The notes beneath the pieces are model-generated. The model was not told where the DNA came from and ran no database searches. It saw nothing but the letters and a program-made list of their open reading frames with translations. A stretch of 64,000 nucleotides of DNA from Physcia stellaris (lineage: Eukaryota; Ascomycota; Lecanoromycetes; Caliciales; Physciaceae), in assembly GCA_018902385.1 (NCBI GenBank), contig JABSSW010000004.1, positions 682,001 to 746,000 of the forward strand, written 5' to 3'. The translations under genes and the position numbers were made by a program. How positions within the stretch are numbered: the first letter of the stretch is position 1; every line of letters starts with the position of its first letter. Below are positions 1-64,000 of this stretch, in pieces.

Positions 1-281
1 CTTTCTGGGGTATTGGGCAAGGATCGCGTGGTCAGAAGTGCAGGAAAAGCGTTGTAGTGATAATCAATTTGTGAGGGGGGCAGGTCTTCTGTCTGGATTT
101 GTAGAATTCCTTGAATACGACTAGACGACTGGCTCTGGAAGCTTGAGCCTGTTCCACTCGACTAAAGGGTCTTGTTTACCTTCAATACCCAATATGCACA
201 TGACTCGGTCAGAATCTTCCATTCCAGCTTTGCTCGTGATATCAAGTTATCTAATCAAGTCTTCACCCATTAACTGGGTAC

Positions 282-1469
282 TCAGTGTCCAGCGATAGCA
301 TAAGCCCGACGACGGTCTCGCTCCTCTGCAATTGAAAGCTAGGAAGAAGAGATTAGCATATGTTCTCCGGAACGTGCGACCCTCCTTGAAGGATACGTAC
401 CTTGACACCTTTGCCCTTTGGCAGACTGATCCACGGCTTTTCCCTACCGATGACGAACACGTTTGACTCTCGAGTAGCAAAGGAGTTGTCGACAGCGTCT
501 TTAATGTGGACGATGTTGAAGCCTCCATCATGACGCTCGCGATGGGTAATCACACCCACTCGGCCCATATTACGTCCACCAGTCGCCATAGCGATGACTG
601 CCGTATCGAAGCGAATAAAGTCGGTGATCTTGCCAGTAGCCAGATCAATTTTGACGGTGTCGTTGACCTTGATGGCGGGGTCCGGATAGCGAATTCTGGC
701 AGCATAACGCTTTTCGTCAGCATTTCTCCAGGAATACTACCAAAGCTTGATCCAACGACTGATAGAATGCAACAAACTTACGTTCGAGCATCATGCGTAA
801 CCAAGAATGGGATTCCGCCCTTGCCTAGCTGCACACGCTTGACCTTTCCCAGCTTGTATTGCGCCTCTTCGGCTGTGATACGGTGCACGGTAAAACGCCC
901 TTTGGTATCATACACAAGGCGGAAGTTCTCCCCTGTTTTTTCTATTGAGATGACATCCTGAAAGCCAGCGGGATAGGTGGAGTCAGTGCGGACTTTCCCG
1001 TCAACCTTGACAAGGCGCTGCATCAAAATCGCCTTGGTTTCACGAGAGTTGAGGGCATATTTGAGTCTGTAACCCTAGTGAGCAATGAGGAATGATGATG
1101 GGGGATCGTTCGGAATATTAGACTTACCGGTTGCGGATGAAGACGATAAGGGGCATGCAGTCGCGCAACTTATGAGGTCCTGGAGATGGTCGCGGAGCAT
1201 AGGCGCCTATACGTTCTCGATTTCAGCATCTTTCCGGAAGACTTAAAGGAACAACCGAGAGAAAGACGTCGAAGGTGGCTCTACCTGATAGTTTGTCCAG
1301 CCTGACGAAGACGTTAACATGATTCGAACAGTAGGGATTACTCAAAAGTTGTGTACGTACAGCCAATGATGTGGCGCGGAAAGACGCTTCTGATGTTTCT
1401 TGCTGGACAGAATTCAGTCGTTGCAGACCCCACGAGCTTACTATAAGATACTTACGGGCCCCGACCCAT
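282..1469 (-). CDS. RPS4: 40S ribosomal protein S4 (eS4)
   Basis: Small-subunit ribosomal protein of the cytosolic ribosome. Seven exons read on the minus strand: 1456-1469, 1361-1402, 1285-1301, 1138-1206, 782-1066, 401-695 and 282-338, all with GT..AG junctions and in-phase joins. The start MGRGPKKHQKRL and the stretch [17 protein letters not shown] match the eS4 N-terminus, [14 protein letters not shown] and [14 protein letters not shown] the core, and the last exon gives [18 protein letters not shown], the family C-terminus. Exons 1 and 3 are only 14 and 17 nt, a feature of fungal ribosomal protein genes with introns packed at the 5' end. The ATG at 1469 lies in the family position. It stands alone on the left, followed upstream by about 700 bp of gene-poor sequence and then the first AT-rich island. 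Confidence 0.96.
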
Positions 1470-2163
1470 GATTGCTAGATTTACTGACTTGTCGAGGTCT
1501 GGAATAAGTGAGTAAGAGAATTGAACATTAGTTAGGGCACGCTCTGAAGATGGTGCGGCTTGAATTTAAGCGAGGCGCTAGTTCAGGGGCGAATAAATCC
1601 GCCCCGCCTTTCTACATGTAATTACTCGTAGTAGGGGAGTTTTTGACAGCTTTCTTCACTACAAAACGATTCCAATCTTGTTTATGTCTTGCCTGCTTTT
1701 GCGCCATCTCACCCGTAAAGCCACAAGTTTGATCATGTTTATCAATAATATGGTCCACATCATCTAAATTCTCCGGCCGTATACTTATCGGTGCAGAGCA
1801 TCTCTTTAGGAGCACACAAGCGGGTTTCATCTCTCGCAAATTCGAAGCCTCACCTCTGGTTGTCTCAGTTAATCAGACCCCTGGCTAGCCTAAAAGCCAG
1901 CATTTCTCGCCAGAGGGTCTGAGCCAAAGATCGGGTAAACCCTTGTTTTGAACCTTCCCGACTGCAATATTACACAAAAATAACACGATAAGCTGATAAC
2001 TAGCGTTTTTATCGAGTATTATTGATTTAGTTCAATACAGTTTAAATCCATTATATCCGACTCAAGAACAATCAGGGTTATCTCAGGGTTGAAGCTCTCG
2101 AAGTCACGCAATTGAACGTTCTCAATGCGCAATGCAATTGCGCAATAAACGTTACATATTATA
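1470..2163. other. Intergenic stretch upstream of RPS4
   Basis: RPS4 promoter region followed by sequence that turns AT-rich after about 1950. A minus-strand ATG frame at 1612-1830 (72 codons, SIRPENLDDVDHI in the middle) looks somewhat protein-like, with balanced composition, but has no neighbour exon I could join and no family I recognise; it may be a remnant. No RNA gene seen. Confidence 0.4.
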
Positions 2164-2280
2164 CAATTATCTCGTTAGAATATTGTAGTCTCGTATCGAA
2201 TTAACAATTTTATCGCTTTACATTGTTAAAATTCGAAATATTCGTTGCAATAATGAATTGCGCAATGTGTTTGATTTGAC
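2164..2280 (+). repeat. Duplicated AT-rich unit, copy 1
   Basis: About 117 bp that recurs at 2374-2464 and continues, after the inserted LTR element, at 4525-4549. Shared landmarks are the ATTGTAGTCTC core, the TCGCTTTACATTGT stretch, and the downstream ATAATGA..CGCAA.GTG.TTGATTTG segment. The second copy is cut exactly at the target site of the LTR element, so removing the element restores a copy of the same length (91 + 25 bp). Differences are mainly transitions. Confidence 0.75.
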
Positions 2281-2373
2281 AATTTTTGAATTTGAAAATG
2301 TAAGAAAATGTGCGTTCACAAAACGATTGCATCGTTGCGCAATTCAATTGCACAACAATTATAATGTATTATA

Positions 2374-2464
2374 TAATTATCTCGCTAGAGCATTGTAGTC
2401 TCATATCGAATTAACAATTTTGTCGCTTTACATTGTCAAAACTCGCAATATTCGTGTCAATAAT
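2374..2464 (+). repeat. Duplicated AT-rich unit, copy 2, left part
   Basis: Left part of the second copy of the unit at 2164-2280. It ends with ATAAT (2460-2464), the target-site duplication of the LTR element that follows. The right part of the copy resumes at 4520-4549. Confidence 0.7.
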
Positions 2465-2653
2465 TGTAAGGCGCATGTCTAGGAAACAGATAGCATAACG
2501 AGAATATTTGATCTAGAAAGCAAATATGTACAGGAAATCGAATGCCAGAAGTAGATTGTGAGCGTCAAGCTCTAGATCGCGCTAATTTTCATATGGATTT
2601 TCGCTGATAAGATAAGGCTCTATCAACGCTTCTTTCAGAGCATGCTCGTAACA
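2465..2653 (+). repeat. Left LTR (189 bp)
   Basis: Starts TGTAAGGCGC and ends CTCGTAACA. Relative to the right LTR it has accumulated 19 C-to-T or G-to-A changes, 17 of them in CpC/GpG context and 2 in CpT/ApG, so it is the heavily mutated partner. Confidence 0.9.
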
Positions 2654-3673
2654 CTATTCTTTTCTTTTTTTCAAGCTTCGTCCCGAAGCGACTATTCATT
2701 TCTTTTATCGGTCGGCATTGCGAAGAAATTCATTGACTGTGATTCAGGTATTTGTTTGATCATGGTTGGCGCTGGAAGTTTCATAGCAAATGCGATAGGC
2801 GTGAAGAAGTAAATCGAAAGCAGAAGATGTGCGAGAAGAAGAAAAATATATATATGCGGCGAGAATGAGAATTTTGTGAAAATTTTGTTGAGAATCTTGA
2901 TCTCGATCGATGCGGGAGATATTTGCAGATTAATATGATGAAACGGTCGATTTCTCAGGACGGAACAGAAGCAGCAGAGCGGGATCGATTTCGCAGACGT
3001 ATGCTGTTTCAAATTTCTCGGATTTGAGCTTTTCGAGTTCTTATTAATCGGCGCGTTCTGATTGGCTGCAGGCTCGGAAGCAAAAAAAGTCGATTGACGC
3101 AGAATGTTGGTTCATGACGGCGGGCAGACGATTGCGAAAAAAAAAGACTGAATTGAGTGCGTCACAGATCCGGATTGACTGCTGTTTTTCATCTTTTGAT
3201 GTCATTTGCTCTCGTATCGCTGCTATGATGTAATAAATTCACTTTCGTTGAGGGTATTGGCTGCGAAGATGTAAAGAATCGAAGAAAACAACGCATGCGC
3301 TTTTGATGTCATTGAAGCAGACTCACTAATCGTTGTAGCGGACTCACTGAGTGTCGTTGAAGCAGACAGACACTAAAACAAACGGAGCGAAGCGAAGCGT
3401 GATTCAAATTTTTTTGTTTGAGATTTTGAATGATTGTTTGTTGATTTGAGATAAATGGTTTGATATGTGTGTGTGACTTTTATTTCTCTTTTTATCAAGC
3501 GGTGTCTCAACGCTTCAAAGAAATGATTATTGTAGAAATCATTCGAGAGTAAATGAGCTGACTGGCTCGAGAAAGCATGAAGGTCGTTTATTGACGAATT
3601 GATAGAGTTTTCACTCCTCATCACGATGAGTTGACTGATTTTCAGAACAAGAAGATCAACGATTGACTGTCAT

Positions 3674-3852
3674 TATCGCTGACTCACGATCATTCTCGCA
3701 GACTCACGATGCGTCAAGTGGAAGTGAAATTCAATCATCGTTTTCAAAGGGAGAACTTTTTCTTATCGCAGATTCACGATCATTCTCGCTGGCTCACGAT
3801 GCGCATAGTGAAAGTGAAATTCAATCATCGTCTTCAAAGAAAGAACTTCAGA
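3674..3852 (+). repeat. Tandem duplication, about 90-bp unit, two copies
   Basis: Units start at 3674 and 3764 with TATCGC(T/A)GA(C/T)TCACGATC and share GTGAAATTCAATCATCG further on. It lies inside the first LTR element. No coding function is evident. Confidence 0.75.
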
Positions 3853-3870
3853 CTGACGATTTTCTTTTGA

Positions 3871-4057
3871 CTCGCGTATTTTTACGAGTGATTTGACGAT
3901 TTTTTTTTGAACACTCGCGTACCTCTACGAGCGATGAAGATTTTGTTTCTACTCGCTTCTCCTACGAGCAACTGGCGATTTTCTTTAATTACTCGCGTAT
4001 TTCTACGAGCATATCTGGCGATTTTATTTTGCTTATTCGCGTATCTCGACGAGCAAC
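3871..4057 (+). repeat. Five-copy tandem array of a 38-43 bp hairpin-forming unit
   Basis: Units start near 3871, 3914, 3952, 3992 and 4034. Each contains CTCGCGTA followed 4-6 bases later by (C)TACGAG, an imperfect inverted repeat able to form a small stem-loop, then a GGCGATTTT-like linker. Inside the first LTR element; could be a structural or packaging signal of the element, but that is only a guess. Confidence 0.75.
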
Positions 4058-4330
4058 TCACTTGTCGAAGCAAAACGTTTGACCGAATGTCAATTAGTCT
4101 CGCAAAATTCAGAGCGAGAAATCTGCTGTGCAAGAGGCAGTGAATCATCGTCACTGCGATTGATAGAGAGGTTTCGTGTTGAAAATGAAATCGTCACGAA
4201 ATTGGTCGAAGAGTTCGTGCTGAAAATGTGCAATCGTCACGAATTGAAACGATCTTGTTTCTTTTTATTCGTTGGTCGTCGCAACGAGTGTGAAGTTTAC
4301 ATCGTTCGTCACGATGGAGATCAAATATAA

Positions 4331-4519
4331 TGTAAGACGCATGCCTAGAAAACAGGTAGCATAACGAGGATATTTGATCTAGAAAGCAAATATGTACAGG
4401 AGACCGAATGCCAGAAGTAGGTTGTGGGCGCCAAGCCCTAGATCGCGCTAATCCCCATATGGACTTCCGCTGATAAGATAAGGCTCTACCAACGCTCCTC
4501 CCAGGGCATGCTCGTAACA
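4331..4519 (+). repeat. Right LTR (189 bp)
   Basis: Starts TGTAAGACGC and ends CTCGTAACA. It keeps most CpC and GpG sites; only two positions look mutated relative to the left LTR, both GpG to GpA. Followed by ATAAT, then by the remaining 25 bp of the duplicated unit. Confidence 0.9.
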
Positions 4520-4549
4520 ATAATGAGCTTCGCAAAGTGCTTGATTTGG

Positions 4550-5871
4550 GTGATGTCACGAAGCCAAATACGGGTAAAAAGCCGATTTTTGGTCCAGACG
4601 TGTAGAAGAGAAGCCCGAGCCCTACGACGCTTCGGCTACACGGCCCGAGACAAACCTCTGGGGTTATTGAGAGCCGCTTTTTGCCACGGTAGATTACATG
4701 AGCTTCATCACCAGAGAACTCGAAGAGCAACAACCGGTTTTCCCATCCCTGGCAGCACTCCTTCGATTCATCTGATCTCCATTGTACCGACCGGGGCTCC
4801 CAGCTTCACGACTTTGATAGTGCTACGGCGGCTAAACGTTGGGAAGGTCACTATGGCAATTGTGGTCTTCTGAGATATGGCTGTCAGTTTTCAATATGGG
4901 TGTATCTTTTGAACTGATGGATCATCCTGTGAGATCGTCGCCGGCCATTGACTTTTGAGTTCTTCTTTTGGTCTTGATAATTGTGCCATCCGCATGGTAC
5001 TCTACAATGATCAGAATAAAGACCAGCAGTACTTCGTCGCTCCATGTCCAAATGAATTTATCCATTGCCCAGGATATCTACTAGTAGTTAAGCCCATCGT
5101 ACTTTCTTAATTGTCACAGAAGCATCGTCCTTTCACAACATGCATTGAGAATTGAGGTGGTCCCACGCTTTGATGGGTATATGCGATATAGCGGTAAATT
5201 TCAGAATTCTCTAAGCGTTGCCAAAGGTACCTTTTACATTCAACCGCATTGATTCTCATTACGAACGCCCAAAGCGTACTTGCATGCTACTGCACTGGCA
5301 AAAGCGGAGACCAGCGATACTGTACCTGCCGTCCATGGTTGCGTTGAAGCTCCGCTAATTCGTAGGCTGCTCGGCCATCTCCGCTGCGCTTCGCAACAAT
5401 GTGAAGCTTTCAAAATAAGTTAAAGGTGCTCAGTTACGACACAAAGGCATTGGCAAGCCCAATCGATAAAGCACGGGTGCCTGCCATGGCATAATTCAAT
5501 AAATGGACAAGCAATTAACGTACGAGTAGTGGTCATGAAAATTTCGTTCATGATTCAGGGGCCAGGTTTTACTAGTTCCCGCACCATTACCCCCTCCAGT
5601 CTTCACGATCAACGATGGTGACTATCAAAGAGAACCCTGCCTAAGCCGCATTCATCTGAGACATTTTGGCAATCGAGCGTCTAGGGACTGGGGAGCATAT
5701 CATGTAGTGAGAAAGGATTTATACAGTCATCGTCGATATGCTCGGCCGGATGAGGAAAGCAATTGGCCTGTTGCCCTACCAACGAAGTACCTTTTCAGCC
5801 GCCGCGGGTTACTCGAAAGACAAGATGCAATACAACATTACCAGGCCTCCACGAACTATTTTCCTCGTGGC
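4550..5871. other. Intergenic stretch between LTR element and coiled-coil gene
   Basis: Base composition returns to normal here. I see no gene I can support. A short segment (4611-4651) resembles 47284-47315 (see findings). The last few hundred bases are the presumed promoter of the following plus-strand gene. Confidence 0.4.
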
Positions 5872-8800
5872 ATGGACGCTTTGCAGGATCTGTCCGCTGA
5901 GGTGCAGCGGATCGTGACCGCCCCTTATGCTGTGAGCCTTCAGGTAAGACACTCTGCAGTGACCACAATAGAAAATCGAGAAAGGGCACTTACATGAAAA
6001 CAACCTACTAAGATGAATATCTGTTATACAGAAACTTCACAGAACCCTTGATAACGTGCCACGTTTCAAGATCCGGTGCTGGGCTACGGGGAGATGTGAT
6101 CTCAGCCTGCTTTGTACCGCAATTCTCGCAAACTTGCAGAACGGACCTTGTACGCTAGCAGTTGTGCAGAAACTGTGTAGGCTGCCCCCAGAATATCGTT
6201 ATCCTGTAGCACCTTTTGTCCTGACCTCGAACTTTACCAGCTTGCATACCGTCTTTCCGCAATGCAGTACTGGAGCAAGAACCCCTTCTTCTCGACACTT
6301 TACTTAGCCGAGCCTCAGCTTCAGTTTCGGGTTTCGACCAGGTAGGAACTTTCTTTGCTGCTTCTTACAGAACTAAATTGTGGTCAGTATGCCACCGTCT
6401 GCACTGCGCTGTTGTCCCATCCATTAGATGTCTCCATTCCAGCATCTTTACCTGCTTTCCTTGAACGCGTATTGACAAACGCCGTCGCAAACCCGTCCTC
6501 AGAAACCATCAGGCCTTTGTATTCAATCCTGTCTGGTGTAGGCTGTGCCGAGCTATGGGCGGTATCTCAGCCTCTCGTTATGCGCCTACAAGAGCAGCTG
6601 AAACAACTTCTTTGTTGTAGTCTCGACCTCGGTGGACATCACATCGAAATCTTCTGCCTTGCGATATATGCCAAACTGATAACAACGGAGATTCTGGTAC
6701 CTTCTGGCAGAAAGGAGTCGCCATCTCCAGACGGTTCTGATACTTCCGATGGGTGTGCGGAAGCTCGTTTTGAGACAGCACGAAAGTACTTTGGGTCCCA
6801 GAAGGCTTCGAAGACCATGGATATCACTGTGGCGAAAACTAGAAAAGCTTTATCTCAGAGCCGCTCTCAATCCTCCTACGCAACCCTCGAAATGACGATA
6901 GAGCTACTGTACCTGTGTTCCGAAATCGTGCGATCGGTGAGCGACACAGAGAAATTAAATTGGATGACGAACCGGCGTGGCATGAGCAAGGCGTCATTGG
7001 ACGGGATACTTCGAGCCGAGTTAGATCCCTGTGTGCGAGCTGCGGTACGATCTTTGGGGTGCAGTCTTCTGATGATAGAGCTAATCTCTCATCAGGCCGT
7101 TGATTTTGCAATAGCCTTGTATGGGCAATCCCATGTCCCCATGGAGCTTCATGGGGCAATCAAGCAACTTTTTCAAGTGCCACCTCAAGTTTTCGCCTCT
7201 TCGGACTTGATCGCAGCATACATTGTAAGCAGGGTGTCATTGAAGCGATCATCTGATTACTAACATAAATCAAGGAGATCATGGATGAGCCTTCCATAGC
7301 CTCAACGTTGCTACATGTAATGCAACTAGCTACGCAAGAAGACATCCTTAGTGACCAAGCTCTCTCCAACCTGGGAATGGCCAAAGCTATGACCATTGAA
7401 ATGGCTAAGAAGGTTACCACATCCCAGGATTTGCGACGGAAGATACTTTTTCCACTATCTACGAATGAATTACTCGCACCTCTCCAAGCCTTTGCGATGA
7501 CAATAAAAAATTATCATTGTCAGGGAAGTGAGATTCATGTGCACGGAACTTGTCTTGCTTGTTATACGGCCAATCAGCACATACTGCAGCATCAATTCTG
7601 TTTTCTGGTTCTTCAGACTGCTCTACACGCTGCCGAGCACGAAATGAGCGTAGAGCCGTGGCTCACAACAGCACTTCTCAAGAAGCAAATGAGTATGGGG
7701 ACTGGACCCACAGCGTGCAACGGTGCTCCTATGCGCAAGAATCTAACGATAGTATCGCTGTTCGAAGCAAAGAGTACACCCGATGAAATGCCGAGTCACG
7801 CCTGGCAAGACCGCTTAATGCAGTGTCTATCGAGAGACGCAGGATACCAGCACCAGTCGGTCGTCAAGATCGTAAGCGAAGTGTGTCGAGACCTTGAAGC
7901 CCGCTGTGAGGACGCAGAGCGTCCGTACCGTGAAGAACAGACCCGGGCGGACGACCTTGAACGCAAATTCAAGGCTTCTGAGGATCGACTAATTGAGCTA
8001 CAGGTCCAGAATGAAGACTCTCTGAACACGATTCACGATTTGAAAACCGAGAAATCTCAGCTGAAAGAGCGGGCTGATTGGGCCGAATCTCGTGTGCAGT
8101 CAATGTTGAGCGATGCTGAAGCTTTGAGAAAAGCAACTGATGACAAAATGTCAGAGGCTACTCGTAAAGAAGGCGCATTGTTGGAAGCTGCTAGAGAGCG
8201 AGATCTGCTTTATTTGGCAACACTAACTGGTAAAGATGAGGAGTTAAAGAACAAAGGTCTGATAATCGACGAGCTAGAGAGCGAGAGGAATGTTCTTCGT
8301 AACGACTTAGCTCAGTTAACCAAAATAGCAAAGGAGGGGACGGATGAAATAAAATGGCTCGAAGCAGAATTAGCTCGACGGTGCGATGAGCTCAATGAAG
8401 CCATTAACCTTCAGACGGAAGGACGGAAAGAAGTTGAGAGTCTCTTGGAGGCGAAATCCAGTCTGGTGGCCGAGAATGAATCTGCGCTTTCTAAGGTATG
8501 TCATAAGCCCCTGACAGAGATCTCGTCAAACACCTTCTCACGCCAGGTAGATTCAAGATCTTCTACGGCAGAAAGAAGTTTTGAATTCGACACTTGAATC
8601 TCGATCCACTACTTTCGCAGCCGAGAGATTGAGTTTGCAAACCGCCCATGATGAACACAAATCCATAGCTGCTGCCGAGGTCATATCTCGTCCGTTCTTT
8701 TGCATGAGCACATAGCTGATATGCTCGCAGATGAGTAAGCTTCGGCGTGATCACAGGGACACGATGCAGCAGGCTCATGAGGAATACGATCGGAAGACGG

Positions 8801-9559
8801 AAAATATTAGTCGACGAGAGCACGAAAAAACCTCAAAACTTGAGAAAAAGGTACTTTCAATCAAGCTGCGAGGTAGGTTCACCTATCAAGCTAACGCTAG
8901 CCTGCTTCGATCAGATACGACGACTCCAGCATGACCTTGAAAAACAAACCCAACTTGTCATTGATGCAGAGAAGTTTCGAGCTCTAGTCACAAGCTTCGC
9001 GAACAAGGGACATCAAGCTCCACCTTCGTCAGCGAGTCCATCAGCAAGCCGAGACCCTTGCCATAGCTCCGCAGTCGTCCAAACACCACAGAATGTTGAT
9101 CCTTCTAGTCCTATACTCTACAAGTCAATCGGATCTCCTTTGTCTGTTGAAAGCGGATCAACACCGAAAAGGCTGAGGACGTTGTCACGGCGGAGCTTCA
9201 AGACTCCTTCGCGCTCATCTAGAAGTCCCTCTGTCTCTCACAAAACATTGGTCCATAAGACAGCTAAGGAAGGCAACACAAGGGCTTCGCGACGGGCTCT
9301 AAATGAATTGGGATCATCTTCCACGAACAATGCACCCTTTCGTACGCAATCGATAGGCGACAAGGCTCAAAGGCGTCATACGAGTGTCGCATTACCTGCC
9401 AAGAGTACAGGCGCCGATACTAAGAGTAGCATGTCCGTGGACAACCTGCCATTCGATGATAGTGACATTTTCACGAGTACAGCCCGAGAGCGCTTGGATA
9501 TGGCCCATGATGAGAACGCTCAGCATAATTATGATGACGGCACCACGGTAGACATCTGA
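5872..9559 (+). CDS. Large helical / coiled-coil protein of unknown function
   Basis: Eight exons: 5872-5943, 6032-6149, 6241-6341, 6388-7224, 7275-8495, 8551-8679, 8731-8850, 8915-9559, all in phase, giving about 1,080 aa. The N-terminal half (residues 1 to ~500) is helical and rich in Leu/Ala, with HEAT-like character. Residues ~530-860 are a long charged coiled coil (heptads rich in E, K, R, L). The tail is basic and Ser/Thr/Pro-rich, with repeated SPS and TPS-like sites and likely disordered. I do not recognise the family; structural or cytoskeletal/nuclear scaffold roles are possible but unproven. The start ATG at 5872 is the first in frame before the exon 1 donor. Intron 6 has a weak donor (GTCATA). 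The TGA at 9557 is followed in the same frame by 43 more protein-like codons (see findings). Confidence 0.8.
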
Positions 9560-9691
9560 AAGAGAAAGAAGCCCGTGGAAGACGCTACATTCTTCGGTGA
9601 TGGAATGGGGTTGGATAAGGATATCGAGTGGGCTGTACGTGGATATGAAAATGAACCACGTGGTCGGCGAGGAAGTAACTCAATCCATTGA

Positions 9692-10636
9692 CACAGCTTT
9701 CTAAAGCATTCGAAGGAGGCTTCCAAGACGTCAACTGGGGACCTCGGCTGCTGTCGTATTGCCGTCTGAAATGCGATCATGCGAGAGCCGCGCGCATGTT
9801 CCTGTGGAGTGATATCGATTGGGTATCCGAATATATTGGATGAACGAGAGTGCTAAATTGTCTTGAAATCCAAGATTGTTCAAATGTCGATCTCTTTCAG
9901 CGACTTTCAAAGCTGATTGGTGATCTGGAGTAGAACGGGAAGCTGCAGCTTTTGAATTTCAGAGTCTGTTTGCTTTCTGTGCAGAAGAAGAATTTTCATC
10001 TGTTTGGTTTTTTCACCAAACACTGGAGCTCTCTTGCTTATATCTCAATCTTTGATTATCAACATGATAGCTTGTCCACGCCTTCCCTAAAATACGTGTG
10101 CTGGAGTTATTTCGAGTTTCCAAGGTAAGCTAGCATCCATTTCGTCGTTAAGACGAAATACTAACAATTGCCCGAGGGTACCCAAGGAGGTCGATGCTTC
10201 ACACCCTTTCCATCCTAGATCGATGAAGGTTCAATCAAGTCAATGGATTTGAACACCAACTTAATCAGTAAAGTATTCATCGACAATGCCAACGTTTCTG
10301 TGCTCTGCTGATGAAGATCAAGTGTTGGAGTTCAAAACTCATTCACTGTCCCTATTGAAGGAAGCCCAGGTATCACAGAAGACAGTTGTACACTTGATCC
10401 AAAAAGATCCTGCAGGCTCTCCATCTCTTCTTGGATGCTATTCATCAAGTGACTCCATCCTATTGTCATTAGAAACAATCTTCCATTCACTGCTTTGAGA
10501 CTTGAATCCTTTTATCCTGTTTTGGACAATAAACATACAGCCATTCTTGTCTTTGTTCTTGCCAATACGGTATCTCCTGACTTTATCGGCATATCGATTT
10601 TCCTAGTTGCCTTACCTGACTCTCCGTATCGCAAAC
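9692..10636. other. Intergenic stretch upstream of RdRP
   Basis: Contains an ATG frame of 70 codons at 10286-10498 that I cannot support as a gene. Otherwise presumed terminator of the upstream gene and promoter of the RNA-dependent RNA polymerase. Confidence 0.4.
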
Positions 10637-13600
10637 ATGGGGAAACAGAAGAAGACGTATGATGTCTTTGATCGGAACAAACCTGTAACCTGTGTTCGAT
10701 TGCCTCAACTCGATTCAAGGCAGCCAGGCGATAGTAATCGGATGGAAGGCAAGAATTTGAATACTAACCTTGGCATCGCCAAATCGGAATCGCACATGTC
10801 CAGTCCTAGTGGACCAAGGAGCCACGACAATCCCAATCTTGCTAAGACAGCGTCGACGGGAGCAGATCAGTCAGGAAGCATCAAAGTGAAGATCCCACGG
10901 CTCACCCACGATCTACGGCCCGAACCGAGTTCGACATCTTACCCTACTTTAGCAGCTTCACTACTTCATCGAAATCCAACTCAACCCAAGGTCAGTGGAA
11001 GCGGAAACTCTTCGCGCTTGACCAGGAAGGGTTTTAAGAATGCTCCAACTAAGCCAGGGAATATATCGTTGCAGCTTACTGGACCCCTCAAACCCCAAAC
11101 GAGGGCAGCAGTGAACAGCAGCAGCAAAGACCCCAAATTCGCAAAACGACAAGAAACTGTCTCAGTCGGTCCAAGATCCCAAGTTGATAGAGGAAAGAGG
11201 GTCCCAGTGAGCGCAAGTCCACAAGGATCACGTGCCTCTCACAAGCAAGAAGCTTCAACCAATGAGAAGGGCAGTGACGGTGGCGCTAGCGAAATGATGC
11301 CTTCCCTCACTTCATCACACCCTCACCGACCTTCTCCCCTTCCATCTTCGCCGAAAGTGAGCCATCACCTTCCCGAGCTCGCCTCGTCCCTTCAAAAATG
11401 GACAGACTACGCCAATCACACATCCAATGCAGATCAGCGGGGAGCTCCCATCAGATTTAGCCTTTCTCGTCGTGGCAGAATGTCTCAGCGAGCTCCATCT
11501 TCCTATCGCCCGAGAGGAACAACCCAACGGCAGTATGTTGGTGCCGCTGCTCGGCCATACAATGACTGGACCACGTGGGTCGAAGTTGCAATTGTTCTTT
11601 ATGGCCTGACGCCCGATGTTAGCACCCATGACCTCTGGAGCAGCTTCAACAAGGAGGGAAACATCACCACGATCGATATTTTTGAAAACCTCTCTGGATC
11701 AAGGACTGGAAAGGCGAAAATCAGGTTTAGGTAGGGTACTCGTGTTTGCTCCACCCATGGTCGATGGCTTGTAGCTGATGTTTACACCAGCCCTCCGCCA
11801 GCAAGAGCATTTTGGCAGGATGACAGCTATCGTGTGAGCAGCGCAGAGGGGCCTTGTTACGTGCGGATGGACTTCGACTTGAAACAACGGACGTTCAAAA
11901 CGCCAAGTCCAGTGAATCCAAAGAAAGTGTATGACGAAGTCATGGTAAGGCTCCTAGGCACAATGCGAGGCTTCTCTCCATTGATGTGCTTTGTTAGACT
12001 CTCAACGCAGGATCCATCGATTTTGGGATCATGTATGATCCCGTCACCATGATGAACATGTTCACGGCAGTCGCTTCGCCAACTAAGATGATTAAGTTCC
12101 ATCAGAACATGCGTCGTCGCGAAATTGTTGTCGAGTTTGCGCTGGATATGTCTGATCCTTGTCCGCCGGGCACGCATTCACAGACTTCGGAGCAGCACAG
12201 AATAGAGAACATTCGTTTCAGCATCCCGTTCCGCCAGCTAGAGGAAATCCACCAAGTCGATGCTGATCGAGATACGGTAGTCCTTGTCCTGGCTTTGGAT
12301 CAACCACCACAATTCTTTCGGAAAGTCGACGAAAATTACACTCACGAGGAAAACGGAAGCTCCTGGAAGGAAAACGACGCTTGGTACCGACAGACTGACA
12401 TAGCTCAGGACCTTCGAAGCCTTCAATCTTCCCCTGTAACACTCAGGAAATTCAAGCCCGTCATCGACATCGGTAAGTATGATTTCATCTGTGTCGGATG
12501 CAGTGCTAACTTCGAAAAGGCCGCTGGACTACTTATCGCTTCACTCTAAATATGAGACGGAACGACCGCCAGGTTTTTGACGAAATGTGCCAGGCTTTTC
12601 AAGACCACAACATCCGCATTACACCTTTCCCAAGGTTCAAGCTGATCAGGGATCGTGAGCCAGCAGTCTGGGAATTCATTGATAAACCATTTGTAATCCA
12701 TGCAACGCCGAAGAACGCATTGGAGGAATTGAAGGAGGACATAGTGCCTCCACTGACCTTTCCCGTCCGCTTTCAGCTCGAAGTCTGTATCTCGCAAGGT
12801 GTATTGAATGAGCATAATCTTACGCAGAACTTCGTTACGCGGCTTATGAGTATGGATCGAGTCAAAGCCCAAGATGTGCTGGAATACATTGCCAACCAAA
12901 AAAAACGACTGTTCGATCCGATGGAGATATTCTCCATGAAGGTCACCAGAGGCTCAGCTTCGAAGAAGAGTATTCCTAAATACTGCGCTTATATTCGATC
13001 AGCGACAGTCACTCCAACTACTGTCTACTACAACACACCTACAGTTGAGACATCTAATCGAGTTCTTCGTCAGTATTCCGAACATGCTGATCGGTTCCTG
13101 CGCGTCAAATTCGCAGACGAGAAATTTCGGGTATGATTGCTCTTAACAGCATACTGCCTAGCCCCCTACTAAGTCATACAGGGTCGTGTTCATTCCACGG
13201 ATAAAGATACCATGAACGAGGTTTTTACCAGAATCAAGCGTACCATGGTGAACGGCATTACTATAGGAGACCGCCACTATGAGTTTCTTGCTTTCGGAAA
13301 TTCTCAATTCAGAGAGCACGGTGCATACTTCTTCGCACCTCTTCCATATTTGACTGCAAGGCGTATTCGTCAGTGGATGGGAGACTTCAACGAGATACAA
13401 GAGGTTGCTAAACACGCCGCCCGTCTTGGCCAGTGTTTCTCGACAACGCGCGCGATCAGCTGCGCCAGAGCCACTATTAAACCCATTAAAGACATCAAGC
13501 GCAATGGTTACGAATTTTCCGATGGCGTAGGGAAAATCTCGCCATTCCTTGCCCAGCTTACAGCTAGCGAGCTTAGACTAGGCACGCCAGAACCCCCATC

Positions 13601-16041
13601 GGTATTGCAGTTCCGCTTAGGAGGCTGCAAGGGTGTTCTGGCTGTATGGCCTGACGTTCCATCTTCTGAAATCCACGTTCGAGAGACCCAGGAAAAGTTT
13701 GCGGCAATTCACTGTGGCTTGGAAATCGTTCGCTGGTCTCAGATGGCTTCCGCCAATCTCAACCGGCAATTGATTCTTGTGCTCTCTTCCTTGGGTGTGT
13801 CCGATGATGTTTTCATGGGTAAAATGAAACTGCAGCTGGCAAACCTTGGACAAGCAATGACAGAAGAAAAGCCGGCTCTCGCTCTTCTACAGAAAGATAT
13901 CGATCCTAATCAGGTGACCCTGACGCTTGCTGGTATGATCTTAGATGGCTTCCAGAAGACTAGCGAGCCCTTCCTTGTGTCCCTGCTACACCTCTGGAGG
14001 GCATGGTCGATCAAGGCTTTGAAGGAGAAAGCCCGGATCCTGATTGGCAATGGAGCTCTCCTACTTGGCTGCATCGACGAGACGGGAATACTGAAAGGCC
14101 ACTTTGATGGAGTGAACATCAACCGTGCCAAGACACTGCAGGAAAAAGAGTCCATGCTTCCGGAAGTGTTCGTTCAATTGTCCAAAGGACCTAATGGCAA
14201 ACCTTACGTTGTGAAAGGTCCAATGTTGCTGGCGAGAAACCCGTCTCTTCACCCTGGTGACATTCGTGTCGTTCGTGGAGTTGACATCACCGCGTTACAT
14301 CACCTTAAAGACGCAGTAGTCTTGCCTCAAACAGGAGACAGGGATATCTCTAGCATGTGTGCCGGCGGAGACCTAGATGGAGATGACTATGTAGTTATGT
14401 GGGACAAGGATCTACTGCCAGCGGAGTGGAACCATGAGCCGATGGACTACACTGCACCAAAGCGGCAGAAACTTGACCGTGACGTGACTATCGATGACAT
14501 TACGTCGTTCTTTGTAAACTATATGAAGAACGATGCTTTGGGATCGATCGCGCATGCACACATTGCGCAAGCTGACTGGTCTGATAAGGGAGTCAAAGAT
14601 GAGAAATGTATAGAATTGGGCAATCCTTGAGAGACACATCTGCTGACTTCCTTTAGGTCTTGAGCTTGCTAGCTTACATTCCACCGCTGTTGACTATGTC
14701 AAGTCTGGAGTACCAGCTATTTTAAGGCGAGAGCTGCGTCCAAGGAAATGGCCTCATTTCATGGAAAAAGACAAGCCAAAGGATCAGACATACGATTCGA
14801 AGAAGGTTTTGGGCCAACTCTACGATCACATCGAACGCGTAGATTTCGTTCCAGCCTTCGATATGCCCTTTGATCCTCGTATCCTGCACGCTTACACGCT
14901 GGATGACCTTACTATCCGGAAGGCCGCCGAATTAAAATTAGAATACGACGCTGCAATCCGTCGTATCATGGCTCAATATGAGATCAACACCGAGTTCGAG
15001 GTGTGGTCAGTGTACGTGCTACAGCATTCTAAAGTTATGAGAGACTTCCCACTTCATGAAGAGGTCGGTAGACATTCCCAGGCACTTAAAGACGACTTTA
15101 GAACAGAATGCCACAAGCTGGCGGGCGGCAGCGACTTTCAAGCTCTTGCACCTTTCGTTGCTGCCATGTACCATGTCACGAACGACGAGATGCAACTAGC
15201 ATTAAGTGAATGCCGCGCGATGGTGAACGTGGCTGGTATAGATACACCAAAACGGAAGATGGTGCCTTCCAGCATGCCTCTTATGAGCTTTCCATGGCTT
15301 TTCCCACGTGTATTAGGGCAAATCGCCAACGGAGACCCTAGTGGCAACCACGAGGACATGACGATAGCTGTGCAAGGGGATCTGAAGCGTTCTGCGCCGA
15401 AAATGAAGGTTCCCGGGACCACCGACGAAGACATGCTCTTGGAGACAGCTGAAGGAATTGTACACCGTGGAGAGAAACTTGCGTTATTTGATCATCCAGA
15501 CGAACACAGTTGCAATCTTGACGAGCAACCAGCTAGTTCTCGGGGAACTGGTGCATCTAGCAGCTCGGTCCCCATCAGCATGTCAGGTGGCTCCATGGAC
15601 GATAGCTCGCTTCTGGCCCGTGAGCCAGCAACGACCGAAACTACGCGGTTTGAGGCACCACCACCTACAACTAGCACGTCTGTTGCCAATTCAATTACTT
15701 CCTCGGCGCTGGATTTGAGCGATAGTTGTACGCTCAGCCCTAATGCGTCCCGGCTTGATGAGCTGTTCCTGCATGAGGAACAAGATGTCGGCACACTGTC
15801 GAACATTCTCACACCGAGCATTTCAGAACCCGGATCACCTAAGCGAAACGAGAGACTGCACGAGAGCAAAGCACCCTCTACAGGATCGTTGGTCGAGGAA
15901 GAGAACAGTGGAAGTAATGCAGGTGATGAGTGGGAGGGGAGCGAGGATGAGGATGTGAGCAGCCAAGGCTCGGTGGAAGTCCATATTATCCAGAAAGGGC
16001 CGTCATACTTGGATCGGCTCACGCGATTGAATGAAAGCTGA
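10637..16041 (+). CDS. RNA-dependent RNA polymerase (RNA-silencing type)
   Basis: Cellular RdRP that turns aberrant single-stranded RNA into dsRNA for Dicer in fungal RNA silencing (QDE-1/SAD-1/RRP family). Six exons: 10637-11730, 11791-11944, 11998-12472, 12520-13130, 13182-14607, 14657-16041, all in phase, 1,714 aa. The catalytic loop CAGGDLDGDDY (DLDGD at 14370-14384, about residue 1175) is intact. Just upstream is KGPMLLARNPSLHPGDIR, and downstream LELASLHSTAVDYVKSG, both RdRP signatures. Residues ~310-375 resemble an RRM (IVLYGLTPDVSTHDLW, GKAKIRF). Residues 1-290 are Ser/Pro-rich and basic, the C-terminal ~200 residues Ser-rich and acidic; both look disordered. The architecture with an N-terminal RRM-like domain suggests the SAD-1/RRP branch more than QDE-1, but I am not sure of the paralogue. 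Its downstream neighbour is the large block of mutated transposons. Confidence 0.95.
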
Positions 16042-16316
16042 TGAATGCGCGAAAGGCCCTGAGCGAAGGGACGGAGTTTCAGGTACGTTGCAATTATTCA
16101 ATTCGGGTTGAGGAGGAGGGTTAACTATTCGTCCCTGAATGAGGACACTTCATCATAGAGGCCGCCATCACTGTCGTCGTTGGTGCCTTTTTTGGCATAA
16201 AATCTAGCCTGAAGTTGCCTGAATTAGGTAAAACAGAGAAGAAAAGCATCAATGAAGATTGTTTTTGATATTGCGTCTGGAAGAAGTGACAAATTTTTAT
16301 CATTAGGGGTTTATCC
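16042..16316. other. Short intergenic stretch downstream of RdRP
   Basis: 3' end of the RdRP gene; nothing else that I can support. Confidence 0.4.
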
Positions 16317-16459
16317 CATGGTCTGGTAATAAGTGGTGCTTATTTTGAGGATACATCGACAGATCTACGAATACCCGACTTCGGGCGAAATCAGAAGATG
16401 ATTTTGTCTTCATGTCACTTTCATATCGTCTTCAGAATCGTTTTCATATGCTTTGTGCC
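16317..16459 (+). repeat. Left arm of an inverted repeat bracketing the transposon block
   Basis: About 140 bp that matches the reverse complement of 27996-28124. Best-conserved core: GACAGATCTACGAATACCCG, followed by an AATCAGAA(G/A)ATGAT segment, and at the far end a TATGCTTTG(T/C)GCC segment. Several small indels separate the arms. Origin unknown: possibly two copies of a dispersed repeat in opposite orientation, or the ends of a larger element. Confidence 0.7.
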
Positions 16460-17069
16460 AAACACGGGTAAGCGTTTTATCAGATTGAGTGTATTGATGG
16501 CGATGCATGAGGCAAGATAGCATCACACCAGATCATGAAATAGTCATGATTCAATAATGTGAAGTCTTCGAGTAAGAATCTCTGTCTAATGTATCTCTAT
16601 CATTACAGATACGAAAAAAACTTGTTCATACTTGAAAATGTTCGACTCGACTGAGAAAAAAGAAATTACAACTCTAGTTTTGCAGTTGACATTGAACATA
16701 TTCAGATGTTGAAAACGACACTGAAAACACATTTTATGTCACAAATCAAATTTTTGAAATAATTCAACAACGAAACGTGATATTGATTCAGTTGACGCGT
16801 CATTTGAATCGTTTATTCTTTGCGCATCAATCAATGCGTAATTGAATATAATGAAAAAAACGTCATGATCGCAATTGAATAAAAAAATCAAAACATCAAC
16901 GAGCAAAAAACTTTGTTTTTGTGAACATTCGAGAATGCATTAAACGCATGAAAAATAAAAAAAATCGTCGCAAAAAATCGTTCAGAAATGATTTCAAACA
17001 TTCGTAATTTATTTTGAAAATTCACAGTTTTCGACAATCAATGAAAAATTCGTTAAACGAATCGATTTC

Positions 17070-18078
17070 ATGATCAATCAATTTCATAAAAATCAAATCA
17101 AAATGAAAAAAAACAACGTCGTCATTCGTCGCGACATTACAAAATTGATTATTCATTCAAATTTTTTTTTTCGCGAACAAAATGAATTTTCGCAATTGAA
17201 CAATCGTCGTCGTTGCGTCGTCAATATCACGAATTACGATCAACAAAAATACGAAAATCATTGTTCGTTTCAACGACGCGAACAAAAAACAACAATTGAG
17301 CAAATACGAAACGAGACGCATAGTCAAAAACATCAACGTTTGCATTGAAAAAAAAAACATACAAACGAAATATATTCGTGCGATCAAAAAATTTTTTAAC
17401 GAGAATTTTGCGATACACGCGATAAACGCAAAAAAAATTGAAAAATTGAAAAATTGAAAAACAACAATGCGTGAACGACGATTTTCGACAGAAAAACAAA
17501 AACGATCGTTCAAACTCACGCGATTATGATGAACGAAATAAAAATCAAAAAATTCAATTTAACGACGATCGAAAAAAAAAACGACGATGCGTAAAATCAA
17601 AAAAAAAACGAAAACGTGAAAAAATTGAAAAAAATGAAAATTTTGTACGTGTTTTGAAAAAACAAACTCACGACAAAACAATTGTATTATATCATGATCA
17701 TCGAAATCATCATTTCGAAAATGAAAAACGCGATGCTGAATAACAACATTATAATTGACGAGAAATTGAAAATTTGTTCGATGTTTAACAAAATCTGCAA
17801 AACGATTCAATGTTATAAATGTCATCAACACGAGCACATTACAATTCAATGCACGAAAAAAAAAATGCGATTATTGCGCAAAAACGCATGTTACAAAAAA
17901 GAAAAAATGTGTACAAAACTACAAAATCAAATGTTGTGTGTGCGAAAAAGCACACAATTCATGAAAAAAAATGCAAAAAAAACAGAAAAAAATTGAACGT
18001 ATCAAATATCAATTCTCGATCACGTCGACGAAATTTTCGAAACAAAAATAACAATACATCGTCGTTAACAAAACGATA
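17070..18078 (+). pseudogene. LINE ORF1 (gag-like) remnant with CCHC zinc knuckles
   Basis: Nucleic-acid-binding ORF1 protein of a LINE, broken. At 17811-17852 one frame reads CYKCHQHEHITIQC, a perfect CX2CX4HX4C knuckle. Just downstream, in a shifted frame, CDYCAKTH and CCVCEKAHNS follow, as in the triple-knuckle arrays of Tad1-like ORF1 proteins. The frame change shows at least one indel. Upstream sequence from about 17070 is lysine/asparagine-rich, as expected after massive G-to-A mutation of the coding strand. Boundaries are approximate. Confidence 0.75.
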
Positions 18079-18429
18079 GCGAAATCAATGAACACGTTCG
18101 ATAACAATTCAAAATCGATGATAAAAACAAAAAAATTCAATCAATTGAAAAATATACAACGACGAGAAATCGAAAAAACTCAAACGAAAAAAACATTATT
18201 CGACGAAATCAACAAACGCAAAAAAACAAACATTTATGCATCGACAATATCAATGATTCAATCGATTGAAACATTGATATTTTCACAAATTTTATCGAAT
18301 TCGCAAAAATTTCGAGATAAACAAAACGACAAATCGACGTCATCGATTAAAAACAAAAAATCGTCAACGATCAAAAAAAGAATCGAAAAATCAAAAAAAA
18401 AACAGTTTTTTCATCACGATTAATCGAAC

Positions 18430-21400
18430 ATTTCTAAAAAACGTTACGAACAAACATACGAAATTCAATTCATCGAAAAAATATTAAAAAACGATATATT
18501 GTCGATATTACAATACAACGTCAACAACTCGAAAATTCAAATCATGATATCGTTGTTCGAAACGAAAAGCATCGCAAAATACGACGTTTTGATCATTCAA
18601 AAATTTTGAAAAAACTCATTTCAATTCACGACAAATAACAAATTTTCGCAACATTTTGAATTTTTGTACATGTCAAACGCGATTACGAAAATGTGTTTGT
18701 TCGTCAACAAAAAAATAACGAAAACGATTTACACTCACACGTTTCACAACAAAAATTTGATTTCGTTGAAAATGCAAACGACGAACAACAAAATTATCAA
18801 CATTCACAACATGTACAATTCATGCAAAAAAAACGAAAACAACAATACGTTATTCAATTTCAAAAAAACGTTGCAAAAAAATTCAAAAAAAAACATATCG
18901 TCGTAAAAAATTTCAATTTACATCATTTCAATTGAAACAAACAACATGTGAAAACAAACGTCGACGCATATGAATTCATTGTTACAATAAAAAAATACAA
19001 ATTGAAAAAAGTCATATCAATCGAATTGATTATGTGAAACAAACACAAAAACGAAAACACAATTGATTTCACATACACGACGTCGTTATTCAAAAACAAT
19101 ATTATCGAAACGAACATCGACAAAAAAATGAACAATCATTCGAATCATTGTTCGATTAAAACGATATTGAATTTACGAACGAGAACGATCGAAACAAAAC
19201 GCACAAAAATTTGAAAAAAAACGAACGTAAACGTTTTTCGAAAAAAATTACAAATCAAAATAACGAACAATGAAACGTTTTCGTCATCGAAAAAAATATT
19301 TAACAATCGAGCAAACGAAATAAATAAACAAATAAAAAAATTAATGAAAACAATTTAAAAAATCATCGAAATATTCATTTCGCTCAACAAATCGAACGTA
19401 TATTCGAAATCGAAATTTATTAAAAAATGCAAACAAATCTCGAAAACGACAAAAACGATCAAAAAAAAATATCAACGCAAAAACGAAATCGAAAAATTGT
19501 GAATATCATATAAAAAAATCAAAAATTATTTGAATCGCGTCGTCGTCAAAATCATAAAAATACAATACAAAAAAAAATCGAAAAAAAGTGTAATACATCA
19601 AATAATATGTAAAAAATTTGCAAATAAACAAAAAACAAAATTTCGAAAAAAATTTGTATGTCAATTTTACACGATCATTCATTCATGTTATCAAAAACGA
19701 ATTTAGTCAAAAAAACAATCATATTTTTGAAAAAGTTTTTTTCGTCGTCGTCAACGATAATTCTAACGAATATACAGAAAACTACATACAATCAAAATTT
19801 GAAATTGAAAAACATACAATTTCACGAAATAATCAAAATTATTGCGATACAAATTTTCAACAAAATTTCAAAGCACGACGATATCATCAACAAAATATTG
19901 AAATGAATCAACGACATTATAACATTTCATTTACAACGCATATTTAACGTTAATTTGAACGCAAAATATTGTTTTAAACATTTTCGTAAATCGATTACAA
20001 TCGCATTGCGCAAATTAAACAAAAAAACGTATTCATTCGCATTTTCATATCGATCGATAATTTTGTTGAATACAATAAACAAAATCATGAAATTCATATT
20101 GATCAAACGTATTAATTATTTGACGAAAACGTACAATTTGTTGTCGCGTACGCATTTCGAAATCAAAAAAAAAATATATTCACAAAACACGTTTTGCATT
20201 ACATGATGAAACGCATACATTCGATTTGAAATAAAAAAAAATAATCGTGATTATGTTGTTGAACGTAATGAAAATATTCGACAACATAACACGACAAAAA
20301 TTATTACACAATTTGAAAATGAAACGATTCGACGAAAAATTGATGCGATTCATTGATTTTTTTTTGAACAATAAAATGACGATATTAAAAACAGACGAAT
20401 ACGATATCGAATGATTGAAAATTTTTGTAAACATTTCACAAAACTCATTCATGTTATCGATTTTTTTTTTTTTTTACAACGCATCATTATTGAAAAAATT
20501 GAAACGAAAAAATATTTTTGCGAGCGATTTCGTCGATGACGTGAAATTGATGAACGAAAATCAAATCATTGAAAAATGCAACGAGAAAATAATTAAAACA
20601 CACGAGAAAATTTGCGTATCGTGAACATTGAAACACGAAATGAAATTCGCATCGTTCAAATATCAATTCATTTATTTCAATCGAAAAAAAAAACACAAAC
20701 GTTATCGAATTTATACGATTGCTCGAATTCAATCAAATGATAAAAACGAAAAAAAAAATGAAATATCTAAAAATTATTATGAACACGAAATTCAATTGAA
20801 AAACGCACGTGAATCAAAACAAAACGAAAACATTGAAATCGATAAAAACATTGCGAAATTTCAACGATACAACATGAAATGCAAAATTTTCACGAATGAA
20901 ACAAATGATGCACGCGATTTTCATTTCACAATTCATATACGCATGTTCGATGTGATACACGTCGACAAAAAAAAATTATTTCAAAAAAATAGTCAAAAGT
21001 TTGACGAGCGTGCAATATCAAATCGAAAAAATTATAACAAAAACATACAAAATAACGTCGAAAAAAACGTTCAACATCGAAATCAATTCAATGTCAATGT
21101 ATTTGCGATTGAACAAACTCATCAACGCGACGACAATAAAATTGATCACAAATTCGACGTACGAAACGATCATAAAAAATCGTTTCATCAAAAAATCGAA
21201 ATGCGTTAATTTATTGAAAAAATTAATGAATAGATTCGAACGCAATACGAGCATCAAAACAAAAAATATGAAAAAAATAATTTCATTCGCGACGTCGTCA
21301 TGATGAACATCGTCGCGCGTACGTATCAATAAAAACAAAAAAAAAATCGAAAAAAATCACAAAAAACAATTCGAATCGTATTCAGTCAATTACATTTACA

Positions 21401-21950
21401 TCGACGAAAATGACATCGACGATAAAATAAAAATCGCAACGATTTCGTCAAAAACGAATTTAACAACGTCAAAAACATATTTGAAATTCATAACGTCATA
21501 CACAATGTATTCGACGAAATTGTACGAAATCATTTTGACAAAAATCATGAAATTACATTCGTTTATCGAAAAAAAAAAATCGAAATTTGTCATTTGCATC
21601 GATAATCAGACAACGATATTTGCGATTTACAATTCGAAAATCAATTCGAATCAATATTTGATAAAATGAATAGTATAATTGATTGACGATTTACGACGTC
21701 AAAACATCGAAATGAAATTGCATTGAATATCGATTCACGTTGACATCGAAAACAATGAAAAAACGAACGTTACGATCAAACAAATCACGAAATGAAAATT
21801 GAAAAATCAAAAAAATAAACGAAAAAAAATGAATACGAATCAAATTGTTTCGCAAACACAATTGATGAAAATGTTGAAAAACGCGATCAAAATCACAATG
21901 AACAAAAAAATGCAACATCAATGAATCAACGAATGAAAAAATTGCGATAA
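18430..21950 (+). pseudogene. LINE ORF2 remnant: endonuclease, reverse transcriptase, RNase H
   Basis: Polyprotein that would cut target DNA and copy the LINE RNA; here dead. Near 18505 ILQYNVNNSK and, further on, KYDVLIIQ mark an APE-like endonuclease. At 19955-20206 the segment with YRSIILLNTINKIMK and RINYLTKTYNLL matches the start of LINE reverse transcriptases, and 20526-20543 encodes DFVDDV, the remnant of the catalytic YxDD box with both aspartates kept. Near 21389 YIYIDEND and near 21596 CIDNQTTIFAI are RNase H motifs. Several stop codons and frame changes intervene. Conservation of CpA-, CpG- and TpG-containing codons alongside loss of CpC/CpT ones reflects the mutation bias. Confidence 0.85.
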
Positions 21951-22048
21951 AAACAAAACGTTATATTCGATAATAACGAAATCGAGCAAATCGATGTTAA
22001 AATTACACGACAAATTCAACAAAAAATTCAACGCAATTGCAATACAAT

Positions 22049-22339
22049 TGTAAAACTCAAGAAGTGTAACATCAAAGATGTATAGCAGAAACGATTGTAT
22101 GACTAGACTAATAATTGCAAAGTTAACTATCTTACAAATTTTTGTTTATATAATCAATTAATTTGCTCAATCGTACACATATTTCGAATCATATTCGAAA
22201 GTATGAATTTATTGTATTGAATCGAAAATCTGTTGTTGATTTAATCAAACTGATTTTCTCGATGATCGAACTGTTTGATATAATTTTATCGAGATTCGAC
22301 TCGCAATGTCTCGATGATTTGAATTTTGAGTATTTTACA
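22049..22339 (+). repeat. Left LTR of the nested element (291 bp)
   Basis: Differs from the right LTR at 33 positions by my count, all transitions; 28 are in CpT/ApG context, 2 in CpC/GpG, 3 in CpA/TpG. No length difference. Confidence 0.9.
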
Positions 22340-23657
22340 TGCGCTTCTTTTTTAGCATCGAAATCTTTTGAGATGATTTTCTTTCATATGTTTTGAGCAG
22401 AAATTCTGAGTTTTCGTCTTTGAAATTTGAAAAATCGCTGTAATCGCGATTTTCGCATTTGATTTGAAAAATCACTGTGATCGTGATTTTCGCATCGAAT
22501 ATCATTTTATTCGATTTCTATCAGTTTGCATTAAAAATCTGAAAATCATTTTCGTGAATGATTCAAAAAAAGCATGATTTGATGACTCGAACTGTTTGTT
22601 GTTTTCAGTATCGAGAACTTGATTTCGTACAATTCACGATTTTCGATATGATGACTGACAACTAACTGAATGACAGTGAAATTTGAATTCGAGTTCTTTT
22701 TTACTTTTTTATTTTTTTACATTTTACATCAGAATCGATGAGTTGTTCGAAAAGATGATTAAACGCGAAAAACGTCGAATATTTTATTTTCATTGATAAA
22801 ATAGACGCGATCGCATTGAATACATCAGATTTCGAAAACTTTTTCGATTTTTTGTTTTCATCTCATCACGATACTCAATGCTCGATTAGATCGAACAACA
22901 GTTTCTGAAAGTGTTTTTGACACGATTCAGCTTTTCATGCGTCATAAATTCTAGGCAATAAGCAGCACAGAGTGATGACATGAGATCGTAATGTCGTGAT
23001 TTTGACATGACTATTCGAGTCAGTTGCTCTATCATAAGAAATGTATTTTACAGAACGTTTGAACGCGTCATGATATTAGATTGCTCTCGAGTCGATTGCA
23101 TCATCAGAAAGTTTGTATTGTCGTGCTGTTGATTTTCAAATACGTTTTCGTTACGAGTTTATCTTTGACTTTATTTTTTGTCAATGTCGATGTTTTGTAA
23201 GTTGATACGTGAGATTTTTAGCGAAGTTTTTTTTCTTCTTTTAGCTTGAACTTCTTTTTATTTTTGAAAGATCTCGACGAAGTTTTGAGCAATGATACTC
23301 GCGAGATTTTCTGCGATCACTACTTCGTGAATGCACAGTTCATGTTTTATTTTCTGATAGTTTGCTATTACATTCACGTAAAGTTAGTTCATATCAATTC
23401 TCGTTGAATTGAAACGATAGCTTGTCGAAAATTTTGAACGAGATACTTGATTGCAATTCTTTGATTCATGTTTGCATGTCTAGATTTTGTCAAGATGTTT
23501 TGCGCATTATATTTTGCAATTTACGATCGTGCTCGCATGCTAGAATATGACGAGATGTTTTGCTTTATTTGCATGCTCAGATCATGCTAGAATCGTGCTC
23601 GATGTCACGACGAATCATCTCGCTCGTTTGTTTTATTTGGTCAATTTATGCTCTCAG

Positions 23658-23922
23658 ATGTTTCTCATCAAAGTGCTCGATCAGAAATTGTTTGCATGAG
23701 CGACGTTTTTCTTTTTATGACTTTATTGAATCTGCAATACATGCGTATTGATTTTGAAATGCTTTTCATCAAAGTGTTTGATCAGAAATTGTTTCATACG
23801 AATGACGTTTTTCTTTTTATAATTTTATTCGGTCTGCAATACATTCGTATTGATTTTGAGATGTTTCTCATCAGAGTGCTCGATCAGGAGTTGTTTCACA
23901 CGGATGACGTTTTCTTCTTGTT
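23658..23922 (+). repeat. Tandem repeat, about 101-bp unit, 2.6 copies
   Basis: Units begin at 23658, 23759 and 23861 with ATG(T/C)TT(C/T)TCATCA and share a GACGTTTT(T)CTT segment and CTGCAATACAT(G/T)CGTATTG. They lie in the interior of the nested LTR element. The copies differ by transitions. Confidence 0.8.
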
Positions 23923-26099
23923 GTCAATGCGAGTGTGATCATATCAGAAGTAATTAATTTTTGTCTCATTTAGAAACGCGCACGAGATTTACGACAGCGA
24001 ACGAATCAGCTCGACAAGAATGTCAATGATTTTATCGTCATGTCTATTTTATTTCAGATTCTTGATATGCTTTTGCTCAATCATCTATTGATCAGACTCG
24101 AGAATTCGCGCACTATCAGTATTATTATATTATATTCATCGACGATCACGTCTGATGCACAATCGAGAACAGAACGAGATCATTTCGAGAAACTAGTTTC
24201 TCGTTGTCAAAAGTCGATCGAATTCTTTATTTTTTTTTGAAGATCACTCGAGCACGGAATACTTTTCTCAGCTGAAGATTTTTTGTAGAACAAAGTTTTT
24301 TGATTTGATTTTTGCATCGCTGCTTGAATCGCATCGAAATGACTTGAAAAGTCATTATAATCGTGATTTTCGCATTTAGCAGACTCGAATTGATCGAGAC
24401 GTTTGCAGAGATCGTCGCAAAACGTCAAACTGACGATTGTTTTTGAATTTTCTCTTTCAGTGATTTTTGATTCGCATGTCGTGTTTGCTGAGATTTCGAT
24501 GATACTATGATTTAAAATAGAATTTATTGCTTTGTTCTTGGCATCGATTTTCACGTGAACGATTTAGTCGAATCGAACTGTTATGACATAAATGTTTTCA
24601 AAAACATTTCAAGAATGCGTTTCGTCGACGCGATTGATCATTTGCTTTAACTTCTTGATTTCGTTTTCTTTTTTTTTTTTTGTGAAACTCTGCTTTCGAT
24701 CTTCGATAGAGATAAGTTGTCTGAACTAGCTACTCGATATGCGTCTCGCTCGAAGTCGTGTTCTCGTCATGAAATACTCGTACGAATACAACAAAGATTT
24801 TATACTGATTATAGATAATAGAATCGACTGATTTTTTCGACTCGATGTGCTCGAAACGATTTATGATGAAGAGATTTTGCATTGCAGAATGTCAAGATCG
24901 ATATATTCACGTTGATTTTGCAATAATTGTATTCAAGACAGTTTCACGAAATCGATTGATTCAGACGAACTTCTAGAAACATAGACGACTGTTCTTGTTC
25001 GAGAGTTATACTCGTACGAAGCATACGTCAATGATTTGAATTGACTGATGTTTGAGATCGCAATCTCGTGACTAGAAATTTGAGACGAAACTGCTCGAAA
25101 TTCAGCAAAGACATTATTTCGAATTGATTTTTCTGTTGTAACGTCATGCCAGGATTTTTTGCGACAACGCTTGATGATAATGTCAGCAGAACTCGTCGCG
25201 AAAAGCTCATTATTGTTTGTTGTTTATTGAGATTTTCACTATGCGATGTGAACTTGCTCGAATGTGATCAACTCGTTCAATTTTTGTTCGTCTTTTTGCA
25301 GAACAGCATGAGTCGAAACGTCGACGATACAGTGTATTTTGATTGAGTTTTCGTTAATTTTATCGAACGGAAATTTTCTATCGCCGTTTGATTTTGAATG
25401 ACATTGTATTCATGCAATTCTGCAGTGACGTGCTCTTGTTGAAATCGTCACGTGATTTTTTGACAAAGAGATTTTGCTATGCTTTTATTGAGATCATCGT
25501 TCGATCAATTCTCGATGTTTCTAAATTTCGATTTGGAAGCGAGACGATCGTAACGATCGCTCTTGAATTTTTCAAATACGACTTGAGTATAGAAGATTCG
25601 TTGTGCATGAGAATTTCGACAAACTGCGCAAGCTTTTTCAATCGTCTTAACGTTGTTGATTTGTAATTATTGCTATGAGCAGTCGAGAGTTTGAAATGAT
25701 TGACGTTTGTCGCTAGAGACGTCAACGAGATCGAATGATTGAAGTTTTTATGTAGATTTCGCATTCGCGTCGAGATGATTTGCTTTTGAAGTTTTGCGTT
25801 GAGATTTTTTTTTGTAGCTTTTCGAACTCGAGTTCGCTTTCTAAATTGAACAATGCGTGATAATATGACAGTACAATCAGTTTGAATTGCGATACTCAGC
25901 TGTATTGTAGATTTTTCGTTTTCGATTTGCTTTTCGTTCAGATTCTTGTAAAATTGAATTCTCGTTCAGATCGAATGTCGAGGACGTAGCACGTTCAGTC
26001 GTTGAATGATTTGACTGCTAGATCGCTAGACTGCTAAACTGCTAGACTGATAGCTATACACGAGTGATGCTAATTTGATGATTATGATAGTTATTAGAA

Positions 26100-26390
26100 T
26101 GTAAGATTCAAGAGATGTGGCATCAGAGATGTATAGCAGAGACGATTGTATGACTAGATTAATAATTGCAAAGCTAATTATCTTACAGATCTTTGCTTAT
26201 ATAGTCAATTAATTTGCTCAATCGTACACATACTCCGAATCATATTCGAAAATATGAGTTTATTGTATTGAATCGAAAATCTGTTGTTGATTTGATCAAA
26301 TTGATCTTCTCGATGATCGAACTGCTTGATATAATTTTATCGAAATTCGATTCGCAGTGTTTCGATGATCTGAACTCTGAATGTCTTACA
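26100..26390 (+). repeat. Right LTR of the nested element (291 bp)
   Basis: Starts TGTAAGATTC and ends TGTCTTACA, followed by the ACAAT duplication and the resuming LINE sequence. Confidence 0.9.
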
Positions 26391-26870
26391 ACAATTTCGA
26401 ACGATTAAAATTGATTTGAAAACGTTTTTGTACAATAAAAAAACAATCGAAAATTTCTCGTGCTCGTGTAAACGTGACAAACAAACGATCAAATATGTGT
26501 TTTTCGAATGCAACAAATTGAAAAAATTTCGGAAAAAATTTTGAATCGACGAAATTCGAAAAACAAAATGAAAAAAGTTGAAATTGACGAACGTGTTGAT
26601 CAACTCGATTAATTTGAAAAAAACGACAACGTTAATAGAAAAATCAAAATTCATTGATTATTTAAAAATTTCATTCGAAAACGACGAGAAATAGCGAATG
26701 CGAAAAAAATGCACTAAAATGAAAAATTTCACACGAAAAGAAAGTTAGAAAAAATCATGAAAATAATGATGTTTGAAGTGATTTGCTCGAGCAAAAAAAC
26801 AAAACATCAAAAAATAAAAAAGTTTGTATAAAGTCAAAAATTTTCTAGAGGTGATTGGTTCGATTAGTTT
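26391..26870 (+). mobile_element. Decayed Tad1-like LINE, right part (ORF2 C-terminus and 3' end)
   Basis: After the nested element the A-rich LINE texture resumes. Near 26461 the sequence encodes CSCKRDKQTIKYVFFEC, matching the cysteine-rich region found at the end of fungal LINE ORF2 proteins, followed by FRKKF and basic segments. A-rich sequence fades out between about 26800 and 26900. The 3' boundary and any poly-A or short-repeat tail are unclear. Together with 16600-22048 it forms one element interrupted by the LTR insertion. Confidence 0.8.
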
Positions 26871-26899
26871 TAGTCGCATAACGAATTCCAGACGAGATC

Positions 26900-28499
26900 G
26901 ATTCGAGTGCTTAATGAACTAATCAATCAATGAGGACGACACTGAGGACCAGATTCTTCAATGAACCTTTCCCAATATACATATACAACAAAAAAGCTGT
27001 AGACTAACCGGTCTCTGCGTTGGAGACAGCTGTCCAATCCCAAAACATACCCAAGGTAGCGTCCAGTGCCCCTTTCTCAGCGAACGCCCGACCCCCTTTC
27101 TTTGCATGATCGAGAAACATTCTGCCTTTTTCCCCTCACGCAGTATCTTCCGTCTTGTTTCCAGCTCTCCTGCAATTTTGCGCTTCTGTGGTTCAGGTGT
27201 AGGAGGCGTGATAGGCGAAACAGACTATGCTTTAGGTGGAGGAGGCGTACGAGGCGAGATAGACGGAGCGGGCGGGAGACGTAAGGAGCGAAGAATGCGG
27301 AGCGACCCGTCCCACCACTGGGAATTTAAATGGTGGTAGGAGATGGGCGACAGGTTTAACTAGGCGGGTTTTGCGCCAGTAGCAGTTTGAATGCGCAGTC
27401 TGTTGGCAGGAAAGGAGGGCACGGAGAGAGGGTGTTAGATCTTTTCAATGACTCCGGTGGGGGCGGCAGGATCATATCTAGGGCCAAATAGCCTAGGCGA
27501 GGAGCGGTGTCTAGGATGCAGTCGGAGAGGGTTAGTCAACAGGTGGGTGAGGGATGGTCGGGGCTTACGTTGGCGGTGTCCTTATGCCGCGCGCTCAGCC
27601 TCCTTGCTTACTTCGGCCATACGTTTGATCTCCTCCCTGGAGGAACTTTAGGTCTGCCATTCGTCGGGCGATGATGTGCCGGGCGAGATCACACTGAGGC
27701 ATGCTGTCGTCCATGGCAGCTGCGGTAATGATAGGGCTGGTAACGGCGCACGTGAGGTCGTTGAGGTGCAAGTCCATGACATCGTTTGGTGAGAGCTATA
27801 GGAATATTACGATTGACCATCTTGAACGTGGGGTTAGGTGACTTATAGTTAATGTAGAGAAGACGGTGATTATCTGACAGGTGAGTGGTCGTCCAGCGTG
27901 TATATATGAAAGATCTTCATCAGGAAGAGAAAATGATGAACTAACACCAAGACATCCAATATGACAAGACACGTGGCCGTGGGTGGCCGTGGTAGGCGCA
28001 AAGCATACGAACACGGCATGAAGACGACATGGAGAACATCATTTTCTGATTCCATCCTAAGTCGGGTATTCGTAGATCTGTCCGTGTATCCTATGAAATA
28101 GCATCACTTACTACCAGAACCATGAGATAGAAACAAAGAGGAGTATATAGACATGCTGATGCTAGGATGTATCGTAGCTATGGCTGCTATCAGTGATAAG
28201 GTTCATCGTGTTCACGTAGTAGACACGATTCTCGCAGGAAAAGAAGAACAATTGGAAGTACCGCCGGGTGGATGTGTCAATGCGAGTGGACACCACCATG
28301 CCACCTTACTCCCAGCAATCGATATAAGACTGAAACAATGGGGAGAGCAGTATAAGTCCTCGAATCAAGAATCCACATTGAGGACTTCCACACCCGTACG
28401 CCATTTGCACTGGGGAATTTTTGATACCGCCGCCGCGTCCGAAACCGAAGGTCTGCTTACGCCAATAGCCTGAATTTACAGATGCTGCACGGAATATCT
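26900..28499. other. Gene-poor stretch with minus-strand coding-like fragments
   Basis: Normal base composition. On the minus strand, 27595-27774 encodes a 60-residue frame containing CDLARHIIARRMADLKFLQ, and about 27070-27220 encodes a basic, protein-like stretch (PQKRKIAGELETRRKILREG). An adjacent frame gives EEIKRMAEVSKEAERAA. I could not join these into one gene and recognise no family; they may be exons of a small intron-rich gene or a remnant. The right arm of the inverted repeat is at 27996-28124. The rest up to 28499 is presumably the SNX3 3' region. Confidence 0.35.
27996..28124 (-). repeat. Right arm of the inverted repeat bracketing the transposon block
   Basis: Reverse complement of this segment aligns with 16317-16459, with a 20-bp identical core (GACAGATCTACGAATACCCG) and several indels elsewhere. 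Normal base composition, unlike the DNA between the arms. Confidence 0.7.
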
Positions 28500-29056
28500 C
28501 TACCATGAATTTCGATCCCAATTCGGATCTACTTTTGATTAGCCGATTCGGGTCGAATTATCGCCTCGCTCACCTTGAACAAAACTGGCGAGCACCTTAC
28601 TCCCCGTCTGTAGTAGCGGATGGCCGACAACGATCTGTAGGAACCGCTGCAGGCCTTCCCTCCTATGTTCGATCACATCGTCACTAAAGCGGTTCGTGAA
28701 CACTTTGCCTGGCAGTGGCGGTATCGTGACCCTTGCGCTTTCCCGTTCTAGTATGTCGCGAAAGTACTCAAAGTCCGAGTAGCGGCGCCTGACAGTGCTA
28801 TGCTTGAGCTTGAACGCGGGAATGTTGGTGCGGCATATTATTTCGTAGTCCGTGTACATGTTCCGGGAAGTGCCATGGGTTTGAGGGTTTTTGACCTGGT
28901 GGAGAGAGCGGAGAGTTAGTCTGGAGCGTGCTGTGGGACTAGGCATTTGTCAAAGGAGTGATGGCGGATGAGGCTGACCTCTATCTCGAGGAAGTTTTCT
29001 GGAGGACCGTATATCTCTTCAAAGCTCTGCTGTCGTGCATCGGGCATGGCCTGCAT
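28500..29056 (-). CDS. SNX3: Sorting nexin 3 (Grd19-type PX protein)
   Basis: PI3P-binding sorting nexin that helps retromer retrieve cargo from endosomes to the Golgi. Three exons: 28979-29056, 28574-28895 and 28500-28528, in phase, 142 aa, the usual size of the SNX3/Grd19 family. The PX domain fills residues ~28-135: [15 protein letters not shown], the phosphoinositide-binding RRYSDFEYF, the PPLPGK loop and [17 protein letters not shown]. The last exon adds only DPNWDRNSW, the conserved fungal C-terminus. The start [19 protein letters not shown] is the family N-terminus; no earlier ATG in frame is needed. The first intron is 83 nt. It is transcribed in the same direction as the CPSF6-like gene upstream. 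Confidence 0.94.
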
Positions 29057-29555
29057 GGTGAAAGTGCAGGGCAGAGGTTGCCAAGCGATGGGGAAGGAGA
29101 CGAAGGAGTAAGTGGTGCTTCGTCGGATGGTCTTGGGTCAATCGGGGAATTGATCTGACTGGAAATTAGATGCTGGCGACAAAGATATGGGCGAGCAACA
29201 TGGTTTGAGGCAGTTGGAAAGTAGAGAGCGGTACGCGCCCCGAGGACAGCGGGGTCCCGGGGGGGAAGGCGCCGCGGGGTTCAGCAGACAAATATCCAAG
29301 GTACCTTACTTACACTAGAAGCGTTATATCTGGAAACTCTCTCATAGATCATATCGGCATGATTGCCTTGAGACTCGGTTGAAAACAAAAGATTTGCCAA
29401 GCCATCGATTGATCGACCTTCGCTATGTAGCACCGGCTCTTGCCCAAAGCCTTTCCCACCTTTGTTGTACATATCTTAAAAGGAAGCAACTCCCATTCAT
29501 TGCACAAATGCACCGAATCCATGTTCACTATCTCCAAGGCTGCTAATATATCACC
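29057..29555. other. Intergenic stretch between CPSF6-like gene and SNX3
   Basis: SNX3 promoter and 3' region of the CPSF6-like gene. A G/C-rich patch lies near 29230-29280. No gene seen. Confidence 0.4.
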
Positions 29556-31130
29556 CTACTCCTGCCTCGTGCGCTTTGCGCCGTGAGGGTTCCAGCTCGC
29601 GTCTGCTGCACCCATGCCTGGCTGCTGCTGGGGAAAGAAGGCAGGGTTGTAGTGTGCTTGGTTCCCCGGAAATCCTGCTTGACCTGAGATGGAGGTAACC
29701 GGTGTTAGTATGCTGTTCTGCTGAACATCTAAGGGCACGGCAGCGGTCGAGGACCCGCCAGGTAGATAGGAAAGACTGTAGGATGGAGGATTGCTAGTGG
29801 GGACTGCGGATACCGGGTATGATTGACCCATGACACCGAGGCATTTGGGTTCCCATTGATATAGGCTCCAAAGCCTGGAGAAGCAATAGCCGTACCTGGG
29901 TACGCATATTGTCCAGGCCCAGTCGCAAAGGGAGGAGGTTGAAAACTTTGCATACCTTGCATACCCGTACCGACCCCCATCTGAGGCATACCCATACCAA
30001 GACCCCCCATCTGATTCCCCATATTACCCATACCCATCCCACCCATGGGCATCGCCATCATCGCATTTGCACCCATTCCTCCTCTTGCCCCTCGCATGCC
30101 GACAGATCCTCCGCGCATGCCGCCCATCATGCCACCTCGGTTTTGGAACCCACCGTATGGCTGAGCACCTCCCAAGCCCTGGAACGCATTCATGGGAGTA
30201 CTTTGGAAGCCTCCAGTCATCGGTTGCTGGAAACCCCCTCGGTTGTAGCCGGTTGTGCCGCCCATACCTCCACCGCGATTATTATATCCCCCTCCACGAT
30301 TGCCTCGATATCCCCCTCCAGAGCTGTTAGAGTTATATCCTGAAGAATGTGAATTATTCCCTATACCTCGAAACCCGGAAGTCCGGTCATTGTTCGAACT
30401 TCGCATTGGGCCGTCTTTTGGCAATGTGCGGAAAGGATTCGTGAAGGGATTCGTGTAGCTGACTGTGAACTTTTTCGTGTACTGTTGGCCTTCGCCAAAA
30501 GATTCGATCTTTTGTTTCGCAGCTGTCGCTGCCTGCGGCGATTTGAAAAGGACATACGCTTGGCTGTGATGGGTCGAGCATAGGAATTAGCACGAGCTTC
30601 GGAGAATAAGCATGCGAGACATACCCTTTACTCTTGCCATTGACTTTGTGTTCGCTGAAAGTCATGTCTACGAGTTCGTCCTCGCATTCACTTTGATTGG
30701 CCCAGCCACGAATATCGTCGTCAGTTACCCACCAGTGTAGCTCAGAGATGAAGAGAGCTGGAGTTGCACCAGGCTCGACGAAGCGATCGTCGGCGCCGTC
30801 TTGACGTTTCAACCCTTGGGTTTGTGGGGCTTGTTTTGGTAGATGGACTGGGTTCTGCGCAGAGTCATCAGTGCTGGCTATCTTTTGTGCCTTGTCTTGC
30901 GGCTCTCCATTCTCCACTTTGATGTCTGGCTGGCCATCTGAGGCGTTGAGTGGTAGCCCCGTGGCTTGGTCCGAGGGTTCCGAAGTATGCGATGCCATAA
31001 CGTCTGTCTCTAATGGAAGTTCAATTGTGTTCTCGACCTTTACATCATGACTGTCAGGCTGGTCTTGCTGGTAGTCTTCGCCGCCATCGCCATAAATATC
31101 AATATCGAAGTTGTCTTCTTCAGCAACCAT
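29556..31130 (-). CDS. CPSF6-like RRM protein (cleavage factor Im large subunit type), with a frameshift
   Basis: RNA-binding protein of the pre-mRNA 3'-end processing family. Two exons: 30625-31130 and 29556-30563. The start MVAEEDNFDIDIYGD is typical of fungal orthologues (an ATG 39 nt further upstream is less likely). The RRM has RNP2 LFISELHWWVTDDDI and RNP1 KGQAYVLF, split by the intron. A long Gly/Met/Arg-rich segment (GGYRG, GMRGARGG) follows, then Pro/Gln-rich sequence ending NPHGAKRTRQE. The reading frame changes at a CCC run (29827-29829; GGG on the coding strand): one extra G would join SVSW to GQSYPVSAVPTS. Exon lengths sum to one base short of a multiple of three. Most likely a sequencing error, about 504 aa if repaired. 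Confidence 0.85.
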
Positions 31131-32241
31131 AGTGAAAGATGAAGGCAGATAACCGGTCTGCGGTGCCAATACTATATTTGCTTATGAACAAGACTGTCTC
31201 GTGGACTTTGTGGTAGAAGTACAGGTCTGCGTAGTGCCGCAAAACATATTAGCTCACAATGAGACAAGACATCCACGACCAAGCCACATCCTTGATGAAC
31301 TTGCCGTACAGTATTGTGCAAGATGCTTGAAGCAATCGCCGCCACTGCTAAGGAAAGACGAAGACGATGAACCCATAGGCGTACGTACATTCGAATGAAG
31401 CTCAACAACGTAGAAGACTTAGCATTGAAGACGCGGGGTGCGGTAAGAAAATGAACAGGTCTGCCTGCCGACAAGTGTAGTAGTGAAAGAAATCGATGGC
31501 AACAAAATCTCAAGCCTTGTACGTGACGCCCTCCGCTTAATCCAAGATTCCCGTAGACGAGATCATCAATGTGAACCGAAGAGGTAAGAGAGGGTAGATA
31601 AACCAAATCGCAAGCATCAGTGAGCTATCCCAGCACAGGTCATTAGCTTCAGGGCTTCTCGTAGCCTTGCGGGCGCGACGTCTTGGGAGCGTGGTAAGCC
31701 ACAGTGAAGGTACCCTCGAGGCGAAAAAGGAGCAGGAAAGGAGTGTTTGAAAGGAGTTATGGGTTTGTCGGGAAAGAACAGCAGATATGTCGCGATGGAC
31801 GTTGATGGTGAAGCTCTAGGTGAATATTTAGAAGGGACCCGGACACCCTCAATTCCTACGAGGTACTACCAGACTGGTAGTACCAGGACTCCGCAGATCC
31901 TGGCTTGACACTAGTCCGCTCTAGGAAAAGACAAACGTCGATTTTAGAGCTCAAAACTTATCCGTACTCGGTTGCCAAAAAGGTAACATCTCCTCAACTT
32001 ACCATCAATCGCAACCGCCCCTACCCGTACGGCATACCTCTTCGAGTGATATCAGTGATCATATCCGCTCCTTACAACCTACACTCACTTCAAAGAACAC
32101 TCTACAACAAAATCACTCCAACAATAGCCGCGCAGCTCCTCGTATTCTAGCGCAAACTGAAAGCAAGGATCAACTGCATAACAGCAACAAATTCATACCT
32201 GGAGGGATCTTCAGACTTCCTTTGCATTTTCGATTGCTAGC
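31131..32241. other. Divergent promoter region between CPSF6-like gene and SEC61G
   Basis: No supported gene; open frames here are short and unrelated to known families. It contains a perfect palindrome at 31862-31884 and serves as promoter for genes on both sides. Confidence 0.45.
31862..31884. promoter_or_regulatory. Perfect 23-bp palindrome in a divergent promoter
   Basis: GGTACTACCAG, one A, then CTGGTAGTACC: two 11-bp arms, exact inverted repeats. It lies about 360 bp before the SEC61 gamma start and 730 bp before the CPSF6-like start. Shape fits a dimeric transcription-factor site or a small hairpin; function is inferred only from form and place. Confidence 0.4.
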
Positions 32242-32649
32242 ATGTCCGACCAGTTGAAGGAAATTGCGGATATTCCAAAGGACTTTCTAAGAGATGGGAC
32301 CCAATTCATGAACAGGTGTACAAAGCGTCAGTAATTCACAGAATCACAACACGACACTTGTTGGGATACAAGCTGACGAGAGAATTGTGTCTAGCGGACA
32401 AACGCGAATTCATCAAGATCTCGCAAGCTGTTGGTGTTGGATTTGTGGTCATGGGTGCCATAGGCTACGTTGTGAAATTGAGTGAGTATGCACTCAGATA
32501 TACCCCGAACAGGTGTTCCAAAACGAGCTTGCTGTATATGTTACGGCCAGTTGCTGACTTTCATGAATACCTTGTGTTTCTCCGATGCTGACTTCAATCG
32601 CTATTTAGTACACATTCCCGTCAACAACATACTGGTTGGTGGAGCTTGA
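32242..32649 (+). CDS. SSS1: Protein transport protein SEC61 gamma subunit (Sss1)
   Basis: Single-pass tail-anchored subunit of the ER Sec61 translocon. Three exons: 32242-32326, 32395-32481, 32609-32649, in phase, 70 aa, exactly family size. The protein begins MSDQLKEIADIPKDFLRDGT, then NRCTKPDKREFIKISQAVG, a hydrophobic membrane segment GFVVMGAIGYVVKL, and the conserved ending IHIPVNNILVGG. The first donor is GTCAGT and splits the codon for Pro of CTKPD. The gene was found by splicing; no single open frame shows it. Neighbours give no functional hint. Confidence 0.96.
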
Positions 32650-34262
32650 TCACACACCGTTGGTAGACTTTAAACGAGGACTCCGATTGAGAAGGCTTCA
32701 TAAAACTTGTTCTTTGCATGAAAGCTACGTGTCCGACAGCAAGTTCTGGCCCCGCTTTCTAGTCAGTTGTGTGCATTCGCCCATTTCGCCGCTCCCGACA
32801 GAATGGTTTTGCGTGAGCATACTGCAACTCTGGTGTCCCAATACACATGGTTTCCGACAAACATTTTTCCGACAAACATTTACGGAGGAGAACAAGATCT
32901 CATGACGTAGCACTCGAGTTGCCCTCAGGAATTCTGTTTCTATTAGGCGGGTGGCAATTTCTGTTTATGTCCTTCCCATCAGTTGATGATATCATTCGAG
33001 GATGGTCCTAGTACATCCGTCGCTATGATATATTGGACTTTTCCTAGCCTGGCGTAATCTCTGTTGACATAGTGCTCACGTCTTGTCTTGATGACTGCCT
33101 CACAGGGGCCTAATGAGAGCCGATATGTACTTTAGTTATTTCTGAAGCTCGAGGGCATTACACAGCTCTTGAGCGAGCCACTGTCGACTAAGGGCAAGTC
33201 TTCCGGGTCTTGCCTCCTCAACTGACAAAGCGCTTCTCAATCAGTGTACCCCGTCATGCGTTCGCGAAGGATTTACGTCAATGATCTCGGTACTGATCAG
33301 CATCTCTACGTCGATGTGTCTTTTAGGTAAGAAGGATCATAACTCAGGACACTTTATGCCACATCCTCCCTACGCATTCAACGGTCGAAGTGGAAGATGC
33401 TCAGAATAATTCACTAAGCGATTTTAACACGAACCGCCGGACTCTTCACTCGACAACTGAAAATGTAGAATCTGGGATTCCACACAGAAGGTAATGGTAC
33501 AGATTTATTAGGACATACCCCTGGTCCTTTCGGCACTGAAAATATGACGAAGATAGTCCCGAGTCCCTTTCACCTTGGAAGATCGGAGTGCATCCTTTAG
33601 CTGGAAAAACTGTTGTTGGATGAGCGTAGTTAGAGCGATTTGTACGCCCAGAACAAGCAATACTCTTTCGGCAGCTGGATTTGACATGTTTTGATGATCG
33701 TTGAGTCGCAGAGTAGATCCGATCCTTGTGCTACAGAAGGCCTTCCGACAACTGGCTAAAGCCTTTGACTCCGTTGTCCAAGAAGAGGAGTTGCTCCTTA
33801 TTCGACTGTCAATTTGAGGGGTTTTCAATAATAATATCGAATCGATACCTGACAATAATCCTTGGGTCCAATGCGTGAAGAGAATCAACGATTCGTCGTG
33901 TATGGACTACGGAGGTGGCTTCGTCAATGTCTTTGGCAATACCTTCTGATTTTGCCAGGGGCGAGTGAACCTAAGGTACCTTAAGAATCGAGTAGCCAAT
34001 CTGGGAATAGCTTGCCCGATAATAATCAAGCCTGCACGATTTCGCCGCAAATCAAAAAGCTCAGCCAAGGTACTCTAGAGTGGTACTGTAAAGTAGCAAA
34101 GCTGCTTTTATCAATGAATTATTTTCGAGGACTTCCTTATTCATCATACTTCGAGACACTCCCTCTGATCAACTGCACTAATATCCCACACCGATGATTT
34201 CGTCATGATATCAAACAAAATACATTCCTTCGACCTTGAGCTACCTTAGCTACTCAAATTTC
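32650..34262. other. Long intergenic stretch between SEC61G and RIM2
   Basis: A minus-strand ATG frame at 33508-33888 (126 codons; includes RVLLVLGVQIALTTLIQQQ and a basic C-terminus) is the only long frame. It could be a real small hypothetical gene, but I recognise no family and see no supporting exon structure. No RNA gene noticed. The last few hundred bases are the RIM2 promoter. Confidence 0.35.
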
Positions 34263-35522
34263 ATGCCATTTCCCACTACATTCACCACCGGACAATCCGT
34301 ACAGGTGCATCCTTCAGGCGTGAAGCCTTTCACACAATCCAACGAGACTGGAGAACTCTCGCCTGAGACTCAACCCCATGGCCAAACGATCGCCAAGGTG
34401 ACTGGTCCCAGGGCCAAGCCATGGGCACATTTTATAGCAGGAGGGTATGTATGGTACCCTATGGATTGGACCATTGCCCCCGAACAGTACTGACGCATCT
34501 CAGACTGGGCGGGATGCTGTCGGCGACACTTACTTGTCCGCTCGATGTCTTGAAAACGCGACTACAGTCCGACTTCTATCAGTCCCAGCTTCTGGCTTCA
34601 CGCAACGCCAAGGGCATCCTTGCGCCCTCTTCCCTCTCACTTCCACGCAGTGCTCTGCTTCACTTCAGTGAAACTTTCCAGATTCTCTTCTCAATCCACA
34701 GAATAGAGGGTTGGAGGGCTTTGTTCAAGGGTCTCGGCCCCAATCTCGTCGGCGTAGTCCCTGCTAGAGCCATCAACTTCTACTCGTACGGCAATGGGAA
34801 GCGGATCATCAGCGAGACGTTCAATCAAGGCGAGGAAGCAACGTGGGTACATTTATGTGCCGCTGCTGCTGCCGGGGTATTACTGGGACGGCCACGAATC
34901 CCATATGGCTTGTGAAAACACGGCTCCAGTTGGACAAGTCTAATGCCGAAAAAGCAGGGGTACCGGTGGCTAGGCAGTATAGAAATGCCTTTGACTGCAC
35001 GATGCAGACGGTACAGAAAGAGGGGTTCAGGGGTCTGTATCGGGGTCTTAGTGCGAGCTATCTCGGGGTCACAGAGAGTACTTTGCAATGGGTGCTTTAC
35101 GAGCGGATGAAGTTGTTTCTACGAAATCGCGAAACCGAACTCGCAGCAAGCGGGAGAGCGCGCACCACCTGGGACCAGGTTGTAAGGCATGGAGGAGAAT
35201 TGGCCGCCGCCGGAAGCGCAAAGTTCTTCGCCGCCCTTGTCACGTATCCGCACGAAGTTATTCGGACGCGACTTAGACTGGCACCTTTACGAAACGGACA
35301 GATGAAGTATACCGGTATTGTTCAATGCTTCAAAATAATCTGGAAAGAGGAGGGACTGGTATCTTTATATGGTGGACTGATCCCTCATATGCTCCGAGTT
35401 GTGCCTAGTGCTGCTATAATGTTCGGAACGTAGGTCTTCCAAAATCTTGCTCTTCCGGTTACCCATCTCTGACTAGTCACAGGTACGAAGTTATGCTTCG
35501 GTTCCTTGGCACCCATTCATGA
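34263..35522 (+). CDS. RIM2: Mitochondrial pyrimidine nucleotide carrier (Rim2-type), with a frameshift
   Basis: Inner-membrane carrier exchanging pyrimidine nucleotides (and linked to iron use in yeast). Exons 34263-34444, 34504-35429, 35483-35522. The three carrier signatures are present: PLDVLKTR, PIWLVKTR and PHEVIRTR, each followed by the Gly-rich second half of its repeat (GWRALFKGLGPNLVG, GFRGLYRGLSASYLG, GLVSLYGGLIPHMLR). NPIW replaces the usual aspartate region, as in Rim2 proteins. The frame shifts at the GGGG run 34874-34877: exons sum to 1,148 nt, one short of 383 codons, and one added G would join AAAAAG to GITGTATNPIW. No AG acceptor lies in that gap to allow an intron. Probably an error in the sequence rather than a pseudogene; 382 aa if repaired. 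Confidence 0.87.
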
Positions 35523-35932
35523 TTCCCTCAACTGCTAGAGAACACACTGGCTGGATCCCGATGCTATCCTACATGTAACAATATCCACTCATACCTCCCC
35601 CACCGTGTAATAATAAACTATCAAAAGAAGTGCATAGATATATGAGCAATCTTTAGGCGTTGCATTTGGGCTTCCAATGGGCTGCTCTGGGCGGCAACAG
35701 GCGTGTGTATAACGATTACCTGCAGCGGTACGAGATTGGCAAGCCTCGTTGGATTACCGCCCGTTGTATACAATTGTAGAGAATTCTCCGAGTCCACTGT
35801 GCCGGGATCACTTCAGCATCCGCTCACGGTGTTAATTATTTAAAACCGAAGCTAGCAAACGGAGATCTTATCACCGAGGCGGTTCTACTCATATAAGCTC
35901 CACCTTTATCCTCACCACTCTGATTGAGCATA
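35523..35932. other. Intergenic stretch, promoter of the DCAF11-like gene
   Basis: About 410 bp with no open frame worth calling; contains the presumed 3' end of RIM2 and the upstream region of the WD40 gene. Confidence 0.4.
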
Positions 35933-38371
35933 ATGAGCTCTAGACAAGAAAATCAAACACCAGAAAGGTCCGACTCTCCAGATCCTTCGCGTCATGCGAC
36001 CAATACATACGACACGGTACCCGGGGAAAGTGAAATCGATGAGCTCGATGATGACGACATGGATTTCGAGCCGACCACAGATGATAGTGAAGACGCTGAA
36101 TTTCTCGACGCTGACGGAGGTACCGAAGACTTCCATGGTATGTCTGTCATTGTATGCCATAACCTACATCACCTCGTCAAGTCAACGAGTGGCAATTAAA
36201 AGCTGACAAGCCATTGTCCCCCTAATAGATGCTGAGGATGGACTGAGCGGTGTAGATATTGAATTCTCTATAGACGAGGGCGAAGCCAATGAGGATGTTA
36301 CAGAGGAGACTCAAGAAAACCCGCCACCCGATCCTCCGACACGAGCAACAGCTGCAGATAATGCTGGGCGAAGGTATCAAGGTGAGGGTCCTTTTTGAAG
36401 CTAGCATCGCCTTCATTGCTTATTCCCTGCAGTATCACACACGCAAATACTGCGTTTACTAGGCCATGCTGGGCTCCGCAGAATATTCACGAATCACTCG
36501 GACGTTGGGCCCGCTGATGACGATGACGACGACGCCACCTACGGTCTCGGAACTCGCCGCAGACGACGAGCCAGGCGGAGCAAGTATGAGCTTCCCCCAG
36601 TACCTAGTGAAGAAGGGACCAGATTGATGCGTAGCGGTACCTTTGGCTGCACGGACTACTATCAAGACATTGTGAAGAGAAGGAATAGACGACTTGCTAC
36701 TAGACTGATGAATCGAGAGTTGGGAACCGAACGAAGTCATTCGACGAGTCAGGACAAGATCATAGCACAGGTTCGTGGTCATCGAGGGGCCTTGTTCCGA
36801 ATAGATATTCTCAATTGATTCATGACAGGGTCTCATACCATCATCAAAGGCAGACTCTATTATTCACTATAATGCCCGGTGTTACTCTGGCCAATTCTCA
36901 GATGACGGCAATTTTTTCTTTTCATGTGCACAGGACTTTAAGGTCCGGATGTATGATACTTCGAACCCGTACAGCTGGAAGTATTACAAAACAGTGCTCT
37001 ATCCTTATGGACAATGGACGATCACCGATGCCTCGCTTAGTCCAGACAATAAACTGCTGGCTTACAGCTCTATCAGACCTACAGTATGTCTAGCACCCAC
37101 AGATCCAGGAGAGACCGGCGAGCCATGGACCTTGGATTTTGCCTCCATGACGGCTGGAACAAGCCGACAGCGTACATCCCGAGGAGCTTTCCGCAACTTT
37201 GGGGTAGTCTTCTCCTTTCTTGGAAGCCAAACTAGTTTGCTGATCAGTGCATAGATCTGGTCTATAAGATTTTCAGGCGACGGTCGAGAGATTGTGGCCG
37301 GTACCTCAGACCGTTCTGTCCTAGTATATGACATCACTTCCAATCAAACCATTCTCAGGATAGAAGGCCATAGCAATGACGTGAACGCCGTCTGCTTTGG
37401 CGACACTTCTTCTCCACACATATTGTACTCAGGCTCTGATGATACCCTGATAAAGGTTTGGGACCGACGAAGCATGGGCGACAGTCGAGAAGCTGGTGTC
37501 TTTATGGGCCACACCGAGGGCTTAACATATGTCGATAGCAAAGGTGACGGTAGGTATGTGCTCAGCAATGGCAAAGATCAGACGATGAAGCTGTGGGACC
37601 TACGAAAGATGATGTCGCCAGAGAAAGCATCAACTATCAATCCGAGAACATATACTCAGGGATTTGATTACCGCTTTATGAACTATTCGCCCGAGGAATA
37701 CCAACCGCACCCTCACGACTGTTCGCTCGTCACTTACCGTGGCCACAGTGTTCTCAAGACGCTTATCCGTTGCCATTTCTCCCCACCAGGAAGCACCAAT
37801 TCCTCGTACGTGTATTCTGGCAGCGAAGACGGCTCCGTTTATGTGTACAAGATGGATGCGACCCTCGCTGCTAGACTCGATGTTAACGAGACAACCAAGA
37901 ACTCTCGTCCAAGAGATCCAGACGCTTACCTGAACTCTTACGCATATGGTGATGGTGACGACAGTGGTACAGCGTGGAAAACGTGTGTTCGGGATGCAAG
38001 CTGGCATCCGAGTGCTCCTGTCATTGCTGGTATGCCTCCTTTGTTTTTGCCCATAAGCCACTTCTTGTCTTGTGTATCTGGTCAAATGCTCGCTTTTACC
38101 GAATAAAGAATCTAACATTGGTATAGCAACCTCATGGAATGGATGGGGTAATTCTACAGGAACGTGCACGATCCACAGCTGGAATGATGGCGCATCAGAT
38201 GATGAAGGAGAACCAAAGATGGGACAACGGGTAAACCAAACACTCGAGCGCGATGATGCACTGTATGGCCGTCAGGGTAATGGACCAAATCAGTTCAGGA
38301 GTCGATTAAGAAGCCGAAGGGCTGCTGCCCCCGCAGATGATAATGACGCCCAGGAGCCCAATGCATGGTAA
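35933..38371 (+). CDS. WD40-repeat protein, DCAF11/WDR23 family
   Basis: Predicted substrate receptor of a CUL4-DDB1 ubiquitin ligase (DCAF11/WDR23/LEC14B family). Six exons: 35933-36137, 36229-36381, 36433-36770, 36829-37203, 37255-38029, 38127-38371, in phase, 696 aa. Residues 1-120 are acidic and disordered (SEIDELDDDDMDFEP). The WD40 propeller runs from ~230 to the end: CYSGQFSDDGNFFFSCAQD, SIRFSGDGREIVAGTSD, HSNDVNAVCFGD, KVWDRRSM (a WDxR box of the DDB1-binding type), KLWDLRKM, and GHSVLKTLIRCHFSP, a hallmark of the family. The C-terminus is basic then acidic. No oddities in splicing. Confidence 0.92.
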
Positions 38372-38843
38372 TGCTGGACATGGAATGATGCATGAAGATA
38401 ATGCAGGTCCGGCTACTTGCATCATGCTTGCTATTACTGCATTTGGATTGGCATTTAGGTGTTGCAAGGAACACGGAGGACTTTCACCGTTTAGCAGGCA
38501 TAGGCGAATTTTGAGGCCTTGATCGAATCTCTGTCAAGTCACAGATTCGCTGGAGCTCGACGTATTTCTTTGAAGAGACATGAGCAAATCTTACAAGAAT
38601 CTACTGGGCCTCGTCGCCGTAAGTACGGCTTTGCGCCGAGTCACGAATACAACATCGGCTCACTATGGTTTCACCTGAATGCAGAACGTTCACACATACG
38701 CTGACATCTATACCCCTCAAAACCATGTGCACCGATAAACATGATCCATGAATGCCCCAGACCTGCATGCACTCTTGACGCCCATTATATGCTTACACAG
38801 TTGCATTCCTTGGACTATTAACCTCATCCGCCTTTACTTGAGC
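38372..38843. other. Intergenic stretch between convergent DCAF11-like and NVJ2-like genes
   Basis: Shared 3' region of two convergent genes. Short open frames only; nothing supported. Confidence 0.4.
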
Positions 38844-41549
38844 CTACACTCCATTGCTAGGGTGGGGAAGGAATAGATGCACTCGGGCTTTGAGTCTCAT
38901 TGCCAGACGACGCCAGAACGCTCTTTTCGTCATCTGTAAGCGGACTGCTAGGCTCGGACACCGGCGCCTCCACGACCAGCATGCCCTCTCTATCGTGGAC
39001 TTCTTGAACCTCAGATTCCTGTCGCACCCTCTTGGGTAAGGGGGCGGTGGTGCATTAATATTGCGCGGGTTTGTTTCATCCCGGCGTCGCTGCGGCAGGG
39101 CCGGCGGAGCCTCAGGCGAAGGCTTGGACTTTTGCAGAGGCGCTGGGATAGGTTTTCGTTTGGGTAAGCTGAATTGGCCTTTGCGTTCTGGGAAAGGAAG
39201 AGGTTGACCGGGCGGTGGTAGAGGCTGTCCCCGGCCGATGGGATGTTGGGGCGAACCTGCTCGGTCAAGCCTCGAAGTGTGCTCTGATTGACCGGCCGAG
39301 TCCGTGTTACGAGTTATGACGCTCCAGCCCCATTTTTTAGCTGCTGCGGTCGCAGCTCCCAGAGATGCTGTGGAGTACTTCTTTTCCGCCAAAGGATTTA
39401 CGCTGCGGGTGTCCGCCCCGATCGATGTTGTAAAGCGAGCCGGCTCGTGGTCCGAAGATGTCGTCGTATCTAGTGACCTTACACTTTTGCTTTTGCTTGT
39501 GCTCGTTTCAATTTGAGTAGAGGATGTCTCACTAAGATTCAAAGGGGTGGAAGCACGCTCCAAAGTGCTACTCGGCTTGGAGGACGTCGAACTAACACTG
39601 TTAGACTTGCTCTTATGGGATACGCTACCTTCCCAAAGCGCGGGCGGATCCTGTAGAGGACCAATTGGCACCTCTGTTGGTGATATTGGCGGCGACCGCT
39701 GAGATATGGCCATCATAGCGCTAGTGGCATCCGAATAGTTTCTATCCTTTTTCAATGTATGCGCTATACCATTTGGCCTTGAATCGATGTTTGCATTATC
39801 CATACTAAGGAGCGGATCTGCTGCAGAGGCAAATGAGCGAGATCTTATTGCTTTTGGTGGTTCCGGTAGCTTCTTTTGAGAGCCACTTGTGATCGCGCTA
39901 TCAGTGCCCTCGGGCAAAACTTGTGTGGACGTAGCTGCCTTCCTGGGACTGGGTGCTCGCTCAATGGAATCGGATAGCACTGGCAGACTCATTGTTCGGT
40001 CTTCCTTCAATCTTGGTGAAGGCGCTGGCGGCAGGGCAATAGTATTAGCCTCAGCATCGTCCCCCATAACTTCGTCAGGAATGTTGGTGTGAGTCGGAGT
40101 CTGTTCATCGAGATCTTTAGCCCATACGCCACCTCTATTAGTTTGGTCAATAGTGTCGGTGAAAGGGCTGTCATCCCAATGAGGTAGGACGATGGTTTCA
40201 GCGATGACCTCCCTGATCCTGCTTTCGATTGCTCGGAGTATAATATTGTAAGTAATTTGCCTTGAGCTGACTATAGGCTCAATGTTCATGTCGATATATG
40301 GCATAGATTCAAACGAAATCCAGATGCGATTGCTCGGCGGTGGTTTGAATTTGACGAGAGCATGGCCTTCGAGCTTTTTGATAACGACGGCAAGGACAAG
40401 GTTGACTTCCCGAGCTTTGAAGCGAGCACCAAGATCGATTCGAGCAGTAGCGGCAACCTCTAGTCGAAAATTTCCCCCATACTTGAAATCGGCTTCTGCA
40501 CAACAATCACCATCTACCGTGAGGTCTTTAAGCCGTGGATTCGTAAGAAAGGGAGCACCCTCCCCCAGGTCAATTTTCCTCAGGACAATGCCAGAAAGAA
40601 AGGCGGGTTTTTTGACGCGGGCGATTTTCTTGGTGATTCTTTTGCGCAGCATGTCTTCAACATCCTGAGTCTTGTACAGAGCAAGGAAAAGCCGACCAAT
40701 GAGAGCATTGAGCCACCGTGTCTGTAAATGCTCCTCGGAAGAATGCAATTTCTGAACTAGTGTAATGATGTCTTTAACGTCATATTGTTGGGGTCGCGGT
40801 GGCCCGCCAGCCGCATCGGATTTTGCTTCTTGATTGTGCAGCAATGCGAAATAAAAATCTTCCTTGTCCGAACAGTTGTCGGAGAAAAAGTAGAATGGCT
40901 TTGATGTCGAAAATGAATCCTCAACATTCGGCTTACGAGCCAGCCGTATGCTATTCCTCTTGATGAACAGCTCTCCTTCGGGTATATCCTCCTCGCCACC
41001 GTAGATACTAACATCGTGGTGCTCCAGGAAAATGACATGTCGTGGATCTAGCTGCTCCTCGTCATCGTAGAGCATGAGGTGACCGTGCCGTAATACAACG
41101 TAGAAAACATTCCTAGCTCTTTTGGCGGGTTTCCCATTGCCTTTTCCAGGCTCAAGCGTTGGTCCTTGTCGCCGATCGAAGATACTTCTGTACATGCTCT
41201 GGTAAACACTTGGACTTTCCGCCACTACCGTTGCCCCAGCCGGCGTTGTTCGCTCCGGAGGCTTGCCATTGAGGCCTCCAGGCACGTATTCGCGACAAAC
41301 TGCGAAGTAGCCAGCGGCAACATCGGGTTCGTGTCCTCGGCGAAATTTCTCTCCAAGGTTGGCCAGAGCGGTCGTAGGATTGATACTCTTCTCATCGTCG
41401 CGCAGATCAAGGATATCGGTAGGTGAAACAATTGACTCAATATGTGTGGGGAAAGTGAGATAGGCGTGGAGAAGAATGGCACACAGCAGCAGGGGAAGGA
41501 AGGTGATACCACCGAGTATGTAGACAACAACTAAAGCCAAAATGCCCAT
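38844..41549 (-). CDS. SMP-domain lipid-transfer protein (Nvj2/TEX2-like), C-terminus frameshifted
   Basis: ER membrane-contact-site protein that moves lipids (ceramide in yeast Nvj2). Single exon, 901 aa as read. Residues ~5-31 form a membrane anchor (M1 GILALVVVYILGG...). A PH-like domain begins near 147 (NVFYVVLRHGHLMLYDDEEQ) and an SMP domain spans ~280-480 (RWLNALIGRLFLALYKT, PFLTNPRLKDLTVDG, YIDMNIEPIVSSRQIT). The rest is Ser/Pro-rich and disordered. At the GGGGG run 39040-39044 (C run on the coding strand) an alternative frame continues with PLPKRVRQESEVQEV and GMLVVEAPVSEPSSPLTDDE, ending at a TAG at 38857-38859; that acidic tail is far more protein-like than the Arg/Trp-rich tail of the frame as read. 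One missing C explains it. Confidence 0.88.
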   Translation of the reverse strand: MGILALVVVYILGGITFLPLLLCAILLHAYLTFPTHIESIVSPTDILDLRDDEKSINPTTALANLGEKFRRGHEPDVAAGYFAVCREYVPGGLNGKPPERTTPAGATVVAESPSVYQSMYRSIFDRRQGPTLEPGKGNGKPAKRARNVFYVVLRHGHLMLYDDEEQLDPRHVIFLEHHDVSIYGGEEDIPEGELFIKRNSIRLARKPNVEDSFSTSKPFYFFSDNCSDKEDFYFALLHNQEAKSDAAGGPPRPQQYDVKDIITLVQKLHSSEEHLQTRWLNALIGRLFLALYKTQDVEDMLRKRITKKIARVKKPAFLSGIVLRKIDLGEGAPFLTNPRLKDLTVDGDCCAEADFKYGGNFRLEVAATARIDLGARFKAREVNLVLAVVIKKLEGHALVKFKPPPSNRIWISFESMPYIDMNIEPIVSSRQITYNIILRAIESRIREVIAETIVLPHWDDSPFTDTIDQTNRGGVWAKDLDEQTPTHTNIPDEVMGDDAEANTIALPPAPSPRLKEDRTMSLPVLSDSIERAPSPRKAATSTQVLPEGTDSAITSGSQKKLPEPPKAIRSRSFASAADPLLSMDNANIDSRPNGIAHTLKKDRNYSDATSAMMAISQRSPPISPTEVPIGPLQDPPALWEGSVSHKSKSNSVSSTSSKPSSTLERASTPLNLSETSSTQIETSTSKSKSVRSLDTTTSSDHEPARFTTSIGADTRSVNPLAEKKYSTASLGAATAAAKKWGWSVITRNTDSAGQSEHTSRLDRAGSPQHPIGRGQPLPPPGQPLPFPERKGQFSLPKRKPIPAPLQKSKPSPEAPPALPQRRRDETNPRNINAPPPPYPRGCDRNLRFKKSTIERACWSWRRRCPSLAVRLQMTKRAFWRRLAMRLKARVHLFLPHPSNGV

Positions 41550-41863
41550 CGCGTCATGATTGGACGCAAAGGCCGGACTTTCTAGACATATGCAAGTCCA
41601 CTTGAGCCGTGCGGTTCATGGTAAATTAAGTAGTTGTATGCGGCTCTGGTGAATCTGACACATTAATGTCACATTCCTTTGGTTGGGTTTACCGCCTCAG
41701 ATTACTGTGCGCTTTAAGGTGCGCTTCACAAAGAGTCACACTTTGGTTTAAGGACTAATTTTGGATATCTAAGTTACATCATGTTCTAACATCGAACCAT
41801 CGGGTATATCCTGCTGAACACCTTGCAATGCTTCACTTTCCCCTTAATCTCTTCGTGCTTCCT
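41550..41863. other. Short intergenic stretch, NVJ2-like promoter
   Basis: Upstream region of the NVJ2-like gene and 3' end of REV3. A small direct repeat (GTGCGCTT(T)..., near 41708-41725) is visible; nothing else. Confidence 0.4.
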
Positions 41864-44800
41864 TTACCACTCATGGCCACCATGCACCAACTCCTCAAGC
41901 AACTCAATCACTGGCCTTGTGAGTTGCCGAGTGCTTCCAAGGCCTGCCATATGTCTTGCGCGTGTATAGAAAACGGCGCAGTCCTTGCTATCACACCTCA
42001 CTTCCTCGCCCCAAGGTAGGCCCGCACATGACCTGCATACATCTTCGAGTCTCATCGCTTTGTTCTCTGCTTTGTTCAGCTTCGCTCGAAGGGCAAACAA
42101 CGAGACAGAGGCGTGTTGCAAGCAGTCGTGGCAGATGGGTTCTACTTCATCTAGCGTTTTGCGGCACACTAAACATGAGGATGACTTCATATAGGATTCC
42201 AATGTCTTCTTCGAGATGGCGACGTCTTTACCGGTGGCAAGTAATCCTGCTTCGATTCGTCGGATGCGCTGGTATTTCGGCATCTCGTCGTACCACTGTC
42301 GGACGTTGGCGCCAACAAGGTTGAAGATCCGTTCCAGAGGAGGGATAAGGTTCTTCGAGATGTAATATTCTGCATCAAGTTCGTTGTATTCATTGTGTAG
42401 AAGTACTTCTGGAGCCACACAACGATCTATCAGCCTGGCTCCTGGTGCTCCTGAAATAACAACGTAGGGAACACGTTCGCCATACTGCGGCTCAGCACGC
42501 GGGTCTTCTAGCATCCGTTTGGTACTGATCAACGCTCCAGGCGGAGGCAAGCCTTTCTCACTGTAAGTTCCCAGCTTGACCTCTTTTGCGAAGCAGAAGT
42601 CCTGAATGGAGACTTTGCCTTTCATGATTTTGGTGCATTGTCTCTGGAAGTATTCTTTGACCTGGCTTAAGTCTGCCGTTCGAAATAGTATCTTCAAAGC
42701 CTTCTCTTCGACTTTTTGTTCGGCAGGAGTTCCATCACGCCGAACGGTTTCGATGCCCTTGGCATCAAAATCAGGTTCTTTCTGGGACCTGTTTTCGTAT
42801 TTAAAACCCACATACCGCTTTTTCGCTAACAAAACGCAGGGGAAGTAGACCTTCTCAAACTTTAGCTTGACCGGCCTTGGGTTCATGTCAGTGATGGTTT
42901 TGGCAATCTCCGTCCCGATGTCGAAGGCTTCGTCCTTTGTACGACCCTTTAGGTATACAAACAAGCTATCTGTGTCTCCATAGACAACCTCGGCGCCCCA
43001 TCTTTCCACTGAGTGGATTAGCGCTATGGCCTTTTCAAGAGTCTCACGGCCGGTCTGCACAATGCTGTCGGCAATCTCGGAACAGGGCATTCGTCCAGAG
43101 AACGAGGCGGAAGTATAGCCGTAGGTGACGTTTGCAATCAGCTTAAGGGCTAGCTGTCTGTTGTTGAGCAGACGTTGTAAGGTCTTGTCATCTCTGTCGA
43201 TCTTCATCCCACTCTTGACCATGACACGAGTCTCGAGGATTTCCCCCAACATTTTAGCCAACAGTGATTTGCGGATCCCTGGCTTAGCGTACATTATGCC
43301 GTTTGGGGCAATGTTTATTTGGTCCTTCAACAGCTCCAAAAGTCTCTGGTCTCGTTGATAATCTGTAAACCCCATCTTATTCTGACCACGCCAACTCACA
43401 ACTCGGCCGAGAAACGTTGAGTAACAGTAATTATACGCAATCATGACGCTTGGGTACAGGGACTGAAAATCGAGAACAAGGAGCGGGCTGGTGTAGAAGT
43501 CACTTTGTGGCTCCATCACCAATGGAAGGCATTCAAGCGCATTCTGCTGGCCAACCTGCTTTCGGCTTGGTGATGGAAGCACGAAATTTTCCGGTTTTGC
43601 AATCCTGAACATGAGTGATTCTACCTTGAATTGGGATCCTCTGGAGAAGACGGAAAAGAAGTCTACCCCAAGCAACCGTGCTTGCTCACTCGTTCTTGGT
43701 ATTAGCTCGTTCTGTTCAAGGATCTCTAGATCCAGTTGAACACGTGAGATGTAGTAATCCAAAACCTTTGATAGATCCTTTGGTCTTCCGCCTCTGTACC
43801 ACATTGTCAAATCGTGATACGTATAATGCGGAATGCGGCGGTGCAGAAGATGGAAAACTACGTTCTCCATAGTGTACTGAAGTAAGTTCAGCTCTCCCCT
43901 CATTGCGCGCCAGATGTTAATCATATGCCTTCCTGTTACTCGTATAGTTGAGGTATGATTAAAGCCCCATCGATCATTCTCTTTTCCAAATCTGCCATGC
44001 GATTGCGACAGCATACGTGAGAATTCATCACAGAGATTGTAATCATACTTGAATCTTGCTCGCTCTATGATATATCCCCAAGAACCTCCATGCACCTCGT
44101 ACCCTGTAAGGATGTCTGGATCATGGTGCCTTACAATGTCTACTATTCGGTTGATGAGATCAAGCTCGGAATTTTCTTCATCGACCTCAACCCCGTATTG
44201 CTGAGCTATCTTATGAGCGAATCCACCGTCTTCTGTAAGCGCTAAAATACCGACGTGAGTACCCTCGTTTATACCGTTGACCTCTAATTCTTGGTCGTCA
44301 GACTGGATACACCAAAAAATGCATTCAATGGCGTCAACTTCAGGGTTTGGCACAAGCTTTCCCCTTGTGTTGACGTGTATTTCAAGGCTCATGATGCTCA
44401 TGTATTGAGTCTCATGCTGGACGCTAGTTGAGTCCTGCTTTTGAGAGTATTTGAAGCCGTGTCGGTTTTTTTGTGTCACAGCATCGATCTGAGACAGGTC
44501 TTCTTTCGTGCCAACAATACCAGCTCCGACAGCACGCTCCGTATAAGCTGTCTTGCTCCAATCATCTTCGCCTTCGGCCCAGATCCCAACCTCAGCTCGA
44601 GTCGGAGGTCGTATGCTGATCTCCCATGTACGCAAACCGCAAGATCTTCTTCGGTGTTGATGTACCCTATCCTCTGTGAATCTATCCAAGACAATGGGTT
44701 GTCTTTCTCCATTCCTATCGGTCTTTTTTCCCGTGCCGTCGAAGTCTGGAAGATATGGCACGGTGCTGCTTTCGATTTTGAAATCTTTTCCTGCGTACTC

Positions 44801-47120
44801 GCGCGGGCGCTCGGGCACATCTCTCTCATTACTATAGTAAGCTGCCTGGTAGAGAACCGTCGGCATATGGTCATGTCGCCTTTCTTGAACAATATCCACA
44901 ACGTTAGGCGGTGATTGCCTATAGCATAACACCTGCTTTGACCCTGGTATAGCAAAAGCTAGGTGAATGGCCGAGCAGCATCTTAACGTATGAGGAGAAG
45001 GGCGTGCGAGGCCTACAAACGTTCGATGAGTACTGCTTGGGTCTGCTGATCCTATACTGCGAGACCAGGGATCTTCCAAAATTTCGAATGCTGCAGGTCC
45101 ACTCTTTGACCCTTGGGATAAGCTCTTGGCTGTCAATGGCTTCTGCTGACTAAGTCGAGACATTGTGTTCAGCTTGTGTGGGTCTTTAACAACAGGAAAA
45201 GAGAGTCTTTGGTTAGTATTTGCTGGAGGCTTTTGGTGTTTCTCCAATGATGACGACGGAGTTGGAACTGTTTGCGACTGCTGCGAAGACACTCTATTCT
45301 GTGATTGATTCTCGAGGCCAGAGACATCGAACTCTTTATGCTTGATACCTGTTACTGGGAGACCATCCGTAACGGTATCGCTAAGATCATTGCCAAAGCC
45401 AATTACTTGATCCCCTTCAAGGTGGCCTCTATTAGTGAGACGCTCGTCGTGCACTGTTTTCCGCCTCTTGGTGACGGACCCAGATGGAGAGGAAGACCTT
45501 TTATTAGGGTCATGTTTTTTTCCGAAGCTACTCATGGGCTCACCGTAATCCAACGAAATTCCAAATCGGTCTTGGCCGTCGTAGATTTGGTTTCTTGCAT
45601 CCCTGATGCCTAAAGCGGCAAGCTCAGAGGAGCTCGCAGGAGTCTTCATAGGTTTGGGTTTACCTTCAGTTGTCGCAGTAACTCCATCATTGGCCATATT
45701 CACTTCATCACGAAACCCGCTTTCCGCAATGACGCTGCCAGCATACAACTCCTCGATGTGGTCCTTTTGTCTCCGTTGCGAAGTGTCCATTTCTCGTGCG
45801 ATTTCCTCATCTGATGCATACTCCAAATCTTCTTCCTCATAGGAAAGCAGACGCTTCTCATCAACCTCCATATCCGCACCTGGAAGATGATCCACCCCAT
45901 TACGTCCAAGTTGTGAAGCTCGATGAATGGCGCTTGTGAGTTTAAGGTTGTTGGGGAAAAGATCTTCCACGCTTTCCAAGGTAGTCTTGACTTTCGCCTC
46001 GAAAGGTGTCTTCGCAGTAAAGGACTCAAAGGTCAGCTTCCTGCCGTCGCTCCTGTTCTTCTCTTCTATTAGAATCTCGGTCATCTTCTCTCGGTACTCA
46101 TCCTCATGTATCCATCCTCCAGGTTGCGAACTCCTCGGGTCCGCCGAGACTGAGACAAGGACCTCTGGCGGGAAAGGGCTACTGTTTACTTCAGATAAGC
46201 CCATTCTTGCCTTACGTCTCCGAGTCTCGTCACGCCATAGGCCTGCCATACTGTGGACAAGTTTCTGATCCGGTTTCAAAGGAATTTTATGCTCTACGAA
46301 ATCATGGTGGAGAGGCCTTTGCTCAATCTCAAGCCTGTTCAAAATATCTTGTACGCAAATGTCGACCTCAAGAGAGCAATGGCTTTGTCGCTGAATCTTT
46401 GTATCGTCTGCAATCGACGATTCAGGTATTGATCGGTCATGCCACTGCTGCGAAACGCCGTTGGTTTCAAGGAAACTTGGGATCGGGCGTCGAAAACGCA
46501 CAACACTACTGTCGATATAGCCGCATCCGTACAAATTGAAATCACACATCCACTGCAAAAGATACTGCATGTGGCTCTCGTATGGCTGTAGAGTCTTTCT
46601 CATTATCGTCCCTTGACGTAAGAGGTCCGCGAGACGAGTCATATGCAGGGGATTAAGCATATATATTTTTAGAAAGAACCTATATCCAACATTGAACCCA
46701 TAAAAAGGAATGCCTTTGACGAGTGTTATATGGGCGACAAATGTAGTCTTGCCCTCGTACATGTTTCGTCGATAGCTGACCGCGAGGGCATGGTCGATTG
46801 ATAGGTGCAGGCGATGAATGTAGATCTCGACTGCGCTATACGTCAATATGATGGTGTTAAAAAGCCACAGAAATGGTTCGCTAACCGTCATCGGGCGTCA
46901 AACTTCCATCATAGTTGACGTACAAGTACGGGAAGGCGCCGTGGATATGGGCGCAAACTTTTTGTCCTGTTTCGGTGGCCCCAAACACTCGTATGACGGG
47001 TACTTTGGGCGCTGTCTTTTCTTTTTCTTTGCCATCTCGAATTGGTAGCGGAGGGTCAAAATCAGTAGTGACTGCTTGATAGTGATCCACACAATTAAGT
47101 CTAACGCGGAAAACGTCCAT
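41864..47120 (-). CDS. REV3: DNA polymerase zeta catalytic subunit (Rev3)
   Basis: B-family translesion polymerase that extends from damaged bases. Two exons: 46886-47120 and 41864-46830, joined in phase across a 55-nt intron, 1,733 aa. The start MDVFRVRLNCVDHYQA is the family N-terminus; an upstream in-frame ATG exists but adds sequence not seen in orthologues. IPFYGFNVGYRFFLKIY and ADLLRQG follow. Polymerase motifs: A, DFQSLYPSVM (about 43441-43472, residue ~1200); B, ANVTYGYTSASFSGRMPC; C, VYGDTDSLF (about 42970, residue ~1360). The C-terminus has paired cysteines CLVCRKTLDEVEPICHDC and CRSCAGL, the zinc and Fe-S binding modules. The middle ~500 residues are low-complexity, as usual. It faces SLU7 across a shared upstream region. 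Confidence 0.96.
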
Positions 47121-47569
47121 GAGAGAGCGAACAGAACCAAGCGCATTGAGCAAACGTTTTCTGATCGCATGACGGAGTGAGAGCAGACCGTTTAGAGCAT
47201 GAGCAATGACCAAATAGCAGTGTGTGAGTTATGTGTCGCGTTAACACGAATAACTCGATCGTGTACCTAGGCTCGCTAGGTAAGAAGCCCGAGCTACGGC
47301 TGCACGGCCCGAGACGATCGATCCGCGAAAGCACATGTCATCCGCCCTACGTGAGGATGCGGAGCTTATTCCGTATCGGGGCCCCCAGAAAGGTAAGGAA
47401 GTTTTTACTTTGACCTACTTTATCTTGCTTCGTACAACTCTACTTATGTCTTTTATCTCCTCAATAGCTTTACCTAGTCGGTTCTACTATCAAAGCGACT
47501 GAAGCTGGAGTGAAGCTTGTCATCATCCAAGACGCTTTCCCCACTATTCCCCCGACTTTGCAAGCCACG
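47121..47569. other. Divergent promoter region between REV3 and SLU7
   Basis: About 450 bp. Includes a G/C-rich segment 47284-47390 whose first part (AAGCCCGAGC..CACGGCCCGAGAC) recurs at 4611-4651. No gene is supported here. Confidence 0.4.
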
Positions 47570-49079
47570 ATGTCACGTAAACCTGCAGACGTCGCCTCGA
47601 AAGAGCGTAATGAGTGTGCCTCACCTGTCGCTCCTTAATAAGCTCTTGCTGAATCCTGTTAGATACATCCCCAACTTCATCTCGAAGAAGCCCTTCTATC
47701 TTGAAGGCGACGACGCCCAGTCAGACTACCTTGAGCATCAGCGATTACAGACCTCTACACCCGACCAATCAAAATGGTACGATCGTGGGAAACGCCTTGG
47801 ACCAGCTGCTACAAGGTTTCGGAAAGGCGCCTGTGAGAACTGTGGCGCGATGACCCACAAAACTAAGGAGTGTTTGAGCCGGCCGAGAGCTAAAGGCGCC
47901 AGGTGGACGGGGAAAGACATTCAGGCAGATGAGGTAGTTCAAGATGTGGAGCTGGGCTGGGATGCGAAACGAGATCGCTGGAATGGCTATGATCCGACGG
48001 AATACCGAAATGTCATCGAAGAGTACGAAGAACTGGAAAACCTGAAGAAGAAAGCCAAGGGTGAGGGTGGCACGGTCGAGACTCAGAGGTCGGATCGAGA
48101 GGGAGTGGAAGAGATACAGTGTGGGGCCGAAGAGGAAGCAAAATACACTGAAGAATCGGACATGGGTCGCCAGCAGAGCACAGCGACGAGAAATCTACGC
48201 ATACGAGAAGACACTGCTAAGTATCTCCTGAATCTAGATCTTGATTCTGCCAAATACGACCCCAAAACAAGATCCATGGTGGATATGGGTGCTCAAGCTG
48301 ATCAAGCTGCTGCATTAGTGGCTGAAGACAATTTCATGAGAGCCTCAGGTGATGCTGCGGAGTTCGAACGAGCGCAAAAGTACGCGTGGGAAACCCAAGA
48401 GAGGGGCGACAAGGACAAGTTACATCTGCAAGCAAATCCGACTTCTGGTGAATACTTCCGTCGAAAAGAGAAAGAAGAGAACGAAGCCAAACAAAAATCC
48501 CATCGAAAAAAATTACTCGAGAAATATGGAGGCGAACAACATCTCCAGATGACTCAGGGTGAGTCGAGTGTGGTCGAAAGCAAGCGATACGTCGAGTACG
48601 ACGCTTCAGGCGCCATCAAAGGAGCTGCTAAGGCAGACGCTAAGTCGAAGTATCCAGAGGATCTACTAATCAACAACCATCAATCAGTATGGGGAAGCTG
48701 GTGGGCCAATTTTCAATGGGGGTATGCTTGCTGTCATTCGACAACCAAGAACAGTTACTGCACTGGAGAAGAGGGCAAACTGGCTTTTGAGGAGGCAGAG
48801 AATATGAGGACGGGGGGAGAACTTGAAAGGCAAGTGACGAGCAAGGAAATTCAGTGGTTCAATGGAACCAATAAGGAGACTGCAAACAGGGAAGGAGATA
48901 CAGAGCCGGGAGACCCGAGGCATTCCGAAAATACGCTAAAAAGCGTATCAAAGAAGCGAACGTTGGCAGAAATGAAGGGTGGGATCAACGAAGAGGAGCT
49001 TGAGGCCTACAGGCGCTCAAGGACAGCTGCAGCGGACCCCATGGCCCATTTCCTTGGTCAAGACGAATTGGTGCACTAA
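47570..49079 (+). CDS. SLU7: Pre-mRNA splicing factor SLU7
   Basis: Second-step splicing factor that guides 3' splice-site choice. Two exons, 47570-47613 and 47663-49079, in phase, 486 aa. Exon 1 encodes [15 protein letters not shown]; the intron has a GTGTGC donor and ends TGTTAG. Exon 2 opens [17 protein letters not shown], then DYLEHQRLQ, the zinc knuckle [14 protein letters not shown] (CX2CX4HX4C) followed by [14 protein letters not shown], and later [17 protein letters not shown] and [18 protein letters not shown], a near-invariant Slu7 block. Lys/Glu-rich helical segments surround these. Convergent with RPS9. Confidence 0.96.
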
Positions 49080-49322
49080 GTACCTCCCTTGAGCATAGCA
49101 TGGCGTTGGCGTTAGGGATCAAGGCGTGATCAATCGCGAGTATGAATACAATGGCCCACACGCATGACACAATTACATATCAGAGCCAGGTTGTGGAAAC
49201 AACCTGCAAAATGGTTCTGGATTCGCCTTTGGTGAGGATCAGCAAGTTATGTTAAAGTACATCGTCCACTCGCTCCGATGTTGCTAGAAGTAGTGAGTGT
49301 CCTGCCACATGCTCACCAGAGA

Positions 49323-50089
49323 CTACTCCTCTTCCTCATCGCCACCATCTCCACCCTCTTCCTTCTTCTCTGCAGCCCGAGCCTTCTTGCGCCTAACACG
49401 ACCCGGACGCCCTCCGCCAAAAGGTGATGTAAGAGCGAAATCAATGTGCTTCTGCGAATCGAGACGGACGACAAAGGAAGGGACGTTCACGATCTGCTTT
49501 CCAACACTGAAGTCCAATGGGTCAACTTGACGTTCCTTTGAGCTGAGGATGTTTCTTCTTACCGGATATGGCGCTGTCGAATTAGAACACGGGCATGGTG
49601 GATACTCTTTGCAAGGCCAAGCTTGTAAACACAAGTCTGGAGACGACGTTCTAAGAAGTCTTCCACTTTGAGAGCCAGCACGTAGTCGAGCTTCATGCGA
49701 GCTTCATCAAGCACACCAACACGTACGAGGCGGCGAATGAGCGCATTGCCTTCGAACAGGCGCTTGGGGTCCTTCTCGTCTAACGTTAAGAGTTGACTTA
49801 ATTGCAAGTAATCAGTATGAATATTGTTGAAGTCGAGGAAATTCAATGTACCGAGCAGCACGACGGATCTTCGACAAGGTCAACATAACCCTCCAAACTT
49901 CGCGCTTGTTGCGGAGTCCATATTCTCCTACGACCTTGAGTTCGCTGTCCCTGGTTTTGGTCAGCAGCAAGTCATGACATGGATAGAGACAAGCTCGTAT
50001 CCAGTGGCCAGCGGGCAAGCTCACAGGCGAGCAGACTCGAAAGGTCGACGAGGAACTTTGTAAGTCTTTGAGTAAGAACGTGGGGCCAT
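49323..50089 (-). CDS. RPS9: 40S ribosomal protein S9 (uS4)
   Basis: Small-subunit protein that binds 18S rRNA early in assembly. Four exons: 50025-50089, 49852-49950, 49563-49796, 49323-49506, in phase, 193 aa. N-terminus [20 protein letters not shown]; core [40 protein letters not shown]4 domain around [19 protein letters not shown] and [18 protein letters not shown]; tail [21 protein letters not shown]-like, Lys then acidic. Exon 3 joins to exon 4 at R-VGKQ. It is divergent from RPL21 with only 236 bp between the starts, a probable shared promoter for two ribosomal protein genes. Confidence 0.96.
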
Positions 50090-50325
50090 GATGGCGTTCT
50101 GTTCCTGTCTTTTGGATTTTTCGTAGCTCAGAAAGTGCTTGAGAAACTGTGAACGAGCTACTTAGTATCTTTTCTTGCAGCTCGCTTGTTGGTGCGCGCT
50201 AAGGGACCTTGCTCCGCTAGCCCGCAATTGTAAGCGAGGCTGGCCACCAAACCTAACAGCTAACAAGATGTTGTGAAACTCAACAAAATTACAGACTCTT
50301 TGAGCAATCTATTTCAACCTTCGAA
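50090..50325. promoter_or_regulatory. Shared promoter of RPS9 and RPL21
   Basis: 236 bp between two divergent ribosomal protein start codons; both must draw on it. No specific factor site is claimed. Confidence 0.55.
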
Positions 50326-50933
50326 ATGGGTCATTCGGCTGGGCTGAGAGCCGGGACGCGCTATGCCTTCTCAAGGCAATTCAAGAAGAAGGGTTACATC
50401 AAGCTTTCAACGTACTTGAGACAATACAAGTAAGTAACCTGGTGGTGGACAACAAGGATCTTGCTAATTGGGGTGAAGGGTTGGAGATATCGTGGACGTC
50501 AAAGCAAATGGAGCCGTCCAGAAAGGGTGAGTGTACCTCAAAATGACATCGACTTCATCTTCCTCCCAAATCGTATCCGGTCACAGTCTAAAGCTTTTGC
50601 AGCATGCCGCACAAAGTCTACCATGGCAAGACTGGCGTCATATACAACGTAACCAAGAGCGCTGTCGGCGTTATCATTTACAAACGCGTGGGTAATCGCT
50701 ACATCGAAAAGCGAGTCAATGTCCGCATCGAGCACGTGTCTTTATCAAGGTCGCGGGAGGAATTCATCAATCGTGTCAAGGATAATGCAGGCAAGAAGCA
50801 GAAGGCTAAAGCTGAAGGAACACATTTGTTCTTGAAGAGACAGCCACTAGGGCCAAGGGAAGCGCGGACTGTTGATGCGAAGGAGAATGTCCCGGAGACA
50901 GTTACGCCTATACCTTACGAGACGACTATCTAA
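50326..50933 (+). CDS. RPL21: 60S ribosomal protein L21 (eL21)
   Basis: Large-subunit ribosomal protein. Three exons: 50326-50429, 50479-50526, 50603-50933, in phase, 160 aa, as in other eukaryotes. Starts MGHSAGLRAGTRYAFSRQFK, then GYIKLSTYLRQYKVGDIVDV, GAVQKGMPHKVYHGKTG, and RVNVRIEHVSLSRSREEF; ends ETVTPIPYETTI. The middle exon is only 48 nt. Divergent partner of RPS9, tandem with SLA2. Confidence 0.96.
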
Positions 50934-51420
50934 ATGTTTGAGGGGGCGTGCAGACGGCCACTACTACTTGCTTCTGCTCCAATAACTTAGTCCGAGCCTT
51001 TGGCGATCAAGCATGGTTGTCAATGAGTTTACCGAATGGTTAATGAAATCCGAACTTTCGGCAAATTCTGAAATGTCATTTCATGGTATTGCGCATGGAC
51101 AGTGAAAGTTATCTCGCCTCAATTGAGCCATCCTACAAGCTCCGCTGCGGGCTTTGCAATGTATGAGAGCTCCCTGCGCTAACCTGACGGTTTTCACCTT
51201 CTCTCACTTGCATGTGAAGCTGCCAAGCCGTAGGGCTGACGACGACAGGATTCCAGGTCCTAAATAAAATTAATTGTCATTGAGTACTATATGGATGCCT
51301 GATGTTGCAGCTTTCGCTTTCGCGTATTCGATGTTCCCAGGAACCTAGTCCCCAACTTTCCTCCACTTTGACTCACTGCCCTGCCGAAATTCTCGTTTCT
51401 GTCCTTGAGATTAAGCCGTC
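50934..51420. other. Intergenic stretch, SLA2 promoter
   Basis: RPL21 3' region and SLA2 upstream region; no gene seen. Confidence 0.4.
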
Positions 51421-54400
51421 ATGTCTTACGGCTATGGCGGTAATGCCACCCGTAATGTTGATATGGGCAAGTGAGTCGATGCGCCAATATACCATGGCTT
51501 ATTTGCCCGGAAAATGGAGTAGCAGCGGGCTAATATGGGCGCTGTACATCTCAGATCTGAGACGGATCTAGCTGTAAACATACGCAAAGCTACGAGCATT
51601 GGTGAGTCCCCATGTTGGGGTGACCTGCCTCCACTGACCTATCTTCTATACAGAGGAGTCAGCTCCAAAACGTTGGTGCTATCTGAAAATCAAAGTTTGA
51701 GCACAAGTTTACACAAATTCACCTTTTCCTAGGGAAGCATGTCCGTGCTTGCATTGTGTACACATGGGACCACAAATCTTCACAGTCCTTCTGGGCTGGT
51801 ATGAAAGTGTGCGTAAAATAGGAGAGAGCTCTGAAAGCTAGCGTCGAGGCGTCCTTGTCCGTCGAATACTGATGGTTGCTCCTTACATTGTAGGCAGCCC
51901 ATCCTGGCCGACGAGGTCCAATCCTTCAAAGCCTTAATAACGGTACACAAAGTATTACAAGAGGGACATCCTATCGCTGTCAAAGAGGCTCAGACCAACA
52001 CCAATTGGCTGGACAGCTTGACGAGGGGTGTGTCAGGCGAGGGCTTGCGAGGTATAGACAATACCTATCAGCTACTGTCTCTTGAGGTGCTAGGGGATAG
52101 AGGTGAAAGTGGCAAGAGTACTGACGGTTGAGACAGGCTATGGACCACTGCTTCGCGAATATGTGTATTTCCTCCTTGCGAAATTGGCCTTTCACAGGCA
52201 GCACCCGGAATTCAACGGCAAGGCTCGTATCGAAACTAATTTCAAACCTTTGCTGAATGTGATTAGGTCTTTTCGAGTATGAGGAGTACATCAGCCTAAA
52301 GTCGATCAACGATCCGAATGAAGGGTAGGGAGCATCCATTCCAATGCATGGCCCAGCCAGCTGATCCAGAGTATAGCTACGAAACAATATCCGATCTCAT
52401 GACCCTGCAAGACCAGATTGATTCTTTTCAGAAGCTCATCTTCTCGCATTTTCGAAGTGGAGCAAACAACGAATGTCGGATATCAGCCCTTGTCCCACTC
52501 GTTCAGGAAAGCTACGGTATTTACAAATTTATTACTAGCATGCTGCGGGCAATGCACACAAGTACGCCACCTGTATCAGCGATTCATAATGTTTGATAAG
52601 CTGATTGTGCAAGCAACCGGTGATGATGAAGCTTTGGAACCATTACGAGGCAGATACGATACGCAACACTACCGTCTTCTCAAGTTCTACTACGAATGTT
52701 CAAATCTCCGCTATCTGACCAGTCTTATCACAGTACCTAAGTTGCCTCAAGAACCCCCGAACCTGCTTGCTGAGGATGAAGAGAAGCCGGCTCTGCCCCG
52801 CCGGCCGACCAAGGAGATAGAGACTAGAGAAGAACCAGCACCCACACCACCACCTCCTGCAGCTGCGCCAGACCCCGAACCAATCAACGAATTCTGGAAA
52901 AACGAGCAGCGGAGGCAACAAGAAGAGTATGATGCTCAGCAACGGAGACTACAGGATCAATGGAATCAGCAACAATTTCAGCAGCAGCAAGCGCAACAGC
53001 AAGCTGAGCGCGAATTTGAGGAACAGCGGCGATTGCAAGCAGAGCAGCAGCGTCTCGCTCAGGAGCAGCTTATGCGAGATCAATACCAAGCTCAAACACA
53101 GGGTCGGATGGCCGAATTGGAACGCGAAAACCTCAACGCTCGGGCACAATATGAGCAAGATCAATTGATGCTAGAACAATATGATAGGCGCATGAAAGAT
53201 CTCGAAACCCAGCTCAACCAACTCAATCAGAATTTCAGTCAACAAACCTCGTCAAAGGACGACCAGATACGCGCACTTCAGGAGCAAGTCAATACTTGGC
53301 GGACGAAATATGAAGCGCTGGCAAAACTCTACTCACAGCTACGTCATGAGCATCTTGAGCTTTTACAAAAATACAAAAGCGTTCAATTGAAGGCTGCATC
53401 CGCTCAAGAGGCCATTGATAAACGAGAGAAATTAGAGCGTGAAATCAAAACCAAGAATTTGGAATTGGCCGATATGATAAGAGAGAGGGATAGAGCCTTG
53501 CACGAGAAAGACCGGGTAACCGGTGGAAATCGTGAAGAGGTTGAGAAGCTGAAGCGCGAGCTCCGCTTTGCCTTGGAGAAAGCAGATAGTGCTGAGCGAG
53601 CGAAAGGAACAGAGCTCTCGTCCATGCTGTCCAAGTACAATCGAGAGATGGCTGATCTCGAGGAGGCCCTAAGGGTGTGTAAGACCGGTCAGTTGGTTGG
53701 AAGAGCATACTAACGGTCTAGCAGAACAAGACAAGAACTCTTGACGACATCCATTCTAAATACGGCGAACGAGATAACGATCTTGAGCGTACCTTGCGTG
53801 AAAAGGAGGAGGAACTGGAGATATACAAGTCCGGAATGGATCAGACCTTATTGGAGCTCAACGAGTTGCGAATGGTAGGCCATGTCTCTGTGGTTGATGT
53901 TAGATAGTCTGACAGTCTTAGAACGGTGGTGATACAGATAAAGCACTGGACGATCAGATCGACCAAGTCCTCCTTAGCAGTATCCAGAAAATCAACGACA
54001 TCATCGACTCAGTCTTGCAGAGCGGTGTTCAACGTGTGGATGACGCCCTCTATGAACTTGATTCCTCAATGCAAGCCGGCAACCAGAATGCATCCGCGCC
54101 CTACGTGCTGTCGCAGATTGAGAAGGCTTCATCAAGTTCGACGGAATTCTCCACAGCATTCAATAACTATATTGCAGATGGGCCCAACAGCCCGCATGCA
54201 GACATTATCCGGACTGTCAATGTCTTCGCCGGATCCATTGCAGACGTTTTGAGCAATACCAAAGGCCTTACGCGGTTTGCAACAGAAGAAAAGAAGGCGG
54301 ATCAGCTGATAAACGCTGGGCGGCAATCTGCTCAATCCACTGTCGGCTTCTTTCGCTCCCTGCAGTCGTTCCGTCTTGAGGGTCTTGAGGATACAAAGAA

Positions 54401-55310
54401 GACAGATGTTGTAATTAACAACAACCATGAAGTCCTAACCAATCTGCAGAAACTGTCCAGGCTTGCAGACACCTTTGCTCCTCGGTCTGGAAAAATCACA
54501 AACACAGCAGGTGACCTTGGAGATCTTGTTGATCGTGAGCTAACGAACGCTGCGAAAGCCATCGACGCTGCAGCAGAACGCTTGAATAGGTTGATGAACA
54601 AACCTAGGGAAGGCTACAGTACCTACGAACTCAAGATACATGATAGCATCCTCGCAGCCGCTATCGCAGTGACGAACGCGATTGCTCAACTGATCAAAGC
54701 TGCCACAGCTTCGCAACAAGAGATTGTAAAGGATGGACGTGGCTCGTCATCGCGTACAGCGTTCTACAAAAAGAACAATCGATGGACCGAAGGGCTGATC
54801 AGCGCGGCGAAGGCTGTCGCTTCCTCGACCAACACCTTGATTGAGACTGCAGACGGAGTCATCAGCGGGCGCAACAGTCCAGAGCAGTTGATCGTGGCAA
54901 GCAACGATGTCAGTTCGTCAACTGCACAGCTGGTCGCCGCAAGCAGAGTCAAGGCCAACTTCGGAAGCCGAACGCAAGACCGACTTGAGGAGGCAAGCAA
55001 AGCTGTGACCAATGCCTGCCGAAGCCTTGTTCGTCAAGTGCAGAATATTATTGCACAACGAAACCATGACGAAGGGGATGAGGTGGATTACGGGAAGCTT
55101 AGTGGGCATGAATTCAAGGTTCGAGAGATGGAGCAGAAGGTTTGTCTTGCGTCCAGCGTGGAGCACGCCCATAACATTAGGCTGCTGCTGCCTTTTTTAT
55201 GATCATGCTAATTTCGCACGTAGGTAGAGATACTGCAGCTTGAGAACAATCTGGCACGGGCGCGCGAGAGACTCGGGGAGATGCGAAAGATTTCGTATCA
55301 AGAGGAATGA
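51421..55310 (+). CDS. SLA2: Sla2/End4 endocytic actin-coupling protein (HIP1R family)
   Basis: Clathrin-coat adaptor that links membrane and clathrin to actin during endocytosis. Twelve exons in phase: 51421-51470, 51555-51601, 51654-51671, 51733-51808, 51894-52051, 52137-52217, 52267-52324, 52377-52561, 52614-53674, 53725-53874, 53922-55139, 55224-55310; 1,062 aa. ANTH domain: KHVRACIVYTWDHKSSQSF, FEYEEYISLKSINDPNEGYE, HYRLLKFYYECSNLRYL. Pro-rich linker, then a Gln/Glu coiled coil (residues ~330-690). C-terminal I/LWEQ actin-binding domain from ~800: ILAAAIAVTNAIAQLIKAA, RWTEGLISAAKAVA, ending EMRKISYQEE. Exon 3 is 18 nt. The intron at 52218 begins GC rather than GT if family length is kept. 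SLA2 is the standard left flank of ascomycete MAT loci, as here. Confidence 0.95.
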
Positions 55311-55931
55311 TGCAGTTGCGATGGGGATCTGGAGGAAGAGAGAGGGTCAACCCCGTAGACACTGTATAATAGCATTGTGTGAACAGGAATGTATCAAAAG
55401 GAGGAAATCCAAGTGCAAAGACTACCGGGAAATTGACGGTGCTTGCGAGCATAATTGTATTTGTAGACTCGATGGGTGGAGGTGTGAACAGAGTGTGGCA
55501 ATTGCTGCCACTAGCAGGCATCCTGCAGTAGTCGTCCCATCTTTCGCCGCCAACTTGTTGGTGCAAACTCAACCTCAACCTCATCTCTTGTTGTTCCTCA
55601 CACTGCACAGTTGTTGGTGTCTAAAGACACCGTTTGATATTTCTTTCTACGTACGATTCTGTCTACTTATCTACACGAGTATATCGTGCTTCCAGCGAGG
55701 TCAAATGTCCCCCATCTCTTCCAGGTCACTCGCTACCACAAAGCGAACGGTGAGATTTGTCTAAAACACAATCTTCTTATGCTTCCGTTCCGTAAGTCTC
55801 AATTTGTTCTGCTCCTACTTCCTAGACCTCTTCTGCTCAGACATCTGTTCTTCGTCAGTGGGGTTGTACAGCAGTTTTTAATCAGGCGGACTTACGGTGC
55901 AATTCCTCCATTGCGCTGCTAGGACAGCCAA
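55311..55931. other. Intergenic stretch between SLA2 and MAT1-1-1
   Basis: Left boundary zone of the mating-type idiomorph, between convergent SLA2 and MAT1-1-1. Open frames on both strands are short and overlap each other; I support none. Confidence 0.4.
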
Positions 55932-57159
55932 TCAGTTGAATGGAGCTCCAGGGAATAGTGAGTCATCAAGGAGGTTGTCTGGAATGACGACCTCTTCTTG
56001 GACCCAGTCATCCATGTTAAATTCGTCCAAGTCGTTCATGTCGACTGCGTTGAATTCGTAAGCGTTGAACGGATCAAAAACATAAGAATCGGTAGCATTG
56101 GGATTGAAAGCCTGATTGTAAGGGAAGTCGCCAAAGCTCTCATCGATCATAGCCATTGTAAGATCTGGAAATACATCGAGATTGGGATCAGTCCCGTTAT
56201 CAGGCTCGGCCAGTGACTGAGCCATATCGCTCCCAGAGCTTTCAAATCCGGTCGCTGCAAGATTAGTACCAAACACAGAATTCTGTATGACAGACTGAGC
56301 CGATCCTTGTCCATCACCGCCAATGATCTCTCCGGTGTTTTCGCTCTGGGTACTGACGTTTCCGTTCTGGCCATTAGCTTCATTGTCTGCCGACAGAGAG
56401 AGCTCTTCTGGTGTTAAATCTACGTGCACTGGAAATGACTGTGTGTTTGTGGCCATGATCATTGCTCCTTGAGAACTGGAAGGACCGGCATCGGTGCGGA
56501 TCTCAGTGAAATAGCCGTGACTATAGCAGTTGTCGACAACGTCGCTGACTGAGCGAGTTGTGGTGAGTAGGCGACGGTCAACAGTGTTGATGTTATAGTT
56601 GGGTTGCTGGCTCAGCGTTGCTTGATTGTTGACGATGGTGAGCTGATATCCCATGACAGCAAGATAAGTGCCGGGTTGGACAATATCCACAAACGGGGCG
56701 CTGATATTCAAAAAGGCATCTAGAGAAGCATCCTTTTTACCCTTGTCGTCACGGATCACGGAGAATGCCTTGGCAAGGATGGCCCATTTGGCTTTGAAGG
56801 GGTCCACCTGCCAAAGGTGACGCAAGATAGTCGAGATATCTTTCTGCTGAATGTTTGTGAACATATTATGATAGAAGCCTATGGCATGGTCAGTACTATT
56901 GTGAGATTGGAACCTCTGGCTGACACTCACTACGATAGGCGATCCAGGAATTGAGAGGCCTAGCTGTCTTTAAGGACTTTACCAGAGCTTTAGCTCCAGC
57001 TCCGTACTTTTTGGCCTTTTTTACAGAAATATCCATTCCAGCTGCGATAGCTTTGCGCTTTATTGCAGCTTTGTGCTTGATCGGAGCCTTGCCGTTCAGG
57101 AAGGTTTGTTCTGGAGTCATTTGACTGTTCATGTTGTGAACGGCGCCGACGTTCGCCAT
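55932..57159 (-). CDS. MAT1-1-1: Mating-type protein MAT1-1-1 (alpha-box transcription factor)
   Basis: Master regulator of the MAT1-1 mating identity. Two exons, 56931-57159 and 55932-56878, in phase across a 52-nt intron; 391 aa. The alpha box spans roughly residues 62-115 onward: KTARPLNSWIAYRS, then YHNMFTNIQQKDISTILRHLW, DPFKAKWAILAKAFSVIRD. The intron sits directly after WIAYR, a position conserved in alpha-box genes. N-terminal part is Lys-rich. The C-terminal half is acidic and Asn/Asp/Gln-rich (MNDLDEFNMDDWVQEE), plausible activation sequence. Flanked by SLA2 and APN2; no HMG-box mating gene is visible, so the strain carries MAT1-1 only. Confidence 0.96.
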
Positions 57160-57990
57160 TCTGTTGGTGAATAAAGCTTCGAGCGTGGGTTGTGAGTGTC
57201 AAAATTTGCTAATGTGTATACAGTGAAAGAAAGGTCGCAGACGCTATACAGGTCTTGTTGTATGGTTGGCAAAGAACAGGAAGAAGTCTCACAGAGAGCT
57301 GAAAAATTTGTTGGAGGAAATCTTGTGTGCGAAGTGGGAAGTTTTCGTGTTGATGGGCTTTTGTGCTAGTGGAGCTAAGCTAGCGAGAATACCTTACAGT
57401 ACTCGTCAAAGGCTGCCGACGCTCAGCCGAAAGGACAAAGAAAACAGAGTGTCATTCCTTGTGAAAGTCACATGACTAAATAACGGCCCTTTCACGCTTA
57501 CAGTTATGCAGATGAATTATTCTTGACGCAATTATGCCAATGCATTGTTCTACATCTACCCAAATCTAATCTCCTATCCCTTCAAACGGTCGTGGACTGC
57601 AAGAGCAACTGTGTACATCTGCCCAGGTGGATCCTCTTCTCCCTCAATGTTAAAGAGGGCTATTGTGGTGAGCATGGTCTCTTGTTAAACTCTAGGCTGC
57701 GGTCACTACTTACAATAATCGTCATTCAGAGTTTCCAGATCTTGCAATGGGCCAAGTCTATCAGGATTAGATGCCTCCCCCTTTGGAAAATCAGTTCTCG
57801 TATTTGATCTCTGTGTAGGGGTTGTAGAAGATTCATACCATCGGGTAGACATCAAGCGCCCGGTGAGACTGAAGACTCAATTAGATATTTACTGATGCTG
57901 TAGTCATGGTTCTTACATTGTGACATATACGTCGAATATGTGGATAAGGACAAGCCGGCCTCGCCGCCACTTCGATGTCCTGCTATCAGA
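57160..57990. other. Intergenic stretch inside the mating-type region
   Basis: MAT1-1-1 upstream region and 3' region of the next minus-strand gene. Short open frames only. If the locus is idiomorphic, this DNA should be absent or different in MAT1-2 strains. Confidence 0.4.
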
Positions 57991-59079
57991 TCAGCAACAC
58001 TGCCATGCTTTTCGCCGAGCAGGCCTTACGGGTTGTTCCTGGTATTGAGAGATGAGTCAGCCAAGCCTACTTCAGCGGAGATATTGGAGAAGGCTTACAG
58101 CGTCAACAATATCTCTATAGACAGCCTTCCAGTCATCGTTCATCTTTGAAACAATCTTTAGAAGTGGTAAAGATACAAGTTGCGCATTCTCATGATTCCT
58201 GAATTCGTTCGTGAGCTGGCTGCCAGGTGCGCCTTTATGGAGAAGCTGCTGCCAAGGTGTCCGCTTAAAGCCACCTGTTGATTCTTCTTCCGTCGCCTCA
58301 TCGATCATGTCATCTTTGAGGACCTTCCTAGCAGACTCGAAACGTTCTTCTCTCTTTTTCTGTAGCTTCAGCGCCTTTCGCAAACGAACACGCGCTTTAA
58401 TAATGTCACCCATCATATCTACCCAGTAGGCTCCTCTTCGGGCTTCTTCGCCGTTATCGAAAGCAACTGTAGTGCTTTGAGCGCAGGCAATCCGGTCATC
58501 GTCGTTCTCGTGGTTTTCGCCAGAGCCAAGACCTTTGAGGTACGCCCTGATAATAAGAGTGAGGCTGTCTCCGGTGTTACAGGCAGACTCCCTGTCATAA
58601 AATTCCTCCTTTTCCGTGTGATCATTGCCGTGACCTAAGATCGTAAGTAGGACGTCATGAGAGGCACTTCCAAACTCTACCTGAGAGCGGGCGCTTAGTC
58701 CATTCCTTGTGTCTTAAGAGCCTCCTCAAAGTTCTTGAGGAGCAGAACCTTTGCCACTGTTTACTATGTTTCGCACGGCTCCATCTTGGGTCCACTGATT
58801 TGGTACGAATAGCTATAGTCATCGTGGAAACGAGGTATAACTTCGAATATCGGTTCTGATGGCACAGAGATTGACGAAAGTCTTAGCTGTCTTCACTGGA
58901 CCGAGGTTCGCCAGCTTGACACCGGTTACTAGGGTAGCACCTTCCTCATCAATGCTTGGCATTAAGATGCCCTCCAACCAAGCGCAGGTGGCGCCTACCA
59001 GTACTAGCATAGATGTCGTTCTTTCAAACTCACCGCTGTGCATGTGGTCGTCAGATAACGCCCACAATTGGTACCACAT
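57991..59079 (-). CDS. Unrecognised gene inside the MAT1-1 region
   Basis: Lies between MAT1-1-1 and APN2, where auxiliary mating-locus genes are found. The firm part is 58099-58634: a long minus-strand frame (HGNDHTEKEEFYDRE, SLTLIIRAYLKGLG, YWVDMMGDIIKARVRLRKAL, a Lys/Glu helix, TPWQQLLHKGAPGSQL, SKMNDDWKAVYRDIVDA). A model with five exons keeps frame throughout (59034-59079, 58842-58994, 58681-58794, 58099-58634, 57991-58038; 298 aa), starting MWYQLWALSDDHMHSG. The middle exon is uncertain: all three frames between 58650 and 58850 look protein-like, and one donor is weak (GTTATA). I recognise no domain, and no HMG or alpha box. The gene could also be decaying. Confidence 0.55.
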
Positions 59080-59855
59080 GTCTCTAGAAGAAAACGAAGA
59101 TTTCGAGCCTCATAAAATATATCATTGTGCTCCTTACCTGGTCAGGCATGCCTTCTTAGTCTAGGTACTACAAGCTAGAGTATATGATGATCAACTCGCA
59201 AAATATCTTCTTAGGCCCGCTAAATAAAATTCTAATATTCGCCGCTCAGCTGCCCCCTTTTTCCCTCTGGAATGCCATCCCCAAACATACTTCGCCGGAA
59301 GCGAGCTAGCGCGAGAGCGAACAAAGAACTCGAAGAGCGCACTAGCAGGAAGGACCCCACTTCGTGAACAAAGACATCGAAAATTGGGGAGGCTGGGAAG
59401 TGGAGAGGCTGGTAAGTAAGGAGGCTGGGAGTGGGGAGTTCAGTGTCAAAGTGTCGTTGACTGGTATCGTTACAGAAAGTTACCACTAGTGGGTACTAGG
59501 TAGGAGCGCGCCTGCTAAGCGAGACTCTGCAATAAGGCAACTATGGGCGGCACAGCAGAGAAAAAGACACTGGCTCCGGATAGAATTAAGTCAGGAGGTA
59601 CGACTCGGGAAGGATGTTGCTTCGAAATCTATTTATGTTGCATGTAGTTGCTCTAGCTCCATATCCGGGAAATCCATGACTCCCTTGCTTGGCCCCTTCC
59701 TCGCGGCGCTCGATCCGACCACAGCGCAGCGGATTTCGATGGACGGAAGCTATATAGATGTTCTACCTTGAGCGCATGGCATAACAAGCTCAATCAACAG
59801 ATCGTCCGCCAACAGTATACTGAACCTTCCGCAATATCGCAAAACACCCCATACT
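59080..59855. other. Intergenic stretch between MAT-linked gene and APN2
   Basis: Right boundary zone of the mating-type region. Upstream of the MAT-linked gene and downstream of APN2. No supported gene; frames at 59232-59486 (minus) are low quality. Confidence 0.4.
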
Positions 59856-62057
59856 TTATGCACTCGACGGATTCCAGTCGCTACACCATATGAACGTTTG
59901 GCACCTCCACTGTGTGTTCTTCTCTTTCGCCCCGGATGGCCCCAAAGGACGTGAACACATCCAGAAAGAGCGTCCGCAGTTCATACCGCTCTTCTTGGTG
60001 AGCAGTGAGATGCATGGCTCGTCATGACCTTCGCATCTGGGTGCGATGGGCTTGGTGAACAGCTTGGACCATGATTCTGCGGATGCCACTGGGTCATGTA
60101 CTCGTTGTTGCGCGTTGGTGGGAGTTAGGCTAGGGGTTGAATATTTTAGCTTGGAAGTTGGAGAGGTACCTGGCGTATGTATAGTGGACGCGCATAGATG
60201 CGCCGTGGTCTGTGTAGGTATATCGAAATGGCTTGGGTTGGTATCCAACCCGCTCTGGGGCTTTTCAATTAGCCCAGCAGCCGATGTTAGAGATGGAATT
60301 GACAAAGGACCTTTACTATGGGCTGATGTATCAATCCTATCATCTTCAAGGTCCGTAGGAGCGTAACCGTCGCCAGTTGTTGTCTTTGGCTTAAAGAAGC
60401 CTTTCAAGCTTTGTTGACCCTTTCCAGATATGGTAGCTGTCGTAGCTGTGGGACCTGATTTTGAGCGTTTCAACGCCCTGCTAGTGGACGAGTTTGAGGC
60501 AGATCGCTTCTTGCTCGTGGCATCAATGGGTTTTGTCGCACTCGAGGATGGGCTTGCATGATCAACGTTTGATGTAGCCTTACTTTCGGACACGATCTCT
60601 CCAACCTCCGCAGGCGCCGTATCAATGGGAGTAGTAGCTTCCTTGGTGATTGGCTTGAGAGACATCATTGAAGTGGACGCTTGAGTTAAGGGTTTACGCG
60701 TGAACATTTCACGTATGCTTCTGCGACCGTCAAACTCTGGGATCAATCTGCCCGATAGAGGTAGAATGTCTTTGGCTGAGTAGTCTCTTTGGCGCTGTCC
60801 TTTGATGAACATAGCAGAAGGATTCATAAGATCCAGCAAATGTCGTTTGCGCTGATTGAGCGTAACCTCCTCCTTAAAAACGGCGTATACAGGACAATGA
60901 TCCGATCCCTGCACCTGTTCTTAGCCGGGGTTACAGGAGAGGAGTAAATGGTTGTTACCATAAGTCCTTCTTGTATGTTGGACTCGCAGAACCAGTCTTT
61001 CATCGCTGAGCTACAAAGCACATAATCGATCCTCGACCCGTGATTACCTGGTCGCGCATTGACCTTCTGCTCCCAACAAGTAAACATCCCTGCTCGCGAC
61101 GGGTGGAAGCCTCGACATATATCCCACAAGACAGGACGTTCCCTACCCTCATCTTTCTCCCCTACTACCTCTCCATTCATAAGGAGATGATTGAAAAGGC
61201 GTCGACTTGGTGTGGATATCCATTCCTCGGCATTTACACCATTCTTACGCATAGAAGCCTCTGGATTGGCCGTGTCGAGTAATGATGGTGAAATGTTGAG
61301 GTCGCCTGTCAAGAAGACTCGCTTACCCATTGATTCAAGATTCCGAATCCGGGCATCTAAGAGGTTGAGGAAGCCTATGCGAAAATCGTCTCTCGACTCG
61401 TCACGAGTCGCTGGACTGTAGACACCCAAGAGAACGAAGGCAGGGAACTCCAGAATCACACAACGGCCTTCTGAGTCTATGGTTACAGGGTCAATGACAG
61501 ATCTGGCAAGTTGAATACCGGTTGGATAGCCTCCAATTTGTTGCTCTTCTGGTAGGTCTCGGAAGCTCATTGATGACCCGGGAAGACAAAGAGTACCGGT
61601 GATACCCTCCTCTGCGCGTATGGGCGCACATTTTGATTGCCTTGTGTAGACTACAACACCTGAGTATCCTTCGCAAAGGATCAGCCAATTCATTCAGCCT
61701 AGGTCAAGAGCTCTCTATACATACCTTTCTTATGTCTGGGTAGACTCCAGTAGCAGTCCCAGCCAGGAATTAACACCATGTCATCGCTGAGGTCTTTCCG
61801 CTGGATCTTGGTCTCCTGAAAGACTATAATATCGGCCTCTAATATTTCGAACATGGCGGCAAACGTTCTTTGGTCTCGCCATGGCGGATGTCCAAAAGGA
61901 TTCCTGGTATGATGAGCCAGAGTTCCCAAACGAGCTACCGACTAAAAGGTTTCTCACCTTATACCATTAACTGGAAGCAGATTACTTAGACATTTAACAA
62001 TTATTGTAATCAGCGATGGAAGAGCTTACCATTCCAAGTAGTCAGCCGGAGTCCCAT
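59856..62057 (-). CDS. APN2: AP endonuclease 2 (Apn2)
   Basis: Class II AP endonuclease / 3'-phosphodiesterase of base-excision repair. Five exons: 62030-62057, 61958-61970, 61725-61903, 60959-61668, 59856-60908, in phase, 660 aa. Catalytic motifs of the EEP fold: LTTWNVNGIR, VFQETK, FLTGDLNI, NHGSRIDYVL and the terminal GSDHCPVYA. After the nuclease domain comes a Ser/Thr-rich linker with a PCNA-binding PIP box QQSLKGFF (near 60400), then a C-terminal GRF zinc finger (CEGHDEPC, MNCGRSFWMCSRP, WRCQTFIW). Exon 2 is 13 nt. APN2 is the standard right flank of ascomycete MAT loci; it is divergent from COX13. Confidence 0.96.
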
Positions 62058-62346
62058 ATTGAAGGTGGAATTTTCCGTCGCTTCATGGTTTTATGAGACC
62101 AGCACAGGACAAATCGTCGGTTACTGAAGCCTAAAAGTTCGCAAAACGCGAACCCCGGTCTTCACCTTGTTGTTCATCGAGTTCCAGTAGAGCAATTGTC
62201 ATGAAGCCAATCACAGATGACATCTCCGCTTAGTCAGACTTGCTAGCTCCCAGTTACCGAATGAGTCCTAGTACCGACTGCCCGGACTTCCACCTTCAGA
62301 CTTGCAGAGAGCAAATCGACAGCTCTCCTATTCAGAAACGACAATA
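62058..62346. promoter_or_regulatory. Divergent promoter of APN2 and COX13
   Basis: 289 bp between two divergent start codons. No specific motif claimed. Confidence 0.5.
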
Positions 62347-63238
62347 ATGCTTGCTCAACATCTGGCCCTGCGCGCAAAAGCACCTTTCAGCCGATGTGCT
62401 GGCTCACCAATCCTCCGTCATACCCTTCAACGACGTCTCGCAAGTTCCGGCGGACAGCCCCCACTCACAGGTGCGGCGGACAATGCCTTCAATAGGGAAA
62501 GACTCGCAGTGAAGCAGCACGCTGCCGAGTCAAGTGGTGAGCTACGATTCTGCCGCAGTGTTGGTTTTGAACGGCGCAGATGCTTACTGTTCCGCAAGAT
62601 CTCTGGCGAAAACTGATGATCTAGTAAGCTTTTGGCGCAGCACTTCGTAGAGCCTCGGAGAGCTTACACAGTGAAGCGTTACGGTCCCCTGCTTGATCCT
62701 CGCCGCGCTGAACGCCAAGAACCTATGGGACGAGCACTGGGAGCACGAAAAGCATAGACCGCCTTTGGAGGAGCGAGTTCAATATCCCTACCAGAACATC
62801 AGAACAAAAGCTTTCCCTTTTGGTGATGGTGACAAGGTGAGCATTGAGTTAATGATCTTATGGGGTTCTTACTAACCAAATTGGTGCATAGACATTGTTG
62901 TAAGTACTTTCCATTCTTATTCCCTGGCCCTTGTAAACTGCTGGGCTTGGCCAAAGGACACATTGAAAGCACGAGTGAGCTCGAAGTAAGGAGCGGGATG
63001 AGATGTGCAACGAGCCTTTTAGCGCTTCTTGGTTGGAAGCCCATGAGACGTGGCCAATCGTTCAAAATTTGACGCATGTGTTTAAAGTGAGATGGGAAAT
63101 TTTGCACACGTCAGGAGGAAAGCGCACCGATAAAAAAGGATTTTGTCTCGAGCTTGACGGCGATTGATCTTCGAGACGAGGCTAATCTGGAGTTCTAGTT
63201 GGAACGATAAGGTGAACTACAAAAAGCCAACAGAATAA
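62347..63238 (+). CDS. COX13: Cytochrome c oxidase subunit 6A (Cox13)
   Basis: Nuclear-encoded regulatory subunit of respiratory complex IV. Five exons: 62347-62536, 62599-62623, 62677-62836, 62892-62899, 63199-63238, in phase, 140 aa. A mitochondrial presequence (MLAQHLALRAKAPFSRC, basic and amphipathic) precedes the mature part: SSDLWRKLMIYVTVPCLILA forms the membrane segment, then NLWDEHWEHEKHRPPLEER, YPYQNIRTKAFPFGDGDK, TLFWNDKVNYKKPTE. Exon 2 is 25 nt and exon 4 only 8 nt, followed by a 299-nt intron, long for this genome. COX13 next to APN2 and APC5 is the conserved MAT-flanking order. Confidence 0.93.
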
Positions 63239-63409
63239 AGATGACTGAAGAGGAGTAAGACCCAGGTGGGTAAGGAATCCTGACTGTAGATTCGCCAGAT
63301 AGATACAGGCCTTGAACATCCAGTCAGTCTACACTGTTGATTGCACCAGTGTCTTGACGTTTTCGGCCACTTCGGTCCAGGTGTGAGCGGATTGCGTTGA
63401 AGCTAGCAA

Positions 63410-64000
63410 TTAAGTCAAGTCCTTCGCTGCTCTCTTGATATCTAAATACTTTGCGGCACAATCATTAGCTAAGACCGGGTCGCCATTCAGGTGCATAATC
63501 GTAGCCTTTTTAGCCATCATCTCACATTGCCCTCTGACATCTTCTATACTTGAGAACTCATCGAAGGATCGGTCAATATATCCCAAAGCCTTCGTCAAGC
63601 GCTCTTTACGTTGCAACGACTCCACTGGAGCATCCCCCGCCATCCCCATATGAGCATCCGCGAGATGCGAGAACGACTGCGCTGCAAGCTCACAATCCTC
63701 GCATTCGAGTACCTGCGGCATTATGTTCTCCATCAGTCGCGCAGCTGCCTCAAACTCCCTCACATTGATTAAGATTCGGCTAACGGCACCAACAGCTTCC
63801 CAGAGTGCTGGTAGTATCTTGGCGTTATGGGCTAGACTGGCTGCCCTTAGAGCCACCGAAAACCCCTTCTGGGGAATACCTGCCTTGTCATAGATTCTAG
63901 CCTTCAAAATCATGAGCTTGGTACGATGGAAAACGTCGGCTTCCGAGTTATTCAACTTCGTGGCCAATTCCTCGAGGATGTCCATGGCAGTCGAGTAGTT
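63410..64000 (-). CDS. APC5: Anaphase-promoting complex subunit 5 (Apc5), C-terminal part
   Basis: TPR scaffold subunit of the anaphase-promoting ubiquitin ligase. Cut by the right edge: the frame is open through position 64000 (NYSTAMDILEELATKLN), so only the last ~196 residues are seen. TPR-like helices: GFSVALRAASLAHNAKILPALWEAVG, LAAQSFSHLADAHMGMAG, ALGYIDRSFDEF; ends YLDIKRAAKDLT. Assignment rests on these helices plus the conserved APN2-COX13-APC5 order. Convergent with COX13, 171 bp apart. Confidence 0.85.
   Translation of the reverse strand, partial: NYSTAMDILEELATKLNNSEADVFHRTKLMILKARIYDKAGIPQKGFSVALRAASLAHNAKILPALWEAVGAVSRILINVREFEAAARLMENIMPQVLECEDCELAAQSFSHLADAHMGMAGDAPVESLQRKERLTKALGYIDRSFDEFSSIEDVRGQCEMMAKKATIMHLNGDPVLANDCAAKYLDIKRAAKDLT

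Follow-up and report, generated by a model that had tools for sequence, protein, structure and literature searches.

Which cytosines does the agent that damaged this locus recognize? The locus lies in a window of 64,000 nucleotides (C4:682001-746000 of the 43.97-Mb assembly) from Physcia stellaris, a lichen-forming member of the Physciaceae (Caliciales) whose draft genome was obtained from an ascospore culture by nanopore and Illumina sequencing; the available sections of the genome paper contain no analysis of RIP context (PMC7513301). In Neurospora crassa the order of RIP targets is CpA>CpT>CpG>CpC, and in T. reesei CpA and CpG are about equal, followed by CpT>CpC (PMC5496416). An earlier note, made from the letters of the window, had claimed that two 189-bp LTRs at 2465-4519 record RIP-like mutation under a different rule, directed at CpC. 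The features on which our analysis rests are as follows.

2126-2464, no strand: AT-rich sequence containing two direct repeats of 129 bp, directly 5' of the LTR element
2460-2464, no strand: target-site duplication ATAAT, left copy, 5 bp (from the sequence)
2465-2653, forward strand: 5' LTR, 189 bp, the more damaged of the pair (LTR alignment and lightly damaged copies)
2654-4330, forward strand: internal region, CpC-depleted, no gene recognised (dinucleotide counts, frames and domain searches)
4331-4519, forward strand: 3' LTR, 189 bp, the less damaged (LTR alignment and lightly damaged copies)
4520-4524, no strand: target-site duplication ATAAT, right copy, 5 bp (from the sequence)
16501-27000, no strand: repeat block under the same rule (dinucleotide counts; boundaries near 16.5 and 27.0 kb)

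The element ends in TG...CA and is flanked on both sides by the ATAAT duplication, so that the two LTRs belong to a single insertion of about 2 kb. They are therefore true partners, as the argument of the earlier note demanded, and a mistaken pairing is excluded by the shared 5-bp duplication. Short LTRs, TG..CA ends, a 5-bp duplication and a short, gene-free internal part are features of a non-autonomous LTR retrotransposon, which we take to be TRIM-like. The internal region holds eight frames of at least 60 aa, all short, the longest of which (179 aa) extends beyond the element. No match to RVT_1, RVT_2 or DDE_1 fell within it among the best 150 of 527, the best 150 of 165 and 11 of 11 candidates scored, respectively, and an Rfam scan of the window returned no match. 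The direct repeats immediately upstream are 84% alike, and CpC is absent from 2201-2400.

Gapless re-alignment of the pair reproduced exactly the 21 differences that had been counted by eye, 21 of 189 sites, every one of them a transition. With C or G taken as the earlier state, the changes comprise 19 of 26 available CpC/GpG sites and two of 28 CpT/ApG sites, with none among the 22 CpA and 18 CpG sites; in a CCCC run before A, the three Cs followed by C are changed and the C preceding A is unchanged, again as first described. The concentration at CpC (19/26 compared with 2/68 in the other contexts; Fisher P = 3e-12) excludes chance as the source of the bias. At the differing sites, the 5' LTR carries T or A at 19 of 21 and the 3' LTR at two of 21. 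In 48 further LTR matches, one of the 21 sites (2639) shows G alone, and the other 20 each show both states. Since C is present in the lightly damaged copies, a T-to-C direction is excluded. Measured against those copies, the 5' LTR has changed at 18/27 CpC, 4/23 CpT, 0/16 CpA and 0/14 CpG sites, and the 3' LTR at 7/27 CpC and 1/23 CpT sites. The internal region is likewise poor in CC (O/E 0.38). Counted on both strands it retains 52 CC and 184 CT, whereas the undamaged internal parts of six sister elements hold 169-258 CC; this poverty is therefore not native to the element.

We examined how far the rule extends across the LTR family. The LTR search of the genome gave 41 matches, from 40 scored of 105 candidates. 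Twenty-four fetched loci and the window made up a set of 25 elements, of which 22 yielded an LTR pair (L018, L037 and L039 gave none). Within these 22 pairs, which differ by 373 transitions and 65 transversions, changes affect 127/249 CpC and 207/515 CpT sites, compared with 12/481 CpA and 10/382 CpG sites. Eight lightly damaged LTR copies, taken as the earlier state, served as a reference. When 39 damaged copies were compared with this reference (itself changed at 10/206 CpC sites, and with 26 of 193 columns omitted where fewer than six of the eight copies agreed), changes were found at 755/991 CpC, 366/878 CpT, 34/523 CpG and 9/592 CpA sites. Every degree of damage, from undamaged to saturated, occurs among the LTR copies, and both strands are affected in each of 16 intermediate ones.

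The order of targets is clearest in nine early copies, chosen by us from the 13 with a CpT fraction below 0.3 as those with a CpC fraction between 0.15 and 0.72. In these, 102/239 CpC, 28/204 CpT, 1/142 CpA and 0/122 CpG sites have changed, corresponding to about 0.56, 0.15, 0.007 and 0 hits per site. In young copies CpC was thus mutated roughly four times faster than CpT. These results support a refined rule under which a C is targeted when a pyrimidine follows it, with CpC preferred and CpT next. The claim that the target rule differs from the CpA preference of Neurospora held throughout: CpC and CpT are changed and CpA and CpG spared in the 22 LTR pairs, the 39 copies and 14 elements counted internally (below). 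The check that had been proposed, alignment of repeats by context, applied here to sampled repeats, did not find CpA dominant.

The preceding base has a weaker effect on CpC, with 68/76 ACC, 211/267 TCC, 264/362 GCC and 179/247 CCC sites changed. Within CCC runs the first C has changed less often than a CpC followed by a base other than C (178/266 and 407/505; P = 4e-5), as expected if a change in its neighbour leaves the first C in a CpT context, a comparison that cannot separate methylation first from direct deamination because rounds of damage accumulate over generations. The weight of the following base bears on a possible role for a cytidine deaminase of the AID/APOBEC type acting on transposon cDNA or single-stranded DNA. 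Clusters of C-to-T changes in retroelements are typical of such enzymes, but they read the base preceding the target, which here matters less than the base after it. DDE_1-type DNA transposons are damaged as well, two loci retaining a single CC each compared with 73 in an open one. We regard this source as very improbable. A search with PF08210 had no match in the Physcia genome, and since it had none in any control genome either, this null result is not evidence of absence.

The same rule could be read in a second part of the window. Within the block at 16501-27000, the left portion (16501-22000) has two CpC in 5.5 kb and little CpT, with CpA and CpG normal; at 22001-26500 there are 15 CpC and 408 CpT. 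Two stages of damage thus adjoin at about 22.0 kb, one without CpC and most CpT, the other without CpC only. The sequence at 18001-22000 is repeated, with 46 genome matches listed, including itself and five short ones. The damaged blocks end within 500 bp, and the gene DNA of the window, together with the regions of three DNMT genes, is normal (CC O/E 0.91 at 30-64 kb). These observations are relevant to ultraviolet or other dipyrimidine chemistry, which might be entertained because the targets are dipyrimidines and lichens are sun-exposed. Mutation by UV strikes the 3' C of TC and CC without being limited to repeats. In Physcia a 3' C that precedes a purine is retained, the damaged blocks of the window have an excess of TpC (O/E 1.27-1.60 at 16-26 kb) and gene DNA is normal, leaving such chemistry scarcely conceivable as the cause.

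The damage affects several transposon families. Of 30 RVT_1 loci examined, drawn from the best 150 of 527 candidates scored, 24 are AT-rich, with CC O/E of 0 to 0.43 and CG O/E of up to 4.33, and the other six are not. Across 62 aligned RVT locus pairs, which share loci and so are not independent and which leave out the undamaged pair L041/L042, changes affect 162/163 CpC, 5823/6769 CpT, 2307/23238 CpA and 1028/22366 CpG sites. The old RVT copies (L044-L069) show more change at CpA (10%) than at CpG (4.6%), an excess that may reflect either a weaker third target or plain ageing. L041 and L042, a 3.5-kb RVT_1 pair on contigs C5 and C12, are 95% identical, repeated yet undamaged, and their differences show none of this context bias. 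Of two RVT_2 loci, one with four TGA codons has 69 CC and an open one 104. The GC content of damaged repeats reaches a floor of about 0.24-0.27 (L050, L057, L061 and L065) because CpA and CpG persist, and CpG rises to about four times expectation.

We next consider where the damage starts and stops. For the window element and 13 of the 24 loci, 14 elements in all, internal dinucleotides were counted on both strands without alignment. CA and CG remain at 181-234 each throughout, whereas CC spans 0 to 258 and CT 63 to 221. At the extremes stand the undamaged internal part of L020 (CA 208, CC 258, CG 226, CT 203) and the saturated one of L014 (CA 202, CC 0, CG 212, CT 63). The undamaged internal parts belong to six of the 14 elements (L013, L015, L020, L021, L025 and L027), and in the flanks of most of these CC is near 0. 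Sister elements also carry 5-bp duplications: ACATT in L022, GACAA in L024 and CGTCA in L026. Given these six internal parts and the L041/L042 pair, all multi-copy and undamaged, repetition alone is insufficient for damage.

The LTR border is a frequent stopping point. The window element and L026 each have a damaged internal part, and their LTR beside an undamaged flank is spared. L013 and L025 show the reverse arrangement, with damaged LTRs (CpC changes at 9/27 and 20/27 sites in L013, 13/26 and 22/26 in L025) and damaged flanks around an undamaged internal part; in the 5' part of L025 the damage declines inward, from 5/6 through 7/11 to 1/9 by thirds. LTR and internal damage are thus uncoupled in these four elements, and LTR damage tracks the neighbouring flank. 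The damage is patchy, and spread from neighbours may add to repeat recognition; the pattern in L013 and L025 resembles spread from adjoining DNA no less than recognition of repeats.

This edge pattern lends more weight to an alternative in which CpC and CpT within silent, heterochromatic repeats and next to them are methylated by a DIM-2-type enzyme, the transitions then arising by deamination of 5-methylcytosine. A DIM-2-type gene is present, the damage is graded, and a leaning of DIM-2 towards CpT appears in the accessible part of a 2026 review (PMC13297926). Heterochromatin methylation accounts less readily for L015, L020, L021 and L027, each of which has a damaged flank on at least one side and yet at least one lightly damaged LTR, or for the capacity of CpC to be exhausted while changes at CpA and CpG remain few. 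We judge it rather unlikely overall. What the sequences record is a C-to-T process that acts on both strands of repeats and depends on the base at +1. It is of RIP type by its behaviour and lacks the CpA feature of the Neurospora form, making it a variant of RIP. The LTR pair therefore probably owes its differences to RIP-type damage under the rule C then pyrimidine, with CpC hit about four times as fast as CpT in young copies and with CpA and CpG essentially spared.

Such a rule predicts a particular fate for transposon proteins. A change of GpG to GpA turns TGG into TGA, the sole stop that the CpC rule produces directly; CpA-type RIP would predict TAA and TAG, from CAA and CAG. The stops in RVT_1 matches (286 in the best 150 of 527 candidates) comprise 250 TGA, 33 TAA and three TAG; those in RVT_2 matches (505 in 137 rows, from the best 150 of 165 scored) comprise 401 TGA, 101 TAA and three TAG; and those in DDE_1 matches (47 in 10 rows, with 11 of 11 candidates scored) comprise 44 TGA, three TAA and no TAG. 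The TAA share exceeds the prediction from CpC alone in RVT_2 (101/505), with 33/286 in RVT_1. Compared with open RT frames from the Physcia genome, 23 damaged RT loci retain Pro at 3/422 positions, Gly at 8/375 and Trp at 0/110, of which 82 are now stops, but His at 138/203, Asn at 190/266 and Gln at 161/328. Trp is the residue faced by 82 of the 151 stops that face one.

A search with two damaged RT frames yielded 571 relatives. Among the 120 listed, Pro and Gly are both absent from the aligned part in 85 and make up at most 5% of it in 111, figures favoured by query frames that are themselves damaged. Nearly all of the 120 are ENA entries, most of them on contigs only a few kb long, and evidently come from other assemblies; they do not establish the rule in other species. 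They do speak to the suspicion that the changes are an artefact of assembly or base-calling, such as the calling of modified cytosines as T from nanopore data. The assembly is indeed a nanopore and Illumina hybrid (PMC7513301). An artefact is nevertheless extremely improbable given the 85 Pro- and Gly-free relatives from what appear to be other assemblies, and given that every degree of damage, together with internal parts retaining 169-258 CC, is found within the same assembly.

We were interested in which enzyme might write these changes. A search for RID and DIM-2 homologues, which the earlier note had advised, was answered by a PF00145 profile search that found three genes, on contigs C5, C3 and C6. 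The C5 gene is of RID type, with an EQT motif and a recognition domain similar to those of other lichens; its product is 97% identical over 98% of the searched part to the P. stellaris hypothetical protein G7Y79_00005g016670, a complete RID of 932 aa. The C3 gene has a frame of 1064 aa, best matched in the PDB by 9bap, a DNA (cytosine-5-)-methyltransferase (E 2e-188), and is presumably of DIM-2 type. The C6 gene (L033 2407-4200), a second Masc1/RID-like gene that we call RID2, has a PF00145 match, an EET motif and the frame motifs PPCQ, EETFG, QNRRR and QIGNAVPP. RID2 looks intact because its two in-frame TGA codons fall in two short GT..AG introns, absent from a spliced Heterodermia relative. 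Its 74 listed relatives were restricted in protein size to 0.55-1.75 times 401 aa. The motif pattern used missed 53 of 194 proteins. In a tree of 34 of 105 EQT rows and all 37 others, an EET branch that includes Aspergillus and Talaromyces proteins separates from the EQT (RID) branch with support of 100/99.

Mechanistically, a DNMT1-superfamily enzyme of the RID or Masc1 type would read the +1 base, and cytosines in paired repeats would be converted during the sexual cycle over several or many rounds. The candidate writers are RID, RID2 with its divergent target-recognition domain and the DIM-2-type enzyme. The recognition domain of RID2 is shorter than that of RID, reading LIATGGG..NYHPDG in Heterodermia and NYYPDG in Physcia where RID has CITT.GGG..HPSG. 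From the general anatomy of C5-methylases, our guess is that this domain sets the target. We tentatively propose, as a possibility below an even chance, that in the Physciaceae an EET-type RID2 with a shortened and rewritten recognition domain became the RIP writer. The order CpC > CpT >> CpA, CpG would then be family-wide, leaving frames without Pro, Gly or Trp and RIP hidden from standard indices. As a sub-case of RIP-type damage, RID itself may be the writer, RID2 being unrelated and the shift residing in RID or a partner protein. The Physcia RID is complete and Rid1 is required for repeat RIP in Neurospora crosses (PMC12543289), but the recognition domain of the Physcia enzyme looks ordinary (ARCITTQGGGLIHPSGQRD, compared with ATCITTSGGGIIHPSGKRD in Usnea), which tells weakly against a reading that we find credible though short of probable.

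Comparison with known systems places the Physcia damage within the range of RIP and sets its specificity apart. It shares with N. crassa C-to-T change on both strands of repeats, graded copies and RID- and DIM-2-type genes, and differs in that CpA comes first there, whereas in Physcia CpC>CpT and CpA and CpG are spared. Ten fungal genomes are described, in the accessible text of Amselem 2015, as having CpA, CpT or CpG signatures; Magnaporthe, Botrytis and Sclerotinia share with Physcia a CpT target and a RID/Masc1-class gene, but there CpA joins CpT and CpC is unlisted in that text (PMC4352252). As excerpted in PMC2621366, the signature is CpG or TpCpG in Microbotryum and CpG/CpA in Aspergillus nidulans, illustrating that the dinucleotide rule varies between fungi, although the CpG targeted there is spared in Physcia. 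Alignments of RIP-capable fungi are dominated by CpT to TpT, with Lecanoromycetes unmentioned in the available main text (PMC7882544). In Ascobolus, MIP leaves repeats methylated without mutation, which does not match the sequence changes of the Physcia repeats.

Among lichen fungi, mutated repeats are described in Endocarpon (PMC3897900) and in Cladonia, where they are AT-rich (PMC12542154). The Endocarpon case rests on classical indices, with a TpA/ApT of 1.47 (PMC3897900) against 0.44 at 16501-27000 in Physcia; the accessible text on Cladonia leaves CpA unmentioned and names no dinucleotide (PMC12542154). The published RIP threshold, in the text available, is a TpA/ApT of at least 0.89 (PMC2621366). 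With a TpA/ApT of 0.44 and a composite index of -0.86, compared with 0.70 and -0.56 for the remainder of the window, the damaged block is scored by classical indices as RIP-negative and as farther from RIP than undamaged DNA. In the titles and abstract openings that open-access literature searches listed, we found no claim of CpC-first RIP, a scope outside which lie Clutterbuck's 2011 survey and PMC7493409, which mentions CpC.

A 2025 survey of 1,239 fungi concluded that a preference for CpA is common to RIP-like defences (PMC12543289), and the Physcia genome is a strong counter-example. As a natural variant in specificity, it lets one ask which part of the protein reads the +1 base. Neighbouring CpC targets offer a further opportunity, in that runs of C in one-generation progeny could show whether reading of the neighbour precedes or follows its own change. 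The rule also predicts a distinct outcome for proteins, with stops at tryptophan and the loss of proline and glycine. Finally, CpC-first damage is invisible to indices built on CpA, and further cases may be hidden in published genomes.
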